DNA from: Acidimicrobiales bacterium
GTDB lineage: Bacteria > Actinomycetota > Acidimicrobiia > Acidimicrobiales > Palsa-688
Assembly: GCA_036378675.1 (NCBI GenBank)
Contig: DASUWA010000017.1
Span: 1-64,000, forward strand
DNA: 64,000 bases
Reading direction: 5' to 3'
Positions 1-64,000 of the stretch are shown here, one piece after another (the stretch's first letter is position 1; every line of letters begins with the position of its first letter). A program made the position numbers and the translations under genes. The notes below the pieces were generated by a model, which was given only the letters and a program-made list of their open reading frames with translations, had not been told where the DNA came from and did not search any database.

Positions 1-828
1 GGGAGCCGGCCGCACCTGGCTCTTGGCGTCGATCCCCTGGCCGATCTCCGCGTGGTCGATGCGGGAGACGTCGAGATGCCGCCGGGCGAGATCGAGACAT
101 CGATGGCGCGACTCGAAGCGGCGGTGCTGACAATCGCTACCTCAGGCGCGATCCCGGTGGTGCTCGGCGGTGACCACACGATCGCATGGCCGGACGTGAC
201 CGGAGTCGCCCGCCAAGTCGGCTGGGGTCGGGTGTCGGTCATCCACTTCGACGCACACGCGGACACAGGGAACACCCAGTACGGGTCGCTGATCGGTCAC
301 GGCACACCCATGCGCAGGCTCATCGAGTCGGGCGCGGCGCGCGGAGACCGGTTCCTGCAAATCGGGCTGCGCGGCTACTGGCCCGACCCCGAGACACTCG
401 CGTGGATGGCCGAGCAACGCATGCGCAGCTACGAGATGGCCGAGATCGTCGAGCGCGGGCTCGATGACTGTCTCACCGAGGCCATTGCGATCGCGACCGA
501 CGACTGTGACGGGGTGTTCCTTTCCGTCGACGTAGACGTGGTCGATCCCGGCATGGCACCGGGAACTGGAACACCTGAACCCGGCGGGTTGTCGACGCGC
601 CAACTCCTCGACGCTGTGCGCAGGATTGCGATGGAAGTTCCTCTCGCCGGGATGGACGTCGTCGAGGTCGCTCCGCCATACGACAACTCAGAGGTCACCG
701 CGTTCCTCGCCAACCGTGTCGTGCTCGAGGCACTTTCTGGCGTCGCCTGGAGGCGCCACCCCGGCGAAGCCGGCCCGAAACCTCAGCCGGGCTGGCCGCT
801 CCTCGACCCTAGGAGAGCGCAGACCTGA
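1..828 (+). CDS. Agmatinase/arginase-family ureohydrolase (5' partial)
   Basis: Cytoplasmic binuclear-manganese hydrolase of the arginase/agmatinase family, which removes urea (or a related group) from a guanidino substrate. The frame is open from base 1, so the N-terminus lies outside the window; 275 residues are visible. Metal-binding motifs are all present: GGDHTIAWP (first His), HFDAHADTG (DAHAD) and SVDVDVVDP. These place it in the family with confidence, but the substrate (agmatine, guanidinobutyrate, formiminoglutamate) cannot be read from the motifs. The 3' end overlaps by 20 nt the end of the convergent esterase gene. Confidence 0.85.
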   Translation, partial: GSRPHLALGVDPLADLRVVDAGDVEMPPGEIETSMARLEAAVLTIATSGAIPVVLGGDHTIAWPDVTGVARQVGWGRVSVIHFDAHADTGNTQYGSLIGHGTPMRRLIESGAARGDRFLQIGLRGYWPDPETLAWMAEQRMRSYEMAEIVERGLDDCLTEAIAIATDDCDGVFLSVDVDVVDPGMAPGTGTPEPGGLSTRQLLDAVRRIAMEVPLAGMDVVEVAPPYDNSEVTAFLANRVVLEALSGVAWRRHPGEAGPKPQPGWPLLDPRRAQT

Positions 829-1756
829 GCCAGTCGAGCATCTCTCGCCGGCAGCGCTTCGAGACGTCCGCTGATGGAAACATGTCGAAGGCGTGCGGCG
901 CGCCGGGGTACACGTGCAGTTCCGTCGGGACCCCCGCCTGGATGAGCCGCTGGGCGTAGATGATGTCCTCGTCGCAGAACCCGTCGGCGGTGCCAACCCA
1001 AATACCGGTCGGTGGAAGCCCCTCGAGGTTCTCAGCCCTCGACGCGGCCGCGTACGCAGGCACGTCGTCAGTGCCGAACAGGTCGCCGAGATAGCAGCGC
1101 CAACCAAACTCGTTGTTTGCCGGGCTCCAGATCGGAACGTCCCAACGGCTTGACGGCGTGACCCGCCGATCATCGATCATCGGGTAGATCAGCATTTGGA
1201 AGGCCAGGGGTATATCGCCGCGGTCACGCGCCAGCAGAGCCAATCCGGCGGCGAGTCCACCGCCCGCACTCGCACCGGAGACACCGATCCTTCCCCGATC
1301 GATGCCGAGGGTGTCCGCGTTGTCATGGACCCACTTGAGCCCTGCGTAACAATCTTCGAGTGGCCCCGGGTAAGCGGTCTCTGGCGCGAGGCGATACTCG
1401 ACAGACACTCCTACAGCACCCAGCCTCGGGCACCAGTTGTCGAAACGAAGGTCGTCCATGTCGTAGCTCCCGATGACATAGCCGCCGCCGTGAATCGAGT
1501 AGACGCAGGGCAGGTCACCCGAAACGTCCTTGGGCCGATGGACGCGTACGGCGACGTCCGGCGCGCCGGTGGGTCCGGGGATCACCAGGTCCGACCGTTC
1601 GACCGCATCGGACAGCTCGATACCGCCGACCAACTGCGATCGAAAATCGCGCACCGTGGGAAGGGTCTCCAGGCTCAGATCCGCGACGGAGATCGGAAAG
1701 AGCTCGAGTTCTGCGGTGATCGCCGGATCGACGGCTGGAATCGTTGGAGCCGTCAT
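809..1756 (-). CDS. Alpha/beta hydrolase, hormone-sensitive-lipase type esterase
   Basis: Carboxylesterase/lipase of the HSL (family IV) type, 315 residues, a usual length. The oxyanion-hole motif HGGG is at residues 89-92 and the nucleophile elbow GASAGG puts the catalytic Ser at 163. A late GFCDEDI supplies an acidic candidate and PGAPHAF the catalytic His. There is no signal peptide, so it should be cytoplasmic. It starts 2 nt after the stop of the acyl-CoA synthetase gene and is probably cotranscribed with it, which suggests ester hydrolysis followed by acyl activation (inference). Natural substrate unknown. Confidence 0.85.
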   Translation of the reverse strand: MTAPTIPAVDPAITAELELFPISVADLSLETLPTVRDFRSQLVGGIELSDAVERSDLVIPGPTGAPDVAVRVHRPKDVSGDLPCVYSIHGGGYVIGSYDMDDLRFDNWCPRLGAVGVSVEYRLAPETAYPGPLEDCYAGLKWVHDNADTLGIDRGRIGVSGASAGGGLAAGLALLARDRGDIPLAFQMLIYPMIDDRRVTPSSRWDVPIWSPANNEFGWRCYLGDLFGTDDVPAYAAASRAENLEGLPPTGIWVGTADGFCDEDIIYAQRLIQAGVPTELHVYPGAPHAFDMFPSADVSKRCRREMLDWLRSALS

Positions 1757-1758
1757 GT

Positions 1759-3384
1759 TCAGCTCACCGTCTCGGCGGGATGCTCGGCGGCCTCGCGTCG
1801 GATTCGCTGGTAGTCAACCTTTCCGGCGGGGCTACGCCCTATCGATTCAACGAACATCACTCTCCGCGGCACCTTGTAACCGGCCAGTTCCCCCCGGACG
1901 GCAGCCTCAACTTCTCCCGCGGTCATCGAGGAGCCGGTCTCCTTTTGGACGACCGCGCACACCGTCTCGCCCAGACGGTCGTCTGGGATGCCTACGACCA
2001 CGGCGTCCGCGACTTCGGGAAGCCGTTTGATCACCTCTTCGACCTCCTCAGGGAAGACCTTCTCGCCCCCCGTGTTCACGACGACCGACCCTCGTCCCAG
2101 AAGCTTGATCGCCCCGTCTGCCTCAACCGTTGCATAGTCCCCCGGGAGCACGTACCGCACTCCGTCGATGACTCGCCAGGTCCGCTCCGATTTCTCCGGG
2201 TCCTTGTAATACCCGACCGGAAGAAAACCAGGCAGCGCGATCACCCCCGTCTCCCCCGATCCCGGTTCCACGTCGCGGTCGTCCGGGGTAAGGACACGCA
2301 CGCCGTTGCCTAAAGAGAATTGCGCGGTTCCGGCAGCAGTCCCCGCGGCCGAGATGCTCGCTCCCAAACCGACCCCCTCGGAGGAACCGAGGCTGTCGAA
2401 GAGGATGGCGTGAGGAACGTGCCGGAGCAGGCCATCCTTGACTTCCTGGCTCCACATCACGCCCGACGAGTTGATCAGCTTCAGCTCCGAAAGGTCGTAC
2501 TTTCCAGGGTTGGCGTCCAGCTCGGCGAGCATCGGCCGCGCAAACGCGTCGCCGACTATGGCAACGCTGTTGACTCGGTAAGCGGAAATGGTCTGCCACA
2601 GGACGGCGGGGTCGAACTTTCGGCCGGGCGTGGTCACGACGCAACCGCCGCCGATCAAGGCGATGAAAGCGCTGAACTGTCCGGTGCCGTGCATCAGCGG
2701 GCAGGCAGGGAGTGAGCTCATGCTGGGCTGGCCGGCCTCGAGGCGCGACCGAATCTCCGAAACGTCGTTCGCTGGTGGAGCCCCGATGAAGGGATTGCCG
2801 CCGGAACCGAGGACGTTGACCAGGTCGTCCTGGCGCCACATGACCCCTTTCGGCATGCCCGTCGTGCCGCCGGTGTAAAGGAGGAGCAGGTCGTCCGGGG
2901 ACCTTCCCCAGCCGGAGGCGATCCGATCTGCTCCGCTCGCCACCAACTCCTCGTAGCGAACCGCCCAGTCGGGTGCCGGGGAGCCGTCTTCGACCACATA
3001 CCAGCGGCGGACGTTCGGGAGCTTCGGCTGGATCTCCTCGACGATGGGGGCGAACGCCGCGTGAAACACGACGGCTTCAGCGTCCGCGTTGTCGAGCAGG
3101 TAGATCAACTCTCCGGCGCCGTAGCGGTAGTTGACGTTCAGCGGTGCCAGGCCCGCCTTGAACGCAGCGAAGTACACCTCGAGGTATTCGGGTCCGTTGT
3201 AGAGGTAGGCCGCCACTTTCGCTTGATGGCCAAGGCCGGCATCCAGCAGGTCGGCTGCGAGCGCGTTCGATCGCCGATCGAACTCGGCGAACGTGAACAC
3301 GCGCTCCCCGCTGCGTTGCGCTTCGCTTCCGGGCCTTGCGTCGGCAACCGCCTCCCAGATGTCGGCAAGGTTCCAGCTCGTCAT
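1759..3384 (-). CDS. Acyl-CoA synthetase (AMP-forming)
   Basis: Adenylate-forming fatty-acid or organic-acid CoA ligase, 541 residues. The AMP-binding loop TGGTTGMPKG is at residues 171-180, followed by a DSLGSSEGVG-type A5 motif, a GDYATVEADG-type A7 motif and the C-terminal SPAGKVDYQ with the catalytic Lys. It resembles the FadD-like acyl-CoA synthetases common in actinobacteria. A strong AGGGGG ribosome site lies just before the ATG. It sits 46 nt downstream of the ANTAR regulator and 2 nt upstream of the esterase, so the three may form one transcript. Chain-length preference cannot be told from sequence. Confidence 0.88.
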   Translation of the reverse strand: MTSWNLADIWEAVADARPGSEAQRSGERVFTFAEFDRRSNALAADLLDAGLGHQAKVAAYLYNGPEYLEVYFAAFKAGLAPLNVNYRYGAGELIYLLDNADAEAVVFHAAFAPIVEEIQPKLPNVRRWYVVEDGSPAPDWAVRYEELVASGADRIASGWGRSPDDLLLLYTGGTTGMPKGVMWRQDDLVNVLGSGGNPFIGAPPANDVSEIRSRLEAGQPSMSSLPACPLMHGTGQFSAFIALIGGGCVVTTPGRKFDPAVLWQTISAYRVNSVAIVGDAFARPMLAELDANPGKYDLSELKLINSSGVMWSQEVKDGLLRHVPHAILFDSLGSSEGVGLGASISAAGTAAGTAQFSLGNGVRVLTPDDRDVEPGSGETGVIALPGFLPVGYYKDPEKSERTWRVIDGVRYVLPGDYATVEADGAIKLLGRGSVVVNTGGEKVFPEEVEEVIKRLPEVADAVVVGIPDDRLGETVCAVVQKETGSSMTAGEVEAAVRGELAGYKVPRRVMFVESIGRSPAGKVDYQRIRREAAEHPAETVS

Positions 3385-3430
3385 ATTTCCCCCTATGAAC
3401 GCGTTTCAGTTGCTCGTCTTACCGATGGAC

Positions 3431-4033
3431 TCAGTCGCCGTGCCCGTCGTTTTGAGGAGCCGGTCTCAGTTCGCCGTTGATGATTCGCTCCGCCACCTCC
3501 ACCATGCGAACCCTCTCACTCATGGCGGTCTTTTGAATCCACGAGAAAGACTCGTGCTCCTTCCATCCCAGCTCGTCCATCAAGATCCCCTTGGCGCGGT
3601 CAACGGCCTTCCGAACCTCGAGGCTCTCTTCCAACGACCGGACCTGCTCGTCGAGCGCCTTCATCTCGGCGAACCGCCCGAGCGCCATCTCTATCGCGGG
3701 CAGGAGCTCGCTTTTCTGAAACGGCTTCACGAGGTACGCGAGTGCGCCGGCGTTGCGAGCCTGCTCAATCAGGTCGCGCTGGCTGAAAGCGGTGAGGATC
3801 AGCACCGCGCTCAACCGCTCGGAACTGATCTCCCTCGCCGCGGTGAGCCCGTCCATACCGGGCATCTTGATGTCGAGGATGGCGATGTCCGGCCGGTGCT
3901 GCCTGACGAGCTCGACCGCCTCGTCACCACGGCCGGTCTCGCCGACCACCTCGTAACCCTCCTCTTCCATGATCTCCTTGAGGTCGAGGCGGACGATGGC
4001 CTCGTCCTCGGCGATCACGACGCGTACTGCCAC
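3431..4033 (-). CDS. Response regulator with ANTAR RNA-binding domain
   Basis: A receiver domain (residues about 1-120, phospho-acceptor Asp54 in ILDIKMPGMDG, Lys in YLVKPF) is followed by a C-terminal ANTAR domain (about 125-190, VDRAKGILMDELG). ANTAR proteins such as mycobacterial PdtaR bind paired hairpins in nascent RNA and antiterminate transcription when phosphorylated. The GTG at 4033 is preferred over the in-frame GTG at 4039, because AAGGAG (4042-4047) lies 8 nt before the former but only 2 nt before the latter. No cognate histidine kinase is adjacent; PdtaR-type partners are often encoded elsewhere. Length matches PdtaR-type proteins. Confidence 0.9.
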   Translation of the reverse strand: MAVRVVIAEDEAIVRLDLKEIMEEEGYEVVGETGRGDEAVELVRQHRPDIAILDIKMPGMDGLTAAREISSERLSAVLILTAFSQRDLIEQARNAGALAYLVKPFQKSELLPAIEMALGRFAEMKALDEQVRSLEESLEVRKAVDRAKGILMDELGWKEHESFSWIQKTAMSERVRMVEVAERIINGELRPAPQNDGHGD

Positions 4034-4041
4034 GGGCACTG

Positions 4042-4047
4042 CTCCTT
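4042..4047 (-). promoter_or_regulatory. Ribosome binding site deciding the ANTAR regulator start
   Basis: AAGGAG on the minus strand lies 8 nt before the GTG at 4033 and 2 nt before the GTG at 4039; the spacing favours 4033. Confidence 0.6.
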
Positions 4048-4091
4048 GAGGTCTCGTCTACGGAAAAAACTTCACCCGGCTGAAAGCCAGC

Positions 4092-4466
4092 TCATCCCCG
4101 ACTCTCCCCGATCAGGCGATCGAGGAGGTCGTCTTGAGAGGCCTGCAACTCTGCCACGTCGGCGAGAACCGCCTTGCGGGTTCGGTCCATCGCGTCGGCA
4201 TGCCGCTGGGCCTCGGTGTACTCCCGGTGGGCCAGGGGGGTCTCGGACACGAGCGAGCGGATGCGCGCCTCGTCGGCGGCGTCGTTGAGAACCAGCAACT
4301 GCTCCTCGATGATCGCCAGTTCCTCCCGAGCGCGTTTTAGACGCTGAGCTACGTCGATCAGCCTCCGCTCGATAAGGACGCGAGACATGGTCACGAAAGC
4401 GTACTGCTCTAACACTTGATCCGCCCCGGGACCCTCTAACAGCGACTTGGACAGCGACTCGGACAC
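4092..4466 (-). CDS. Hypothetical coiled-coil protein
   Basis: 124 residues, no recognised family. The sequence is rich in Glu, Arg, Ala and Leu with heptad-like spacing ([20 protein letters not shown]), predicting a long helical coiled coil, and has no membrane segment. It is encoded 58 nt upstream of the ANTAR regulator on the same strand, so it may be cotranscribed. The start is uncertain: the GTG at 4466 opens a short Ser/Leu repeat, and another GTG at 4415 starts just before the helical part. Function unknown. Confidence 0.6.
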
Positions 4467-4500
4467 CGACTTGGGGCCCCGGGCCCTGCCCCCGATTGAG

Positions 4501-4515
4501 GCCGGCTTCGCCGGC
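4501..4515. repeat. GCCGGC-TTC-GCCGGC inverted repeat in divergent intergenic region
   Basis: A perfect 6-bp stem with a 3-nt loop in the 149-nt GC-rich gap between the coiled-coil gene and the OmpR-type regulator. Either a hairpin in a leader RNA or a chance GC palindrome; no T-run follows. Confidence 0.35.
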
Positions 4516-4615
4516 GGGACGCGTGACCCCGGCCCGATGCCCGGCCGCAGGGTCTCGGTTCTCCTTTTCTCGCAGCGTTCAGCCGTTTCTCAGATGTTTC
4601 CGTCACACTGGAGTG

Positions 4616-5296
4616 GTGCGAGTTCTCGTAGTCGACGACGAGCCGGCCGTCCGCCAAGCGCTCGACCGCGCCCTCAGGTTCGAGGGGTACTCGACGGAGA
4701 TGGCGGAAGACGGCTCCGCTGCTCTCGCAGCGCACGCCGAGCATCCGGCAGACGCGATCGTCCTCGACGTGGCGATGCCGAAGATGGACGGGCTCGAAGT
4801 AACCCGGCGGCTTCGCCGGGCCGGAGACCACACCCCCGTGCTGATCCTGACTGCGCGGGCGGCGATCGACGAGCGGGTGGAAGGCCTCGATGCCGGGGCG
4901 GACGACTATCTCGTGAAGCCCTTCGCCCTCGAGGAGCTGCTAGCCCGCATAAGGGCTCTCATGCGCCGGAGCGCCTCGAGCGACAGCGACATGCTCCGCT
5001 ACTCCGATCTGTCGCTCGACCCGGGCACCCGTGACGTGTTCAGAGGAAAGCGGCGCATCGAGCTCACCAGAACCGAGTTCCTCCTGCTCGAGCTCCTGTT
5101 GCGCAACCCGAGACAGGTGCTTCCGCGAGAGGTGATCTTCGACCGCGTCTGGGGATACGACTTCGGCGCGAACTCGAACTCCCTCGAGGTCTATGTCGGT
5201 TATCTGCGTCGCAAGACCGAAGCCGAAGGAGAGCCCCGTCTGATTCATACGGTGCGCGGAGTCGGTTACGTCATGCGGGAGCCGGTGGGGAGGTAG
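4616..5296 (+). CDS. OmpR/PhoB-family response regulator (MprA-like)
   Basis: DNA-binding response regulator, 226 residues from the GTG at 4616, the usual length for the family. Receiver domain residues 1-118 have acidic pocket D7/D8, phospho-Asp51 in [12 protein letters not shown] and Lys in YLVKPFA. The C-terminal winged helix (about 130-226) has the family hallmark GVGYVM. The frame is open upstream, but homology starts at this GTG (MRVLVVDDE). Its stop is 3 nt before the histidine kinase start, giving a tight two-gene operon resembling MprAB/TcrA-type envelope-stress systems. CACACT lies 6 nt before the GTG as a possible -10 of a leaderless transcript. Confidence 0.92.
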
Positions 5297-5299
5297 CCG

Positions 5300-6823
5300 G
5301 TGGCGAACTGGCTTATGCGCACCAGCTTTCGTGCTCGGCTAGGAGTTCTGGTTGCCGCGGCCGTGGGAATCAGTCTCGCGCTCGCCGCCGTCGCCTCCTA
5401 CGTGGCTGTACGCCACCAATTGCTCGGCCAGGTCGACTCGACGTTGCAGACCGACGTGCAGAGCGCGACACAGCTGTCACCAGGCGGAGCATTCAATCCA
5501 ACCCGATACGGGTCCTTCCTCAGGCGGACGAACAACAGTTTCATTCAGGTCATTCAGCCTGACGGCACCGTGTGGTACTCGTCGATCAACCCCGCGATGC
5601 AGGTTGATCAGTCGCAGGCTTCCTTGGCTCAGTCGAATCACGGCTACGGCTTCCGGAGTGTTCTATACGACGGTTCGACCTACCGCGTCATAACCGAGGG
5701 TGGTTTCGTCGCTCCCGACGGAACGCCGCTCGCGCTTCAGATCGCCCGGCCCCTCTCCGACATCCAGCACTCCCTCGCCGACCTTCGCCGGATTCTGTGG
5801 CTGGTCGCCATCGCCGGCGTGGCAGTCGCTGTGGGCCTCGGATACCTCATCGGGAGGGCAACCATCCGTCCAGTCGAGAGACTGACCGCGGCAGCCGAAC
5901 ATGTTGCTGCAACCCAGCTGCTTGACGCGGAGATCGAAGAGAAGAGCGAGGACGAGCTGGGACGGCTGGCAAAGGCCTTCAACTCGATGCTGCGCGCGCT
6001 GGCAGCGTCGAGAAGTCAGCAGACACAGCTGATATCCGACGCCGGGCACGAACTTCGTACCCCGCTCACCAGCCTTCGCACAAACATCGAGGTCCTTCTG
6101 CGTGTGCCGGACCTGCCCGCCGGCGACCGCGCCGAACTGATGGCCGACATCGAAGCGCAGCTGGAAGAGCTCACCACCCTCGTGGGAGATGTCGTCGATC
6201 TCGCGAGGGAAGAGGAGCAGAAGGGGGAGCCCATCGAGGTTCGGTTCGACAGCATCGTGGAACGAGCGGTCGAGCGGGCGCGCCGGCGGGCACCTGGCGT
6301 TGATTTCGACGTGCACCTCACACCCGGTTCGGTGCGAGCTCACCCGGCCCTGCTCGAGCGTGCCGTCCTGAACGTGCTCGACAACGCCGTCAAGTGGAGC
6401 CCTCCTGGAGGCCGAGTCGGAGTGTGGCTCCAGCGAGGCGCGTACTGGACTCTCGATATCAGTGACCAAGGCCCCGGGATCAGCCCCAACGACCTGCCGA
6501 AGGTCTTTGACCGGTTCTACCGCGCCCAGACTGCCCGTGCGCTTCCCGGATCGGGTTTGGGCCTGGCCATCGTCAAGCAGGTCGTCGTCGCTCACGGCGG
6601 CCAAGTCACCGCGTCATCCCCGCCCGAAGGCGGCACGGTAATTCACATCGAGTTACCGTCGGTCGCGGAACAGGAGCTCGAGGGCCCGGACGCCCCCGAC
6701 ACCAGCCCGAGCTTCAGCTGGCCCGGACCGCTACATGAGGCGCCGTTGCTTTCGAACGATCCCGAACCAGATAACGGCATTCCGAGTCGAGCCGACACGG
6801 CGAAATCAGAGAGCCGCCCGTAA
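5300..6823 (+). CDS. Membrane sensor histidine kinase (MprB-like)
   Basis: 507 residues. Two transmembrane segments (about 13-35 and 165-187) bound an extracytoplasmic sensor region, followed by HAMP (about 188-240), a dimerisation domain with phospho-acceptor His250 in GHELRTPL, and an HATPase domain with N box VLNVLDNAVKWS, G1 DQGPGI and G2 GSGLGLAI. GGGGAGG at 5287-5293 is a strong ribosome site for the GTG start. About 55 polar, acidic residues follow the kinase core. It should phosphorylate the regulator encoded immediately upstream. The signal it senses is unknown; similarity to MprB suggests envelope stress (inference). Confidence 0.92.
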   Translation: MANWLMRTSFRARLGVLVAAAVGISLALAAVASYVAVRHQLLGQVDSTLQTDVQSATQLSPGGAFNPTRYGSFLRRTNNSFIQVIQPDGTVWYSSINPAMQVDQSQASLAQSNHGYGFRSVLYDGSTYRVITEGGFVAPDGTPLALQIARPLSDIQHSLADLRRILWLVAIAGVAVAVGLGYLIGRATIRPVERLTAAAEHVAATQLLDAEIEEKSEDELGRLAKAFNSMLRALAASRSQQTQLISDAGHELRTPLTSLRTNIEVLLRVPDLPAGDRAELMADIEAQLEELTTLVGDVVDLAREEEQKGEPIEVRFDSIVERAVERARRRAPGVDFDVHLTPGSVRAHPALLERAVLNVLDNAVKWSPPGGRVGVWLQRGAYWTLDISDQGPGISPNDLPKVFDRFYRAQTARALPGSGLGLAIVKQVVVAHGGQVTASSPPEGGTVIHIELPSVAEQELEGPDAPDTSPSFSWPGPLHEAPLLSNDPEPDNGIPSRADTAKSESRP

Positions 6824-6838
6824 CCCGGTTACACGCAT

Positions 6839-6862
6839 AAAGCGTCGTCAGCCCGACGCTTT
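6839..6862. terminator. Bidirectional hairpin terminator between convergent genes
   Basis: AAAGCGTCG (6839-6847), loop TCAGCC, CGACGCTTT (6854-6862): a perfect 9-bp stem flanked by A and T runs that reads as a terminator on both strands. It lies 15 nt after the kinase stop. The stop codon of the minus-strand coiled-coil gene (6848-6850) sits in the loop. Confidence 0.75.
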
Positions 6863-7591
6863 GGTCTCGTCGTCCAAACTCTTCTGGGCCGCCCTGAGAC
6901 GCTTCTCTGCTTCTTTCACATCGCTGCGCAGGCGGGCCGCGGTTTCCTCGGCATCTCGAGCCGCGGCGCGTGCCACTTGAAGGCGCTGTTCGGCTTGGTC
7001 GACCTCTCTGCGCAACTGGCCTAGCCGAATCTCTCGATCGTCATTGCGCGAATCGTCCTCGTCTCGAGAGACCCGTGACCGCGAGAAGGCGCCGGCAGGG
7101 ATGGCTTCGAGGCCGAAGCCGGGTGCAGCCATGTCCGTCTGGAGGTTGCCCTTCCGCAGCCGCTCGGCCACCGAGCTATCGACGGTCGCCGCCCGAAGTG
7201 TCTCACTCATACGGTGGCGAGCGCTTTCAGGAACCGGGTTGCCGCCGGCTTCCAGCAGCGCAACGGCGGCGCCGACCACGTCCTCGATCGCACGCCGCTC
7301 CTGGGCTTGCGCAGCCGGCAGCCCCGAGCGGTCCCCGCCCATCGTGGTCTCGATGGCAGCCCGGAGTCGTTCGCCGGCGTCGATCAGTGCATCGATCAAC
7401 GCCGGCCGTTCGCGAGCCACTTGGTTGACCGCCCATGCGGTTGGCGACGGCCGCTTGAGCGCCTGTACCCCGGCCGCCTGCTCGGTCAGGCCCTCGGACT
7501 TCAGTCGCTTCGCCAGGGCGTTCCGGGCGGCGGTGAACTCCTCGGGTCGCAATCCGAACAGGTCATCGGCTTCTTGTGGCTGGCCAGTCAT
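6848..7591 (-). CDS. Hypothetical protein with C-terminal coiled coil
   Basis: 247 residues. The N-terminal part (about 10-65) has the pattern EEFTAARNALAKRLKSEG then ALKRPSPTAWAVNQVARERP, which I associate with a conserved actinobacterial family of unknown function. The C-terminal third (about 180-245) is a charged heptad coiled coil (RREVDQAEQRLQVARAAARD). No signal peptide or membrane segment. It is monocistronic, convergent with the histidine kinase and sharing a hairpin terminator with it. Role unknown. Confidence 0.7.
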   Translation of the reverse strand: MTGQPQEADDLFGLRPEEFTAARNALAKRLKSEGLTEQAAGVQALKRPSPTAWAVNQVARERPALIDALIDAGERLRAAIETTMGGDRSGLPAAQAQERRAIEDVVGAAVALLEAGGNPVPESARHRMSETLRAATVDSSVAERLRKGNLQTDMAAPGFGLEAIPAGAFSRSRVSRDEDDSRNDDREIRLGQLRREVDQAEQRLQVARAAARDAEETAARLRSDVKEAEKRLRAAQKSLDDETKASG

Positions 7592-7757
7592 TTTTCTGGG
7601 TCATCCTGCGCCCGGGAGGATACCCGGAGGTTCGGGCGCCTCCTGAGCGGCATTCGACGCAATTCGGCCTATACCCGCGGGAGGAAGCAGCCGATATGTC
7701 TTCCCATCAGTTGCGATTAGTTGTGCTGTTCGACGACCCGGGGAGCACGCAGGCCAC

Positions 7758-9254
7758 ATGGACCCAAGTGAATCAGCGGAAGTTGAGCCGGCTCTCCGGA
7801 CGCGACCGGTTGCCCTGGCATTTGCCGGCGTCCTGATCGCGGCCGAGGTCAGTGCAGCCCTGCCGCCGGGGCCCGCCCACGGTCCCCAGCTGGGAGTGAG
7901 CGCCGTCCTGCTCACCGTGGCCCTGGTTCTTGCCGCGTTTCGCAGGGAGCGCAGCCGCGTTCCGGATCTCGTTCCGCCGCTGCTTGTCATCGCGAGCACC
8001 TCGCTTCTGACGATCTCAATAGGGGGGTCCTATTCCGGCCTCGTCGCGCTGGTCATGGTTCCCATTGCCTGGGCAGCGCTGTATCTCCGCTGGTGGCACT
8101 CCGTCACGGTCGTAGCAGCAAGTGCCGTTGCGGTTTGGGTCAACTCCGCACTCGACCACGACATCTTGTCCGTCCTCGCCCGGCGGGTCGTGCTGTGGTC
8201 CGCAGTCGGCCTGCTGGTCAGCGTTGCCACCCACGCCCTCAGGACCCGGCTCGAGGTTGCGCTCCAGCGTCGGGGCGAGCTGCTGCATCAGGCCGAGGCG
8301 CTCGGCGCTGCTGCACGGCTACTCAATCAAATACACGAACCCCGGGAGGTGGTCACGATCGCCACCCGTCTAGGCGCATTGCTCGCTTCATCACCGGGTC
8401 AACCGCCGCGTCGGGCCCATTACTTGAGAATCGCCGGTAGGCGGGCCCATTTCGTGAGCCAGTACGAGGAGCTCAGCGAGAGCATCAACGAGGTGTGGCC
8501 TTTGTCGGAAGCACCGCTGATCCAGGGTGCGGTGAATTCCGGCACCCCGGTCAGCGGATCTGTGGGGGATTTGGCGGGACCCACCGCGGGACGAATACTC
8601 GGACGGATGGGCGTGACTCACGCAGCGTGGATTCCAGTTCGGGTGAATGGCGAGGTCGACGGGCTCTTCGTCATCGCCAGCAGCGGGCAGCCCATTCCCG
8701 ATGAACTTCTCAAGAGAGGTATCGAGCTGGCGCAGATCATCGAGCTTGCACTCACCAACGCGATCTCGATGCAAGACCAGAAGCGGTTGTCTCGAACAGA
8801 CCCGGTGACCGGTCTCGCCAACCGTCGCGGCTTCGAACTGGCTCTCAGGCGCCGCCCCCACGAGGAGTCCTTCACGATTCTCTCGATGGATTTGGACGGA
8901 CTGAAGGCGGTGAACGACTCATACGGCCACGCGGTCGGCGACCAGCTCCTCATGCTGGTGAGCAGCGCTCTGCAAAGCGTGCTTCGAGACGACGACGTGC
9001 TCGCCCGGCTCGGCGGTGACGAGTTCGCGGCCATTCTCTTCGGTGCCTCCCCCAGTCAGGCGGAGGGCGTCGCCAGTCGGATACTCAACGCGTTGGGAGA
9101 GGTGCACCTCGGCGATGTGACGCCAAGGATCAGCATCGGGATTGCGATGGCGAACTCGGACGAGGATCCCGACGTCGTCGGCCTGAACGCGGACCGCGCT
9201 ATGTACCGCGCGAAGCGTCTCGGCGGGATGCGCTACGAAGTCGCTGCTGCGTAA
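7758..9254 (+). CDS. Membrane-anchored diguanylate cyclase (GGDEF)
   Basis: 498 residues. About five or six transmembrane helices (residues 12-165), then a GAF-like linker (about 175-330), then a GGDEF domain (about 345-498) that makes cyclic di-GMP from two GTP. The catalytic motif GGDEF at 419-423 is intact. The inhibitory I-site RxxD sits five residues before it (RDDDVLARLGGDEF), so product inhibition is expected. No EAL or HD-GYP domain is attached. The integral-membrane N-terminus resembles 5TM-type sensors; the ligand is unknown. The gene is monocistronic and convergent with tRNA-Leu. Confidence 0.9.
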   Translation: MDPSESAEVEPALRTRPVALAFAGVLIAAEVSAALPPGPAHGPQLGVSAVLLTVALVLAAFRRERSRVPDLVPPLLVIASTSLLTISIGGSYSGLVALVMVPIAWAALYLRWWHSVTVVAASAVAVWVNSALDHDILSVLARRVVLWSAVGLLVSVATHALRTRLEVALQRRGELLHQAEALGAAARLLNQIHEPREVVTIATRLGALLASSPGQPPRRAHYLRIAGRRAHFVSQYEELSESINEVWPLSEAPLIQGAVNSGTPVSGSVGDLAGPTAGRILGRMGVTHAAWIPVRVNGEVDGLFVIASSGQPIPDELLKRGIELAQIIELALTNAISMQDQKRLSRTDPVTGLANRRGFELALRRRPHEESFTILSMDLDGLKAVNDSYGHAVGDQLLMLVSSALQSVLRDDDVLARLGGDEFAAILFGASPSQAEGVASRILNALGEVHLGDVTPRISIGIAMANSDEDPDVVGLNADRAMYRAKRLGGMRYEVAAA

Positions 9255-9316
9255 GTTACCGCGCCGTAAAGCAGGTCTTTGCGGCATACTGCGGTCCACT
9301 GTGGATATCCGTCGAT

Positions 9317-9403
9317 TGGTGCCCGGAGCGGGAATCGAACCCGCACGGCCTTGCGGCCAATGGTGTTTGAGACCATCGCGTCTGCCTATTCCGCCATCCG
9401 GGC
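9317..9403 (-). tRNA. tRNA-Leu (anticodon CAA)
   Basis: Read on the minus strand, a complete class II tRNA: acceptor stem GCCCGGA pairing with TCCGGGC, anticodon stem ATGGT/ACCAT around loop CTCAAAC (anticodon CAA, reads UUG), a long variable arm, T-loop GGTTCGATTCC, and an encoded 3' CCA (9317-9319). Discriminator base A at 9320, as expected for leucine. Confidence 0.96.
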
Positions 9404-9500
9404 GGTGGCGCCAGATTAGCTGTTACCTCTAGTCGCTCCCGGTGGTCCAAACTTCAACGTGCCCCCCACTCGATCAGAAGCCCGAGGAGGTCTGCGGTAA

Positions 9501-10706
9501 GTGCCTGCGTTCGTCTTCCCCGGCCAAGGCGCCCAACGCGCCGGCATGGGCCGGCCTTGGACGTTCCATCCTTCCTGGGAGATCGTCGAAGACGCTTCGG
9601 AAGTATCGGGGCATGACATCTCCCATCTCCTGCTCGACGCGTCGATAGAGGAGCTGACCGAGACACGAAATGCTCAGCTAGCGACGTTTACCTTCAGCTT
9701 GCTGGTGCTCGACGCAGTCGAGCGCCTCGGCGTAGAGCCGACGGGAGTCGCAGGTCACTCGGTCGGTGAGTACAGCGCTCTAGCCGCGAGCGGCGTTCTC
9801 GGGTTCGAGGACTCGGTGCGGGTCGTCGCGGAGCGAGGCGCCGCGATGCAGTCCGCGGCCGACGCGCAGCACGGGGTCATGGCGATCGTCTCGGGATGCG
9901 ACTCTGACACCGTAGACATCGCCTGTCGCCTGGCTGATGGCGACGTGTGGGTGGCCAACTTCAACAGCGCCGAGGAAACCGTGATCGCAGGTGACGCCGA
10001 AGCGGTCGCCCTGGCGGGCGCCATAGCCGTCGGCATGGAGGCAAGGAAGGTCACTCCCGTGCCGGTCGGCGGAGCGTTCCACACTCCTTACATGGAGACT
10101 GCTCGAACGAGACTGCGTAAGGTCCTCGCCTCCACGACATTCCATGACAGCGACATTCCGGCGATCGCGAACGTCGACGCGCGCAACCACGTGGGTGGCG
10201 GTGAATGGCCACGACTCCTTTCGGCTCAGCTGTGCAATCCGGTCCGGTGGCGTCAAAGCGTCATGCGCCTGGGTGGCATTCTCGACCGCGGCGCGGACAC
10301 CGAGTGGCTTTTCGTCGAACTCGGCCCGGGGGACTCGCTCGCTACCATGATCCGCCAGACGCTTCCGAGCGTGACAGCACTCGCCGTGACTGTTCCGGCC
10401 GACCTGGACACGCTCGTCGAGACCGCTGCGGGAAGCCCGGCGATGCACGCGTTCGCCGCAGAACACCAAGGGGAGCACTTGTACGTTTCCGAGAGGGTTG
10501 TCATCAGCCCAAGCGCCGGAATCTTCGAGCCAGCGTCAGGTACCGACCTTTCCCCCGGCGCGGGCATCGTCGTCGGAACCCTCCTCGGCACGGTCTCCGG
10601 AGAGGAGATTCGTTCACCATTCGCCGGTCGGCTCGAAGGCACCCTGGCCCACCCAGGTGAGCGGGTCCAGACCGGGCAACCTATTGCTTGGCTGCACGCG
10701 TCATGA
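9501..10706 (+). CDS. fabD: Malonyl-CoA:ACP transacylase with C-terminal lipoyl/biotinyl-like domain
   Basis: Transfers malonyl from CoA to acyl carrier protein for type II fatty-acid synthesis. Residues 1-300 are the FabD acyltransferase: FPGQGAQ near the start, nucleophile Ser87 in GHSVGEY, catalytic His194 in AFHTPYM. Residues about 330-401 are extra and resemble a biotinyl/lipoyl hammerhead fold (SPFAGRLEG, HPGERVQTGQPIAWL). At the hairpin where a carrier would have its Lys (as in MKM) there is GTVSGEEIR, so it is probably not biotinylated or lipoylated. Typical FabD is about 310 residues, so this one is long. Ribosome site AGGAGG (9485-9490) precedes the GTG start. First gene of the fab operon. 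Confidence 0.88.
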   Translation: MPAFVFPGQGAQRAGMGRPWTFHPSWEIVEDASEVSGHDISHLLLDASIEELTETRNAQLATFTFSLLVLDAVERLGVEPTGVAGHSVGEYSALAASGVLGFEDSVRVVAERGAAMQSAADAQHGVMAIVSGCDSDTVDIACRLADGDVWVANFNSAEETVIAGDAEAVALAGAIAVGMEARKVTPVPVGGAFHTPYMETARTRLRKVLASTTFHDSDIPAIANVDARNHVGGGEWPRLLSAQLCNPVRWRQSVMRLGGILDRGADTEWLFVELGPGDSLATMIRQTLPSVTALAVTVPADLDTLVETAAGSPAMHAFAAEHQGEHLYVSERVVISPSAGIFEPASGTDLSPGAGIVVGTLLGTVSGEEIRSPFAGRLEGTLAHPGERVQTGQPIAWLHAS

Positions 10707-11686
10707 CGGGGGCTCACATCACCGGTTGGGGAAGCGCGCTACCCGACACGGTCGTCACCAACGAGGACATGACGACCCTTTTCGAGACCAGCGACGAGTG
10801 GATCGTCGAGCGCAGCGGCATACGGACCCGCCGAGCCGCCACAGGACCATTCGTGCCGGAGCAACCTCCGGCCCACCCAAAAGAGGGACTGGGTACGACT
10901 GGGGCTCTTGCTGTCGCCGCCGGTAAGAAGGCGCTTGCCGTCGCGGGCGTCCAGGCGTCCGACGTCGGACTGCTCATACTTTGCACGACCACCCCTGACC
11001 AACTAATTCCCGCCTCATCCGCCGCCGCGTCGGCCGGCTTGGGGATCGGCGGAGGCGCGATGGACGTCAACGCCGCGTGCGCCGGGTTCACCTACGGGCT
11101 GGTAACCGCTGCCGGAATGGTCGCCGCTGGGCTGGAGAAAGTTCTTCTCGTCGGATCCGAGACCCTGACGCGGGCTACCAACTGGGACGACCGCACGAAC
11201 GCCTTCTTGTTCGGGGACGGCGCCGGCGCGGTCGTGGTCGAGGCCTGCCCTGGCGAAAGCTCGCTCCTCGGCTGGGATCTCGGCGTTGACGGGACCTTGG
11301 TGCCCCTCCTGTACGCGGACCACGGGTCGCCCGGCATGGTCATGCGGGGGCAGGAGGTGTTCCGCAAGGCGGTCCGGGTAACGGTCGACTCCGCCACGGC
11401 GTCGATGGAGCGCGCCAAGGTGACAGCAGACGACATCGCGCTCTTCGTCCCTCATCAAGCCAACATCCGGATCATGGAGGCAGCCGCATCCCGCTTAGGG
11501 CTGCCCGAAGAAAAGGTCGCCTCGGTGATCGACAAGACCGGGAACACAAGCTCGGCCTCGATCCCACTGGCGCTGATCGACGCGGTCGAATCAGGTCGGT
11601 TGAAAGACGGGGACCTCGTGCTCCTGGCGGGCTTCGGCGCGGGAATGACCTGGGCCTCGGCGGTATGGCGTTGGGGGCGGCGCTGA
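10703..11686 (+). CDS. fabH: 3-oxoacyl-ACP synthase III (KAS III)
   Basis: Starts fatty-acid elongation by condensing an acyl-CoA primer with malonyl-ACP. 327 residues from the ATG at 10703, which overlaps the fabD stop as ATGA; an in-frame ATG at 10688 would overlap fabD further. Catalytic triad visible: Cys126 in NAACAGF, His in PHQANIRI, Asn in KTGNTSSAS. About 20 residues (FVPEQPPAHPKEGLG) near residue 50 look like a small insertion relative to E. coli FabH. Cytoplasmic. Preference for straight or branched primers cannot be read from sequence. Confidence 0.93.
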   Translation: MTGAHITGWGSALPDTVVTNEDMTTLFETSDEWIVERSGIRTRRAATGPFVPEQPPAHPKEGLGTTGALAVAAGKKALAVAGVQASDVGLLILCTTTPDQLIPASSAAASAGLGIGGGAMDVNAACAGFTYGLVTAAGMVAAGLEKVLLVGSETLTRATNWDDRTNAFLFGDGAGAVVVEACPGESSLLGWDLGVDGTLVPLLYADHGSPGMVMRGQEVFRKAVRVTVDSATASMERAKVTADDIALFVPHQANIRIMEAAASRLGLPEEKVASVIDKTGNTSSASIPLALIDAVESGRLKDGDLVLLAGFGAGMTWASAVWRWGRR

Positions 11687-11751
11687 CCATCTCGGCGAGC
11701 AACTAATTTCGTAATTCTGGCACTGGATGGCTTGACCCCACAGGCTCGGAC

Positions 11752-11756
11752 GGAGG
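11752..11756 (+). promoter_or_regulatory. Ribosome binding site deciding the acpP start
   Basis: GGAGG lies 5 nt before the ATG at 11762 and inside the extension that would follow from an upstream in-frame start at 11732, so 11762 is the start. Confidence 0.7.
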
Positions 11757-11761
11757 AAGAA

Positions 11762-12001
11762 ATGGACAACACTGAAGCATTCGACAAGTTCAAGCAGTGC
11801 GCCGTCGACGTTCTGCAAGTCCCGGCCGACAAGGTCACCCCCGACGCGGCCTTCGGCCCCGATCTCGACGCGGACAGCCTCGACCTGGTTGAGCTGGTAA
11901 TGGCGCTCGAGGAGGAGTTCGGCATCAGCGTCGACGAGTCCGAACTCGAAGGCGTCGAGACCGTCGGCCAGGCGTTCGAGCTCGTATCGTCCAAGCTCTG
12001 A
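11762..12001 (+). CDS. acpP: Acyl carrier protein
   Basis: 79-residue acidic protein carrying growing acyl chains on a phosphopantetheine arm. The attachment serine is in DADSLDLVEL, and the four-helix ACP pattern is complete (EEEFGISV, VGQAFELV). The start follows GGAGG. Its stop TGA shares its final A with the ATG of fabF (TGATG), so translation is coupled. A 75-nt gap separates it from fabH. It lies among fabD, fabH and fabF, which fixes its role in fatty-acid synthesis. Confidence 0.95.
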   Translation: MDNTEAFDKFKQCAVDVLQVPADKVTPDAAFGPDLDADSLDLVELVMALEEEFGISVDESELEGVETVGQAFELVSSKL

Positions 12002-13218
12002 TGCTGGTCGTCCACCCGACGCCTAACGGGCGCGATGGAATCCAGGGCCGCCGGGTTGTCGTCACCGGGGTCGGAGTGGTCGCGCCGTGCGGTGTCGGGC
12101 GAGACGCCTTCTGGGCGGGCCTTCTCGGCCCGGCACCCGAAGGACCCCGACGGGTGGAGGCGTTCGACGCCACTCCGATCTTCGGGCCCAAGGAAATTCG
12201 GCGAGTCGACCGCTTCACTCAGTTCGCGGCGGTCGCCGCTGCCGAGGCCGTGGAAGACGCGGGCGGGGTGAGCTCGTTCGCTTCGGATCCGGATCGGACC
12301 GGCGTAATCGTCGGCACGGGCGTAGGGGGCATCGAGACACTCGAAGAACAGATAAAGGTGCTCCTCGACCGCGGAGCCCGCAGGGTAAGCCCGTTCCTCG
12401 TTCCGATGATGATGGGCAACCGGGGTGCGGCCGACATCTCGATGCGATACGGGTTCCGCGGGCCCTGCGAGACAACCGTGACGGCGTGCGCAGCCGGGAC
12501 GCACAGCGTCGCGAACGGAGCCCGCCTCGTAGCAACCGGCCGTTGCGACGTCGTCATCGCTGGATCTGCCGAGGCGGCCATGACCGAGACGAGCATCGCC
12601 GGCTTCACCAACATGACCGCCCTTTCCACGACCGGCGTATCCATGCCGTTCGATGCCAAGCGTGACGGCTTCGTTATGGGAGAGGGGGCGGGCATCCTCG
12701 TGCTCGAGGAGCTCGACCGTGCCGTTGCACGGGGAGCAAAGATCTACGCGGAAGTGCTCGGGGCAGCCAGTACGGCCGACGCCCACCACATCACCGCTCC
12801 GGCTCCTCAAGGGATCGGAGCGGTCACGTGCATGGAGTTGGCGTTGGTCGACGCTGGAGTAGGGGCCGAGGCTGTGACCCACATCAACGCCCACGGAACC
12901 TCCACGCCCGCCAACGACCTCGCCGAGTCACAGGCGATCGTAAAAGTGTTCGGCTCCCCCGGACCGGCCGTCACCTCGATCAAGGGAATCACCGGCCATT
13001 CACTCGGTGCGGCAGGTTCGCTCGAGGCCGCCGCCCTGGCGCTGACGATCGAGCGCTCTCTCATTCCGCCCACCGCCGGACTCAACGACCAGGATCCCGA
13101 GATAACGATTGATGTTGTACGCGGCCAGCCGCGCAAATGGGAACCGGGACCGGCGCTGTCGAACTCGTTCGGCTTCGGCGGTCACAACGGAACCCTGGTG
13201 TTGGGCCCGATCGCCTGA
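12001..13218 (+). CDS. fabF: 3-oxoacyl-ACP synthase II (KAS II)
   Basis: Elongating condensing enzyme of type II fatty-acid synthesis, 405 residues. Catalytic Cys163 in TACAAGT, first His in NAHGTSTPAND and second His in GHSLGAAGS, the Cys-His-His triad of KAS I/II. The glycine-rich end NSFGFGGHN is present. The start codon overlaps the acpP stop by one base. Last gene of the fab operon; no fabG, fabI or fabZ is present in the window. A KasA/KasB-like role in longer chains is possible but not shown. Confidence 0.94.
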   Translation: MLVVHPTPNGRDGIQGRRVVVTGVGVVAPCGVGRDAFWAGLLGPAPEGPRRVEAFDATPIFGPKEIRRVDRFTQFAAVAAAEAVEDAGGVSSFASDPDRTGVIVGTGVGGIETLEEQIKVLLDRGARRVSPFLVPMMMGNRGAADISMRYGFRGPCETTVTACAAGTHSVANGARLVATGRCDVVIAGSAEAAMTETSIAGFTNMTALSTTGVSMPFDAKRDGFVMGEGAGILVLEELDRAVARGAKIYAEVLGAASTADAHHITAPAPQGIGAVTCMELALVDAGVGAEAVTHINAHGTSTPANDLAESQAIVKVFGSPGPAVTSIKGITGHSLGAAGSLEAAALALTIERSLIPPTAGLNDQDPEITIDVVRGQPRKWEPGPALSNSFGFGGHNGTLVLGPIA

Positions 13219-13223
13219 ATCAT

Positions 13224-13243
13224 CTTGCGCCCCCGGCGCGAAG
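13224..13243. terminator. Probable hairpin terminator between fabF and bcp
   Basis: CTTGCGCC-CCC-GGCGCGAAG forms a GC-rich stem with one bulge in the 27-nt gap between two convergent genes. It could act for both, but lacks a clear T-run. Confidence 0.4.
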
Positions 13244-13245
13244 AG

Positions 13246-13704
13246 TCAGGCAGCCAGCGCGGCGAGCAGGTTCTTCGGCGTGTCCGCCGGGGAGATCTTG
13301 TACCAGACCTGAGCGAGCTTGCCCTTTCCGTCAACCAGGAAGGCGGAACGGAGAATGCCCATGTACTTCTTTCCATACATCGACTTCTCCGTCCACACTC
13401 CGTAGGCGTCGGCGACCGCATGGTCCTCGTCCGCGAGCAGCGGAAATCCGAGGCCGTACTTCTGATCGAACTTGGCCTGGCGGGCCGGCGGGTCCGGGCT
13501 GATTCCTAGGACGGCCGTGTCTCCGATGTCGCCGAGGATGTCCCTCAGGCCGCACGCCTGCGCGGTGCAACCGGGCGTATCGGCCTTCGGATAGAAGTAG
13601 ACCAGAACAGACCTTCCCTTGAAGTCGGACAGCTTCACCTTTTGGCCGCTTTGGTCGAGCAGGGTGAACGTGGGTGCCTTGTCTCCAGGTTTCAGCTGGG
13701 CCAT
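13246..13704 (-). CDS. bcp: Thiol peroxidase, Bcp/PrxQ-type peroxiredoxin
   Basis: Reduces hydroperoxides in the cytoplasm. 152 residues with the AhpC/TSA thioredoxin fold. The peroxidatic Cys46 is in DTPGCTAQ and the resolving Cys51 lies five residues on, the atypical 2-Cys arrangement of Bcp/PrxQ. Pro and Thr of the active site (YPKADTPGC) are intact. The gene stands alone, convergent with fabF and divergent from the UbiB-family gene. The reductant is probably thioredoxin or, in this lineage, possibly a mycothiol system (inference). Confidence 0.92.
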   Translation of the reverse strand: MAQLKPGDKAPTFTLLDQSGQKVKLSDFKGRSVLVYFYPKADTPGCTAQACGLRDILGDIGDTAVLGISPDPPARQAKFDQKYGLGFPLLADEDHAVADAYGVWTEKSMYGKKYMGILRSAFLVDGKGKLAQVWYKISPADTPKNLLAALAA

Positions 13705-13774
13705 GAACGCGCATCGTAGCCAGTCCTGATCGAACTCCGGTTTCCTCGGATGTCGGTTCCGTTCCGCCTCCCAC

Positions 13775-13780
13775 TAGGGT
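13775..13780 (+). promoter_or_regulatory. Candidate -10 of leaderless promoter for the UbiB-family gene
   Basis: TAGGGT (TANNNT) ends 6 nt before the ATG at 13787, placing transcription start at or next to the start codon. Confidence 0.5.
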
Positions 13781-13786
13781 CGAAGG

Positions 13787-15397
13787 ATGCAGCAGCCGAC
13801 GCCCGTCGACCTTGCCGTAGGAGGGTTCAGTTCAGACCCTCCGTGGTTGGTCGACCCGGACCACCTGGTGTGGCGGAAGGGCTGCGCGGCGCTTCGGGCC
13901 CGCACAGCGGCCCAGGTTCCCGAGCTTCTTCGCCGGCGCCGTCTTCCGCCCGGTCGGCGGGTCGTGAGGGTGGGTTTCACACTCGGACGGGCACTCGGTG
14001 GCTGGTACCTGCTCGACCGGAGAAGAGCAAGGCGCAGCAACCAACCTGAGATCTCACGCGCGGGGCTGTCGCGGCGGCTGCGCGAAGCGTTCCAGGCGCT
14101 CGGGCCCACCTACATAAAGCTCGGCCAGATCCTTTCCTCCGGCGAGGGGCTGTTTCCGGTCGAGCTGGTCACCCAGTTCCGGTTCCTGCGTGACCGTGTG
14201 CCTCCCGAAACCTTCGAAACGGTAAGGAGCGTGGTCGAACAGGATCTAGGCAAGCGGCTCGAGGAAGTCTTCGAGCGGTTCGACAGAACCCCGGTCGCCG
14301 CTGCCTCGATCGCCCAGGTGCACGCAGCGAAGCTCCGCACCGGCGAAGAGGTCGTCGTGAAGGTGCAGAGACCGACGGTCGCGGAGCTCGTCCGCTCGGA
14401 TCTTGCCGCGATGAGCTGGATCGCACCCTTTCTCATCGGACGAATCCCGGTAACTGCGCTCGCCAATCCCCCCGCGCTCGTAGAGCTTTTCGCCGAGACG
14501 ATCGTCGAGGAACTCGACTTCCGTCTCGAAGCGGACAACATGCTCGACATCGCGCATGTCTTCGCCTCCACGGGACAGCGATCGGTTGTCGTGCCACGCC
14601 CACACCCGACGCTCGTTACACCGAGAGTTCTGGTGATGGAGAGACTCGACGGGTTCTGTTTCGACGACGTCGAGGGAATGCGGGCCGCCGGCATCGACAC
14701 CGAAGCGGTGGTGAGGGCGTTGATGATCTCCTTCTTCGAAGGAGCGACCCTGTTCGGGGTCTTCCACGGGGACCTTCACGGCGGGAACCTGTTCGTGCGG
14801 CACGACGGAACCATCGCCCTTCTCGACTACGGCATCACCGGCCGGCTCGACGAGCCACGCCGCCTCGCCTTCCTGCGGATGCTCATGGGCGGCACGATCA
14901 ACGACGTCAAGATGCAGCTGTCTGCGCTGCGCGACCTAGGGGCGCTTCCCGCCGACACTGACCTCGACTGCGTAGTCCGGGATCTTGGACTCGACCAGCC
15001 GGTCAAGGATCCGACCACGATGACCCCCGACGAGCTGCTCTCCGAGATTCGGGAGATGATCAAGAAGCTGCTCGGTTACGGCGCCCGCTTCCCGAAGGTG
15101 CTCATGCTGTACGTCAAGGACATGCTTTTCCTCGACGGCGCCCTTGCGACGCTCGCACCGGATGTAGATCTGTTCTCCGAAGTCACCCAGATCGCGACCT
15201 ACTTCACCGAGCGCTACGGCGAGCGGATCGCCGCCGAAGTCGGAGTCGACCCGCGACAGCAGGCGATCGACCTCGACGGAATGCGTGCCCAGTTCGGCCT
15301 GACCCCCGAGGTCGAGCGCATGAGCTACCGCGACCTGCAGGCCAGGCGGGAGCTGATCCGCAAGCGAATGGAAGAGCACCGCAGGACACGGCGATAA
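13787..15397 (+). CDS. ABC1/UbiB-family atypical protein kinase-like ATPase
   Basis: 536 residues. UbiB-family hallmarks are present in order: KLGQ (in YIKLGQILS), the A-rich loop VAAASIAQVHAA, an ATP-binding Lys in VVVKVQRP, HGDLHGGN and the metal-binding LLDYGITG. UbiB/COQ8 proteins are ATPases needed for quinone biosynthesis or lipid handling at the membrane. This organism appears to make menaquinone, so a direct ubiquinone role is unlikely. The C-terminal residues are basic (MEEHRRTRR) with no clear transmembrane pair. The gene is apparently leaderless. Family certain, substrate unknown. Confidence 0.85.
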   Translation: MQQPTPVDLAVGGFSSDPPWLVDPDHLVWRKGCAALRARTAAQVPELLRRRRLPPGRRVVRVGFTLGRALGGWYLLDRRRARRSNQPEISRAGLSRRLREAFQALGPTYIKLGQILSSGEGLFPVELVTQFRFLRDRVPPETFETVRSVVEQDLGKRLEEVFERFDRTPVAAASIAQVHAAKLRTGEEVVVKVQRPTVAELVRSDLAAMSWIAPFLIGRIPVTALANPPALVELFAETIVEELDFRLEADNMLDIAHVFASTGQRSVVVPRPHPTLVTPRVLVMERLDGFCFDDVEGMRAAGIDTEAVVRALMISFFEGATLFGVFHGDLHGGNLFVRHDGTIALLDYGITGRLDEPRRLAFLRMLMGGTINDVKMQLSALRDLGALPADTDLDCVVRDLGLDQPVKDPTTMTPDELLSEIREMIKKLLGYGARFPKVLMLYVKDMLFLDGALATLAPDVDLFSEVTQIATYFTERYGERIAAEVGVDPRQQAIDLDGMRAQFGLTPEVERMSYRDLQARRELIRKRMEEHRRTRR

Positions 15398-15438
15398 AGC
15401 CAGACCGTCCGCCGCGGCCGGTACCCTGTTAGTCCCCC

Positions 15439-17301
15439 ATGCAACGCCCAGACCTACGTAACGTCGCGATCGTCGCCCATGTCGACCATGGCAAGACCAC
15501 CCTGGTGGACGCCATGCTCCGGCAGTCCGGCGCGTTCCGAGCCAACCAGGAAGTCGCCGATCGGGTCCTCGACTCCATGGATCTGGAGCGTGAGAAGGGA
15601 ATCACCATCCTGGCCAAGAACACCGCGGTCCGATACGGCGACCTGACCATCAACATCGTCGATACTCCAGGGCACGCGGACTTCGGCGGGGAAGTCGAAC
15701 GAGGCCTCACCATGGTCGACGGCGTTCTGTTGCTGGTCGACGCCAGCGAAGGGCCGCTGCCCCAGACCAGGTTCGTTCTGCGCAAGACCCTCGAAGCCCG
15801 CCTACCGGTCATCTGCGTGATCAACAAGATCGACCGGCCGGACGCGCGTCCCGGTGAGGTGATCGACGCGGTCTACGAGTTGTTCATGGACCTCGGCGCG
15901 GACGAGCACCAGATCGAATTCCCGATCGTCTACTGCAACGCACGCGCGGGCAAGGCTGCCATGGCAGCAGAGGACGTCGCCTCGGCCCCGGACCTCAAGG
16001 TTCTGTTCGACCTTCTGGTCGATCACATACCCGCTCCGTCATACGAGGAGGGCCATCCCTTCCAGGCGTTGGTAACCAACCTCGACGCCTCGCCCTACGT
16101 CGGCCGTCTCGCTCTGTGCCGGATACGCAACGGATGGGTCAAGAAGGGCCAGACCGTGGCGTGGTGCCGTCACGACCGATCGATCGAGCGGGTCAGGCTG
16201 TCCGAGCTGTACGTGACCGAAGCACTCGAGCGGGTCGACGCGCCCCCGCAAGGAGCCGGCCCCGGAGACATCATTGCCGTAGCTGGAATTCCTGAAATCA
16301 TGATCGGTGACACGCTGGCCGATTCGGAAGACCCGCGGCAGCTCCCGGTCATAACCATCGACGATCCCAGCATCTCGATGACCATCGGCGTCAACACGTC
16401 ACCCCTGGCGGGCAAGCCAGTCTCCGGCGCACATCCGGGCACGAAGCTGACGGCTCGGTTGATCAAGAGCCGGCTGGACGCCGAGCTCGTCGGCAACGTG
16501 AGCATTCGGGTGCTGCCGACCGAGAGGCCCGACACGTGGGAAGTGCAGGGACGAGGCGAGCTGGCTCTGGCCGTTCTGGTCGAGCTCATGCGAAGAGAGG
16601 GCTTCGAGCTGACCGTGGGCAAGCCGCAGGTCCTCACCAAGGAGATCGGCGGCAAGCTTCACGAGCCGATGGAGCGGGTCTCCGTTGACGTTCCGGAGGA
16701 CTTCATGGGCGTGGTGACTCAGCTCCTGTCGCTGCGCAAGGGGCGTATGGAGTCGATGACCAACCACGGAACGACCGGCTGGTGCCGGATGGATTGGCTG
16801 GTTCCGTCGCGGGGGCTGATCGGTTTTCGCACCGAGTTCCTCACCGAAACTCGGGGCACCGGGCAGCTCCACCACGTGTTCGAGGGGTACGAGCCCTGGC
16901 ACGGTGATCTTCGAACCCGACCGAACGGGTCGATGGTTGCGGACCGCCGCGGACCGACGACGTCGTACGCGCTGACCACCCTGCAGGAGCGGGGAGCACT
17001 CTTTGTCGGGCCGGGCGTCGAGGTCTACGAAGGGATGATCGTCGGCGAGAACGCTCGCTCCGAGGACATGGACGTCAATCCGACCAAGGAGAAGAAGCTC
17101 ACCAACATGCGTGCCGCGGCCGCCGACGAAACCGTTCGGCTGGTCCCCGCGCTGCAGCTTTCACTTGAGCAGGCACTCGAGTTCATCCGCGAGGACGAAT
17201 GCGTCGAGGTGACGCCGGCCAGTGTGCGGTTGCGGAAAGTGATCCTCGACCAATCCGACCGAGCTCGCCGGCGAGCGGCTGGCAGGCCTCCTCGGTCCTA
17301 G
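15439..17301 (+). CDS. typA: Translational GTPase TypA/BipA
   Basis: Ribosome-associated GTPase of the elongation-factor G group, 620 residues as usual. G-domain motifs: G1 [11 protein letters not shown]2 region [12 protein letters not shown]3 [12 protein letters not shown]4 [11 protein letters not shown]-like domains III and V follow ([21 protein letters not shown]). It acts in ribosome assembly and stress or low-temperature growth. TACCCT (15422-15427) lies 11 nt before the ATG. The stop codon and the last few codons fall inside a 48-bp tandem repeat, so the extreme C-terminus may vary between strains. Confidence 0.95.
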
Positions 17302-17383
17302 GGAGCGGCGGGGGTCGGGCAAGGGTCTGCCAGGGCTCCTCGGTCCTAGGGAGCAGCGGGGGTCGGGCAAGGGTTTGCCAGGG
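17288..17383. repeat. Two 48-bp tandem repeats spanning the typA stop codon
   Basis: Copy 1 is 17288-17335 and copy 2 is 17336-17383, with two differences at repeat positions 20 and 40. Each begins CTCCTCGGTCCTAGGGAG and ends GGGTYTGCCAGGG. The typA TAG (17299-17301) lies in copy 1 and an equivalent TAG lies in copy 2. The 48-bp unit is a whole number of codons. Confidence 0.9.
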
Positions 17384-17509
17384 TTTGCCGGGGCCTCGGC
17401 CTGTCGTGACCGTTTTTTCGGGACATTTCGCATCTGCGGTACAGGACCCGGGTGCTTCGCGTTCCGTGCGTCCCACAGAAACAGTTTGTCCCGGCGTCCC
17501 CGTGTCTTT

Positions 17510-17515
17510 TAACAT
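17510..17515 (+). promoter_or_regulatory. Candidate -10 of leaderless promoter for the AbiEi/DUF559 gene
   Basis: TAACAT lies 8 nt before the ATG at 17524. TTGTCC (17486-17491) lies 18 nt upstream as a weak -35. No ribosome site is visible, consistent with a leaderless mRNA. Confidence 0.45.
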
Positions 17516-17526
17516 GAAATATCATG
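17513..17526. promoter_or_regulatory. Palindrome over the AbiEi/DUF559 start codon, possible operator
   Basis: CATGA-AATA-TCATG, a perfect inverted repeat in an A/T-rich patch overlapping the presumed -10 and the ATG. An N-terminal winged-helix protein could bind here to repress its own gene (inference). Confidence 0.4.
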
Positions 17527-18441
17527 AACAGCGGTATAAGTGAACTCTTCCGCCGCCAGTACGGAGCGATCAGCCGGGCGGATGCGACTGCCCTTGGACT
17601 GACTCGTCGCCAGATCGTCCAGCGGGTTCGCTCAGGCCTCTGGGTGGAGGCAAAGCCGGGCGTGTACCGGAATGCCGCCAGCCCAATTACGCCCGAACTG
17701 CTGATCATGGAGGCGATCCTCTCGGCCGGATCCGACTCGTTCGCATCCCACGGATCGGCCGCCTACCTGTGGTCGATGCTGACATGGAAGCAGGTCGGAG
17801 AGCGGGCGGCGGTCACGGTGGCAGGCTCACGCAACCCGCGCCGATACGGGTTCGACGTTCACCGGACCAGCAACCCTCAATGGGAGAGAGTCCGTCGCTG
17901 GAAAGGGATCGACTGCACCGACCCGCTGCGCACCCTCATCGACGTCTCGGCCGTCGTCGCCGCCGGCGTTCTGGACAGTGCGATTGACCGCTCCCTTTCG
18001 AGCGGCCTGGTCACCGTCGCCGGCTTGCAGCAGGAAATCGGCAGGCGCTCGGTTCAGGGCCGCAACGGGCTGGGGATACTCCGGGAGCGACTGAAGGTCA
18101 GAGGTTTTAGCGGGGCCCCTCGCCCGAGTGCGCTTGAAATGCGGGGCATCCAGTTCCTCCGGACCTACCGCATTCCCGTTGTCGGCCGAGAGGTCGTCAC
18201 CGGACCCGACGGCGAATACCGAGTGGACTTCGTCATCGTCGACAGGGTGGCTTGGGAACTCGACGGGTATGCCTGGCACTTCAGCCCAGAACACAAGGCC
18301 CGGGACGAGCGGCGTCGGAATGAGTTGCGGGCAGAAGGTTGGGAGCTTTATGTCTCGGATTGGCGATCGTTGTCGGGGGAACCTCTCGTCATCGCGCATA
18401 CTCTGCGCAACGCCGTCGCTCGCGCGGCTCGATCGTCCTGA
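17524..18441 (+). CDS. AbiEi-type winged-helix domain fused to DUF559 (Vsr-like) nuclease domain
   Basis: 305 residues. Residues about 5-60 look like the winged-helix of AbiEi-family antitoxins (QYGAISRADATALGLTRRQI, GLWVEAKPGVYR). Residues about 215-300 look like the DUF559 domain of the very-short-patch-repair/restriction-endonuclease fold (YRVDFVIVDRVAWELDGY, then RRRNELRAEGWELYVSDW), with candidate catalytic Asp and Glu in VDF and ELDG. Such proteins are frequent in actinobacteria and usually unpaired; no AbiEii-like toxin lies next to it. It may be a nuclease regulated by its own DNA-binding domain, but function is unproven. Confidence 0.7.
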   Translation: MNSGISELFRRQYGAISRADATALGLTRRQIVQRVRSGLWVEAKPGVYRNAASPITPELLIMEAILSAGSDSFASHGSAAYLWSMLTWKQVGERAAVTVAGSRNPRRYGFDVHRTSNPQWERVRRWKGIDCTDPLRTLIDVSAVVAAGVLDSAIDRSLSSGLVTVAGLQQEIGRRSVQGRNGLGILRERLKVRGFSGAPRPSALEMRGIQFLRTYRIPVVGREVVTGPDGEYRVDFVIVDRVAWELDGYAWHFSPEHKARDERRRNELRAEGWELYVSDWRSLSGEPLVIAHTLRNAVARAARSS

Positions 18442-18481
18442 TTCGTCCGATCTGTAAGCGTGCCCTCAGCCCAAATCACTG

Positions 18482-19537
18482 CTAGCTGGGACTGGAGTCG
18501 AACTGGAGGACGGTCTTCACGTCCGCCGGCTGGCGGTCGTACGCGTCGTGCCAATTCGACAACGGCACTCGCCGGGTAATCAGCTGGGAGAGCCAACCTC
18601 GATCTGCATTGGCTAGCGCTTCTGCACCCGCCTGATAGTGGCGACGGTTGGCGTTGACCGAACCGAACACAACATCGTTCTCGAGAACCAGCCTCCGGTT
18701 AAGCAGGCCGACGTCGACCGGCACCTCGCGACCTCCGGAGGAGACACCGGTGAGGCACACGATTCCATTCGCGCCGGCGGTGTCCATGACGTCGAAGATC
18801 AGCTGACTGACACCGGTGCATTCGATCGCTACGTCCGGCTGTATCCCTATATCCGCGACGGAACCGGAGTGGTAGGTGGCGCCAAGCGCAGCGACAAGCT
18901 GAGGCTTGAGGCCACCGGTCACCTTGTCGAGCACGTGAACCTCTAGGCCGCGCTGCCGTCCGAGAAGCGCGGCCAGCAGCCCGATGGGCCCGGCTCCCGT
19001 CACCAGAACGGTGGAGGGCTGCCACTTGGCCCGGCTTCCTATGCGCTCGATGTGATCCCATGCCTTCGCGACGACGGTTGTTGGCTCGAGCAGGACGCCG
19101 AGGTCGCCAAGCGCGGGGTCCACTTTGACCACGAAATCCGGCGTGATTCTGTAACGCTCCCGCGCGTACCCATGGTGCTCCTTGATGCCCCATTCGGTGT
19201 ACTGGCCGTTGCGGCACATGTCCCATTCCCCGATGGCGCAGTTCGGGCACGGCACCGGGTCGGGTCGCCTGACGATCGCGACGACGAGATCGCCGGCAGC
19301 GAGTCCGGTCCCGCTGGGAGCTTCGATCACTTCGCCGATCGACTCATGTCCGATAACGAGGCGCTCCTCCCCCGGCGGAGCCCATCCGTACTCACCGTTG
19401 ATGATCTCCAGGTCGGTTCCACACACCCCGATGGCTCTCGTCTCGACAAGCACCGGGCCGTCGGAATCCGGAGGCTCCGGAACGTCGGTAAGGTCCACCG
19501 ATCCGGCCTTCAAGGGAAGAACTGTGACCGCACGCAT
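18482..19537 (-). CDS. Zinc-dependent glucose 1-dehydrogenase-like MDR oxidoreductase
   Basis: Medium-chain dehydrogenase/reductase, 351 residues. Catalytic-zinc ligands lie in GVCGTDLE (Cys) and IGHESIGE (His, Glu), with a structural-metal loop of the CPNC...DMC type and the Rossmann motif VTGAGPIGLLAALL. The pattern GEYGWAPPGEERLVIGHES is close to archaeal-type glucose dehydrogenases, which oxidise glucose or other aldoses with NAD(P). Sugar specificity is inferred from family resemblance only. TAGCTT 6 nt before the ATG suggests a leaderless transcript. The start codon is 17 nt from that of the divergent yqgE. Confidence 0.8.
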   Translation of the reverse strand: MRAVTVLPLKAGSVDLTDVPEPPDSDGPVLVETRAIGVCGTDLEIINGEYGWAPPGEERLVIGHESIGEVIEAPSGTGLAAGDLVVAIVRRPDPVPCPNCAIGEWDMCRNGQYTEWGIKEHHGYARERYRITPDFVVKVDPALGDLGVLLEPTTVVAKAWDHIERIGSRAKWQPSTVLVTGAGPIGLLAALLGRQRGLEVHVLDKVTGGLKPQLVAALGATYHSGSVADIGIQPDVAIECTGVSQLIFDVMDTAGANGIVCLTGVSSGGREVPVDVGLLNRRLVLENDVVFGSVNANRRHYQAGAEALANADRGWLSQLITRRVPLSNWHDAYDRQPADVKTVLQFDSSPS

Positions 19538-19543
19538 AATGGC

Positions 19544-19549
19544 AAGCTA
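19544..19549 (-). promoter_or_regulatory. Candidate -10 of leaderless promoter for the glucose dehydrogenase-like gene
   Basis: TAGCTT on the minus strand ends 6 nt before the ATG at 19537, within a 17-nt divergent gap shared with yqgE. Confidence 0.5.
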
Positions 19550-19554
19550 GTCGG

Positions 19555-20127
19555 GTGCGCAACGAGCACCTCGAAGCTGGACGGTTACTTGTCGCCAACC
19601 CACTGCTTCCCGACCCCAACTTCGACCGCACGGTCGTCCTACTCATCGCCTACAACGACGAGGGCGCGGTCGGCCTTGTGCTCAACCGGCCAAGCAAGAC
19701 CTCGCTCAAGGTCCCGCTCTCCGAGTGGGAACCGCTTGCCGCTTCGCCGGCGGTGGTATTTGTCGGCGGACCCGTCGACCATCGGGCTGTCATATGCCTC
19801 GCCCGTTCGTTCACCCATCCCGCCAGCAGCACCCCTCCCGGCGGCTGGACTGCGGTGACTCGGGACGTCGGAACGCTCGACCTCGACCTGGGTCCCGAAG
19901 GCCTGCAGAGCTCATTGAGCGAGGTTCGGTTCTTCGCCGGCTACGCCGGATGGGGCACCGGCCAGCTGGAGGGCGAGATCGCGGCCGGGGCGTGGTGGGT
20001 GGTCGATGGAGAGGCCAGCGACATCTTCTGCGAGGACCCGGACCTCCTCTGGAAGCACGTGCTCCGCCGGCAGAAGGGCGGGCTGGCGCTCGTTTCGGCT
20101 TACCCGGACGATCCGGTCCTTAACTAA
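19555..20127 (+). CDS. YqgE/AlgH family protein
   Basis: 190 residues, the usual family size. Hallmarks: AGRLLVANPLLPDPNFDRTV, GAVGLVLNRP, VFVGGPVD and the late GYAGWGTGQLEGEI. The fold is known for the family but the biochemical role is not; AlgH was first linked to alginate regulation in Pseudomonas, and most members are simply conserved unknowns. No signal peptide. The GTG start directly matches the family N-terminus and has no clear ribosome site. Followed by a repeat-rich 306-nt gap. Confidence 0.88.
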   Translation: MRNEHLEAGRLLVANPLLPDPNFDRTVVLLIAYNDEGAVGLVLNRPSKTSLKVPLSEWEPLAASPAVVFVGGPVDHRAVICLARSFTHPASSTPPGGWTAVTRDVGTLDLDLGPEGLQSSLSEVRFFAGYAGWGTGQLEGEIAAGAWWVVDGEASDIFCEDPDLLWKHVLRRQKGGLALVSAYPDDPVLN

Positions 20128-20136
20128 GTGGTTCGG

Positions 20137-20181
20137 ATCGGCTCGGTTCGAATCGGCTCGGTTCGGCTTGGCTTGGTCCGG
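20137..20181. repeat. Three 15-bp tandem repeats after yqgE
   Basis: ATCGGCTCGGTTCGA, ATCGGCTCGGTTCGG and the diverged CTTGGCTTGGTCCGG in a row, preceded by a partial GTTCGG unit. They start 9 nt after the yqgE stop. Confidence 0.8.
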
Positions 20182-20199
20182 CTCGAGGGTGGGTTGCAG

Positions 20200-20230
20200 A
20201 CCGGAGGGGGATCCAGGGCCCCCGGCTGGT
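20200..20230. terminator. GC-rich stem-loop downstream of yqgE
   Basis: ACCGG-A-GGGGG, loop ATCCAGGG, CCCCC-GG-CTGGT: a 5-bp GC core extended by five more pairs (one G-T) past a small internal loop. No T-run, so a Rho-independent role is uncertain. Confidence 0.4.
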
Positions 20231-20351
20231 CGAAATTCGGGACATCTGGTTTTTGAGGGACGAGCGCAACCCGAAACGTCAAAATTTAACCGCAGAAACC
20301 ATTTGCACCGGAAAAACGCAGGCCAACACAAAACGCAGCCACCACACCGCC

Positions 20352-20396
20352 CACCAACCAAACGGTGACCAACCACACGCTGACCAACCACACCCA
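20352..20396. repeat. Three 15-bp A/C-rich tandem repeats downstream of trpA
   Basis: CACCAACCAAACGGT, GACCAACCACACGCT and GACCAACCACACCCA follow one another. Read from trpA the strand is G/T-rich. Confidence 0.75.
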
Positions 20397-20433
20397 GCAC
20401 CCAACACACGCAGCACCAAACAAACAGCCGCCG

Positions 20434-21240
20434 TCAGCCCCGGTCGAGAGCCCCTCGTATCGCCGCCACCGCGTCCCCGACGGCCGCCGGCCCCGCCCCG
20501 CTGAGCAGCAAACGCATCAGGGCAGATGCGACCACCACACCGTCCGACTCGGCTGCTGCCGCCACTGCCTGGTCCGGAGTGGAGATCCCGAAGCCCATGA
20601 CGACGGGTTTGTCGGTCGTTGCCTTCAGCCTCTTGGCGAGCACGCTGGCGGACTTGGCGAGGGTGTCGCGCTCACCGGTCACCCCCATGAGGTTTACGCC
20701 ATAGACGAAGCCGCGGCTTCGCTCGCAGATCTCAGCCAGACGTTCGTCGGGCGTGACAGGGGACGCGAGAAGGACGGTCTCCACGCCGGCTTCGGCTGCG
20801 TCGGTCTCCCACCCGGCCGACTCCTCCAGCGGGAGGTCGGGAAGGATCGCTCCTCGGACGCCGGCGCCGGCGAGCATGGTGGCGAACCGGTGGTGACCCG
20901 CCCGGAAAACGAGGTTGTAGTAGGTCATCGCCACCAGCGGCACACCGGGCTCGAGCCGGGCCAGCTCATCGAGGATCGCCGGCGGGGTCGCACCAGCTGC
21001 CAGCGCCTGCACCGACGCCTCCTGGATGGTCGGGCCGTCCATAACCGGATCCGAAAACGGCAGCCCGATCTCCACCGCATCCGCACCTGCGGCAATCATC
21101 GCCTCTAGCGCGACGGTCCAATCGCTTCCAAGGCCTCCCGTCACGTATGTGACGAGCAGCTTGCGCCCGGAATCGCGTGCCGACCGCAGCGCCGGATCCA
21201 GCGGAACGCCCTTTGCCACTTCCTCGGATGCCGAACTCAA
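20434..21240 (-). CDS. trpA: Tryptophan synthase alpha chain
   Basis: Splits indole-3-glycerol phosphate into indole and glyceraldehyde 3-phosphate within the TrpA2B2 complex. 268 residues, TIM barrel. Catalytic Glu and Asp are in [15 protein letters not shown]; the phosphate-binding GFGIST and late GVVVASAL loops are present. It overlaps trpB by 4 nt (ATGA) and is the last gene of the his-trp supra-operon, followed by G/T-rich tandem repeats. Confidence 0.95.
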
Positions 21241-22412
21241 GACAACAACCTCATCACCTGCTCGGCGTCTTTGTCCCCTCTACCCGACAGGGTGACCAGA
21301 ACCGCCGAGTCTCTCTCGACCTCGCCGCTTCGGACCGCACGGATCAGCCAAGCGAGCGCGTGCGCGGGCTCCAACGCAGGAATGATCCCCTCGGTGCGGG
21401 ACAGCAACTGCAGCGCGTCGAGTACCTCGGCGTCGGTCGCTCTCTCGTACGACGCGCGCTTCATGTCGGCGAGGTAGGCGTGTTCCGGTCCGATCCCCGG
21501 ATAGTCGAGACCGGCGGAGATCGATTCGGCTTCCAAAATCTGTCCCCACTCGTCCTGGAGGATGAAGGAACGCATCCCGTGCAGGATCCCCGGCACACCG
21601 TGGCCGATCGCGGAACCGCCGGCGGCCTCGACACCGACCAGCCGAGCGGGAGTGTCGACGAACCCGGCAAACGTTCCCGCCGCGTTCGACCCTCCTCCCA
21701 CACACGCGACGACGATGTCGGGGTCCCCGCCGATCAGGGATCGGCACTGCTCCCGTGCCTCTTCGCCCACGACCCTCTGGAACTCGCGCACCATCCACGG
21801 GTACGGGTGAGGGCCCATGACAGATCCGAGGCAGTAGTGGGTGTCCTCGACGGTGGCGACCCAATCTCGGAGAGCCTCGTTCACCGCGTCCTTCAAGGTG
21901 CGGCTGCCGGAGCGAACCGGTCTCACCTCCGCCCCGAGCAAGCGCATCCGGAACACGTTCAGCTCCTGCCTCGCGGTGTCCACCTCGCCCATGTACACGA
22001 CGCACTCGAGCCCGAAGAGCGCCGCCGCTGTGGCCGCGGCGACCCCGTGCTGGCCGGCCCCGGTCTCGGCCACCATGCGGGACTTGCCCATTTCGAGGGT
22101 CAGCAGTCCCTGACCGATGACGTTGTTGATCTTGTGCGAACCGGTGTGGGTGAGGTCCTCGCGCTTCAGCAGCACCCTGACTCCCAGCTCTTCGGAGAAT
22201 CGCCTGCACTCGCTAACCGGTGTCGGGCGTCCCGCGTAGTCACGAAGGAGGTCGTCGTAACGACGCCGGAAGTCCTCGCTGGCCCACGCCGCCCGGAAGG
22301 ATTCCTCCAGCTGTAGGCACGCCGGTATGAGGGCTTCAGGGACGAACCGGCCTCCGAAGTCCCCGAACCTGCCGTCCGACGCGGGCTCTCCCATGTTCAC
22401 GGGGGCGGTCAT
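21237..22412 (-). CDS. trpB: Tryptophan synthase beta chain
   Basis: PLP enzyme that condenses indole with serine to give tryptophan. 391 residues, TrpB1 type. The PLP-binding Lys94 is in [29 protein letters not shown] and the phosphate loop [10 protein letters not shown] are intact. Overlaps trpF and trpA by 4 nt each, so the synthase subunits are translationally coupled. Confidence 0.96.
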
Positions 22413-23125
22413 ACCTCCTCCTGCCAGTCGTAGAGGCCGACCTCGTCCTCCACGTCGGCGGCGGAACTGTCGCCAGAGCCCTTATCGGCTCTGACCAGAG
22501 GAGCGTGCTCACGCTCGAGCTCGGCTTCGGCTGCTCTCGCCGCTGCGATGAACTCCCGCACCTTGATCGGGTCCTTGTTCCCCGGCTCGCGCTCGACGCC
22601 TGTCACCACGTCGACCGCCCAGGGTTGCGTCCGCGCTATGGCCGCGGCGACGTTGCCCGGATTGAGCCCGCCGGCGATCATCAACCGCTGCCCCACCGGA
22701 ACCTCCGCGGCCATCGCCCAGTCGAACACTTGACCGGAACCCGGGTTCGGGGCGTCGAGGAGAATTGCATGCGCTCCGTAATCCGCTGCCCTGCGCACGC
22801 GAACATCGCCGGCAGGGAACGCCTGGATCACCCACGGGACCCGGGTCCGCAGCCACTGGGCCACTTCGGGCTTTTCGTGGCCGTGGAGCTGCACTGCCTT
22901 CAAGCCGGCCAGGTGAGCGATGGACAGCACCCGCTCCGGGGCTTCGTCGCGGAACACGCCCACCGGGATGGTCTCCCTCGGGAGCCGCTTGATGATGTCC
23001 CCGGCGATTTGGGGAGCGATCTGTCGTGGCGATGGTGCGAACACGAATCCCACCATGTCCGCGCCCATCGCCACCGCGAGAAGCGCGTCCTCCTCGGACG
23101 TCGTGCCGCACACCTTGACCAACAT
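22409..23125 (-). CDS. trpF: Phosphoribosylanthranilate isomerase
   Basis: Converts phosphoribosylanthranilate to CdRP. The catalytic Cys is in KVCGTT near the N-terminus, VQLHGHE follows, and the catalytic Asp is in DVVTGVE (most homologues have DVSSGVE). 238 residues is about 30 longer than usual: residues about 205-238 form an acidic, probably disordered tail ([13 protein letters not shown]). It overlaps trpC by one base and trpB by 4 nt. A separate trpF means the organism need not rely on the dual-function PriA, although hisA here could be bifunctional. Confidence 0.93.
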
Positions 23126-23916
23126 CAGCGTGCCGTCTTCTCCGACGTGCGCAACTCGCGTACGGCGCGCTCCGGATCCGGCGAGCGAACCAGAGACTCG
23201 CCAACGAGGACAGCGTCGAATCCCGCGTCCGCGAGCGGCTTCACATCGTCGGCCGACGCGACACCCGACTCCGCGACGCGTACGACACCGGCCGGCAGCA
23301 CGCCGGCGACACGGACAGCACGCCGAGTGTCCACATCGAAAGTCACCAGGTCTCGCTGGTTGACGCCGACGAGGGTCGCACCCGTCTCGAGCGCCAAGCC
23401 GGCCTCCTCTTCGTCGTGTACTTCGACGAGCGCCTCGAGACCGACCGACCTGGCCACCGTGATGAGGTCAGCAAGTTCGGACGTCGACAGAGCCGCGACG
23501 ATGAGCAGCACTGCGTCGGCACCCATGATGCGAGCATCGAGGACGTCGGAGGCGGACACGGTGAAGTCCTTGCGCAACACCGGCAACTCGACGGCGGCCC
23601 GGGCCTTCTTCAGGTCGTCGGCCGACCCGGAGAAGAACTCGACGTCGGTCAGAACCGAGAGTGCCGCGGCGCCTCCGCGCTCGTACGCTGCTGCCAGGGC
23701 GGCGGGGTCCAGGTCCGGGGCGAGCATGCCCTTGCTCGGGCTGGCTCGCTTGATCTCGGCGATGACCGATATGTCGTCGCCGGCGCGCAAATTCTTGGAA
23801 AACGGACGCGCCGCTGGGGCCGCCCGCGCCTGCTCGTACAAGTCGGCCAGATCCCTGCGATCGGCGGCGGCGCGGGCGCGATGCGCCGCCAAGATCCGGT
23901 CTAGGTACGTGGCCAT
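23125..23916 (-). CDS. trpC: Indole-3-glycerol phosphate synthase
   Basis: Closes the indole ring from CdRP. 263 residues, TIM barrel. Catalytic Lys in AEIKRASPSKG, Lys in LRKDFTV, Glu in LVEVHDEEE, and the phosphate loop AESGVASADD. It begins 61 nt after the upstream lipoprotein gene; that gap carries a half-copy of a dispersed repeat. Followed by trpF with a one-base overlap. Confidence 0.95.
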   Translation of the reverse strand: MATYLDRILAAHRARAAADRRDLADLYEQARAAPAARPFSKNLRAGDDISVIAEIKRASPSKGMLAPDLDPAALAAAYERGGAAALSVLTDVEFFSGSADDLKKARAAVELPVLRKDFTVSASDVLDARIMGADAVLLIVAALSTSELADLITVARSVGLEALVEVHDEEEAGLALETGATLVGVNQRDLVTFDVDTRRAVRVAGVLPAGVVRVAESGVASADDVKPLADAGFDAVLVGESLVRSPDPERAVRELRTSEKTAR

Positions 23917-23945
23917 GAGTATCCGAGCCTAGCTATAACACTCGG

Positions 23946-23970
23946 CCCGGCCGGGGCCCCAAACCCCGCC
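23946..23970. repeat. Half-copy of dispersed GC-rich intergenic repeat
   Basis: CCCGGCCGGGGCCCCAA followed by ACCCCGCC matches the first 25 bp of the longer copies at 36033 and 41533, with one extra A. It lies between the lipoprotein gene and trpC. Confidence 0.6.
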
Positions 23971-23977
23971 GGCGCCC

Positions 23978-24883
23978 TCAAGTTGTTGTGCAGGGTTGCT
24001 GAGTGGTGGTCGTCTCGCCTGGCCGGATCAACGTCGTGGTCGACGAAGTCGAGGGGGTACATGCCGTGGTCGGTGGCGCCGGCTCGATGCACGCGGGCGT
24101 GGGAACGGTTTGGGGATTTGCGGAGCCGACGGTAACGCTCAGAGGGTTGTCCCCCGGCTGCGAGCATCCGATCTGGAACAGGACCCGCCCGTTGGTGCCG
24201 GTCGTCTGGGGGTTGCCGTTGTAGACCGTCCAGGCGGGACCGTTCGTAAGGGTGACCGTCGTTCCTACAAGCGGCTGGTACCGGACCACGCCGTCGGACC
24301 CAACTGCAGGCGTGGTCGCCTGGACGAGCAGGTTCGCGGAGTTCCCGACGTAGAGGACGCTCGGATTGACCGACGTGGCGATGTCCGGTCCGCTGAACCC
24401 CACCAACTGCAGGGTGACGTTGTGAGGCTGACCCCCCTCGAGGAAGAAGATCTGCGGAGAGGTCATGCTCAGGTCGGGGCTGTGCCAGGCGCGGACCCGG
24501 TAGCGGCCCCCGAGAATGTTGCCGATCGTGAAGCTCCCGTCGGCAGCCGTAGTCGCATTTGCAGAGGCGAGCTGGATTCCGACCAGGCGCACGACTTCGA
24601 CCGTCGCGCCGGCGACCGGACCCCCAGGACCGAAAACCGACCCGGTGATAGACGCGTTGCCCGGCCCGATCTTGGGGAGCGTCGTCGTCGTGGCACCGGG
24701 AACGGGGGTCTGTCGCACCGAAGCCAGGTCTCCCGGGAGGGTAAGCGGCGATGTCGTACGGGGTGCCGTAGTGGGCGGGGGCTTGCGGAAGCTGAGGGTC
24801 TCGACACCGCCGCACCCCACGAGGAGCACCGACGCCCCGAGCGCCACCAGCACCGACAACAGGCGCACCCGCGACGTTCTCAA
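23978..24883 (-). CDS. Secreted lipoprotein with carboxypeptidase-regulatory/CnaB-like domain
   Basis: 301 residues. Signal peptide with lipobox: LLSVLVALGASVLLVGCGG, predicted lipid-modified Cys about residue 24. A Thr/Pro linker follows, then a beta-sandwich of the carboxypeptidase-regulatory/CnaB type (about 78-150: ITGSVFGPGGPVAGATVEV, DGSFTIGNILGGRYRV). A second beta-rich region follows, and the tail is Thr-rich (TSSTTTLI, ETTTTQQ). It should sit on the outer face of the membrane. Its start overlaps the ygfZ stop by 4 nt, so it belongs to the his-trp transcript although nothing ties it to amino-acid synthesis. Confidence 0.78.
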   Translation of the reverse strand: MRTSRVRLLSVLVALGASVLLVGCGGVETLSFRKPPPTTAPRTTSPLTLPGDLASVRQTPVPGATTTTLPKIGPGNASITGSVFGPGGPVAGATVEVVRLVGIQLASANATTAADGSFTIGNILGGRYRVRAWHSPDLSMTSPQIFFLEGGQPHNVTLQLVGFSGPDIATSVNPSVLYVGNSANLLVQATTPAVGSDGVVRYQPLVGTTVTLTNGPAWTVYNGNPQTTGTNGRVLFQIGCSQPGDNPLSVTVGSANPQTVPTPACIEPAPPTTACTPSTSSTTTLIRPGETTTTQQPCTTT

Positions 24884-25728
24884 ACCGGTAGCTCCTCGAC
24901 CCCAACCTCGACCAGGTCAGAACCTTCGGTGCGCGCAAGGAGCGTTACCGGGAGTTCGACGCCGCGTTTGGTGAACCCGAGCGCAACCCAGCTGCCGGAT
25001 GGTTCTCGCGCGGCGCTCGTCACTGTTCCGGCAACAGCTCCTGTTTCGAGCACCAGCTCGGCGCCAGGCTCTATCGGACTCGAAGCGTGCATGAGACGCA
25101 AGCGTCGAGGAACATTGCTCCCTCGCGAGTCGACGCGCGCCACCAGCTCCTGACCGGTGTAGCAACCCTTCGTGAAACTGACCGTCAAGGGAACGAGGCC
25201 GGTTTCTGCGGGCATCGTCTTCTCGTCCAGCTCGGCGCCCATCTTCGGCATGCCGGACAAAATTCGAGCGGCTTCGTTCTCCGAGTCCGTGATTACGTTC
25301 CAGCCGTCCGGCACCGAGGGTTGGGGTCCGATCATGTCGATCCCTTCAACATGGGGCCACGGAGCGACGGCCAAGCTGTTGGCTGGCTCGCCTGCAGTAC
25401 GGGCTTCGTCGCCGCGGAGGCCGAGAACTCGCCAGTCGACTTTTTCGATCTCGACCTTCGTCCGGAGCTTGAATCGGTTGAGCCGCTGGGCCAGCGCGTC
25501 GCCCCACCCGAGGTCGGTGTCGAGAAGCCAGTCGTCGGCGGGGAGACGGGTGACTCGGACCAGGGCGTCTATTTTTCCTTGAGGGGCCAGAACCCACGAC
25601 CACGCGCTTTGCCCCTCGTCGAGCCGGAGCACGTCTTGACTGAGCTGCCCCTGCAGGAACTCGGCAGCTTCCGGACCGCCGGCCTTGACAGTGTCGCGGT
25701 CGAGCCAGACCGCGTAGGCCTCAGGCAC
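24880..25728 (-). CDS. ygfZ: YgfZ/GcvT-like folate-binding protein
   Basis: Tetrahydrofolate-binding protein related to the glycine-cleavage T protein; YgfZ/IBA57 members help maturation of certain Fe-S enzymes. The signature KGCYTGQE with its essential Cys is intact, followed by VARVDSRGSNVPRRL. From the GTG at 25728 it is 282 residues and overlaps trpE by 8 nt; an ATG at 25773 would add 15 non-family residues and overlap by 53 nt, so 25728 is preferred. It sits between trpE and the lipoprotein gene in the his-trp supra-operon. Confidence 0.88.
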   Translation of the reverse strand: MPEAYAVWLDRDTVKAGGPEAAEFLQGQLSQDVLRLDEGQSAWSWVLAPQGKIDALVRVTRLPADDWLLDTDLGWGDALAQRLNRFKLRTKVEIEKVDWRVLGLRGDEARTAGEPANSLAVAPWPHVEGIDMIGPQPSVPDGWNVITDSENEAARILSGMPKMGAELDEKTMPAETGLVPLTVSFTKGCYTGQELVARVDSRGSNVPRRLRLMHASSPIEPGAELVLETGAVAGTVTSAAREPSGSWVALGFTKRGVELPVTLLARTEGSDLVEVGVEELPV

Positions 25729-27280
25729 CTGCGAGCTCCTCTGGACGTGAGGTTCTCGCCGTCCGGGCGGCACTCATGCGGCGGGCGCCCGGCACCGCCG
25801 CGAGCAGGGCGGCCGCCTTGTTGCGGCACTCCAGATCCTCGTCGTGGGGGTCGCTGTCGGCGACAATCCCGGCTCCCGCCTGAACACTCGCGGTTCCGTC
25901 CGGTGCGACGAGCATCGTCCTGATCGCGATCGCCGTGTCGAGGTTGCCCGAAAAATCGAAATAGCCGATCACACCCGCGTACGGGCCGCGCTTCGCCGGC
26001 TCGAGCTCGTCGATGATCTGCATCGCTCGCACCTTCGGCGCGCCGGAGACAGTCCCGGCCGGCAGCGTCGCTCGAAGCACATCGATCGGACCGAGACCGC
26101 CGCGTAGCCGTCCGGAGACCTGCGACGTCAAATGCATTACGTGGCTATAGCGCTCGAGCGTCATCAGCTCGTCGACTTTCTCGGTTCCGTAGTCGACGAC
26201 GCGACCGACATCGTTCCGCGCGAGGTCCACGAGCATGACGTGCTCGGCGCGCTCCTTCGGGTGCTCGACGAGCTCGGCCGCCATTCGCCTGTCGTGCTCA
26301 TCGGTCCGTCCTCGCCGCCGGGTGCCGGCGATCGGCCGCGAGATGACCTTGCCGCCCATCAGCTGCACCATCGGCTCGGGCGACGATCCGACAACACAGA
26401 GCTCCGGATGCTGCAAGTAGTACATGTACGGGCTCGGGTTCACCTGCCGTAGGGCCCGGTACAGGTCGAAGGCCTCGGCTTCCAATTCGAGCTCGAAGCG
26501 TTGCGAGAGCACGACCTGAAAGATGTCTCCTGCGAGGATGTGCTCTTTGGCTACTGCGACTGCGGAGGCGAACATCTCCGGCGAAGTGCGCCGCGTGAAC
26601 TCCGGAAGCTCGTCGTCACGCTCTGGTGGCACGACGATCGGCTCGTCTATCGGACGCGCTCCCTCGGAAGCGAACACCTCGAGCCTGGCCATCGCCGCGT
26701 CGTACAGGTCGTCGCACAGCGCCCTGTTGCTCGCCGCAGCCGGCGGTATCGGCACCGCATCAATGAGGGTGACTCGCTGGCGCCAGTAGTCGTAGGCAGC
26801 GACCTGCCCGACTACCGAAAGGATTGCGTCCGGGTAGCCGGCCTCATCGGGCGGGATATCGGGGAGGTGCTCGACCTCTCTGACCACGTCGTAACCGAGG
26901 TATCCAACGATCCCTCCATGAAGCGGGGGAAGGCCCTCGATCACGGGGGACCGGTAGCGGTTCAACAGTCCTTCGACAGCGGCGAGGATCCCCTGGCGCA
27001 GGGGGACCTCCGGAGGGATTCGCCCTTCGACATCGATGCGCCCGTCCTTGCACACAAGGGTCGCCGAAGGATGGCGGCCGACGAACGACCAGCGGCCCCA
27101 GGGCCCGGCGTGCTCGACGGATTCGAGGAGGAACGCCCTCTCGTCGCGATCGTCTCCGGTAACCCGGGCGAACGCCGCAACCGGGGTGGTCAGGTCGGCG
27201 AGCAGCTCTCGCCACACCGGAACGACGCTGTAATCGCTGGCGAGAGAAGCGAACTCGTCGCGTGAGATCCCGCTAGTCAC
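25721..27280 (-). CDS. trpE: Anthranilate synthase component I
   Basis: Chorismate plus ammonia or glutamine to anthranilate, the first step of tryptophan synthesis. 519 residues. Chorismate-binding motifs: [44 protein letters not shown] and [10 protein letters not shown]. It overlaps hisI by 8 nt at its start. The glutaminase subunit trpG and trpD are not in the window. The N-terminal region should carry the feedback site for tryptophan, as in the family. Confidence 0.95.
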
Positions 27281-27650
27281 TGCTCGCAGCGTCGCCGGCG
27301 CCGAATGACCTGTAGAAGCAGCTGTGCTCGCCGGTGTGGCACGCGCCGGCGCCGTCCTGCTCGACCACGAAGAGGAGCGTGTCCCCGTCGCAGTCGTAGT
27401 AGGCGGCTTTCACCCACTGGCAGTCTCCGCTGCTGTCACCCTTGCGCCACCGCTCCTGCCGGCTCCTCGACCAGAACACGGTCCTGCCGCTCTCGAGCGT
27501 CTCCGCCAGCGTGCCGGCGTTCATCCACGCCATCATCAGCACAACTCCGCTCCCGTGCTCCTGCACGATCGCGGGAACGAGGCCCTCGGAGTTGTACTTG
27601 ACCTGGGCGAGCTGCTCCGCCGTGGCTTCGATCGGGACTGCTACAGGCAT
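27273..27650 (-). CDS. hisI: Phosphoribosyl-AMP cyclohydrolase
   Basis: Third step of histidine synthesis, opening the adenine ring. 125 residues, a stand-alone HisI with no fused HisE. The metal-binding pattern is present: [20 protein letters not shown], then [11 protein letters not shown]. It follows the GroES-like gene by 40 nt and overlaps trpE by 8 nt, joining the his and trp parts of the supra-operon. Confidence 0.95.
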
Positions 27651-27690
27651 GCGTCCATGCTAGGAGGCCCGGCCCCGGGAGAAGGTGCAG

Positions 27691-28014
27691 TTACAAATAC
27701 AGGCCAGTCCCGCCGTCGACCCGCTCGGAGGCGACGGCGTGGATGTCGCGCTCGCGGAGGATCAGGTAGTCCTCGCCCTGCACCTCGACCTCGTAGCGGT
27801 CCTCGGGGTTGAACAGGACCATGTCGCCTTGCTTTACCGATCGCACGTGAGGTCCGGTGGCGACCACCTCCGCCCAGGCGAGGCGCCGGGCCACCTGAGC
27901 CGTCGCCGGGATGAGGATGCCCGCGCGGGACTTGCGCTCGCCTTCGCTCCGGGGAATCTGCACCAGCACCCGGTCGGTGAGCATCTGTACGGCCTGCTTC
28001 GGCGACGTGCTCAT
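27691..28014 (-). CDS. GroES-like co-chaperonin
   Basis: 107 residues with the GroES (Cpn10) fold pattern: [11 protein letters not shown] near the start, the mobile-loop tail [27 protein letters not shown], and [13 protein letters not shown]. The tripeptide region of the mobile loop (ILI) is hydrophobic as required for GroEL contact. The roof-loop sequence usually KYGGTEI is replaced by DRYEVEV, and the C-terminus has about 13 extra residues (GGTGLYL). No groEL is nearby. It overlaps hisF by 4 nt (ATGA), so it is translated with the histidine enzymes. Probably a divergent second GroES; partner unknown. Confidence 0.82.
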
Positions 28015-28781
28015 TCAGTCAACGTTACTTCGACCGGCCTGACGGTGACGCCGGCCGCCGCGAGGGTCTCCTTGGCCTCTGCCACGCTGGCCTCGGCGAA
28101 ATGGAAAATAGATGCGGCGAGAACCGCGTCTGCGCCTCCGATCACGGCTCCGTCCACCAGGTGTTGCAAGAGGCCCACACCGCCACTCGCGACCACCGGA
28201 ATTCCGACCGTGTCGGTGACTGTACGGGTCAGCTCGAGGTCGAATCCCTCTCGAGTCCCGTCGCGATCCATCGAATTGAGAACAAGCTCCCCCGCCCCTC
28301 TTGCTTCGCACTCGGCCGACCACTCGACCGCGTCGACCCCTGTCGCCCTGCGGCCGCCGTGGGTGAACACCTCGAAGCCACCGCGCTCGTTCCTGCGGAC
28401 GTCGATCCCGACGACAACGCACTGGGTCCCGAACGTGTCCGCCAGCTCGTCGACCAGAGCGGGACGCTCGACGGCAGCGCTGTTGACGCTCACCTTGTCG
28501 GCACCGACCCGAAGCAGCTGCCGGGCGTCCTCCAGCGTCCGCACGCCGCCCCCGACCGTCAACGGGATGAAGACCTGCTCGGCAGTCCTCGCGACGACGT
28601 CAACCATCGTTTCCCTGGCTTCGGCCGACGCGGTGATGTCGTAGAAGACGAGCTCGTCGGCCCCCTCGCTGTCGTACCGCGCAGCGAGCTCGACCGGGTC
28701 GCCCGCGTCGCGAAGGTTCTTGAACTTGATCCCTTTGACCACCCGTCCGGCGTCCACGTCGAGGCAGGGGATGACGCGCAC
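28011..28781 (-). CDS. hisF: Imidazole glycerol phosphate synthase, cyclase subunit
   Basis: Uses ammonia from HisH to form the imidazole ring. 256 residues from a GTG ([17 protein letters not shown]). Catalytic Asps lie in CLDVDAG and NSMDRDGT; the phosphate loops VGGGVRT and ASGGVG are present. The GTG is 5 nt after the hisA stop. Open frame continues far upstream through hisA, but homology starts at this GTG. Confidence 0.95.
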
Positions 28782-28786
28782 GGCTC

Positions 28787-29536
28787 TCAACCGCCGGCCT
28801 CCCGAAGAACCTCGAGCGCGCTCGTGACGTCGACCCGTCCCTCGTAGATGGCCTTGCCGACGATCACTCCTGCGAGACGCCGGCCGTCGGGAGAGGCCAA
28901 TCCGGCGAGCGTTTCGAGATCGTCCAGCCCCGACACTCCACCCGATGCGATCAGCGGAACTTCGAAGCTGCCGAGCAAGTCCGAGAGCCCGCCGACGTCC
29001 GTGCCTGCGAGATTGCCGTCGCGTGATATGTCGGTGACGACGACTGCTGCTGCGCCGGCCTCCGCAAAGGACTCGACTGCGTCGGCGACCTTCACACCCG
29101 CGCGCTCCTCCCATCCGCGCAAGCGAAGCTCTCCGTCACGATGGTCGACGCCGGCGGCCACCCTTCCGGGCCACTCGAGACACAGCGATCGCAGAAAGCC
29201 GGGCTTCTCCAAAGCCGCGGTGCCGACCACGACTCGGGCCACCCCTGAATCGAGGAGTTGCTCGGCATCTTCGTGAGAACGCACTCCCCCACCGGTCTGC
29301 ACCTTGACTCGATGGCCGAGGGTCGAGGCCAGTTCCGCGATCACTTTCCGGTTCACCGGTTCACCCGTTCGAGCGGCATCCAGGTCCACGACGTGTATCC
29401 ACCTTGCGCCGGCCGAAGCGAAGGCTTGTCCCATCGAGATAGGGTCGTCGCCGTAAACGGTCTCGTCGTCGAAATTGCCTTCGACAAGACGCACGCAACG
29501 ACCGCCACGCAGATCTATGGCCGGAAAGAGCTCCAC
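28787..29536 (-). CDS. hisA: Phosphoribosyl-formimino-AICAR-phosphate isomerase
   Basis: Isomerase of histidine synthesis, 249 residues from the GTG at 29536 ([17 protein letters not shown]). Catalytic Asp in PAIDLRGG and the second in [12 protein letters not shown]; phosphate loops QTGGGVRS and ASGGVSG. In many actinobacteria the orthologue PriA also serves as TrpF, but a separate trpF is present here, so dual function is not needed. It starts 5 nt after the hisH stop. Confidence 0.94.
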
Positions 29537-29541
29537 CTGGC

Positions 29542-30153
29542 TCAGCGGGTCGCCTCTGCTGCCCGAACGAAATTGCCCAGCATCTCCAGCCCGACAGCTC
29601 CCGACTTCTCGGGGTGGAACTGGGTTGCCCACACGTTCCCCCTCGCGACGGCGGCCACAACCCTTCCTCCGTAGTCGCACGTCGCGACCGCCGGATCGCC
29701 CGCCGGGGGCGAATACGAGTGCACGAAGTAGACCCAGGGCTGCGGGCCGAGGCCGGCGACGAGTGCGTGACCGGGTTCCTCGAGCTGCAACTGGTTCCAC
29801 TGCATCTGGGGAACCTTCACGCCCGCCGGAAGTTTCTCCACTATTCCGGGGAGTACACCGAGGCCGGTGACTCCGGGCGACTCCTCGGATCCTTCGTACA
29901 GCATTTGCATCCCGACACAGATACCGAGAAAAGGCTTTCCAGACTCGATGGCGTCGAGGGCGACCTTGTCGAGTCCAGTGTCGCGTAGAGCTTCGATGCA
30001 GCGACCGAAGCCTCCGACTCCGGGTAGCACCACCGACGCGGCAGTTGCGGCTTCGTCCGGATCTGAGACCAGCCGGGCGTCGCCGCCTTGCCGTTGCAAC
30101 GCCTTCTCCGCCGATCGAAGGTTGCCGATGCCGTAGTCGAGGACCGCGATCAC
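29542..30153 (-). CDS. hisH: Imidazole glycerol phosphate synthase, glutaminase subunit
   Basis: Class I glutamine amidotransferase partner of HisF. 203 residues. Nucleophile Cys79 in LGICVGMQML; His and Glu of the triad in TQFHPEKSG. Overlaps hisB by 4 nt (ATGA). Confidence 0.95.
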   Translation of the reverse strand: MIAVLDYGIGNLRSAEKALQRQGGDARLVSDPDEAATAASVVLPGVGGFGRCIEALRDTGLDKVALDAIESGKPFLGICVGMQMLYEGSEESPGVTGLGVLPGIVEKLPAGVKVPQMQWNQLQLEEPGHALVAGLGPQPWVYFVHSYSPPAGDPAVATCDYGGRVVAAVARGNVWATQFHPEKSGAVGLEMLGNFVRAAEATR

Positions 30154-30755
30154 AGAGTCCCCTTTGTCGAAGGGACTCCCCCACCCTCGATCCGCACCGC
30201 GTCGCGCAAGGCCCGGGCCACGCCCTTGAACGACGCCTCGAGAATGTGATGGGTGTTGCGGCCCGAGACCATTCTCAAGTGCAACGTCATGCCGGCGGCG
30301 GTAACGAACGCGCGCCAGAACTCCTCAGCCAACTGTGGATCGAACGGAGGACTCCCGATCGGGTACGCCTCCCCGCCGGCTCCCGGGTCGACCTCGTACA
30401 CGAGGAACGGACGTCCGGACAAGTCGACTGCTACCGAGATCAACGCCTCGTCCAGGGGCACATCGATCGACGCGAACCGCCGAATGCCGGCCTTGTCGCC
30501 GAGCGCCTCTCGGAACGCCTCGCCGAGAAGGATGCCCGCGTCCTCGACGGTGTGGTGCGCGTCCACGTCGAGATCCCCGGTCGCTTTCAGCGAAAGGTCG
30601 AACCCCGCATGCTTTCCGAGCTGGGCGATCATGTGATCGAAAAAGGGAAGGCCGGTCGCGACTGACACGTCCCCTTCGCCGTCTATTGCGAGGCGAAGGA
30701 CGATCGAGGTCTCCTTGGTCGCGCGTTCGCGCACAACCGGATTCCTAGCGGTCAC
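30150..30755 (-). CDS. hisB: Imidazoleglycerol-phosphate dehydratase
   Basis: Dehydratase of histidine synthesis, 201 residues, monofunctional (no phosphatase domain). The metal-binding His motifs are both present: DAHHTVEDAGI and NTHHILEASFKG, plus FFDHMIAQLGKH. Overlaps hisC by 11 nt. Histidinol phosphatase must be encoded elsewhere. Confidence 0.95.
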   Translation of the reverse strand: MTARNPVVRERATKETSIVLRLAIDGEGDVSVATGLPFFDHMIAQLGKHAGFDLSLKATGDLDVDAHHTVEDAGILLGEAFREALGDKAGIRRFASIDVPLDEALISVAVDLSGRPFLVYEVDPGAGGEAYPIGSPPFDPQLAEEFWRAFVTAAGMTLHLRMVSGRNTHHILEASFKGVARALRDAVRIEGGGVPSTKGTL

Positions 30756-31812
30756 GGAGAACCTCCTTTAGAGCGGACAGGAAAGCGTCGTTCTCCGCCG
30801 GCGTTCCGATGGTGACCCGCAGGCATCCGGACAGACCCGGCCACGACGACGTGTCGCGCACCAGAACGGATCGGTCCAAAAGCCCCTGCCAAACTTCGCT
30901 TCCTTTTCGCCGCTCGGGGCGGAAGAGGACGAAGTTCGCCTGTGATGGCCACACCGTCACTGGAAGCTTTCCGAGCTCGCCCTCGACTCTCTGGCGCTCT
31001 CTGACGATGAGGCCAACGCGCTCTTCCATCTCGCTCACGAACTCCAAAGCCAGCCTGCCCGCAGCCTGCTTGAACGAGTCGAGATGGTAAGGGAGCGCCA
31101 CCCGCTCGAGGGCGGTGACGACCTCTGCCGGCCCGATGAGATACCCGAGCCGCGCGGCCGCCATGGACCACGTCTTCGAGAAGGTCCGGGTGACCACTAG
31201 CGGTCGCGAGTCCTCAACCAAAGAGACCGCCGACCAGTCCGAAAACTGACCGTAAGCCTCGTCCACCACGACCAACCCGGGCGCGCATGAAAGCACCACC
31301 TCGACGCTGGAGCGGTCCTCTGCCATTCCAGTCGGGTTGTTCGGCGAGCACAGAAACGTCAGCGACGGAGACGTCTCGCCAACCACATCCCTCACCGCAT
31401 CCACGTCGAGCGAGAAGTCCGGACGGCGCTGCCCCTCTACGACCTTGGTCGACGTGAGATGAGCGATGTGCGAGTGCAGCGCGTAAGTCGGCTCGAACAC
31501 AGCGGCGGCGCGTCCCGGCCCGCCGTATGCGAGGCACAGCGACTGGAGGACTTCGTTCGACCCGTTCGCGCAGAACACCTGATCCGGCGACACTCCGTGG
31601 AAATCCGCCAGCGCGCTACGGAGGTGAATCGCCGAACGATCCGGGTACCGGTTGAAAGGAATCTCGCGCAGCTCGGTGACTAGCGCGCCCAACCAGCCGG
31701 CGGGTGGCGGCAAAGGCGACTCGTTGGTGTTGAGACGAACCGACACGACGGCCTGTGGAGAGTGGTATCCCTCGCGAAGTCCGAGATCCTCGCGAGGCTC
31801 GGGCAGCGGCAT
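30745..31812 (-). CDS. hisC: Histidinol-phosphate aminotransferase
   Basis: PLP-dependent class II aminotransferase, 355 residues. The Schiff-base Lys is in TFSKTWSMAAARLGY; NTNESPLPPP at the N-terminus and SPNNPTG are typical of HisC. Starts on the last base of the hisD stop (TGATG). Confidence 0.94.
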   Translation of the reverse strand: MPLPEPREDLGLREGYHSPQAVVSVRLNTNESPLPPPAGWLGALVTELREIPFNRYPDRSAIHLRSALADFHGVSPDQVFCANGSNEVLQSLCLAYGGPGRAAAVFEPTYALHSHIAHLTSTKVVEGQRRPDFSLDVDAVRDVVGETSPSLTFLCSPNNPTGMAEDRSSVEVVLSCAPGLVVVDEAYGQFSDWSAVSLVEDSRPLVVTRTFSKTWSMAAARLGYLIGPAEVVTALERVALPYHLDSFKQAAGRLALEFVSEMEERVGLIVRERQRVEGELGKLPVTVWPSQANFVLFRPERRKGSEVWQGLLDRSVLVRDTSSWPGLSGCLRVTIGTPAENDAFLSALKEVLRDR

Positions 31813-33107
31813 CAGCGGGAGCCGCCGGCGCGGATCAGAACCGAGTCGGCATGAGCTGCGAGACCCTCGCTTCTCGCCATGGCCGCGACGTGAGGAGCAA
31901 GGCGGTCCAGGGCCGGCCGATCAACGTCGACCAGATGGATGAACTTGCAGAAGTCGTCGACTCGCAGCGCGCTTCCGAACCTCGCGGAACGCGCCGTCGG
32001 CAAGACGTGGTTGGGGCCTGCCGCGTAGTCACCGACGCTCGCCGGCGCCCAAGGACCGAGAAACACCGCGCCGGCGCTGCGGACAAGGGGGACGAGCGAT
32101 TCAGGATCGTCGTTGAGCAACTCGAGATGCTCCGCGGCTACGGCGTTGGCGACGGCCATCGCCTGCTCCGGCCCGTCGACCAGGACCGAATATCCGCCGC
32201 CGACGAGGGTCGACTCGATCTCCTGACGTCGAGGAGATGCCGCAACGATGCGGTCCACTTCGCGTGTTATCCGGTCGGCAGCCTCGGGCGACCAGGTGAT
32301 CAGGTAGGCAAGGCCGTCCGGTCCGTGCTCCGCCTGCACCACGAGGTCGACGGCCGCGTACTCGGGCGGGGTGGAGTCGTCGGCCACGACGGCGACCTCG
32401 GAGGGGCCGGTGAACGCCGAGGGAACTCCAACCGCGCCTTCGCCCGCGACGAGCCTCTCGGCGATCGCCACGTAGCGGTTGCCGGGCCCGACGATCACGT
32501 CCACCGCCGGGATCGAATCGGTCCCGTAAGCCATCGCCCCGATCGCTTGAGCACCGCCGACCCGGTAGACCTCGTCCACCTCAGCGATGGCCGCCGCCGC
32601 GAGGATCGCGGGCGCGAGCTTCCCGTCGGGGCCGGTGGGCGAGCACATCGCGATCGCGCCGACCCCGGCGACGCGCGCCGGTCCGGCGGTCATGAGCACC
32701 GTTGATGCCAGCGGCGCCCTGCCGCCCGGCACGTACAACCCCGCCCGCTCGACCGGGCGCCGGATCTCACGCACGACGATCCCGTCTTTTTCATGCCTGA
32801 TATCCGGCCGCAGCTGCTCGCGGTGGTAGTCCACGATGTTCTCATGCGCCACACGTAGCGCCACGCGCAAATCCCCGGGGATCTCGTCCAGCGCGGCGCG
32901 GACTTCGGACGGCGGAACGCGCAGCTCGTCGATTACGGCCTTGTCGAACCGCTCGGTCAGGTCACGAAGCGCCGAGTCGCCTCCGGCACGGACCATCGCG
33001 AGGATCTCCCGAACCGAGGCGGTGGGCCCGTCCTCGGTCAGGTCGGGCGCCGGAAGGAGCTTCCTGAGGTCGCCCGTCGCCCCGCGCAGGTCCAAGGGTC
33101 TAAGCAT
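31812..33107 (-). CDS. hisD: Histidinol dehydrogenase
   Basis: Last two steps of histidine synthesis, zinc and NAD dependent. 431 residues from the ATG at 33107 (MLRPLDLRG); the frame stays open upstream but homology begins there. Family signatures: YVPGGRAPLASTVLM, EVYRVGGAQAIGAMAYGT, AEHGPDGLAYL (zinc-ligand region) and GPNHVLPT. First gene of the his-trp supra-operon, transcribed from the 57-nt divergent gap that holds a 17-bp palindrome. Confidence 0.95.
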   Translation of the reverse strand: MLRPLDLRGATGDLRKLLPAPDLTEDGPTASVREILAMVRAGGDSALRDLTERFDKAVIDELRVPPSEVRAALDEIPGDLRVALRVAHENIVDYHREQLRPDIRHEKDGIVVREIRRPVERAGLYVPGGRAPLASTVLMTAGPARVAGVGAIAMCSPTGPDGKLAPAILAAAAIAEVDEVYRVGGAQAIGAMAYGTDSIPAVDVIVGPGNRYVAIAERLVAGEGAVGVPSAFTGPSEVAVVADDSTPPEYAAVDLVVQAEHGPDGLAYLITWSPEAADRITREVDRIVAASPRRQEIESTLVGGGYSVLVDGPEQAMAVANAVAAEHLELLNDDPESLVPLVRSAGAVFLGPWAPASVGDYAAGPNHVLPTARSARFGSALRVDDFCKFIHLVDVDRPALDRLAPHVAAMARSEGLAAHADSVLIRAGGSR

Positions 33108-33144
33108 CGACCCTCGAAAGTGACGTTCGCGGACGGGCGTACAC

Positions 33145-33161
33145 GGAACCATGATGGTACC
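33145..33161. promoter_or_regulatory. 17-bp palindrome at the hisD / small-protein divergent promoter
   Basis: GGAACCATGATGGTACC, an inverted repeat with 7 of 8 arm positions matching about a central G. It contains TACCAT on the minus strand (possible -10 for hisD, 46-nt leader) and GATGGT on the plus strand (6 nt before the ATG at 33165). Candidate operator for the his-trp supra-operon. Confidence 0.5.
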
Positions 33162-33164
33162 GAT

Positions 33165-33353
33165 ATGACTGCGCGCGCCGAACTGAGTTCCGTGTCGACC
33201 AGGCTCGAGGAGCTGGTCAAGAGGGTTACCGACATCGCCGACGGGCTCGCCGGCCAAGAGCGGGACTCGCTCGGCCCGGACCTCTACGAGGTCGAGCGGG
33301 CCCTGCGCGCGGCCGATCGGCGGCTGCGGCGGGTCATCGACGCCGAGCGCTAG
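33165..33353 (+). CDS. Small hypothetical helical protein
   Basis: 62 residues from the ATG at 33165 (MTARAELSSVSTRLEEL). Two charged amphipathic helices separated by a short loop (RDSLGPDLYEVERALRAADRRL), no membrane segment, resembling small actinobacterial proteins of unknown role. It is divergent from hisD with the shared palindrome just upstream, and its last 20 nt overlap the end of nth on the other strand. It could be involved in control of the his genes, but nothing in the sequence shows DNA binding. Confidence 0.55.
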   Translation: MTARAELSSVSTRLEELVKRVTDIADGLAGQERDSLGPDLYEVERALRAADRRLRRVIDAER

Positions 33354-34005
33354 CGAGAACCGTCGACGACGGGCAGAAGTCGTTCAGAACGCAGTCGGGG
33401 CACCTGGGCCGGCGGGCGATGCAGACCCGCCTCCCGTGGAGGATCAGGCGCAGCCCGAAAGCGCCCCACTCCTCCGGAGGCAGCATCGCGGTGACGTCCG
33501 ACTCGATCTTCACAGGGTCGGTGGACTCGGTCAGGCCTATGAGCCGGGTGAGCCGGGTGACGTGGGTATCGACCGCGAGGCCCGGCTTGCCGAAGGCGAC
33601 GCTCAGTATCACGTTGGCGGTCTTGCGCCCGACACCGGGGAGGGTGTCGAGGTCGTCCATGTCATCCGGTACCCGACCCCCGAAGCGTTCCTCCAACGCC
33701 TTGCTCAGCCCGATGATGCTTCGTGCCTTGGACCGGAAGAACCCCGTCGAGTGGATGAGCTTCTCGACATCCTCGGGGTCGGCGGCGGCGAGGTCAGCCG
33801 GCTCGGGATAGCGAGCGAACAGGGCGGGGGTGGCCTTGTTCACGTTCTCGTCGGTCGTTTGCGCCGACAGCACTGTTGCCACCACAAGTTGGAACGGCGT
33901 CTCGAAGTCAAGAGCGCACAGGTCCTTGGCCGTCCCGGGATATTCGACGGCAAGCCGCTTTGCGGTCTCGCGCGCTCTTCCTTTGGGGGTACGGGGGAGT
34001 CCCAT
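33334..34005 (-). CDS. nth: Endonuclease III
   Basis: DNA glycosylase/AP lyase removing oxidised pyrimidines. 223 residues. Helix-hairpin-helix LPGVGRKTANVIL with the catalytic Lys, catalytic Asp in AVDTHVTRL, and the 4Fe-4S ligand set C-X6-C-X2-C-X5-C in CIARRPRCPDCVLNDFC. It starts 4 nt after the rlmN stop, so rlmN and nth are probably one transcript. Confidence 0.95.
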   Translation of the reverse strand: MGLPRTPKGRARETAKRLAVEYPGTAKDLCALDFETPFQLVVATVLSAQTTDENVNKATPALFARYPEPADLAAADPEDVEKLIHSTGFFRSKARSIIGLSKALEERFGGRVPDDMDDLDTLPGVGRKTANVILSVAFGKPGLAVDTHVTRLTRLIGLTESTDPVKIESDVTAMLPPEEWGAFGLRLILHGRRVCIARRPRCPDCVLNDFCPSSTVLASARRR

Positions 34006-34009
34006 CGGG

Positions 34010-35059
34010 TCACAGGGTACGTGGTGTTCGGGACGTTCCTCCGCGAGCTACCCGGGCGGCCAATTGCCCGCAGGCGGCGTCGATGTCGGTGCCGCGGTTT
34101 CGCCGAACCGTTGCGTTGACCCCTGCGTTTTCTAGCGACGAACGGAAGCGCTTGACCGCTCGTGGGTCGCTTCCCCTCACCGGATAGCCGGGTGTGGGGT
34201 TGAGGGGGATCAGGTTGACGTGGGCGCCGAGGGGCGTCGCCAACTCTGCGAGCTCGGCTGCGTCGGATGGCCGGTCGTTGACCCCGGCGATCAGCGCCCA
34301 TTCGAAGCTCAGCCGGCGGCCCTTCGCTGTCACGTACTGGCGGCACACCTCCATGAGGGCGCTTAGCGGATAGCGACGGTTCAGGGGAACGAGCTTGTTG
34401 CGCAACGCGTCGTTGGCGGCATGCAGGGAGACCGCGAGGTTGACAGGCAGGTCCTCGCCCGCCATCCGGCGTATACCGGGCACAACCCCGACGGTCGACA
34501 AAGTCAGGTGACGGGCGGATAGACCGAGGTCGTCGTGGATCCGGCGGATGGCGGACCAGACGTTGTCGTAATTGGCCATCGGCTCGCCCATGCCCATGAA
34601 GACGACGTTCGACACGCGCGACTTCGCAGCTTCACGCCGCGCAGCGACGACCTGCTCGACGATCTCGCCGGCGCTTAGATGCCGGCTGAATCCGGCCTGC
34701 CCGGTAGCGCAGAACGAACAGCGCATCGCGCAGCCAGCCTGGCTGGAAATGCACACCGTTGCGCGGTCCGGATAGTGCATAAGTACCGTTTCGATCTGGG
34801 CACCGTCGTGGAGTTCCCACAGCCACTTGACGGTCTGCCCCTTGTCCGATCTCGACTCGGCGACAAGTCGCAGACCCGACGGAAGCTCCTCTTCGAGACG
34901 GATGCGGAGCGAGCCCGGAAGGTTGGTCATCTCCGCCGGACATCGGGACTCGGCGTGCAGGCCGCGCCAGACCTGCTCGACCCGATAACCGGGTTGATCC
35001 GAGAGGACCTCGGCGAGGTCGTCCCGCGTGAGGTCGTACCGCCCGGTCGCGAGCTTCAT
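34010..35059 (-). CDS. rlmN: 23S rRNA/tRNA adenine-C2 methyltransferase RlmN
   Basis: Radical-SAM enzyme methylating A2503 of 23S rRNA and some tRNAs. 349 residues. The cluster motif CxxxCxxC is in CAMRCSFCATGQ; the SAM-binding GMGEP is in FMGMGEPMANYDN. The catalytic cysteine near the C-terminus is in DIDAACGQLA, as in RlmN. It lies 16 nt after mshD and 4 nt before nth. Confidence 0.95.
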   Translation of the reverse strand: MKLATGRYDLTRDDLAEVLSDQPGYRVEQVWRGLHAESRCPAEMTNLPGSLRIRLEEELPSGLRLVAESRSDKGQTVKWLWELHDGAQIETVLMHYPDRATVCISSQAGCAMRCSFCATGQAGFSRHLSAGEIVEQVVAARREAAKSRVSNVVFMGMGEPMANYDNVWSAIRRIHDDLGLSARHLTLSTVGVVPGIRRMAGEDLPVNLAVSLHAANDALRNKLVPLNRRYPLSALMEVCRQYVTAKGRRLSFEWALIAGVNDRPSDAAELAELATPLGAHVNLIPLNPTPGYPVRGSDPRAVKRFRSSLENAGVNATVRRNRGTDIDAACGQLAARVARGGTSRTPRTL

Positions 35060-35075
35060 CTACTACCGGGCTTCA

Positions 35076-36008
35076 TCAGGCGGGAGCGATGTCACCGACG
35101 AAGGCCTGGTCGAGGTGGTTGACCACGAACTCCAGATCCACGTAGAGCTTCACTGCCTTGGCGTTGTTGGCGTCCACGTAAAGCATCCCGTTTTGCAGCC
35201 CCCGGCCGTACAGGTAATCGAGCCCCGCTATCACCAGGCGACGGCCCAGGCCCGGAGTCGGCTCCGCCGCTTCGGGGTCGACAGCGATCACATATATCTC
35301 GCCGAGCGGCGGGTCGGTCTCGGCGTGAATCTTGGTCCAGCAGAACCCGTCCACACGGCCGGAGCCGTCCTCGTGAAGCAGGAAGCCGCCGGGATCGAAC
35401 CACGGCTCGGCCTCTCGCTGCTTTAGCGTCTCAAGCTCCCAACCGCCTTGCTCCGGGTGCCAGTGGAAGGCTCGGTTGTTCACTTCGAGCCATGCTTGTT
35501 CGTCGAATCCGACGCGAAACGGCCGGGTAGCGAGCGGGGGCCCGTCCGGCCTCAGCTCGTCCTCGATGGGAAGCGGGCGGCGCATCTGGTAGAGCACCCG
35601 CCCAGGTTTGAGCCCGATCGTCGCCGCGAGCGCTGCCTGCTGCGGCGTTGGCTGGTTGACCCACAGGTGCACGTGACCCCCGCCTTCCGAGGCGATGATG
35701 CCCGCGGCGCACTGCAGGAGATCACGCGCGATCGTGCTTCCAGGGACTCGGTGGTGGGGGTCCACCACGTATTCGAGAGCCCAGCTTTCGGGCCCGCCCG
35801 ACACCTGCGCGTATCCGACCGGGTGGTCGTGCCCTTCCTCCAGAGCGACGAGGCCGGCGAAACCTTCCCGGCCGCCATGCACCAGGTCGAGCCACGCGTG
35901 CTCGTCGAGAGCCGCATGGGCATCCGCGGCGGCCGCTGCGTCGAGCAAACCCTTGACCGCTGCCGCGTCGCCGGCGCCCATCTGGCGCTTGACCTCTATC
36001 CGGTGCAC
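35076..36008 (-). CDS. mshD: Mycothiol synthase
   Basis: Acetylates Cys-GlcN-Ins to give mycothiol, the actinobacterial low-molecular-weight thiol. 310 residues from the GTG at 36008, with two GNAT domains: N-terminal about 1-140 (VVDPHHRVPGSTIARDLL) and C-terminal about 165-310 (YVIAVDPEAAEPTPGLGRRL, YVDANNAKAVKLY). The GTG is supported by TAGCCT 7 nt upstream; the open frame continues through a GC-rich repeat that is not coding. Followed 16 nt later by rlmN. Confidence 0.88.
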   Translation of the reverse strand: MHRIEVKRQMGAGDAAAVKGLLDAAAAADAHAALDEHAWLDLVHGGREGFAGLVALEEGHDHPVGYAQVSGGPESWALEYVVDPHHRVPGSTIARDLLQCAAGIIASEGGGHVHLWVNQPTPQQAALAATIGLKPGRVLYQMRRPLPIEDELRPDGPPLATRPFRVGFDEQAWLEVNNRAFHWHPEQGGWELETLKQREAEPWFDPGGFLLHEDGSGRVDGFCWTKIHAETDPPLGEIYVIAVDPEAAEPTPGLGRRLVIAGLDYLYGRGLQNGMLYVDANNAKAVKLYVDLEFVVNHLDQAFVGDIAPA

Positions 36009-36015
36009 GGCCCGA

Positions 36016-36021
36016 AGGCTA
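36016..36021 (-). promoter_or_regulatory. Candidate -10 of leaderless promoter for mshD
   Basis: TAGCCT on the minus strand ends 7 nt before the GTG at 36008. Confidence 0.5.
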
Positions 36022-36032
36022 TGCCAGTTTCG

Positions 36033-36103
36033 CCCGGACGGGGCCCCAACCCCGTCCTCCTCCGGAACGCGGGGACCCCAACCCCACGCCCGGCCGTGAA
36101 CCC
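36033..36103. repeat. Dispersed GC-rich repeat, copy A
   Basis: About 70 bp, nearly the same as 41533-41602 (roughly 85% by eye). Each copy contains two related units, GGGGCCCCAACCCC (36040-36053) and GGGGACCCCAACCCC (36071-36085), 31 bp apart. It lies in the divergent gap between mshD and the small membrane protein. Confidence 0.8.
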
Positions 36104-36141
36104 GCACCCGCGATGCCGCCGACGGCTGTAAGACTGGCTCC

Positions 36142-36480
36142 ATGCCTGCCAACCGCTGGCTCGACAGAACCCAACCGCAGACGCTGATGATGGCGACGCT
36201 CCTGATGTACATAAACGCGGGCCTGGCCATCATCGACGGCGCAGTGCTGTTCCCCATCGGAGCAGCGCTGGTGGCCGGGCAGATCGCGTCTGGGTGGGGC
36301 ATAGCCAACGAGAAGAAATGGGGCTATTGGTTGGGCGTCGGACTGGTCGCCCTGCAGCTGGCGTTCATCGTCCTGTATTTGTCCTTCGCGGCTGTCCTGA
36401 ACCTCCTCTTCTACGGGGCGCTTCTCGCGCTGCTCTTGCACCCCCAGAGCCGCAGCTACCGGAAAATCTGGTTCCACTGA
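36142..36480 (+). CDS. Small hypothetical membrane protein
   Basis: 112 residues with about three or four hydrophobic helices (residues 15-30, 33-52, 62-80, 84-100) and short polar ends. No family recognised; the pattern of an initial WLDRTQPQTL helix and a C-terminal RSYRKIWF resembles small conserved actinobacterial membrane proteins. AAGACT lies 6 nt before the ATG. Divergent from mshD across copy A of the dispersed repeat. Confidence 0.7.
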   Translation: MPANRWLDRTQPQTLMMATLLMYINAGLAIIDGAVLFPIGAALVAGQIASGWGIANEKKWGYWLGVGLVALQLAFIVLYLSFAAVLNLLFYGALLALLLHPQSRSYRKIWFH

Positions 36481-36532
36481 CGCAACCGTGTGCGGCTCGT
36501 ACGCCGGTGTGCCGCTAGCGCGACCCCAGAGA

Positions 36533-36538
36533 TAGCCT
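36533..36538 (+). promoter_or_regulatory. Candidate -10 of leaderless promoter for the MaoC-family gene
   Basis: TAGCCT ends 7 nt before the ATG at 36546; no ribosome site is visible. Confidence 0.5.
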
Positions 36539-36545
36539 CGGGCTC

Positions 36546-37001
36546 ATGACAACCAAGATCGACGGGATCGCCGGGCTCGAGAAGCTGGTCGGTGAGCACC
36601 TCGGCTACAGCGAGTGGCACGAGATCACCCAGGAGCAGGTCAACCTGTTCGCCGACGCGACGGGAGACCACCAATGGATCCACGTCGACGTCGAGCGCGC
36701 CAAGGCCGGGCCGTTCGGAGGGCCGATCGCCCACGGGTACCTGACGTTGTCCCTCGCGCCGACCCTCCTGACCGAGATCATGCATGTCGACGGCATAGCT
36801 ATGGGAATCAACTACGGGCTCAACAAGCTCCGGTTCCCGTCTCCCGTCCCGGTCGGCTCAAAGTTGCGAGCGGGGGCGAAACTCGCGTCGGTCGAGCAGG
36901 TGAGCGGCGGGGTTCAGGTGACCCTTGAAGCGACGTTCGAGATCGAGGGGGGCAGCAAGCCGGTCTGCGTGGCGGAGATCCTCTTCCGCTACTACGCATG
37001 A
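36546..37001 (+). CDS. MaoC-family (R)-enoyl-CoA hydratase/dehydratase
   Basis: 151-residue single hot-dog domain. The hydratase-2 motif with catalytic Asp and His is in ADATGDHQWIHVD, followed by GGPIAHGYLTLSL. It resembles mycobacterial Rv0130 (HtdZ)-type hydratases acting on enoyl-CoA. It is 17 nt upstream of menG and so probably heads the menG-menF transcript, although no hydratase step is needed in menaquinone synthesis. Confidence 0.88.
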   Translation: MTTKIDGIAGLEKLVGEHLGYSEWHEITQEQVNLFADATGDHQWIHVDVERAKAGPFGGPIAHGYLTLSLAPTLLTEIMHVDGIAMGINYGLNKLRFPSPVPVGSKLRAGAKLASVEQVSGGVQVTLEATFEIEGGSKPVCVAEILFRYYA

Positions 37002-37018
37002 TTAGTAGGGCGTGATCA

Positions 37019-37735
37019 GTGGGCGCTCTGCATGGCGCCGAACTTCCGGAGGGGGAGGCCAAAGCGCGCGCCGTGCGCGACATGTTCGACACGATCGCGC
37101 CACGCTACGACCTGGTGAACCGGATCATCACGTTCGGTCTGGACCGGAGGTGGCGAAAGGCTGCGGTCGAGTCGTTGTCCTTGCCGGCCGGGTCTCGGGT
37201 GCTCGACGTCGCGTGCGGCACGGGTGACTTGTGCATAGAGCTCTCGTCGCGCGCCCACCAGGCCGTCGGCATAGACCTGTCGATCGGGATGATCTCCCAT
37301 GCTCGAACCGCTGCGCCGCTTGTCCAGACCGACGCGCTCGAGATGCCGTTCCCTTCAGCATCATTCGACGGAGCGGTCAGCGGGTTCGCGCTGCGCAACT
37401 TCGTCGCCCTCGACGCCCTATTCAATGAGCTCGCTCGGGTCGTCCGGCCGGGCGGGCGGATCTCGCTGCTCGACGTCGAGACGCCCGCCAACCCGGTCTT
37501 GCGTGCGGGACACGCCGTTTACTTCGGCCACGTCGTTCCGCGCGTCGGATCGCTGCTGTCGGATCGCGACGCTTACCGGTACCTGCCGAGGTCGGTTGCC
37601 TACCTACCGCCGGCGGAGACAACGCTCTCACTTCTTCTACAAGCGGGCTTCGCCGACGCTCGGCGGAGGCTGCTCAGCGGGGGCATAACCCAGCTCATCA
37701 CCGCAACCCGGTCCCCCACCGGAGGAGTCCCGTGA
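37019..37735 (+). CDS. menG: Demethylmenaquinone methyltransferase
   Basis: SAM-dependent C-methylation of demethylmenaquinone, the last step of menaquinone synthesis. 238 residues. UbiE/MenG signatures: FDTIAPRYDLVNRIITFGLDR, the SAM motif LDVACGTGDL and the late GGRISLLDVETP. The GTG start at 37019 fits the family N-terminus. It overlaps menF by 4 nt. Confidence 0.93.
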   Translation: MGALHGAELPEGEAKARAVRDMFDTIAPRYDLVNRIITFGLDRRWRKAAVESLSLPAGSRVLDVACGTGDLCIELSSRAHQAVGIDLSIGMISHARTAAPLVQTDALEMPFPSASFDGAVSGFALRNFVALDALFNELARVVRPGGRISLLDVETPANPVLRAGHAVYFGHVVPRVGSLLSDRDAYRYLPRSVAYLPPAETTLSLLLQAGFADARRRLLSGGITQLITATRSPTGGVP

Positions 37736-38988
37736 CAACAACAACCACATCCGTCGAAGGCACATCCCTCAAGGCCAGAACGGTCAGGATCGATGGTCGC
37801 CTCCCCAACCTCATAGACGAGGCCGGCGAGACCGGGTTTCTGTGGCGCGACGGCGCCGGAGGAATCGCCGGCAACGGGGTGGCGATGCGCATCGATCTTC
37901 CGCAGGGCCTGGCCGACCTCGAGGCCGTGCGAGAGGCCATTCGCCTGCTCAACACCATCGACGTCGAGGACGCGGTGGGGCTGCCGGGCTGTGGCGCCGT
38001 CGCGATCGGAGCCCTCCCATTCGATCGCTCTGCCCCGGCGCATCTCATCGTTCCGCGCCGGGTCGTTGGACGCTCCGGTTCCGAAGCGTGGGCCACGACC
38101 ATCGAGCCCGGGTCGGGCGATACCGCTCCGAAGACGGCGGAAGGATCACCGCCCGATCAGTTCACCCTGACCTCCTCGATGCCCCACGCGGACTGGCAGG
38201 CCGTCGTTACCGGAGCGCTGGACGCGATCAAGCGGGGCGAGCTCCGCAAGGTCGTCCTCGCCCGTCGAGTTGAGATCACCTCGAACCGACCGTTCGTGGT
38301 CACCGACGTGCTGTCGAGGCTGGAGGCTCTTTACCCGTCCTGCATGGTGTTCTCGGTGAACGGATTCATCGGAGCAAGCCCCGAGCTGCTGATCCGCCGG
38401 CACGGTCTTACCGTCGAGAGCCATCCGCTCGCGGGGACGGTCGCCCGAAGCGGAGACAGCAAGTCGGACGAGGCGTTGGTTGCCGGTCTAATGGCCTCGG
38501 AAAAGGCACGCCATGAGCACCAGGTCGTCGTGGACGCGCTCCAGGAGATCCTCGAGGAGGTGTGCTCCGAGATCGAGGTCCCCTCCCAACCGTCGGTTAT
38601 GGGTCTGCGGAACGTGTCGCACCTCGCGACCCACATCACCGGGCAACTTGTCGCCGGCGGCGCGGCCGGCGGTCCCCCGTCAGCTCTGGAGCTGGCAGCA
38701 AGGGTGCACCCGACGCCGGCCGTCGGAGGCGATCCAACCGGTGCGGCGTTGGATTACCTCAGGCAGGTCGAGGGTTTCGACCGGGGCTTCTACGCCGGTC
38801 CGGTCGGCTGGGTGGACGCACGAGGCGACGGGGCTTTCGCCGTGGGTATCCGCTGCGCCGAAGTCAACGGGGCCCGGGCGCGGATCTACGCCGGCAACGG
38901 CGTCGTGGAAGGCTCCGATCCCGCCGACGAGCTCGTCGAAACTCAGCTCAAGCTGCAAGCGCTGCTGGCCGCCCTGGTCCGACCCTAA
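37732..38988 (+). CDS. menF: Isochorismate synthase
   Basis: Chorismate to isochorismate, first step of menaquinone synthesis. 418 residues with the chorismate-binding fold (C-terminal two thirds): LRKVVLARRVEI, FIGASPELLIRR, HPLAGTVARSG and the late AGNGVVEGSDP. It overlaps menG by 4 nt and is convergent with menD, 18 nt away. EntC/DhbC-type siderophore use is unlikely given the neighbours. Confidence 0.9.
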   Translation: MTTTTTSVEGTSLKARTVRIDGRLPNLIDEAGETGFLWRDGAGGIAGNGVAMRIDLPQGLADLEAVREAIRLLNTIDVEDAVGLPGCGAVAIGALPFDRSAPAHLIVPRRVVGRSGSEAWATTIEPGSGDTAPKTAEGSPPDQFTLTSSMPHADWQAVVTGALDAIKRGELRKVVLARRVEITSNRPFVVTDVLSRLEALYPSCMVFSVNGFIGASPELLIRRHGLTVESHPLAGTVARSGDSKSDEALVAGLMASEKARHEHQVVVDALQEILEEVCSEIEVPSQPSVMGLRNVSHLATHITGQLVAGGAAGGPPSALELAARVHPTPAVGGDPTGAALDYLRQVEGFDRGFYAGPVGWVDARGDGAFAVGIRCAEVNGARARIYAGNGVVEGSDPADELVETQLKLQALLAALVRP

Positions 38989-39006
38989 GCCAACCGGGCC
39001 GGCGCG

Positions 39007-40761
39007 TCAGACCAGGCCGGCGGCTGCCTTGCCAACGGCGGCGTTCAACCGTTCGTGGGCGACGACGTTGTCAGCCCGATCCGAACGCACGATGGCAACC
39101 CGGACACCGGGCTTTCCGGCTCCCGCGATCAGATCGTCCAAGCCCGATCGCGAATCGATCCCTTGCGCAGCGACCCCGTAGCCGGCGGCGATCGACAAGA
39201 GGTCTGCGTCCTGCGGTGTCCCCCAGTACCTCTCGTAAGTCTCCGCGGGCAGCGCCGAAGCCTGCGGAAGGAACGAGAAGATCCCACCTCCGTTGTTGTC
39301 GACCACGAGGACCGTCAACGAGATGTCGCGATTGTTGAGCCCGAGAAGCGCGCCCGCGTCGTGGAGGAAAGCCAGGTCGCCCAAGAGCGCGATCGCGGGC
39401 ACACCACTCAACGCAACTCCAATCGCGGTCGACAGGACACCGTCGATCCCGTTCGCGCCACGGTTAGAAAGAACCTCGCAATCGAACGACGGAGGGCCGA
39501 ACCACTCGACGTCTCGCACGGGCATCGAGGACGACACCATCACCCGTGTGCCGGCGGGCGCGCCTGCAAGCAGGGCCCGTGCGACACCCGGCTCGCTCAT
39601 CTCAAAGTCTCCACCCGGTCCGAGAAGCCGATCGAAGGCCTGTTGGGCCGCACGCTCGGCATCGGCCCATCCGGAGAACCACGAGCTCGATTTCGGCCCA
39701 TCTTGCCCTGCCGCGACTTCCGCGAGCAGTTCGCCGGCGCCGCCTGCGACCACGTGCGATGACCTGCGTTCGGGATCCGACCACCGACCCCACGGATCGA
39801 CCAGCACCTGAGGAATGTCCGGCGGCAAAGAACCAAGCCACTGCGAAAGAACCTTCGATGCCCAAGGAGAGCCCGCGCGAACCACGATTTCGGGCGTCCA
39901 ACCGTGACCGATGGCGGGAACTCGCAGCAGCGCATCGGCGGCTGCCACAACGGGTTCAGGGCCGGCACGGCAACCCGATCGTGGGTCGGCGAACACCGGC
40001 CAGCCGACCGCGCCCGCCGCCCGAACCAGCCCGGACCCGCCGGCGCCGGCGCCCCAGCCTGCCACCACCAAACCCCGTCGCCCCGAATACCGCTCGAGCA
40101 GATCGACCACCTCGCGGGGAGCCGAACCGGTCAGCGAACGAGTGACTTTGTGCCAAGGCTCGCGGGACGTTCTTCCCGGCGGCACCCCGATCGAGCCGGC
40201 ATCACCCAGAAGCGGCTCTCGAAACGCGAGGTTGACGTGCACCGGTCCGGCCGGTCCGCCGGAACCTGTCGCCTCGACGACGATTCGCGACCCGAGCGAA
40301 CGCCACGTCGCGACCGATCCAAGATCCGGAACTCCGGGGGATACAGCCCATCTGACCGCCCGGGAGAACAACGATTCCTGTTCAACGGTCTGCGGCGCGC
40401 CCACGTCATGCAGTTCCGGTGGGCGATCCGATGTCGCCGCGATGAGAGGAACGTACGAGTGGTAGGCCTCGACGACAGCAGGGTGCAGTTCAACCGACGC
40501 AGTGCCCGACGTGGTCGCGATTGCGACAGGTCTGCGAGTCGACAACGCCAGCCCCAGCGCAGTGAAACCCGCCGAACGCTCGTCGAGCACGACGTGGACA
40601 CGCACCGCCGGGTCGGCGTCCAAGGCCAACACCAGCGGGGTGGAACGCGATCCCGGGGCTACGACCGCGTCGGTCAAGCCCCCCCGGACCCACTCGTCGA
40701 CGAGTACCGCGCAAAACGCAGCCTGGACGTCTCCCTGAGAAGTGGCGGCCGGCTGATTCAT
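39007..40761 (-). CDS. menD: SEPHCHC synthase
   Basis: Thiamine-diphosphate enzyme joining isochorismate and 2-oxoglutarate. 584 residues. N-terminal PYR domain with the catalytic-Glu region (FCAVLVDEWVRGGLTDAVVAPGSRSTPL); C-terminal PP domain with the ThDP/Mg motif (LLGDLAFLHDAGALLG then NNRDISLTVLVVDNNGGG). Start codon only 14 nt from that of divergent menH. Confidence 0.93.
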   Translation of the reverse strand: MNQPAATSQGDVQAAFCAVLVDEWVRGGLTDAVVAPGSRSTPLVLALDADPAVRVHVVLDERSAGFTALGLALSTRRPVAIATTSGTASVELHPAVVEAYHSYVPLIAATSDRPPELHDVGAPQTVEQESLFSRAVRWAVSPGVPDLGSVATWRSLGSRIVVEATGSGGPAGPVHVNLAFREPLLGDAGSIGVPPGRTSREPWHKVTRSLTGSAPREVVDLLERYSGRRGLVVAGWGAGAGGSGLVRAAGAVGWPVFADPRSGCRAGPEPVVAAADALLRVPAIGHGWTPEIVVRAGSPWASKVLSQWLGSLPPDIPQVLVDPWGRWSDPERRSSHVVAGGAGELLAEVAAGQDGPKSSSWFSGWADAERAAQQAFDRLLGPGGDFEMSEPGVARALLAGAPAGTRVMVSSSMPVRDVEWFGPPSFDCEVLSNRGANGIDGVLSTAIGVALSGVPAIALLGDLAFLHDAGALLGLNNRDISLTVLVVDNNGGGIFSFLPQASALPAETYERYWGTPQDADLLSIAAGYGVAAQGIDSRSGLDDLIAGAGKPGVRVAIVRSDRADNVVAHERLNAAVGKAAAGLV

Positions 40762-40775
40762 GCGAGGATCATCGC

Positions 40776-41525
40776 GTGCTTCGTACCGAGGCCACAGGCG
40801 AAGGATCCCCGGTGGTGCTCCTTCACGGGTTCACCCAGTCGGGAGCAGCCTGGGCGCCGATCACCCGAAAGCTGGCGGATAGTCATCGGGTTGTCACCAT
40901 CGACGCGCCCGGTCACGGCGGCTCGGCCAACGTGCGAGCCGGGCTTTCCGATGGGGCTGACTTGATGGCCGCCGCCAACCCCTCGCCGGCGGCATGGATC
41001 GGATATTCGATGGGCGGTCGTTTCGCGTTTCACGTCGCGCTGCGCCATCCCGAAGTCGTGACTCGGCTCATCGTCGTCTCTACGAACGCGGGCATCGAGA
41101 ACCCGATCGAACGTGCGGACCGGCGTTCTGCTGACGATCGCATGGCCGGCCACATCGAGGAAATCGGAGTCGAGCGGTTCATCAAGGAATGGCTGTCGCA
41201 GCCGCTCTTCGCGAGCCTCCCGACCGAAGCCGCAGCGCTCGAGTCGCGGTTGGGGTCGACGGCAGAGGGGCTCGCATCCAGCTTGCGACTCGCCGGCGCC
41301 GGGCGACAGGAGCCTGTCTGGCATCTACTTCCGTCTTTGTCCATGCCTGTTCTCGTCGTAGCGGGAGAATACGATTCGAAGTACGTCGCCATCGCAACGC
41401 GTCTGGTCGACTCGATCGGCTCGAATGCCCGGCTTTGTGTAATCGACGGGGCCGGCCACGCGTGCCACCTCGAGCGGCCGGACGCATTCCTCGGCGCGGC
41501 TCTGCCGTTCCTCGCCGGCGGCTGA
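40776..41525 (+). CDS. menH: Alpha/beta hydrolase, probable SHCHC synthase
   Basis: 249 residues. HGFTQSG oxyanion motif near the start, nucleophile Ser in IGYSMGGRFAF, late Asp in VAGEYDSKY and His in GAGHACHLERP. MenH removes pyruvate from SEPHCHC, the step after MenD. Assignment rests on the alpha/beta-hydrolase motifs together with the position beside menD; by sequence alone it could be another small hydrolase. Its GTG is 14 nt from the menD ATG. Confidence 0.85.
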   Translation: MLRTEATGEGSPVVLLHGFTQSGAAWAPITRKLADSHRVVTIDAPGHGGSANVRAGLSDGADLMAAANPSPAAWIGYSMGGRFAFHVALRHPEVVTRLIVVSTNAGIENPIERADRRSADDRMAGHIEEIGVERFIKEWLSQPLFASLPTEAAALESRLGSTAEGLASSLRLAGAGRQEPVWHLLPSLSMPVLVVAGEYDSKYVAIATRLVDSIGSNARLCVIDGAGHACHLERPDAFLGAALPFLAGG

Positions 41526-41532
41526 GACATCA

Positions 41533-41602
41533 CCCGGCCGGGGCCCCAACCCCGGCCTCCTCCGCAACGTGGGGACCCCCAACCCCACGGCGGACGTGAC
41601 CC
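41533..41602. repeat. Dispersed GC-rich repeat, copy B
   Basis: Same orientation and nearly the same sequence as 36033-36103, filling almost the whole gap between convergent menH and menA. It begins 8 nt after the menH stop and ends 3 nt before the menA stop. Confidence 0.8.
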
Positions 41603-41604
41603 GG

Positions 41605-42495
41605 TCAAGTGGCGATGCCCACCGCCAGCAGCCCCCCGAACACGAGCTGCAGCCGCGCGGTGTCGACCAGCACTGCGACGAGCCCTCGCCCGCTTTCCCC
41701 GCCGAGCACGCGGAGGACCGGCGATACCGCGAGCGGCGCGGCGAACAGGGTGAGAAGTGCCCACGGTCTGGTTACGGCGACTTCGCACGCGAACGCAAAG
41801 GGAACGACGACCGAAGCGCAGTAGAGCCAGCGGGTGCGGGTGGGCCCGAGGCGGACGGCGAGAGTTTGTTTTCCGGAGGCGGCGTCGGTCGGGATGTCCC
41901 GGAGGTTGTTGACTACGAGCAGCGCGACCGCAAGCAACCCGACCGGAACCGACGCGGCCACCGCCAAACCGGTCAGCTGCTCGAGCTGGACGTAAGCGGT
42001 TCCCGCGGTCGCCACCAGCCCGAAGAAGACGAAAACGAAGACCTCCCCCAAGCCCACGTATCCATACGGCCGGGGACCACCGGTGTAGAGCCAGCCGGCG
42101 AGAATGGATGCTGCTCCCACGGCCAGGAGCCACCAGCCTGCGGCGGCAGCGAGAGCCAGGCCCGAGCCGCCTGCAACGGCGAAGGCGAGGACCGCCGCTC
42201 GCCTGACTTCTGCGGGTTCGGCAAGACCGGAGGCGACCAAGCGAACCGGTCCGACCCTCGCATCATCGGTGCCCCGGATTCCGTCGCTGTAGTCGTTGGC
42301 GTAGTTGGTCCCGACCTGGATGGCAACCGCCACCACAAGAGCTGCCGCCGCCCTCCACCAGATCACGTCACCCTGCGCCGCCGTCACCGCGGTGCCAACG
42401 GCGACGGGAACCGCCGACGCCGGCAGAGTTCGGGGCCGGGCGCCGGCGAGCCATGGATGCCTCGGACGGGTCGCCCCGCCGGCGGGTGTTGTCAT
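41605..42495 (-). CDS. menA: 1,4-dihydroxy-2-naphthoate prenyltransferase
   Basis: Integral membrane prenyltransferase of the UbiA family, 296 residues with about eight or nine helices. The prenyl-diphosphate/Mg motif NYANDYSDGIRGTDD is intact, with the second Asp-rich loop (NNLRDIPTDAASGKQTLAV) present. Attaches the isoprenoid chain to DHNA. TAGTGT lies 9 nt before the ATG as a possible -10. Divergent from menE. Confidence 0.93.
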   Translation of the reverse strand: MTTPAGGATRPRHPWLAGARPRTLPASAVPVAVGTAVTAAQGDVIWWRAAAALVVAVAIQVGTNYANDYSDGIRGTDDARVGPVRLVASGLAEPAEVRRAAVLAFAVAGGSGLALAAAAGWWLLAVGAASILAGWLYTGGPRPYGYVGLGEVFVFVFFGLVATAGTAYVQLEQLTGLAVAASVPVGLLAVALLVVNNLRDIPTDAASGKQTLAVRLGPTRTRWLYCASVVVPFAFACEVAVTRPWALLTLFAAPLAVSPVLRVLGGESGRGLVAVLVDTARLQLVFGGLLAVGIAT

Positions 42496-42596
42496 CTGCG
42501 GGCCACACTAATCAAGGCCGTCGAAAAACAGACAGCTGGGAACCACGCCGCGCTCGCGTCCCTTGCTCGGCAGGCAATTCTGCGACGCTGTTGGCC

Positions 42597-43760
42597 GTGC
42601 CCGATCTCGTAGCGATCGACCTACCCGGCGGTCCCGAGTTCGTAGACGTCCTCCTCAAAGTCTGGGATCGGGGTGACGCGGTCCTGCCGCTGGATCAACG
42701 TCTGTCGCGTGACGCCAAGCGGCGCGTCATCGAGACGCTCAAGCCGGGATTGATCGTCGACCGCGGCGGTGAGCAGCGCTTGACCGCCGGTGTGCCTGTC
42801 GAAGCGGGTGACGGGTTGGTTGTCGCGTCCAGCGGAACGACCGGTGAACCGAAGGGCGTGGTGCTCACGATGGCCGCAGTGGAGGCATCCGCCCACGCGA
42901 CCAGCGCGCGCCTCGGCGTCGATCCCGAAAGGCATCGATGGCTCGCGTGCCTGCCGCTCAATCACGTGGGCGGTCTGTCCGTTCTCACGCGGAGCCTTTT
43001 GACCGGAACTCCGTGCACGGTCCTGCCCGGTTTCGAGCCGGACGAAGTGGTGCGCCACGCCGGCCGCGACGTGTTCGTGTCCCTTGTCGCGACCGCGCTT
43101 CGGCGAGTGGCTGCGGACCGGTTTCACACGGTCGTGCTCGGCGGCTCGGCGCCGCCGTCAGTAGTGCCGGCGAACGTGGTGACCACTTACGGGATGACTG
43201 AAACCGGCAGCGGGGTGGTCTACGACGGGGTTCCTCTCGACGGCGTGGAAGTCTCGCTGGAGAGGGGGGCGCCGGAGAGTGGGGCGCCACAGGACGGTGC
43301 GCCCGAGATCCGGCTGCGCTGCCCGATGCTGCTGCGTTGTTATCGCGACGGGTCAGTCCCCGTCGACTCGAACGGATGGTTCTCGACCGGCGACTCAGGC
43401 TGGATCGGGCCGGACGGTCGCCTGAACGTCGAAGGGCGCCTGTCGGAACTGATCATCTCCGGGGGCGAGAACGTCTGGCCGGCTCCGGTCGAGGCCGCGC
43501 TCCGCTCTCATGTTGGCGTCTCGGAGGTGGCCGTCGCCGGCCTACCGGATCCGGAATGGGGCCAAAGGGTGGTCGCGTGGGTGGTTCCTTCAGATCCTGC
43601 GCACCCGCCGGTGCTTGACGAGCTACGCGCCATAGTTGCGGAGTCCGTTGCGCCGTTCGCAGCCCCGAAGCAATTGGTGCTGGTCGATTCGTTGCCGAAG
43701 ACGTCGATCGGAAAGGTCCGCCGAGACCTTCTCGACAGCTTGACGGGACATAGGCCGTAG
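42597..43760 (+). CDS. menE: O-succinylbenzoate-CoA ligase (AMP-forming)
   Basis: Adenylate-forming ligase activating o-succinylbenzoate. 387 residues from the GTG at 42597, short like actinobacterial MenE. AMP motif VVASSGTTGEPKGVVLT, A5 TYGMTETGSGVV, A7 STGDSGWIGPDGRLNVEGR and a C-terminal Lys in KTSIGKVRRD. An upstream ATG at 42453 would run across the menA start, so the GTG is preferred. Its stop codon TAG forms part of the next gene's -10. Confidence 0.86.
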   Translation: MPDLVAIDLPGGPEFVDVLLKVWDRGDAVLPLDQRLSRDAKRRVIETLKPGLIVDRGGEQRLTAGVPVEAGDGLVVASSGTTGEPKGVVLTMAAVEASAHATSARLGVDPERHRWLACLPLNHVGGLSVLTRSLLTGTPCTVLPGFEPDEVVRHAGRDVFVSLVATALRRVAADRFHTVVLGGSAPPSVVPANVVTTYGMTETGSGVVYDGVPLDGVEVSLERGAPESGAPQDGAPEIRLRCPMLLRCYRDGSVPVDSNGWFSTGDSGWIGPDGRLNVEGRLSELIISGGENVWPAPVEAALRSHVGVSEVAVAGLPDPEWGQRVVAWVVPSDPAHPPVLDELRAIVAESVAPFAAPKQLVLVDSLPKTSIGKVRRDLLDSLTGHRP

Positions 43761-43763
43761 CGT
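43758..43763 (+). promoter_or_regulatory. Candidate -10 of leaderless promoter for the aldo/keto reductase
   Basis: TAGCGT, whose first three bases are the menE stop codon, ends 6 nt before the ATG at 43770. Confidence 0.5.
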
Positions 43764-43769
43764 GCCGGC

Positions 43770-44759
43770 ATGGCAGCGGATTCCACCATGCAATACCGGC
43801 GGCTAGGCCGCTCCGGTCTCAAGGTCAGCGTCTTCTCGTTCGGCTCCTGGGTCACCTTCGGTCCGCAGCTCGCCGGCCGGGGAGCCTCGGACGCGCTGGC
43901 CGCGGCTTACGACGCGGGCGTGAACTTCTTCGACAACGCAGAGGCCTACGCGCACGGAGAATCCGAGCGGATCATGGGCGAAGCGATCGTCGAGCTGGGA
44001 TGGCCTCGTCACAGCTTCGTGGTCTCTACCAAGGTGTTCTGGGGTCTGCACGACAACCCCAACATGCGGAACACGCTCAACCGCAAGTACCTCATGCAGG
44101 CGATCGAGGGAAGCCTGGAGCGCTTCGGCTTGGACTTCGTCGACCTTCTGTTCTGCCACCGCAACGACCCACAGACGCCGATCGAAGAGACAGTGTGGGC
44201 GATGAGCGACATCGTGTCGAGCGGTCGCGCTCTTTATTGGGGTACATCCGAATGGCCCGCCGACGAGATCCGCGCGGCGTGGGAGATCGCCGAACGCCAC
44301 CATTTGCACAAGCCGGTGATGGAGCAGCCCCAGTACAACCTCTTCAACCGCCGCCGGGTCGAGCGCGACTACGCCCGGCTCTACCAGGACATCGGACTCG
44401 GCCTCACCACATGGAGCCCCCTCGCGTCGGGCTTGCTGACCGGGAAGTACCGCAACGGAATCCCGGAGGGCAGCAGGGCGAGCCTCCACGGCTACGAGTG
44501 GCTCCGCGATGCGGTCACCAGCGGCGCCGCGAACGAGGCGGTCGGCAAGCTCGAAACCATCGCGAACGAACTCGGTTGCACCGTGGGCCAACTGGCCCTG
44601 GCGTGGTGCGCCAGCAACCCGCACGTCTCGACGGTCATCACCGGGGCCAGCGGCGTGGAGCAAGTCCGCGAAAACATCGCCGCCCTCGACGTGCTCCCCC
44701 TCCTCACTCCGGATGTCCTCGCGAGGATCGACCAGGCCATAGGCCGCCTCGCCCGGTAA
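43770..44759 (+). CDS. Aldo/keto reductase, K+-channel beta-subunit-like
   Basis: NADPH-dependent TIM-barrel oxidoreductase, 329 residues. Catalytic Asp and Tyr in [15 protein letters not shown], Lys in STKVFWG, and a His in LLFCHRND. The C-terminal cofactor site [16 protein letters not shown] is present. Sequence style ([17 protein letters not shown]) is close to the KCNAB/YghZ group. Substrate unknown; likely reduces aldehydes or ketones. Confidence 0.88.
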
Positions 44760-44818
44760 CGGGATAGGGTTCACTGACAAGACGCTGAGCGCCGCTAGCC
44801 AACCACGGGGAGGACGCA

Positions 44819-45928
44819 GTGCAGACCGAAGCCGCCATCTGCTGGGGACAGCACACCGACTGGAACGTCGAGCCGATCGAACTCGACCCTCCGAAGGAAG
44901 GCGAGGTCCTCGTCAGGCTTGCCGCCTCGGGGATGTGCCACTCCGACGAGCATCTGGTTACCGGGGACCTCGGAGGGCTCTACCCGATCGTCGGCGGCCA
45001 CGAAGGTGCCGGCGTCATCGAAGAGGTCGGCCCCGGCATATCGGACCTCGCGGTCGGCGACCACGTGGTGTTCGGGTTCATACCCGCTTGCGGCAAGTGC
45101 CCTTCCTGCGCCCGTGGACGCTCCAACCTCTGCGATAACGGCTCCAAACTCCTGTCCGGCATGCAGCTCGACGGGACCTCCCGCGTGCACGCCCGGGGCC
45201 AGGACATCAGCGTCATGGTGTGCCTAGGCACCTTCAGCAAGTACACCGTCGTCAACCAGATGTCGTGCGTGAAGATCCTGCCGGATCTCCCGCTCGACCT
45301 GGCGGCGCTCACCGGTTGCGGCGTGACAACCGGATGGGGGTCGGCCGTTTACGCGGCCGACGTGCAGCCGGGCGACAACGTAGCCGTCATCGGCGTAGGC
45401 GGGATCGGCGCCGCAGCGATCCAGGGGGCACGTCTCGCCGGCGCCGAACGGATCTTCGCGATCGACGTCGTCCCTGGCAAGGAGGCGCCCGCGCGGCGGT
45501 TCGGGGCCACCCACTTCTACAACTCGGTCGAAGAGGCCGTGCCGGCGATCGCAGAGGAGACGTGGGGCCGCCTGGCCGACAAGGTCATCTGCGCCATGGG
45601 CGTCGGCCGGGGAAGCATGATCGGCACGATCATGTCCATGACCGCCAAGCACGGCCGGGTCGTCGTCACCAACATCCACCCGATGGCCGAGATGGAGGTC
45701 ACCCTCAACCTCTGCGACCTGACCCTGATGGAAAAGCAGATCGTCGGCACCATCTTCGGGTCGGCGAACATCCGCTACGACATCCCCCACCTCCTCCACC
45801 TCTACAGGCTGGGCCAGCTCGACTTGGAGGGAATGGTCACCAACAGGTACAAGCTCGGGGACATCAACCAGGGGTACCAGGACATGCGGGACGGAAAGAA
45901 CATCCGCGGCCTCCTGGTTTACGACTGA
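44819..45928 (+). CDS. Zinc-dependent alcohol dehydrogenase, NDMA-dependent type
   Basis: 369 residues. Catalytic-zinc ligands in GMCHSDEH and GGHEGAGV; four structural-zinc Cys in CGKCPSCARGRSNLC; Rossmann motif VIGVGGIGAAAI. It matches the actinobacterial nicotinoprotein/NDMA-dependent or mycothiol-linked dehydrogenase group (SGMQLDGTSRVHARGQD), which keeps NAD(H) bound. A strong GGGGAGG ribosome site (44807-44813) precedes the GTG. The epoxide-hydrolase-like gene follows 13 nt later. Confidence 0.87.
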   Translation: MQTEAAICWGQHTDWNVEPIELDPPKEGEVLVRLAASGMCHSDEHLVTGDLGGLYPIVGGHEGAGVIEEVGPGISDLAVGDHVVFGFIPACGKCPSCARGRSNLCDNGSKLLSGMQLDGTSRVHARGQDISVMVCLGTFSKYTVVNQMSCVKILPDLPLDLAALTGCGVTTGWGSAVYAADVQPGDNVAVIGVGGIGAAAIQGARLAGAERIFAIDVVPGKEAPARRFGATHFYNSVEEAVPAIAEETWGRLADKVICAMGVGRGSMIGTIMSMTAKHGRVVVTNIHPMAEMEVTLNLCDLTLMEKQIVGTIFGSANIRYDIPHLLHLYRLGQLDLEGMVTNRYKLGDINQGYQDMRDGKNIRGLLVYD

Positions 45929-45941
45929 TCCATCCGGAAAA

Positions 45942-46790
45942 ATGTCCCCGCGCCTCGAGCAATACACCCGCGACGGGCTCACCTTCGACGTAACAGACGT
46001 CGGGCCCGGGGAGGGCCGGGTGGTCATCGCGCTGCACGGTTTTCCCGAGGACCGGCACTGCTGGGACGCGATCGGCAACAACCTCGCCGGAGCCGGCTAC
46101 CGAATGCTGGCGCCGGACCAGCGCGGCTACTCGCCGCGCGCGAGACCAACCGGCCGACGGGCCTACGCGCTCCCTGAGCTGGATGCGGACATCCTTGCCC
46201 TCGCCGACGCGGCGGGTGTGCAGGCCTTCGACGTCCTCGGCCACGACTGGGGAGGGGCGCCGGCCTGGGACCTCGCCGGGCGCCACCCCGACCGAGTCCG
46301 GACAGTCACGGTTCTCTCGACCCCACACCCCCGCGCTTTCCAGGCCTCGATCCTGCGCAGCTCGCAGCTGCTCCACTCGTGGTACATGGCCTTCTTCCAG
46401 ATCCCCGCGCTACCGGAAGCCGGATTCCGGTTCGGTGGGGGCAAGCGCATGGAGGCGTCGCTCCTGCGCTCTGGCCTGGACGCGCAGAGCGCGGCACGTT
46501 ACTCGACCCGATTCGTGGAGCCCGGCGCGATGACCGGGCCGGTGAACTGGTACCGCGCCCTGCCTTTCGGCTCCCGAGACCCGACCCCGGTGGTGCGGGT
46601 GCCGGCGATGTACGTCTGGAGCGACGGCGACCGTTTCCTGACCAGGAAGGCCGCGGAGCTCACCGCCAAATACGTGAGCGGCAGCTACCGCTTCGAGGTG
46701 CTCGCCGGCGAGTCGCACTGGCTGCCGAGCGCGGCCCCGGGCGAAGTCTCCCGCCTGCTGCTCGAGTTCCTGGCCGAGCACACGACGTAG
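45942..46790 (+). CDS. Alpha/beta hydrolase, epoxide-hydrolase-like
   Basis: 282 residues. HGFPEDRHCW oxyanion motif, nucleophile Asp (not Ser) in LGHDWGGAPAW, an acidic candidate near YVWSDGDRF and catalytic His in GESHWLPS. An Asp nucleophile with HGFP and GHDWGG fits epoxide hydrolase, though haloalkane or fluoroacetate dehalogenases share the pattern. It probably shares a transcript with the upstream alcohol dehydrogenase, suggesting a short oxidation route for small alcohols or epoxides (inference). Confidence 0.82.
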   Translation: MSPRLEQYTRDGLTFDVTDVGPGEGRVVIALHGFPEDRHCWDAIGNNLAGAGYRMLAPDQRGYSPRARPTGRRAYALPELDADILALADAAGVQAFDVLGHDWGGAPAWDLAGRHPDRVRTVTVLSTPHPRAFQASILRSSQLLHSWYMAFFQIPALPEAGFRFGGGKRMEASLLRSGLDAQSAARYSTRFVEPGAMTGPVNWYRALPFGSRDPTPVVRVPAMYVWSDGDRFLTRKAAELTAKYVSGSYRFEVLAGESHWLPSAAPGEVSRLLLEFLAEHTT

Positions 46791-46818
46791 CGTCGGGGTT
46801 CGCTGCGCGCCGGCGGTT

Positions 46819-47607
46819 CTAGGCGGTGGCGATGTTGGTGCGCATGTGGCCGGTCGCAAGGGCAAACAGCTCCTTGGCGTGGCGGCGGCCGTAGAGGAAG
46901 GAGAACGTCAGCCCGGTCCCGGTCCACATCCACCCGGACATCTGGTGCAGCAGCAGGAACCAGCGAATGTTCTGGGTGAGCAGCAGCACAGCCGAGGTGC
47001 TCGCCGATCCGAGGTAGACGATGCCCCAAACGCAGGAGAGGTGCCGGACGAGCCGCTGATGCTTCTCGTGGGTGAGGTGGTCGCCGAGAGAGGGCACGAA
47101 GTCGCGTGCCAGGCTGACCAGGAGCGGCCGGCCCATGAGGAACGTCACGACGAAGAGCGCTCCCATCCCGATGGTCTCGGCAATGGGAACCGCGAAGTAG
47201 GTGAAGGTCGACTGATGGACCACCCAGGTGACGCAGCGGACTGTGAGAGTGAAGGCGGTGATCATGAGCAGGCCGGACATCCGCCTGCTGGTGAGGAGCT
47301 GCCTGCCGAGCATCAGGTAGGCCCACGCGAGGGAGGCAATGATGCCCGCCTTCATACCTGCGGCCGCCGATATCGAATAGAAGAGGAACAGCGGGATGAT
47401 CGTCGCGACGAGCAGGGCCGGGAGCGCTCCCGCCACGAGCCGGAGCACCTTCCGAGGAGTCACAGATAGGTTCTTCCCGCGCGCGGCCATTTCTCCTTCA
47501 AGAAAATCGACATTGGCTAGAAGATCCGCCTCTCTGTCGTCGGTGCGTGTGAACCCGGCATCAGCGGAGTCGGGTCCGCCCCGGACGTCAGAGAGCGTAG
47601 TGGGCAT
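46819..47607 (-). CDS. VC0807-like integral membrane protein
   Basis: 262 residues. An acidic, polar N-terminus (1-50) is followed by about six helices (55-75, 78-97, 105-125, 137-160, 188-210, 215-240). The arrangement resembles VC0807-type membrane proteins, which have no established function. It is convergent with the hydrolase gene and stands alone. Confidence 0.65.
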   Translation of the reverse strand: MPTTLSDVRGGPDSADAGFTRTDDREADLLANVDFLEGEMAARGKNLSVTPRKVLRLVAGALPALLVATIIPLFLFYSISAAAGMKAGIIASLAWAYLMLGRQLLTSRRMSGLLMITAFTLTVRCVTWVVHQSTFTYFAVPIAETIGMGALFVVTFLMGRPLLVSLARDFVPSLGDHLTHEKHQRLVRHLSCVWGIVYLGSASTSAVLLLTQNIRWFLLLHQMSGWMWTGTGLTFSFLYGRRHAKELFALATGHMRTNIATA

Positions 47608-47729
47608 GATTCCGTCTCGGTACGCGGTTCACTGCTCTGTAGGACAACCTTCACCCAACGGAAACAACTCACGGTCTCCGGGCGACTCAGAGTGGTTGCA
47701 CAGGTTGGATCCGGTGGCGTTGTTCTGTC

Positions 47730-48446
47730 CTATTTGTGCGGATCGACCACCATCCACTGCCCCGCCTCGCGGGCCTCGATCTGGCCGCTGATCTCGCCGG
47801 CTGCGGCGTGGGATCCATGGACGTCACTGTCGTACAACAGACGGTTCAGATAGACCCGGGCGGGAGTCTTGGTGGGCCTGCCGTTTCCGGCCAGGCGTTT
47901 GGCGACGATTGGAACCGCGATGAGGGCACCGGCGGTCGCGCCGGATCTGCCGCGGGTGCGATACAGGGCGGGAGGCAGGCATGCGACGGCGGCGAAGCTC
48001 GACAAACCGGTCTCCCCCACCAGCCGCCCGACGCCTAGACCGGCCCCGATGAGAGCCGAACCCTCGGGCGCGATGGCGAGCAGGGCTCCCATTGCCACGG
48101 AGAGACCCCGCCCGCCGGAGAAGCGCAGGAACGGCGACCAGTTGTGACCGGTGACGGCCGCCCCCGCGCCGGCGGCGCGCAGCACCGGCCGGGTCTTTCC
48201 GGCCAGGACCGGGGCGGCGGCTCCTTTGGCGAGCTCCAGGCAACCCGCAACGGCGAGAGGGGCAAAGCCCGCCACCTTGTAGAGCCCCGTACCGGAGACG
48301 GTGCCGTTGCCCACGTCTCGAAGGTCCACGCCACGAAGCGCCTTGCTTGCGAGGTTGGCGACGGGAACCGATCCGAGCAGGTAGGAGAGCACGAGGACCC
48401 GCCACGACGAACGGGCGCACCGTGTCACCGAGACGCTGAGCCCCAT
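47730..48446 (-). CDS. PlsY-like glycerol-3-phosphate acyltransferase
   Basis: 238 residues from the ATG at 48446, about five helices. PlsY motifs are recognisable but altered: GSVPVANLASKALRGVDLRDVGNGTVSGTG (motif 1), GHNWSPFLRFSGGRGLSV (motif 2, with GGRG for the usual GGKG), and RLAGNGRP (motif 3). True PlsY moves acyl from acyl-phosphate to glycerol 3-phosphate. The tail (about 205-238) is hydrophilic and extra. It overlaps the upstream membrane hydrolase by 22 nt. Family likely; the altered motifs leave activity open. Confidence 0.72.
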   Translation of the reverse strand: MGLSVSVTRCARSSWRVLVLSYLLGSVPVANLASKALRGVDLRDVGNGTVSGTGLYKVAGFAPLAVAGCLELAKGAAAPVLAGKTRPVLRAAGAGAAVTGHNWSPFLRFSGGRGLSVAMGALLAIAPEGSALIGAGLGVGRLVGETGLSSFAAVACLPPALYRTRGRSGATAGALIAVPIVAKRLAGNGRPTKTPARVYLNRLLYDSDVHGSHAAAGEISGQIEAREAGQWMVVDPHK

Positions 48447-50149
48447 ATGACACCCGCCAGATCTGCGTCGACCGTCGCGCACTGGTTGCGCGGGGGTCCG
48501 GTGACCGTGCGAGCGAAGTACGAGTCGGGAAGGGTGGGCACCTGCCAAGAAGATGCCGCCCAGCTGACCGCCGATGCAAGCGTGCTCATCAGGTGATCGC
48601 CCGCGACCGGCAGGTGGGCGAGCAGGCGGCCGACGGTTCGGTCCAGGGACGCCCGCTGGAGCATGCCGCCGTGGAAGAACGGCACCACGATCGTGCGGAA
48701 GGACGGGCGGAGGTGCGGGGGCACCCCGACCGCATCGGCCAGGGACAGCAGCCCGACCTGCCTCACTCCGGGCACCGGGCAGGAGTCCAGCCGGCGGACG
48801 AGCGGCCCGTCGGCGACGATCGAACGAAGGAAATGGTTCTGAGGGGAAAGGTCGATCGGCGCCGACGACTGGAAGGCATTCCCGAGCGCGGCCATTCCCC
48901 ACTCGCCGGCTTGACCCCAGCCGTCGGACCCGCCGGCGGGGTAGGAGACGGCGACCGACGACAGAAGCGGGCTGAGCAGGATCGCCGTCGAAACAGGTGC
49001 CAGAGGCGTCGAGTGCAGGTACGCCTCGGCGAGGATCGCGCCCTCGCTTTCGGCGACCAGGCTGACCGGCCGCCGATCGGTTTGAGCCACCGAAGCGACC
49101 TGTGAGGCGAGAAGCCGGACAAGGGTCTTCAACGGCTTCACCGTGTCTTTGCTGGTGTAGGGCAACGCCTGCCCGGCCGGTGAGACTCCGCGGTAGGAGA
49201 AGTGCGTCTCGCTCCAGGCACCGGGAACCGGATGGTCTTTGACGCCGGTCCAGTTCGAGCCGTACCCGTCGACGATGAGCACCGGTGGACCCGCGTCGAA
49301 GGCGATTGCATGGGCTTCCTGCAACCTGGTCGACTGCACCTCGGTCTGTCGCGCCTGGGTGAACCCGACGAGCGTCCCTGCGACCACACCCCCAACCAGC
49401 CCGGCCAGAGCCACCGGCACCACCGGCCGGATCCGGTCGGCGTGAGCGGGCAGGACGACGGCTCGGACGGTGCCGTGCCAAGCCCATGCGTTGAACAACC
49501 CGCCGAGCGCAGCGATCCCCAACGCCGCTTCCGGCACCGAGGACATAGCCGAGATCAGGACTCCGGCGACCGTCGCCACGAGAAAGCTGAGGAGCGCCCA
49601 CCCGACAGCACGAATCGGAAGGGCCCTTCGCCACCACCCGGTTCTTACCGCGACCGGCTGCACGATCATGGAGACGAAGACTGCGGCCGGGACGGCGGCG
49701 ATAAAGAGCCATGAGACCGGGACGACCGCGGATGCGAACAGCACGGCCACGCTCGGCCAGAGAAATACCGACAGGAGGGCCGATGCACCAGCCCCCCGGC
49801 CCCACAAACGCAGCCAGGACGGGAGAGCCGGGACATGTGTGTCGCCTGACCTCGGGTCGCCTGCGGATGGCCAGGCCCACCGAACGCAAGCGGCCATCAG
49901 CAAGGCCCTCAAGCCGAGTACGCCGGCTATCTCCGCCGGGGACCACCACGAGTTGCTGTAGACGCTCAGCCAGCGAAGGTCATGGAACACCCCGAACGGG
50001 CCGATCGAACTCGCTTGTGGGGCGAGGCTGAGATCGGCGCTCGGCGCAAGTGCCAGGACGAGAACAGCTTCGAGGAGGTTGGCTCCGACGCAAACCGTGA
50101 GCAGCCGCCATTTGCGAAGCACCGACGGCGCTGCGTCAGGAGTTTCCAC
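48425..50149 (-). CDS. Multi-pass membrane protein fused to alpha/beta-hydrolase-like domain
   Basis: 574 residues, not recognised as a known family. The N-terminal half (about 1-270) has seven or eight hydrophobic helices. The C-terminal half (about 285-540) looks like an alpha/beta hydrolase: VLIVDGYGSNWTG, a nucleophile-elbow-like VAESEGAILAEAYL with a candidate Ser, and late VPFFHGG and VAGDHLMS with candidate His. The elbow is A-E-S-E-G, not the textbook G-X-S-X-G. It overlaps the DegV gene by 14 nt and the PlsY-like gene by 22 nt, giving a three-gene lipid-type operon. A membrane-bound lipase or acyltransferase is the best guess. Confidence 0.6.
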   Translation of the reverse strand: METPDAAPSVLRKWRLLTVCVGANLLEAVLVLALAPSADLSLAPQASSIGPFGVFHDLRWLSVYSNSWWSPAEIAGVLGLRALLMAACVRWAWPSAGDPRSGDTHVPALPSWLRLWGRGAGASALLSVFLWPSVAVLFASAVVPVSWLFIAAVPAAVFVSMIVQPVAVRTGWWRRALPIRAVGWALLSFLVATVAGVLISAMSSVPEAALGIAALGGLFNAWAWHGTVRAVVLPAHADRIRPVVPVALAGLVGGVVAGTLVGFTQARQTEVQSTRLQEAHAIAFDAGPPVLIVDGYGSNWTGVKDHPVPGAWSETHFSYRGVSPAGQALPYTSKDTVKPLKTLVRLLASQVASVAQTDRRPVSLVAESEGAILAEAYLHSTPLAPVSTAILLSPLLSSVAVSYPAGGSDGWGQAGEWGMAALGNAFQSSAPIDLSPQNHFLRSIVADGPLVRRLDSCPVPGVRQVGLLSLADAVGVPPHLRPSFRTIVVPFFHGGMLQRASLDRTVGRLLAHLPVAGDHLMSTLASAVSWAASSWQVPTLPDSYFARTVTGPPRNQCATVDADLAGVIWGSASR

Positions 50150-50996
50150 CGTCCAAGAGCTTCCCCGATTCCGGCTCCCACCACCACGCCAAACCGTCGA
50201 TGTCGTTGCCCGTGTGGGCGACCATTGCCGGCCCGAAACGACTGATCATCGAGGTAGCCGGCGTCGCCACATCTGTGACCGCTCGAAGGATCTCTTCCGC
50301 GCGGGCGCGGTCACCACCGTGCATCGCCACCAGGTGAAGCTTGTGATCGGGAACCGCCGACCGGCGCCAGGTTTCCATCATCAGTGACAGGGCACCGCCC
50401 TTCGACAGGCCCGGCCTCAACAACCTGATCGAACCGTTGCGGAGCTCGAAGACCGGACGGACCCCGACACTGTTGCCGAGCGACGCGAGGCGCCGGGGCA
50501 GGCGACCGCTTCGCGCAAGTTGGGTCAGGTCCCCGACCTCGGAGACGAGCCTGACCCTCCGGCTCACCTCTCCTGCATGTTTGGCCAGAGCATCGATACC
50601 GAGTCCGGTTCTCGCCGCAGCCGCGGTCGAGAGCACCACCAAGGCCTGGGCTCCGGCGGCGGCTTGGGTATCAACGACCTCGACCATTTTTTCCGTCTGG
50701 GAAGCTGCCAGCCGCGCGGCGTCGGCGGAACTCGAGAAGCGGCTGCCCACGGTGAGGATGACCACCCCCTCCCCGTCATCGGCATCCTCGATCGCCTTCA
50801 TGAACGACCCGGGCGGGGGGCTTGCCGTTCGGGCTCTGCCGGAGCTGAGCAGGTCGGACATCTCCGACTCGGTCAGGGCGGTCTCTTCGACCGAACCACC
50901 TTCCGCCTCCAACAGGAGCGGCACCAGGTGAATGTGCTCGGCATCAACGATGCCGGGTTCGAGGGCCGACGCGCTGTCGGTGACGATCCCGACCAT
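50136..50996 (-). CDS. DegV-family fatty-acid-binding protein
   Basis: 286 residues. DegV/FakB signature: IVTDSASALE at the start, TASPPPGSFMKAIE (the family T-S-x-P-S-P-G-E-F loop), VLTVGSRFSSSADAA and VRPVFELRNG. FakB-type proteins carry a fatty acid to FakA kinase, which makes the acyl-phosphate substrate of PlsY. It is the first gene of a DegV - membrane hydrolase - PlsY-like operon, which fits that logic. No FakA kinase is in the window. Confidence 0.85.
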   Translation of the reverse strand: MVGIVTDSASALEPGIVDAEHIHLVPLLLEAEGGSVEETALTESEMSDLLSSGRARTASPPPGSFMKAIEDADDGEGVVILTVGSRFSSSADAARLAASQTEKMVEVVDTQAAAGAQALVVLSTAAAARTGLGIDALAKHAGEVSRRVRLVSEVGDLTQLARSGRLPRRLASLGNSVGVRPVFELRNGSIRLLRPGLSKGGALSLMMETWRRSAVPDHKLHLVAMHGGDRARAEEILRAVTDVATPATSMISRFGPAMVAHTGNDIDGLAWWWEPESGKLLDGGNS

Positions 50997-51176
50997 CAGG
51001 CCGATCCGCTCTCTGTCCCAGGCACCGGAGCCATGCGAACGGGTCTCCTTCCTTTCGCGGCGTTCTGAGGCTTTTGCTTCAACCGAACGTGGATGCGTCG
51101 GATTCCACGAAACGCCTGAAAACTACCCAACGCCGCCGGCATTTCCCGGGATCGTTGGCCCGCGATCGTTGATCGG

Positions 51177-51182
51177 TAGTTT
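51177..51182 (+). promoter_or_regulatory. Candidate -10 of leaderless promoter for the DUF255 gene
   Basis: TAGTTT ends 6 nt before the GTG at 51189; TTGGCC (51155-51160) lies 16 nt upstream as a weak -35. Confidence 0.5.
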
Positions 51183-51188
51183 GGAGCG

Positions 51189-53180
51189 GTGACGACTGCT
51201 AACCGCCTGGCGCAAGAGACCAGCCCGTATCTGCGACAGCACGCCGGCAACCCGGTCGAGTGGTACCCGTGGGGCGACGACGCCTTCTCCGCGGCGAGGC
51301 AGCGGGACGTTCCGATCCTGCTCTCGGTGGGTTACAGCGCGTGCCACTGGTGCCACGTCATGGCCCACGAATCGTTCGAAAACGAGTCGGTCGCCGCCCA
51401 GATGAACGCCGGCTTCGTCTCCGTCAAGGTCGACCGCGAGGAACGACCCGACGTCGATGCCGTCTACATGGAAGCGGTGCAGGCGATCAGCGGAGGGGGC
51501 GGGTGGCCGATGACTGTTTTCCTAACGCCCGACGGGCGCCCGTTCCACGGCGGCACCTACTACCCGCCGGCACAGTTCACCTCCCTGCTGGCCCAGATCG
51601 GCGAGGTCTGGGCGCGGAAGAGGCCCGAGGTCGAGATCGCGGCGGACCAGCTGGCGTCGGCGATCAGGTCGGGTACCGGGATTCCTAGCCCAAGATGGGC
51701 GCCGGGGGAAGATCGGAGCGCCGGAAGTACGCCAGCACTTCTCGAAGTCACGGGCGACGCGCTTCTCGCCAGGTTCGACCCTGAGTGGGGAGGCTTCGGG
51801 CGGGCGCCGAAGTTCCCCCAGCCGGCAATGCTCGAGACGCTCCTGCGGGCGGCTTCGAAGGCTGGGCGCGGGGATCTTTTGTCGGCGCTTGTCACCACCC
51901 TCGACGCGATGGCAGCAGGCGGCATCTACGACCATCTGGGCGGTGGGTTCGCGCGCTACTCGACGGACCGCGAATGGCTGGTCCCCCACTTCGAGAAGAT
52001 GCTGTACGACAACGCGCTTCTCGCAAGGGTGTACCTGCACGGGTGGCAGCAGACCGGGTTCGACCGGTACCGGCAGGTCGTGACAGAGACCCTCGATTAC
52101 TTGCTGCGCGCACCGGTCCGGCTGCCGGGAGCAGGGTTCGCTTCAGCCGAGGATGCAGACAGCGAGGGGGAAGAGGGACGGTTCTACGTGTGGGACGAGA
52201 CCGAGGTCCTCGATGTCGCAGGACCCGCGGTCGCCGAGTGGTACGGCGTTACGCCAAGAGGGAACTGGGAGGGCAAGAACATCCTCCGCCGCCCGCTCGG
52301 CGCTGCTTTGGCAAGGCCGGAGGAGATCGAGACTGGCCGGGTTGGCCTGTTCGAGCGGCGGGAGACCCGAGTCCGTCCGGGACTGGACGACAAGGTCCTG
52401 ACCGAGTGGAACGCGATGGCGATCGCAGCTCTTGCCGAGGCCGGGGCCGCGCTCGGCGAGTCGAGGTGGGTGGGGGCGGCGGAGGAGGTGGGTCGTTTTC
52501 TGCTCGACCAGCTTCGCCGGCCGGACGGCCGGTGGCTCCGCAGCTGGCAATCCGGCTCCGCCAAGCACCTGGCTTACGCGAGCGACCACGCCTGGGTTGT
52601 CGAGGCGTTCGTCCGCCTGTACGAAGCGACCGGCGATCCCGGCTGGCTGGAGCCGGCTTCGAGGACAGCCGGATCTCTCATCGAGCTGTTCTGGGACGAC
52701 GAGGCGAGGGCGTTCGGGACCACCGGGCGCGACGCCGAGGCGCTGATCGCCAGACCGATCGACACCCAGGACGGCGCGCTGCCGTCGGCGAACTCGGTGG
52801 CCGCCAGCAGCTTGATACGGCTGTCCGCGCTCACCGGAGAGGAAAAATTTCGACAGCACGCCGAGGCGGTGATCGATGCGATGGACCCGGCCCTGGCTGC
52901 GATCCCGGTGGCCTTCACCGCCATGGTCGACGCGGCAGAGACAGCGCGAACAGGTATCACGGAAATCGTGGTGACGGGCGACCGCCCTGACCTGCTGAAA
53001 GTCTGCCGTTCCACCTATCTTCCGGCCGCGGTGATCGCCTGGGGAAAGCCGTTCGCGAGCCCGCTCTGGGAGGGCCGGGACGGGCCTGATATCGGAGGCA
53101 TGGCGTTCGTCTGCCGGGACTACACGTGCAAGGCGCCCGTGCGGGAAGCCGGCGAACTCGCGGCTCAACTCGCCGGCTGA
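51189..53180 (+). CDS. DUF255 thioredoxin-like / YyaL-family protein
   Basis: 663 residues. N-terminal thioredoxin-like domain (1-165) with [19 protein letters not shown] and the redox-type motif [13 protein letters not shown]. An alpha/alpha-barrel (about 190-600) related to N-acylglucosamine epimerase/glycosidase folds follows ([38 protein letters not shown]). This is the conserved YyaL / spermatogenesis-associated protein 20 family. Biochemical role not established. The GTG start matches the family and is leaderless-like. Confidence 0.88.
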
Positions 53181-53282
53181 GGAGCTAGAGTTTCTGGGAT
53201 CCTCTACCGGGATCTATGGCTGTGCGATTCCCGCTACGGGGATCCACCTTTCGGGGCCCTCAACACGCCACTATGAGTACCC

Positions 53283-53948
53283 GTGTCGACTAGCACCGCT
53301 CCGGATTTCCATCCTGTTGTCAAGGATCTGCCGCGCGTCGCCGTCGCGCCCGGCGTGACGCTTGAGCTGCTGGTCCTCGCCGCCGACGGTCACCACTGCG
53401 CCGGCGTCGACCTGGCCTCCGGCGCCCTCGTGCGAGCATGGTCGCCGGCGCCGGCGGAGGAGCCTCTCGCCCCGTACGACGTGGTAGCGGTCACCCTCGA
53501 CGTCAACACCGACGCAGTTCCGGACCCCTCCGAGCCGGAGGCCCTCGTGCTCGAGGCGCCGCCGACCCCGCTGCGCCACATCAGGGGCCGGAAGGCCGAG
53601 CGGCTTCTGAGGCCGCTGCTGCACCCCAAGGCCCAGCCCCTCCTCGGGATCTCCGCCCCCGCGGTTCCGTTCTGGGAGCGCCGGCCCGACCACCCCTCGA
53701 TCGCCCTGGTGGAGCCCGAGGGACAGGTCAGCCTCTGGCGCGACGGCACCTACCTGGGATGCCGGTTCCGCTGGCAGGGCCACGAGCGGGAGCTGCCCTG
53801 CCTCGATCGCCGGATCGCCACCCACATGGACCGGGCGCGGATGACCCGCATGCTCGCCGGGCGCGGTGACCGGCTGGTCGTCTCCCTCACCCCGCCCATC
53901 GACGGGACCTGCCACAAGGTGGTCGAGGCGGTTCTCCCCCGGCCGTAG
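53283..53948 (+). CDS. Hypothetical protein
   Basis: 221 residues, no family recognised. Beta-rich and Pro/Ala-rich with a central segment SIALVEPEGQVSLWRDGTYL and a basic run (RHIRGRKAERLLRPLL) near residue 100; no signal peptide or membrane helix. The GTG start follows a 102-nt gap after the DUF255 gene. The following 116-nt gap carries a short stem (CCCG-GCCT-CGGG near 54052) and nothing else visible. Codon use looks like the neighbours. Confidence 0.6.
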   Translation: MSTSTAPDFHPVVKDLPRVAVAPGVTLELLVLAADGHHCAGVDLASGALVRAWSPAPAEEPLAPYDVVAVTLDVNTDAVPDPSEPEALVLEAPPTPLRHIRGRKAERLLRPLLHPKAQPLLGISAPAVPFWERRPDHPSIALVEPEGQVSLWRDGTYLGCRFRWQGHERELPCLDRRIATHMDRARMTRMLAGRGDRLVVSLTPPIDGTCHKVVEAVLPRP

Positions 53949-54064
53949 TCGTAAAGGCTTGAGGGTTGACGGTTTCGGATCTAGGGCGGGCGCGGCGATG
54001 CAGCTGCGTCAGTTTTCTCGAAGGGGACTGAGGCAGGTGCTTCGGCGCAACCCGGCCTCGGGCT

Positions 54065-54736
54065 TTACGGTGAGTACTTGTTGGCGAGATCCTCGGCCAT
54101 CGCCCAACCGAAGGCGATGAGCACGTCCCGGCGCTCGGAGTCGATGGGGTCCAGGAACGCCGCAACGTCGGCGGGGATCGACTCGGGCTTGGTGGAGGCG
54201 AAGTCGAAAACGCCGACCGGGTTGCCGTCCCCCGTCACGATGAAGGTGCGGTCGTCGATGCGGCCCTCGGCACCAAAACGCTTCGCCAAGCGCCGGCTCC
54301 ACGCCCGCTCCTCACCGGTCGGTTTGTGGCCGGGACGGGGGCAGATGTCCTCGAGACCCTTGAACGCCGCGAACGCGCCGGCGTCGCCGAACCGGGTCCC
54401 GATCAGGACGTCCTCGTCGGGGAACGCGAGGACCGCCCGCCGGAACTGGGCTCCGATGATCGCCTTGAGCACCTGATCCCGCTTCGAGGTCCTCTTCACC
54501 GACGCGAGCCCCCAGAGCAGGCAGGGCGTCCCGCCAATGCGCTCAAGGGTGCAGAAAGAGAAGCCGACCAGCTTGTCGGCGTCACGCACCTGGCTGATCA
54601 GAACCCAGGCTTCCGGCTGCTTCGAAAGCAGGCCGATGTCGAAACCAGCGGGTCCGTCCGTAACGATGTCGGCCATCTCGGCAAGTTCGGCGTCAGACAG
54701 TGCGGTGCAGTCCTTCGTTTCGACAGCGAGCGTCAT
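54065..54736 (-). CDS. Hypothetical protein, possibly GNAT-like
   Basis: 223 residues. The N-terminal half (DAELAEMADIV, KLVGFSFCTLERIGGTP, WGLASVKRTSKRDQVLKAI) has the strand-helix rhythm of an N-acetyltransferase, but the CoA-binding Q/RxxGxG/A loop is not clear. No membrane segment. The gene is monocistronic, convergent with the preceding unknown gene. The 152-nt gap upstream, before the dnaE end, shows no gene; GGCCGCTGGGCC followed by AGGTTTT on the minus strand is a weak terminator candidate for dnaE. Confidence 0.5.
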   Translation of the reverse strand: MTLAVETKDCTALSDAELAEMADIVTDGPAGFDIGLLSKQPEAWVLISQVRDADKLVGFSFCTLERIGGTPCLLWGLASVKRTSKRDQVLKAIIGAQFRRAVLAFPDEDVLIGTRFGDAGAFAAFKGLEDICPRPGHKPTGEERAWSRRLAKRFGAEGRIDDRTFIVTGDGNPVGVFDFASTKPESIPADVAAFLDPIDSERRDVLIAFGWAMAEDLANKYSP

Positions 54737-54888
54737 ACCGCGGTAACTCTCCTCACCACTTTTCGGCTGTGCATCCCGCTTCCGAGGGCGGGCTGCCTAG
54801 ACGACATTTTACGCCCTTCCCGACCGTCTCGGCCAACGCACCCCCCTGCAAAACCTGGCCCAGCGGCCGGGACAGAGCCGGGAGACCC

Positions 54889-57800
54889 TCAACCGGCTGT
54901 CAAGCATGAGGGTCCGAGCAGCACTCGAAGCTCGGCGAGCAGTCCCTTTGTCGTGTCGACGCTGAACTGCGAGGCGAGCCGGATGCACTTCGCGCCGACG
55001 TGCAGGAGGACCGGGGAGGGCCCGGGGTGCTCCGAGAGGAGCCTCTTCAACGACTCCACCCGCGCATCGGTCAGCGCGTGAAGAGGCAGCTCCAGGTGGA
55101 GCGGCTCGATGGATCCGTCGACCTTCAGCTCAGGGCGCTTGAGCTCCATGCAGATCAGCTTCGGCTGGTCCTCCTTCAGGTCCAACCGGCCCTTCACGCA
55201 GACAACGGCGTCGTCCGCGAGCAGATAGCCCACCTCGGTCATCACCCTCGGGAAAACCCACACCTCCACCGACGACTGCAAATCCTCCAGCAGGAAGGTG
55301 GCCATCAGGTCTCCCCGCTTGGTGTACTTCCGGGCCAGCCCGGTAACAACCCCGCCGACCCAGCGGGTCTCCCCGTCCCGACCCTGCTCTTTGAAGTCGC
55401 CGATCGTCCCATCCACGTGCCTCGCCAGCGCCGCCTCTGCCCCTTTCAGCGGGTGGTCGCTCAGGTAGAGGCCGAGCATTTCTTTCTCGAAGGCCAGGCG
55501 GGTGTGCTTGTCGAACTCGCGGTCCGGCACGGGCATGCGGGCTTCGTCGAAGAGCGGCTGTCCGGAGCCGTTGAGGTCGCCGAAGAGGCTCATCACCCCC
55601 TGGTCCTCTTCGCGGCGGCGAGCCAAGGTGCGGTCGACGATCTGCTCGAACACGGTGCAGAGGCCCTGGCGCGGGTGACCAAGCGAATCGAAGGCTCCCG
55701 CTTTGATCAAGGACTCGACGGTTCGCTTGTTGAGCACCATCGGATCGACCCGGGCGCAGAAGTCATAGAAGTCGCTGAAACTGCCTTCCTTCTCGCGCTC
55801 GTCGATGATCTTCTCGACGAGCGCCTCGCCCACGTTGCGTATCGCCGAGAGTCCGAACGGGATGGTCCAGCGGGAATCCGCTCCGTCGCCGACGCGGACC
55901 GCGGTGAAGTCGGACGACGACAAGTTGACGTCGGGAACCAGCACCTCCATGCCCATCGCCCGGCACTCGGCGAGGTATACCGCGGTCCTGTCCTTGTCGT
56001 CCTTGACGCTGGTGAGTAGGGCGGCGAGGTACTCGGCCGGGTAGTTCGCCTTGAGCCACGCGGTCTGGTACCCGACGAGTGCGTAGCCGTAAGCGTGCGA
56101 CTTGTTGAAGGCGTAGTCGGCGAACGGCTCGATGATGTCGAAGAGCCGCGCCCCTAGTTCGGAGCCGTAGCCGGTCCGCTCGCAACCGGCGATGAATTTT
56201 TCCCGCTCCTTCGCCATGACCTCGCGGATCTTCTTGCCCGCGGCCTTGCGCAGGTTGTCGGCTTCTTCGAGCGAGTAGCCGGCGATCTTCTGCGCGACGC
56301 GCATCATCGACTCCTGGAAGACCATCAGCCCCTGCGTGTCTGCCAGGACCTCCTCCAGGTCGGGGTGGAGGTAGGTGATCGGTTTGCGGCCGTTCTTGCG
56401 GTCGGCGTAGTCGTTGTGCATGTTCGCCGCCATCGGGCCCGGCCGGTACAGGGCGTTCAGGGCGGCGATATCGTCGAAGGAGTCGGGGGCAAGGGAGCGC
56501 ATGAGCGAGCGCATCGGGCCGCCCTCGAGTTGGAAGATCCCGATCGAGTCCCCGCGCTGGAGCATCTCGTAGACCTTGGGGTCGTCGAGCGGGATGTCGT
56601 CGATGTCGGGGCGTGCGCCGGTTGCGTCCTCGATCAGGTCCAGGGTCCGCTCGATGACGGAGAGGTTGCGCAGCCCGAGGAAGTCCATCTTGAGAAGGCC
56701 GAGGTCCTCGACCCCGTGCATTTCGTACTGGGTGACGATCGGCGCGTCCTCGGGCTTGCCACCGGGCTCGGGCTTGCGCTGGATCGGCAGGTGGTCGGTG
56801 AGGGGATCCCCCGATATCACCACTGCCGCGGCGTGGATGCCGTCCTGCCGGCGCATTCCCTCCAGCCCCCGGGCGACCCCGACCACCTTGGCGGCCTCGG
56901 GGTCGGTTGCCACGAGGTCTCGCAGCTCGGTCGCCTGCCTGTATCCGTCCGCGAACTTCGGGTCCTGTTCGAAGCACGCCCAAAGGGGGGTGTCTCGGCC
57001 CATCACCAGCGGCGGCATCAGCTTCGCGATCCGGTCGCCGAGCCCGTAAGGAAAGCCGAGCACGCGTGCGGCGTCACGCACCGCGGCCCTCGCTTTGATG
57101 GTGGAAAAAGTGACGATCTGCGCGACCCGATCCCATCCGTAACGTTCGGCCGCGTAGCGGATCATCTCTGAGCGATACCGCTCGTCGAAGTCCATATCGA
57201 TGTCAGGCATCTGCTTGCGGCCCGGGTTCAAGAAACGCTCGAACAGAAGGTCGTACCTGATCGGGTCGATGTCGACGATCCTCAGGCTGTAAGCCACGCA
57301 GCAACCTGCCGCACTCCCCCGACCTGGGCCGACGCGGATCCCGCTGTCCCTCGCGTGCCGAATCAAGTCCCACACCACGAGGAAGTAATCCGAGAAGCCC
57401 ATGTCCGAGATGACGCCCAGCTCGTACTCGAGCCGCGCGGTTACCGGCGGCGAAAGTGGCTCCCCGTATCGCTGCTCCGCGCCTTCGAAGGTGAGGTGCC
57501 TGAGATACGCGTCGGCCGTGTCGAAACCTTGGGGGCGGGGAAACGACGGGAGCTTCGGTTTTCCGAACTCGATCTCCACGTCCGCCCGCTCTGCGATCCA
57601 GAGGGTGTTGTCACACGCTTCGGGATAATCCCGGAACAGGTGGCGCATCTCTGCTGCCGACTTCAAGTAGTGCTCGTCTCCATGGAACTTGAAGCGCTTC
57701 GGGTCGTCCATCACCGACCCGGTCTGCACGCACAACAGCGCGTCGTGGGCTTCGGCATCGGACCGCGAGACGTAATGGCTGTCGTTGGTAGCCAGCAGCG

Positions 57801-58440
57801 GCGCGCCGATCCGCTGTGCTAGACGAATCAGCTGGGGGTTGGTGCGCTGCTGCTCGGGCAGACCGTGGTCCTGCAACTCCACGAACATCGACTCGCGCCC
57901 GAAGATGTCCTGCAGGCGGGCGGCGAGCCGGGTCGCGTTCTCGAAGTCGTCTCGGAGCAGTGCCTGCAGCACCACGCCGCCGAGGCAGCCTGTCGTGGCG
58001 ACGATCCCCTCGTGGTGGCGCTGAAGGAGCTCCCAGTCGCAGCGAGGCTTGTACCAGTAGCCCTCGAGATAAGCGTCCGAGGAGAGCTTCATCAGGTTCT
58101 TGTAGCCGTCGTTGGTCTCGGCAAGCAGCGTCAGGTGGTAGTACAACTTTTCGCCGGCCTCGGCGTCCCCGCCGGTGTCGTCTAACCGCCCCCGCCGCAC
58201 AGGTCGATCGAACCTCGACTCGCCGGCCATGTAAGCCTCGGTGCCGATGATCGGCTTTATGCCGGCGTTCCTTGCCGCCTTGTAGAAGTCGAGGACCCCG
58301 TACATGTTGCCGTGATCGGTGATCCCGATCGCCGGCTGGCCGTCGCTCACCGCCCGGGCAATCACATCCGGGACCCGCGCCGCACCGTCGAGCATCGAGA
58401 ACTCGGTGTGCTGGTGCAGATGGGTGAACGACGCCCCCAC
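54889..58440 (-). CDS. dnaE: DNA polymerase III alpha subunit (DnaE1 type)
   Basis: Main replicative polymerase, 1183 residues. The N-terminal PHP domain (about 1-280) keeps the metal-site residues seen in proofreading mycobacterial DnaE1: HLHQHTEFSMLDG, TDHGNMYG, GTEAYM, YYHLTLLA, TTGCLGG, ATNDSHYV. Polymerase catalytic Asps in MPDIDMDFDERY and LLKMDFLGLRNL. The tail has helix-hairpin-helix and OB-fold domains. GTG start (MGASFTHLHQH) with AGGAG 13 nt upstream. Three DnaA-box-like sites lie 60-95 nt before the start. Confidence 0.96.
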   Translation of the reverse strand: MGASFTHLHQHTEFSMLDGAARVPDVIARAVSDGQPAIGITDHGNMYGVLDFYKAARNAGIKPIIGTEAYMAGESRFDRPVRRGRLDDTGGDAEAGEKLYYHLTLLAETNDGYKNLMKLSSDAYLEGYWYKPRCDWELLQRHHEGIVATTGCLGGVVLQALLRDDFENATRLAARLQDIFGRESMFVELQDHGLPEQQRTNPQLIRLAQRIGAPLLATNDSHYVSRSDAEAHDALLCVQTGSVMDDPKRFKFHGDEHYLKSAAEMRHLFRDYPEACDNTLWIAERADVEIEFGKPKLPSFPRPQGFDTADAYLRHLTFEGAEQRYGEPLSPPVTARLEYELGVISDMGFSDYFLVVWDLIRHARDSGIRVGPGRGSAAGCCVAYSLRIVDIDPIRYDLLFERFLNPGRKQMPDIDMDFDERYRSEMIRYAAERYGWDRVAQIVTFSTIKARAAVRDAARVLGFPYGLGDRIAKLMPPLVMGRDTPLWACFEQDPKFADGYRQATELRDLVATDPEAAKVVGVARGLEGMRRQDGIHAAAVVISGDPLTDHLPIQRKPEPGGKPEDAPIVTQYEMHGVEDLGLLKMDFLGLRNLSVIERTLDLIEDATGARPDIDDIPLDDPKVYEMLQRGDSIGIFQLEGGPMRSLMRSLAPDSFDDIAALNALYRPGPMAANMHNDYADRKNGRKPITYLHPDLEEVLADTQGLMVFQESMMRVAQKIAGYSLEEADNLRKAAGKKIREVMAKEREKFIAGCERTGYGSELGARLFDIIEPFADYAFNKSHAYGYALVGYQTAWLKANYPAEYLAALLTSVKDDKDRTAVYLAECRAMGMEVLVPDVNLSSSDFTAVRVGDGADSRWTIPFGLSAIRNVGEALVEKIIDEREKEGSFSDFYDFCARVDPMVLNKRTVESLIKAGAFDSLGHPRQGLCTVFEQIVDRTLARRREEDQGVMSLFGDLNGSGQPLFDEARMPVPDREFDKHTRLAFEKEMLGLYLSDHPLKGAEAALARHVDGTIGDFKEQGRDGETRWVGGVVTGLARKYTKRGDLMATFLLEDLQSSVEVWVFPRVMTEVGYLLADDAVVCVKGRLDLKEDQPKLICMELKRPELKVDGSIEPLHLELPLHALTDARVESLKRLLSEHPGPSPVLLHVGAKCIRLASQFSVDTTKGLLAELRVLLGPSCLTAG

Positions 58441-58500
58441 GACTTAGCCTGATCTCCTTGTCTGACGTGCGAGAACGCTTTTCCGGACAGCGCCTGTAGG

Positions 58501-58535
58501 TCATCCACAGCTCCTGTGGAAGGCCCTGTGGAGAA
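58501..58535. promoter_or_regulatory. Cluster of three DnaA-box-like sites upstream of dnaE
   Basis: TCATCCACA (58501-58509, plus), TGTGGAAGG (58515-58523, reverse CCTTCCACA) and TGTGGAGAA (58527-58535, reverse TTCTCCACA, a full match to TTNTCCACA). The first two form TCCACAG-CTC-CTGTGGA, a perfect 7-bp inverted repeat. They lie 61-95 nt upstream of the dnaE GTG. Confidence 0.45.
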
Positions 58536-58608
58536 CTACAGCGCTGTGATTTCGCCGCCCCAGGCTAGCGCGGCCACCTCCGGTTGAACACGTTCCGAGG
58601 GCGGCTTT

Positions 58609-59130
58609 TTACAGGTAAGTCCCGCCGGCGGGCCTTTCGTCGGTGCGGGCGGGAAGGCTCCTCTGGCGCATTTGCTCGAGCTGAGCCCGTGCCGCCATCT
58701 GTTGAGCGAAGAGTGTCGCCTGGATGCCCTGGAAGAGCCCTTCGAGCCAACCGACCAGCTGGGCTTGGGCGACCCGCAGCTCCGATTCGCTCGGCACCTC
58801 GTCGGGGCCGAACGGCGACGTCATCCCGGCCAGCTCGTCCCGTAGGTCGGGAGAAAGCCCGTCGGCCAGCTCCCGCACGGAGGTGTCGTAGATCTCCCTC
58901 AACCGAGCCCGGCCGCGTTCGTCCAGCGGCGCCTGGCGAACTTCCTCCAGGAGCTGCTTGATCATCGAACCTATCCGCATCACCTTGGCGGGTTGCTCGA
59001 CCGCCTCCCGGTCGGGTTGGCCGGATTCCGCGGAGTCGCCCTCACCCGGAAGATCGCCGGGGATGATGAGCACCTGCTCACCCTGAGGGCCGTCGGACAT
59101 CGGGCCTTGGGACATCGGGTCTTGAGCCAT
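58609..59130 (-). CDS. bpa: Bacterial proteasome activator
   Basis: ATP-independent ring-forming activator of the 20S proteasome (Rv3780-like, DUF2587). 173 residues; the core VMRIGSMIKQLLEEVRQAP and the helix LVGWLEGLFQGIQATLFAQQ match the family. The mycobacterial protein ends in a GQYL motif that docks in the proteasome alpha pocket; here the end is GGTYL, keeping the Tyr-Leu. It starts with a one-base overlap of the preceding stop (TGATG). Implies a proteasome in this organism, encoded elsewhere. Confidence 0.9.
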   Translation of the reverse strand: MAQDPMSQGPMSDGPQGEQVLIIPGDLPGEGDSAESGQPDREAVEQPAKVMRIGSMIKQLLEEVRQAPLDERGRARLREIYDTSVRELADGLSPDLRDELAGMTSPFGPDEVPSESELRVAQAQLVGWLEGLFQGIQATLFAQQMAARAQLEQMRQRSLPARTDERPAGGTYL

Positions 59131-60266
59131 CACGTACCCAGTCTGCCCCGCTGCCCCAGCAACGGCACAAACATCTCGTCGGGTGTCAGCGACCCGTGCC
59201 GGCAAACCAGCACCGCTTCGGTGGTCTCGGAGGGGGCGAGGTAGCCGACGGGCTCGAACGGCACGACGGCCACGTCTCCTAGACGCGCCCTGATCGTCGG
59301 GGTCAACGGTCCCCCGAACCAGCCTTCCGCTTCGAGCTGGTCGCACGTTGCCACCCACGCCTCGTCGCCGTAGATCTCGCCGGCAAGGGTCGCAAGCTTC
59401 TCGATCGCTCCCGGCTCGCCGGCGGGAGCATGGAGCCAACGGAAGCGCGCTTCGCCGCTGGCCATCTCGATCTCGCTTGTCAATCGCGCGTCGAGGACGC
59501 GCGCCCTCTGCCCGACATCGACCTGCCCGTGATCCGATGTGACCGCGACCGCGACGTGGGAGGGGAGCTGGTCGAGAAGGTCACCGACTATCCGATCGAC
59601 CGCGATCAACTCGGCGTCGTAGTGGTCGTCGAACCCGTATATGTGCGCGATCTTGTCGACGCCTTCGTAGTACGCGTAAACGAGCGGCGCCCCCGCGGCG
59701 ATCTGGCGCCGAACCTCGACGGCGAGGCTCGAAGGCTGCACCCAACTGGCTTCGGCCGCCCCGCGTTGATGGGCGATGGTGAAGCCGGTCCCTTTGAACT
59801 CGGCCTTGCTCACCACCGGGATGGGCCGACCGCCGAAAGGAAGCAACGGTTGGAAGGCCACAGGGTCCACCACCTGGCGCATGTCCCCCAACTGCGTACG
59901 CCACCGCAGGACATTCATGACCTCGGGCCCGCCTTCGCCATCCACGACCAGCTTGTAACCGACGATCCCGTGAGCCGCCGGCGGGGCGGACACGGTTATC
60001 GAGGTCAGCGCGGTCGCGGTGGTGGTCGGGACCACCGAGGTGATCGGACCGCCCGGCATCTCGCTCAGCACCTGCGCGAACCCCGCTCGCTCCCCGAGCT
60101 GCAACCAGCCCAGCCCGTCGATCACCAGCATCACGACCTGTTCTGCTTCCCTCAGCGGGTCCGGAAGCCACTCCGGGCGAAGCCCGACGGGGCCGGTCAG
60201 GGCGGGTATCAGCCCGACCAGGTTCGGTCCGTCGTAGTCAGGAAGCACCGGCTGAGGCACACTCAT
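59130..60266 (-). CDS. Alkaline phosphatase-superfamily phosphodiesterase-like protein
   Basis: 378 residues from the ATG at 60266. Type I phosphodiesterase/nucleotide pyrophosphatase fold: metal-binding Asp in MLVIDGLGWLQL, nucleophile-type Thr in VVPTTTATALTS, GIVGYKLVVDG, and late metal ligands in GVDKIAHIYG and VTSDHGQVDVG. Substrate unknown; no signal peptide. It overlaps bpa by one base, so the two are cotranscribed; the reason for the pairing is unclear. Confidence 0.82.
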   Translation of the reverse strand: MSVPQPVLPDYDGPNLVGLIPALTGPVGLRPEWLPDPLREAEQVVMLVIDGLGWLQLGERAGFAQVLSEMPGGPITSVVPTTTATALTSITVSAPPAAHGIVGYKLVVDGEGGPEVMNVLRWRTQLGDMRQVVDPVAFQPLLPFGGRPIPVVSKAEFKGTGFTIAHQRGAAEASWVQPSSLAVEVRRQIAAGAPLVYAYYEGVDKIAHIYGFDDHYDAELIAVDRIVGDLLDQLPSHVAVAVTSDHGQVDVGQRARVLDARLTSEIEMASGEARFRWLHAPAGEPGAIEKLATLAGEIYGDEAWVATCDQLEAEGWFGGPLTPTIRARLGDVAVVPFEPVGYLAPSETTEAVLVCRHGSLTPDEMFVPLLGQRGRLGT

Positions 60267-60284
60267 CACGACCAACCCTAGAGG

Positions 60285-60290
60285 TACGAT
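60285..60290 (+). promoter_or_regulatory. Candidate -10 of leaderless promoter for the Rrf2 regulator
   Basis: TACGAT ends 6 nt before the GTG at 60297. Confidence 0.5.
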
Positions 60291-60296
60291 GGGACA

Positions 60297-60752
60297 GTGA
60301 AGGTATCCACGAGGGGGGATTACGCGAGCCGGGCGCTCCTTTCGATGGCTCTCCACGGCGGGCAAAGCCAGCCGACCTCCGTACGCGACATAGCCGAGCG
60401 TACCGGCCTTCCGCAGCCCTACCTCGAGCAGATCCTTCTGGCGTTGAAAGGCGCCGGGCTTGTTCGCTCGAAGCGCGGAGTCGGTGGCGGCTACGTGCTC
60501 GCGCGCGCTCCTCAGGACATCAGCCTCTGCCAGATCGTCAGCGCGGTCGAAGGCCCAATCGTCGCCGGCGACTTCGGCGAGCCGCACCAGAACGGCGCGT
60601 GCGACCACGAGGGTCAGTGCGTGCTGCTAGCGGTGTGGGCCGACGTCGGCGAGCACATGCGCAAGCATCTCGAGTCGTTCAGCCTCGCAGACATGGTCGT
60701 ACGCGCCCAGGGCAACGCGCCCGTGGCGCCGGCCGAGCTGCTCGCCCACTGA
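60297..60752 (+). CDS. Rrf2-family transcriptional regulator
   Basis: 151 residues. N-terminal winged helix (1-75): RGDYASRALLSMALHGG, SVRDIAERTGLPQPYLEQIL, LVRSKRGVGGGYVLAR. In the Rrf2 metal-loop position there are only two Cys (ACDHEGQC), with a nearby His, rather than the three of IscR. It may sense Fe-S or redox state, or another signal. Divergent from the phosphodiesterase gene (30-nt gap) and convergent with the CbiX gene. Apparently leaderless. Confidence 0.88.
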   Translation: MKVSTRGDYASRALLSMALHGGQSQPTSVRDIAERTGLPQPYLEQILLALKGAGLVRSKRGVGGGYVLARAPQDISLCQIVSAVEGPIVAGDFGEPHQNGACDHEGQCVLLAVWADVGEHMRKHLESFSLADMVVRAQGNAPVAPAELLAH

Positions 60753-60777
60753 CTCAAGCGGCACTCAATGAGAGTGC

Positions 60778-61707
60778 CTAATGAGTGTGACGGTGCGCCG
60801 CGGCCAGATGCGAGTGCCCGACCCCTATGGGCTGTCCGACCCGATCCTCTTTCCCAGGCCAGGGAGCACGGTAGGCGCACGTGTCGCAGTTGACGCCTGA
60901 CTCAGCCGCGGCAGAATCGCCTTGCTGATCATGCGATCCCGTCCCGATCGCTTCGCGGTACCGCCGGACGACCAACGGCACCAGCGCCGGCTCCGGCCCG
61001 ATGTAGCCGGCATCCACGTACTGAACGCCAGCATTGTCGAACACAGCTGACATTTCGGCGCGACCCCGCTCCACCAGTCGCCCATGGCAGAGGAACCACC
61101 ACGCGACCGCGACCCTCGTGTATCCAATCCGCACCATCGCGGCCGCCGCGTCCTCGATGCTCGGCCCGGTGATCCCACTGAAACCGACGTTGACGAACCC
61201 ACTTCCGGCCCACTCCCCCACGAGGCGGGCGGCTTTGTACGCGTCCGAGTTCGCATCCGGGTCCGAGCTTCCACGGGCCAGCACGAGTAGGGGCAAGCCC
61301 GCGCCACCCGCAGAGACAACAGACTTCCCCAACAGCTCCACCGCCTCTCTCGCCACACCGAGCGGCGTTCCGAACCGGAAGTCGACGGACGGATGCCGGT
61401 CGCGCGCTTCGAGAACGACCGCCGGCGAGTCGCTCTTCGCGTGCCCGGCGCCGAGGAGAACCAGCGGAAGGACGCCGATCCGTTCGCAGCCCCGTTCGAC
61501 CAGCCGGTCGATCGCCGCTCCCGCGGGCGGATCGTTGAGTTCTAGGAACCCGACCTCGACGGAGACGTAGGGCATCTCCGAAGCGACCAAGCCGCCGAGG
61601 GAGTGCATCTCCTCCACGCTCAGCTCGGAGCGGGACCCGTGACCGACCATCAGGAGTCCCTCCCGAGCAGGCAACGGTCCCCGCCCGCCACGACCGGTCC
61701 CGCCCAT
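60778..61707 (-). CDS. Tandem-domain CbiX-like sirohydrochlorin chelatase
   Basis: Inserts cobalt (or iron) into sirohydrochlorin. 309 residues from the ATG at 61707. Two CbiX-type halves: first (about 15-125) with LLMVGHGSRSE and LLGAGHAKSDS, second (about 130-245) with LVLARGSSDPDANSD and WWFLCHGRLVERG. The C-terminus has a Cys pair (NCDTCAYR) and a His-rich tail (GHSHLAAAHRHTH), probably a metal-delivery or cluster-binding segment. An open frame upstream overlaps cobB, so the later ATG is used. Divergent from cobB. Confidence 0.85.
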   Translation of the reverse strand: MGGTGRGGRGPLPAREGLLMVGHGSRSELSVEEMHSLGGLVASEMPYVSVEVGFLELNDPPAGAAIDRLVERGCERIGVLPLVLLGAGHAKSDSPAVVLEARDRHPSVDFRFGTPLGVAREAVELLGKSVVSAGGAGLPLLVLARGSSDPDANSDAYKAARLVGEWAGSGFVNVGFSGITGPSIEDAAAAMVRIGYTRVAVAWWFLCHGRLVERGRAEMSAVFDNAGVQYVDAGYIGPEPALVPLVVRRYREAIGTGSHDQQGDSAAAESGVNCDTCAYRAPWPGKEDRVGQPIGVGHSHLAAAHRHTH

Positions 61708-61788
61708 CGGGCCTTCTCCCACGCCTACCACGGGCGCCAAACCTAACCGACTCGCCTTCCGACCGCCGATGCTGCGAGCATCCGATTC

Positions 61789-63144
61789 GTGCCTTCGGAT
61801 CTGCTCGGCCCGCGCGTCGTCATCGCCGGCACCCACTCGGGGGTCGGCAAGACAACCGTCGCGACCGGGCTGATGGCTGCCCTACGTGCGGCCGGCCACC
61901 GGCCGGCGCCTGCGAAGGTCGGCCCGGATTTCATCGACCCCGGGTACCACTCCCTCGCGTGCGGTCGGCCCCCCCGGAACCTCGACGCTTGGCTTTCCGG
62001 GACCGAAACGATCCCGGGCCTCGCCGCCCGAGCTGCCAATGGAGGCGATGTCCTGGTGATCGAGGGGGTCATGGGCCTCTTCGACGGCGCCGGCGACAAC
62101 ACCCCGTCGTCGACCGCCGACATCTCCCGCATGCTCGACGCCCCGGTGGTGCTAGTCGTTGACGCGGCCGCGATGTCCGGCTCGGTGGCCGCCCTCGTTC
62201 ACGGCTTCAAGACCTTTGATCCCTCGTTGCGCTTCGCCGGCGTCATCCTCAACAAGGTCGGTTCCGAAGGACACGCGACGCTGCTGCGCGAAGCGATGGC
62301 ACCAACCGGGATTCCGGTGCTCGGCGCCCTTCCCCGCGACGACCGCCTCTCCTGGCGCGACCGCCACCTCGGCCTCGTTCCCGTCGCGGAACAACCTGCG
62401 CGAGTCGAAGCATCACTGTCCCACCTCGCTGCAGCGGTCTCCGAGCACATCGACCTCGACTCGGTCGTAGCCATCGCCGCTTCAGCACCCCACCGATCAC
62501 CGAGCGCACCGCCTTTGCCGCGCCCCGGCCCGCCCGTCGAAGTGGCGGTCGCCGCGGGCCGCGCGTTCACGTTTACCTACACCGACACGATCGACTCGCT
62601 GGAAGCCGGCGGCGCGCGAGTCTCCACGTTCGACCCGTTGTCAGATGCCAAGTTGCCAGATGCCGACGGAGTCATCATCGGTGGTGGATTCCCCGAGGTT
62701 CACGCTTCCGCGCTCGCCGGCAATCAACCGTTCCTGAACGATCTCAGGACGAAAGCCCAAGACGGAGTCCCGTTCTGGGCGGAGTGTGGAGGCCTTCTTC
62801 TCCTCGCCGAATCGCTCGACGGCCACAGGATGGCGGGAGTCCTGCCCGCGAAAGCGAGCATGACCGAACGCCTCACCCTCGGATACAGGGAAGCGACCAC
62901 CACCACCTCGACAGCCGTCGGCCCGGCCGGCACAACCTTCCGGGGCCACGAGTTCCACTATTCAAGGCTGCAGCCCCCCGGCGAGGCCCTGACGCTCAGC
63001 TCCCGCTGGGGAACCGCTGGCGAGGGCTGGGCGACACCAACGATGCTCGCCACCTACGTCCACCACCATCCCGGAGGAGACCCAGGCCTCGTTCAGGCCT
63101 TTCTCGGCGCCTGTGCCCTACGTCGTGCCCTACGTCGCGGCTAG
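61789..63144 (+). CDS. cobB: Cobyrinic/hydrogenobyrinic acid a,c-diamide synthase
   Basis: ATP and glutamine-dependent amidation of two side chains of the corrin ring. 451 residues. N-terminal P-loop AGTHSGVGKTTVATGL with VGPDFIDPGYH and EGVMGLFDGAGD; C-terminal class I glutaminase with the nucleophile Cys in FWAECGGLLLLAE and late HEFHYSR. Starts with GTG, 81 nt from the divergent CbiX gene, and is 29 nt upstream of the RHH-CobI gene. Confidence 0.92.
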   Translation: MPSDLLGPRVVIAGTHSGVGKTTVATGLMAALRAAGHRPAPAKVGPDFIDPGYHSLACGRPPRNLDAWLSGTETIPGLAARAANGGDVLVIEGVMGLFDGAGDNTPSSTADISRMLDAPVVLVVDAAAMSGSVAALVHGFKTFDPSLRFAGVILNKVGSEGHATLLREAMAPTGIPVLGALPRDDRLSWRDRHLGLVPVAEQPARVEASLSHLAAAVSEHIDLDSVVAIAASAPHRSPSAPPLPRPGPPVEVAVAAGRAFTFTYTDTIDSLEAGGARVSTFDPLSDAKLPDADGVIIGGGFPEVHASALAGNQPFLNDLRTKAQDGVPFWAECGGLLLLAESLDGHRMAGVLPAKASMTERLTLGYREATTTTSTAVGPAGTTFRGHEFHYSRLQPPGEALTLSSRWGTAGEGWATPTMLATYVHHHPGGDPGLVQAFLGACALRRALRRG

Positions 63145-63173
63145 CGCCTATTGTGCGTTCCCGTGAGCAGGAC

Positions 63174-64000
63174 ATGAAGAAGAGCAGCCTGTACCTGCCC
63201 GACCGGTTGAAGGCGGCCCTAACCTCTCGCGCCGCCGCCACGGGCCGCTCGGAAGCCGACCTCATCCGGTCCGCGCTCGAGACGATGCTCTCGACCGGTC
63301 AGACGAGCTCGCAACGCGTCGACCCGCCGATCCCGGGACGGCTGATCGGGGTCGGGGTCGGGCCGGGCGAACCCGAGCTGATGACTGTTCGCGCAGTCAC
63401 GGCGCTGCGTCGCGCAGACCGTGTGCTCGCACCTACTACGTCGGTTGACTCGGTGGGCCGCGCCGAGGCCATCGTCCGCGAAGCGGTGCTGGATGTCCCG
63501 ATCGAAAGGGTTACCTTCTCGATGAATCCGTCGCGCACAGCACGGGACCGGTCGGTCAACACCGCCGCGGCGGCAGTTGCCGCGCATCTCAATGCAGGCG
63601 AGGAGGTTGCTTGGATCACCCTCGGCGACCCTCTCACCTATTCGACGTTTTCCGCCGTCGCCGATCGAGTCCGCAAGCTTCGTCCGTCGACGATCGTCGA
63701 GCAGGTGCCCGGAATCATGGCGTTCCAGGCTCTGGCCGCACGAACGGGAACGGTGGTGGCCGACGAGCGAACAAGGGTTTCGATCAGGACCGGCCTCGAC
63801 GGCGACGAGCTCGACGCCGACCTCCGCGATCAGTCCACGACTCTGGTCGTCTACAAGGGAGGGAGACGCCTCCCCGACATCGCCGCGCAAGCTGCAAAGC
63901 GCGGACGCAACGGAACCGCGGTCGCCGGCGAGCTTCTTGGCATGCCCGGCGAACGTATCGGGTCTCTCGCCTCGCTGGCCACCTCACCGGCTTCCTATCT
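63174..64000 (+). CDS. cobI: Ribbon-helix-helix domain fused to precorrin-2 C20-methyltransferase (3' partial)
   Basis: Open to the window end, 275 codons visible. Residues 1-42 (MKKSSLYLPDRLKAAL..., RSEADLIRSALETML) have the pattern of a CopG/Arc ribbon-helix-helix DNA-binding domain. After a linker, residues about 54 on match CobI/CbiL: GRLIGVGVGPGEPELMTVRA at the SAM site, LGDPLTYSTFS, and VPGIMAFQALAA. The enzyme methylates precorrin-2 at C20. No stop separates the parts. An internal ATG at the end of the RHH helix could give the enzyme alone. A four-codon GTG frame (63163) ends in TGA overlapping this ATG. It follows cobB by 29 nt. Confidence 0.85.
   Translation, partial: MKKSSLYLPDRLKAALTSRAAATGRSEADLIRSALETMLSTGQTSSQRVDPPIPGRLIGVGVGPGEPELMTVRAVTALRRADRVLAPTTSVDSVGRAEAIVREAVLDVPIERVTFSMNPSRTARDRSVNTAAAAVAAHLNAGEEVAWITLGDPLTYSTFSAVADRVRKLRPSTIVEQVPGIMAFQALAARTGTVVADERTRVSIRTGLDGDELDADLRDQSTTLVVYKGGRRLPDIAAQAAKRGRNGTAVAGELLGMPGERIGSLASLATSPASY

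Follow-up and report, generated by a model that had tools for sequence, protein, structure and literature searches.

MH, a membrane protein family defined in this study, is genetically tied to PlsY3, a divergent subtype of the acyltransferase PlsY, and this lipid-type association is real and recurrent. In the window (the whole 64,000-nucleotide stretch of Acidimicrobiales DNA that was analysed) both genes stand together with a gene for a DegV/FakB-like carrier, and we infer, tentatively, that the three-gene unit is an envelope acyl-recycling module. If this is true, acyl-phosphate chemistry is not confined to the step that opens phospholipid synthesis, and Acidimicrobiia would have an envelope-remodelling pathway that can be tested. 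The analysis also puts an unnamed family of putative membrane hydrolases on record and flags a PlsY-family subtype that may not acylate glycerol-3-phosphate (G3P). A literature search of titles and the first parts of abstracts on FakB/DegV, PlsY and acyl phosphate returned no description of such a module. In the portions of the literature consulted, the acyl-phosphate donor is tied to the making of lysophosphatidic acid and acyl-ACP.

Gene cluster and its recurrence in relatives

The three genes were initially annotated as overlapping by 14 and 22 nucleotides on the minus strand, and rechecking of the coordinates gave the same result (Table 1). The 574-residue start of MH is unproven; a simple gene finder favoured an alternative GTG at 50122, which would put a gap of 13 nucleotides in place of the overlap with the DegV gene. 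The membrane protein encoded at 46819-47607 scores 77.1 bits against NF041646 (VC0807 family, cut-off 65) and 25.9 bits against DUF3159, under its cut-off of 34.2. The VC0807 gene is a frequent companion of PlsY3 and DegV: a homologue is present at 20 of the 22 PlsY3 loci, all except L020 and L119, and the gene unit may therefore reach past 47730-50996.

Table 1. Genes of the cluster and codons of the candidate catalytic residues of MH
Feature	Position	Strand	Details
DegV/FakB-like carrier	50136..50996	minus	286 aa; Pfam DegV
MH, seven-helix protein with C-terminal alpha/beta-hydrolase-like domain	48425..50149	minus	574 aa, GTG start
PlsY3, PlsY-like, altered acceptor site	47730..48446	minus	238 aa; PF02660
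VC0807-family / DUF3159-like membrane protein	46819..47607	minus	NF041646
Ser368 codon, proposed nucleophile, A-E-S-E-G	49046..49048	minus	35/35 aligned loci, 1 gap
Asp472 codon, proposed acid, L-A-D-A	48734..48736	minus	alignment, 34 loci
His493 codon, proposed base, F-H-G-G	48671..48673	minus	34/34 aligned loci, 2 gaps

The comparison covered 36 MH loci from 32 genomes (three loci in G024, two each in G624 and G491); L110, on the same contig as L037, and the fragmented MH genome G134 were left out. In the class and phylum alignment searches no more than three candidates were scored for each genome, and the counts are lower bounds. PlsY3 was called at E<1e-40 with a single query and at E<1e-60 with a profile. 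The 63 control genomes without MH were taken in roughly even steps through the class sample, outside the MH hit list, and family-level counts were tallied by hand. Neighbouring genes were mostly grouped by similarity, and one representative per group was run against Pfam.

A PlsY-like gene is found no more than 4 kb from MH at 8 of the 36 loci, where chance was assumed to give a rate of 0.0024 (binomial 3e-14, loci taken as independent). These eight loci represent six families, two classes and several gene orders, and six of them also carry DegV. Seven have PlsY3; the eighth, in G491 from another class, is ordered MFS-MH-PlsY-like, and its PlsY-like gene is also divergent but distinct from PlsY3. 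At the remaining 28 loci, several of them on short contigs, the retrieved DNA showed no PlsY-like gene. The expectation that the genes are neighbours in relatives is upheld in part. MH itself is present in 16 of 61 genomes, window genome included, and its association with PlsY3 extends to genomes where the genes lie apart: PlsY3 was found in 29 of 33 MH genomes versus 6 of 108 without MH. By sample the figures are 15/16 versus 4/45 and 14/17 versus 2/63 genomes, and by family 10/12 versus 4/46 (p=1.1e-6, Fisher's test, which ignores relatedness). PlsY3 adjoins a FakB-like DegV gene at nearly every locus examined. MH occurs without PlsY3 in G486 and in G624, which has two copies of MH on a single contig, and in family f57 it adjoins acyl-CoA degradation genes instead; like the 28 unlinked loci, these cases count against an acyl-recycling module.

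Lipid-type neighbours recur at MH/PlsY3 loci. MFS genes recur beside PlsY3 or MH, with none in the window unit. Six of the seven MFS genes tested match the LplT-Aas fusion model PRK08633 weakly, far under its cut-off (E 2e-4 to 3e-8 for four genes of PlsY3 operons, 3e-7 for that of L211, 5e-14 for that of L111, no match for that of L022), and TIGR00900 outscores PRK08633 for each of them.

The MH membrane protein

By its sequence, MH is a conserved, real but unnamed membrane family with serine-hydrolase-type residues. The initial annotation had recognised no family for the fusion, and this holds for both Pfam, where nothing rose above cut-off and the sole listed match was Hydrolase_4 (E=0.16), and NCBIfam, where no family matched. 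Searches of PDB sequences with MH or an MH profile gave no significant match, and a scan of viral contigs with the MH alignment confirmed no relative. Genome contigs scanned with the single MH protein yielded one locus; an alignment would be the better query.

Mean hydropathy over 17 homologues places seven helices at residues 16-34, 74-92, 125-143, 145-163, 181-199, 210-228 and 243-261. Seven or eight helices had been proposed; an eighth hydropathy peak (378-396) is weak and lies within the hydrolase domain. Mean numbers of lysine plus arginine are 4.9 at the N-terminus and 3.4, 3.1 and 3.1 in loops 2, 4 and 6, as against 1.6, 0.0 and 0.5 in loops 1, 3 and 5, the start codons of the homologues being uncertain. 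By this bias, with seven helices, the C-terminal hydrolase domain is predicted to lie outside the cytoplasm. Two cysteines conserved in this domain, C457 (31/34) and C557 (28; gaps in 8), are consistent with its export. The FakB protein and the acceptor side of PlsY are cytosolic, and direct hand-over of acyl groups from MH to these partners, as first suggested, is therefore unlikely.

The serine and histidine first picked out as candidate catalytic residues proved invariant among aligned loci (Table 1). The putative acid is less uniform: Asp is found at 472 in 25 of 34 aligned loci and at 471 only in 7 (32/34 together), and both G624 copies lack it at either position. The candidate triad follows the Ser-Asp-His order of alpha/beta hydrolases. 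In low-confidence models, a strand at 362-367 stops just ahead of Ser368 and another at 488-492 comes before His493; the quality of these AlphaFold models (pLDDT 35.3 and 37.2, from alignments of 3 and 2 rows) is too low for the fold to be confirmed. The quality of the models and a nucleophile elbow, A-E-S-E-G, that differs from G-x-S-x-G count against the acyl-recycling module.

PlsY3 and the FakB-like carrier

The window PlsY-like protein matches PF02660 (E=4.3e-23, 82.6 bits, cut-off 24.1) and scores 60.6 bits against the PlsY equivalog TIGR00023, under the cut-off of 137.2. On alignment, PlsY3 is a distinct PlsY subtype in which the acyl-phosphate residues are kept and the G3P acceptor site is rewritten. 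Position 41 is Thr in 19 and Ser in 3 of 22 rows and His92 is found in all 22; the window protein retains both Thr41 and His92. All 22 rows have other residues in place of Asn37, Asn42, Lys104, His177 and, on this alignment, Asn180; Ser35 is retained in six and Arg45 in eight. At the G3P-pocket positions Ser35, Arg45, Lys104, His177 and Asn180, the aligned residues of the window protein are Asn, Lys, Arg, Arg and Gly, respectively.

An Asn one residue past position 180 (N188 of the window protein) is nearly invariant in PlsY3 and could stand in for Asn180 if the alignment is shifted, in which case PlsY3 may bind some G3P. The basic residues R113, K183, R184 and R202, invariant in 21 rows, could bind phosphate. 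Canonical-type PlsY copies occur beside PlsY3 in three genomes (G118, G134 and G112), one of the four coexisting copies being merely near-canonical. Arg in place of Lys104 is seen among canonical-type copies too, and this replacement was dropped as a sign of lost G3P binding. Together, Arg104 in canonical-type PlsY, N188 and the Arg45 kept in 8/22 rows weaken the case that binding was lost.

The carrier matches Pfam DegV (E=3.3e-44, 151.7 bits, cut-off 27) and 24 distinct PDB sequences, FakB entries included, the best being 4x9x (E=9.9e-20). In FakB, Arg173 is essential for phosphorylation, and Arg205 binds FakA and the membrane. The window protein keeps the Arg173 equivalent, as do 25 of 26 DegV rows; the last row is a fragment. 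The Arg205 equivalent is Leu in the window protein and variable across linked DegV rows, which counts against the acyl-recycling module. The window genome also has a PlsX gene and, elsewhere, a Dak2 (FakA-type) gene.

Proposed acyl recycling, alternatives and known systems

In the proposed recycling module, the outward catalytic domain of MH would cleave acyl chains from an envelope lipid. The freed fatty acid would re-enter the cell, where DegV/FakB would bind it and FakA would phosphorylate it to acyl-phosphate, and PlsY3 would re-esterify the acyl group onto an acceptor, probably something other than simple G3P. Transport of the deacylated lipid through the membrane may fall to the VC0807 protein and, in other lineages, to membrane proteins of the MFS or LPG-synthase type. 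In a narrower form, PlsY3 would be an acyl-phosphate-dependent acyltransferase for lysophospholipids or other lysolipids and MH its outward phospholipase; with a carrier of the FakB type and a membrane protein that moves lipids, they would complete a Lands-type cycle of deacylation and reacylation driven by acyl-phosphate. We consider this specific version quite improbable.

A more doubtful reading than recycling is fatty-acid scavenging, in which MH, as an outward lipase, attacks foreign lipids, the fatty acids so freed are phosphorylated by FakB/FakA, and the divergent PlsY3 still acylates G3P for normal phospholipid synthesis. This is the idea of the initial annotation with the hydrolase moved outside. 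The gene set and topology are equally compatible with it, and the FakB-FakA-PlsY route is established (PMC9136124, PMC12288450). PlsY3 is the sole PF02660 gene of the window genome at E<=0.001, and it keeps the four basic residues and, in some rows, Ser35 and Arg45. However, in a study of aaPlsY, R45K lost >90% of activity and H177 was called indispensable (PMC5700162), and the window protein has Lys and, as aligned, Arg there. Canonical-type PlsY also coexists with PlsY3 in three genomes, and 20 of 61 relatives (draft genomes) have no PF02660 match, which makes another means of acylating G3P probable in some of these lineages. The initially proposed lipid unit is upheld as a recurrent lipid-type gene association; given the rewritten acceptor site of PlsY3, there are simpler readings than a supply to ordinary phospholipid synthesis.

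Outward serine-hydrolase folds can also be acyltransferases, as in Ag85 and Chp2. PlsY3 might acylate a glycolipid or polyol precursor on the cytosolic side, the product being flipped and MH serving outside as a transacylase to another envelope molecule. The rewritten acceptor site would suit such an envelope acyltransferase pair, and an HSQG-type paralogue follows an apolipoprotein N-acyltransferase at two of four strong loci. We regard it as unlikely: no glycosyltransferase is found among the annotated recurrent neighbours (most neighbours are unannotated), and transfer and hydrolysis are not separable by sequence. That three unrelated genes stand together by chance or through history alone, a reading to which the 28 unlinked loci and the neglect of phylogeny in the tests lend something, is very improbable in view of linkage far above the chance rate, several gene orders in two classes and the family-level co-occurrence.

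The recycling module shares with the FakAB-PlsX/PlsY pathway, described in Bacillota, a DegV/FakB carrier, Dak2, PlsX and a PlsY-family protein with the acyl-phosphate residues. Unlike in that pathway, the carrier gene is paired with an acceptor-rewritten PlsY subtype, the serine-hydrolase-like MH family is added, and Arg205 of FakB is not kept. As in LplT-Aas, which remodels lysophospholipids in E. coli, a deacylated lipid would be moved inward and reacylated, and MFS genes recur; here the reacylase would be of the PlsY family and driven by acyl-phosphate rather than Aas, and the sub-threshold MFS matches, absent from the window unit, fit TIGR00900 better. Abhydrolase_9 (PF10081) combines a membrane part with an alpha/beta hydrolase, an architecture broadly similar to that of MH. 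As an assignment for MH it was rejected, with no Pfam match in 18 members and an hhalign value of 0.2% to one relative's member (weak, one sequence). Among hydrolases of the PGAP1, Lipase_2 and palmitoyl-thioesterase type, the C-terminal domain of MH aligns with a secreted M23-plus-PGAP1-like family (hhalign 98.2%), and members match Hydrolase_4 (9/18) and Lipase_2 (6/18) weakly; it differs in its fusion to seven helices and in its elbow. The unit may represent an undescribed route of acyl-chain recycling in the envelope.

MH, a family of putative membrane hydrolases

The three overlapping minus-strand genes of the initial annotation are present in the window as described there. MH, the middle product, is a membrane protein with a C-terminal alpha/beta-hydrolase-like domain, which had been noted as a fusion without a recognised family, and neither Pfam nor NCBIfam has a model describing it. 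MH is a real family, found in 16 of the 61 genomes searched, the window genome included. Profile searches (E≤0.001, weak matches counted) identified it in at least 28 of 395 class genomes and at least 22 of 396 phylum genomes, with strong matches in 14 class genomes beyond the first set and in three phylum genomes. The candidate serine and histidine, whose conservation was in question, proved invariant in an alignment of 36 loci from 32 genomes, gaps being excluded from counts (Ser368, 35/35; His493, 34/34). Asp-Leu-Arg-Trp at residues 57-60, in the first outer loop, is kept in 35/35 and Cys457 in 31/34; Cys557 is gapped at 8 loci and present at all of the other 28. A candidate acid, Asp, occurs at 472 in 25 of 34 aligned loci and at 471 only in 7; both copies of genome G624 lack Asp at either position. 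One metagenome-assembled genome carries an MH gene broken across two frames (L037:5992-7586).

Coordinates of the window gene cluster and of MH paralogues
Feature	Position	Strand and context
DegV/FakB-like protein	50136-50996	minus
MH, 574 residues	48425-50149	minus
PlsY-like protein (PlsY3)	47730-48446	minus
VC0807-family membrane protein	46819-47607	minus, next gene after trio
HSQG-type MH paralogue, locus L111	5714-7225	after apolipoprotein N-acyltransferase
HSQG-type MH paralogue, locus L117	6895-8472	after apolipoprotein N-acyltransferase

Averaged hydropathy and charge across 17 homologues indicate seven helices with the N-terminus inside, and the hydrolase domain probably faces out. AlphaFold models were poor and unusable (mean pLDDT 35.3 and 37.2): in the full-length model predicted strands stop at or shortly before all three proposed catalytic residues, and in the domain-only model no strand is predicted ahead of the His. 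In hhalign the hydrolase domain matched a family of secreted proteins of M23-plus-PGAP1-like type (98.2%); such secreted-looking proteins, one member of which was checked by Pfam, share a common gene neighbourhood in four genomes (L113-L116, e.g. L114:6242-7903). MH has a group of paralogues with the same architecture (hhalign 99.2% over 455 columns), in which the elbow reads H-S-Q-G or H-S-H-G; this group has at least four strong members among the 395 class genomes. Two of these four directly follow an apolipoprotein N-acyltransferase, an MFS_3-LNT fusion at L111; the one in G042 does not, and the surroundings in G333 were unreadable by the gene finder.

Altered active-site motifs in PlsY3

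PlsY3, the window's PlsY subtype, was compared with Aquifex PlsY (chain 5xj5), with six canonical copies from relatives, and with the published active site as given in passages of PMC5700162. All 22 PlsY3 rows retain the residues for acyl-phosphate, His92 unchanged and Thr41 as either Thr or Ser. Motif 1 is rewritten, with Asn37, Pro38, Gly39, Ala40 and Asn42 replaced in all 22, and Lys104 and, as aligned, His177 are both Arg throughout. Ser35 is kept in 6/22 and Arg45 in 8/22. The Asn180 column is Gly in 22/22, where an alignment shift is possible because a nearly invariant Asn sits one residue further on. A late R...D.D (R202, D206 and D208 in the window protein) is invariant in 21 members. 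At the five pocket positions, Ser35, Arg45, Lys104, His177 and Asn180, the window protein has Asn, Lys, Arg, Arg and Gly; Arg for Lys104 is found in canonical-type copies too. Judged by these residues, the window enzyme may well not be a glycerol-3-phosphate (G3P) acyltransferase.

PlsY3 is the sole PF02660 match in the window genome. By motif, it accompanies a canonical-type PlsY in G118, G134 and G112, and in G211 a near-canonical copy with Ser for Asn180. A PlsY copy in G112 (L242, G112:C87), with a canonical-looking motif 1 and a type-3-like late R-x-x-F-D segment, is perhaps an intermediate. In 12 order-level relatives (L144-L155) a second PlsY subtype immediately precedes a DegV gene; it has motif 1 better kept (GSGNPG mostly), yet lacks His177 and Asn180 in its 12 rows. 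No PF02660 match was found in 20 of the 61 genomes, which are drafts, so in some of these lineages G3P is probably acylated by a route other than PlsY; PlsX was found in 17 of these 20, and acyl-phosphate is thus a probable product even in genomes with no PlsY match.

Linkage and co-occurrence

Conservation of the trio as an operon held in part: in 8 of 36 loci a PlsY-like gene is found no more than 4 kb from MH, whereas none was seen in the DNA fetched at the other 28, several of them on short contigs. The linked loci are those of the window and G008 (one family), G058, G051, G281, G095, G152 and G491 (another class of the same phylum), and six of the eight include DegV. Gene order is DegV-MH-PlsY3 in the window, PlsY3-DegV then MH at three loci (two with an intervening gene), MH-PlsY3-DegV at two, MH-PlsY3 up to a contig edge in G008, and MFS-MH-PlsY-like in G491. 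The last PlsY-like protein is divergent and different from PlsY3, which G491 encodes on another contig, adjoining a DegV. In G152 an encapsulin (Linocin_M18) gene (L100:7158-7967) adjoins the MH-PlsY3-DegV cluster, with a homologue in G095 (L099).

Co-occurrence of MH and PlsY3 is stronger than adjacency. PlsY3 was present in 15/16 MH genomes of the first set versus 4/45 others, and in 14/17 further MH genomes versus 2/63 controls; the exceptions are G009 (68% complete), G243, G486 and G624. Fisher tests, which ignore phylogeny, gave p=5e-20 for pooled genomes and p=1.1e-6 by family (10/12 versus 4/46). DegV occurs at 21 of 22 first-set PlsY3 loci (including L131, whose PlsY3 came from the separate motif comparison), the exception, L020, stopping at a contig edge, and within the stretch examined at 15 of 16 strong second-set loci, three of which repeat first-set loci. 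At 9 of the 16, PlsY3 and DegV are separated by an MFS-like gene (four of the nine checked by Pfam), which in four cases overlaps both neighbours by 4 nt. Of the 22 first-set loci, 20 have a homologue of the VC0807 protein, 7 a soluble Hydrolase_4 protein and 11 an LPG_synthase_TM protein, these 11 all belonging to the same family as the window. The Hydrolase_4 gene likewise follows the other of the two MH copies in G491 at a distance of 43 nt, and is close to MH in G112.

A possible acyl-recycling unit

The initial annotation read the trio as a possible lipid-uptake or remodelling unit in which the hydrolase could feed acyl groups to its neighbours. This stands in part, with two corrections: the hydrolase domain is probably on the outer side, and G3P acylation may well not be the reaction of the PlsY-like enzyme. 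We propose that MH would hydrolyse an envelope acyl lipid on the outer side, that the freed fatty acid would be recaptured by the carrier FakB and its kinase FakA, and that PlsY3 would re-esterify the acyl group onto an acceptor other than plain G3P. PlsY proper accepts both glycerol-phosphate stereoisomers, according to passages of PMC13400652, and therefore an acceptor of G1P type is possible for PlsY3 too. The window DegV keeps the equivalent of FakB Arg173 and not that of Arg205 (roles as given in parts of PMC9136124), and Dak2 (FakA-type) and PlsX genes lie ~6 kb apart on another contig. Against acyl recycling, MH in family f57 adjoins MaoC and acyl-CoA dehydrogenase genes instead.

The nearest logic is that of the LplT-Aas cycle, in which lysophospholipid is flipped and reacylated; passages of PMC11416262 describe this and name Lnt as a source of lysophospholipid. 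The MFS genes match the LplT-Aas fusion model weakly and TIGR00900 better, which makes an LplT role no more than a lead. The MH paralogues positioned after Lnt fit the lysophospholipid-recycling idea, as agreement rather than proof.
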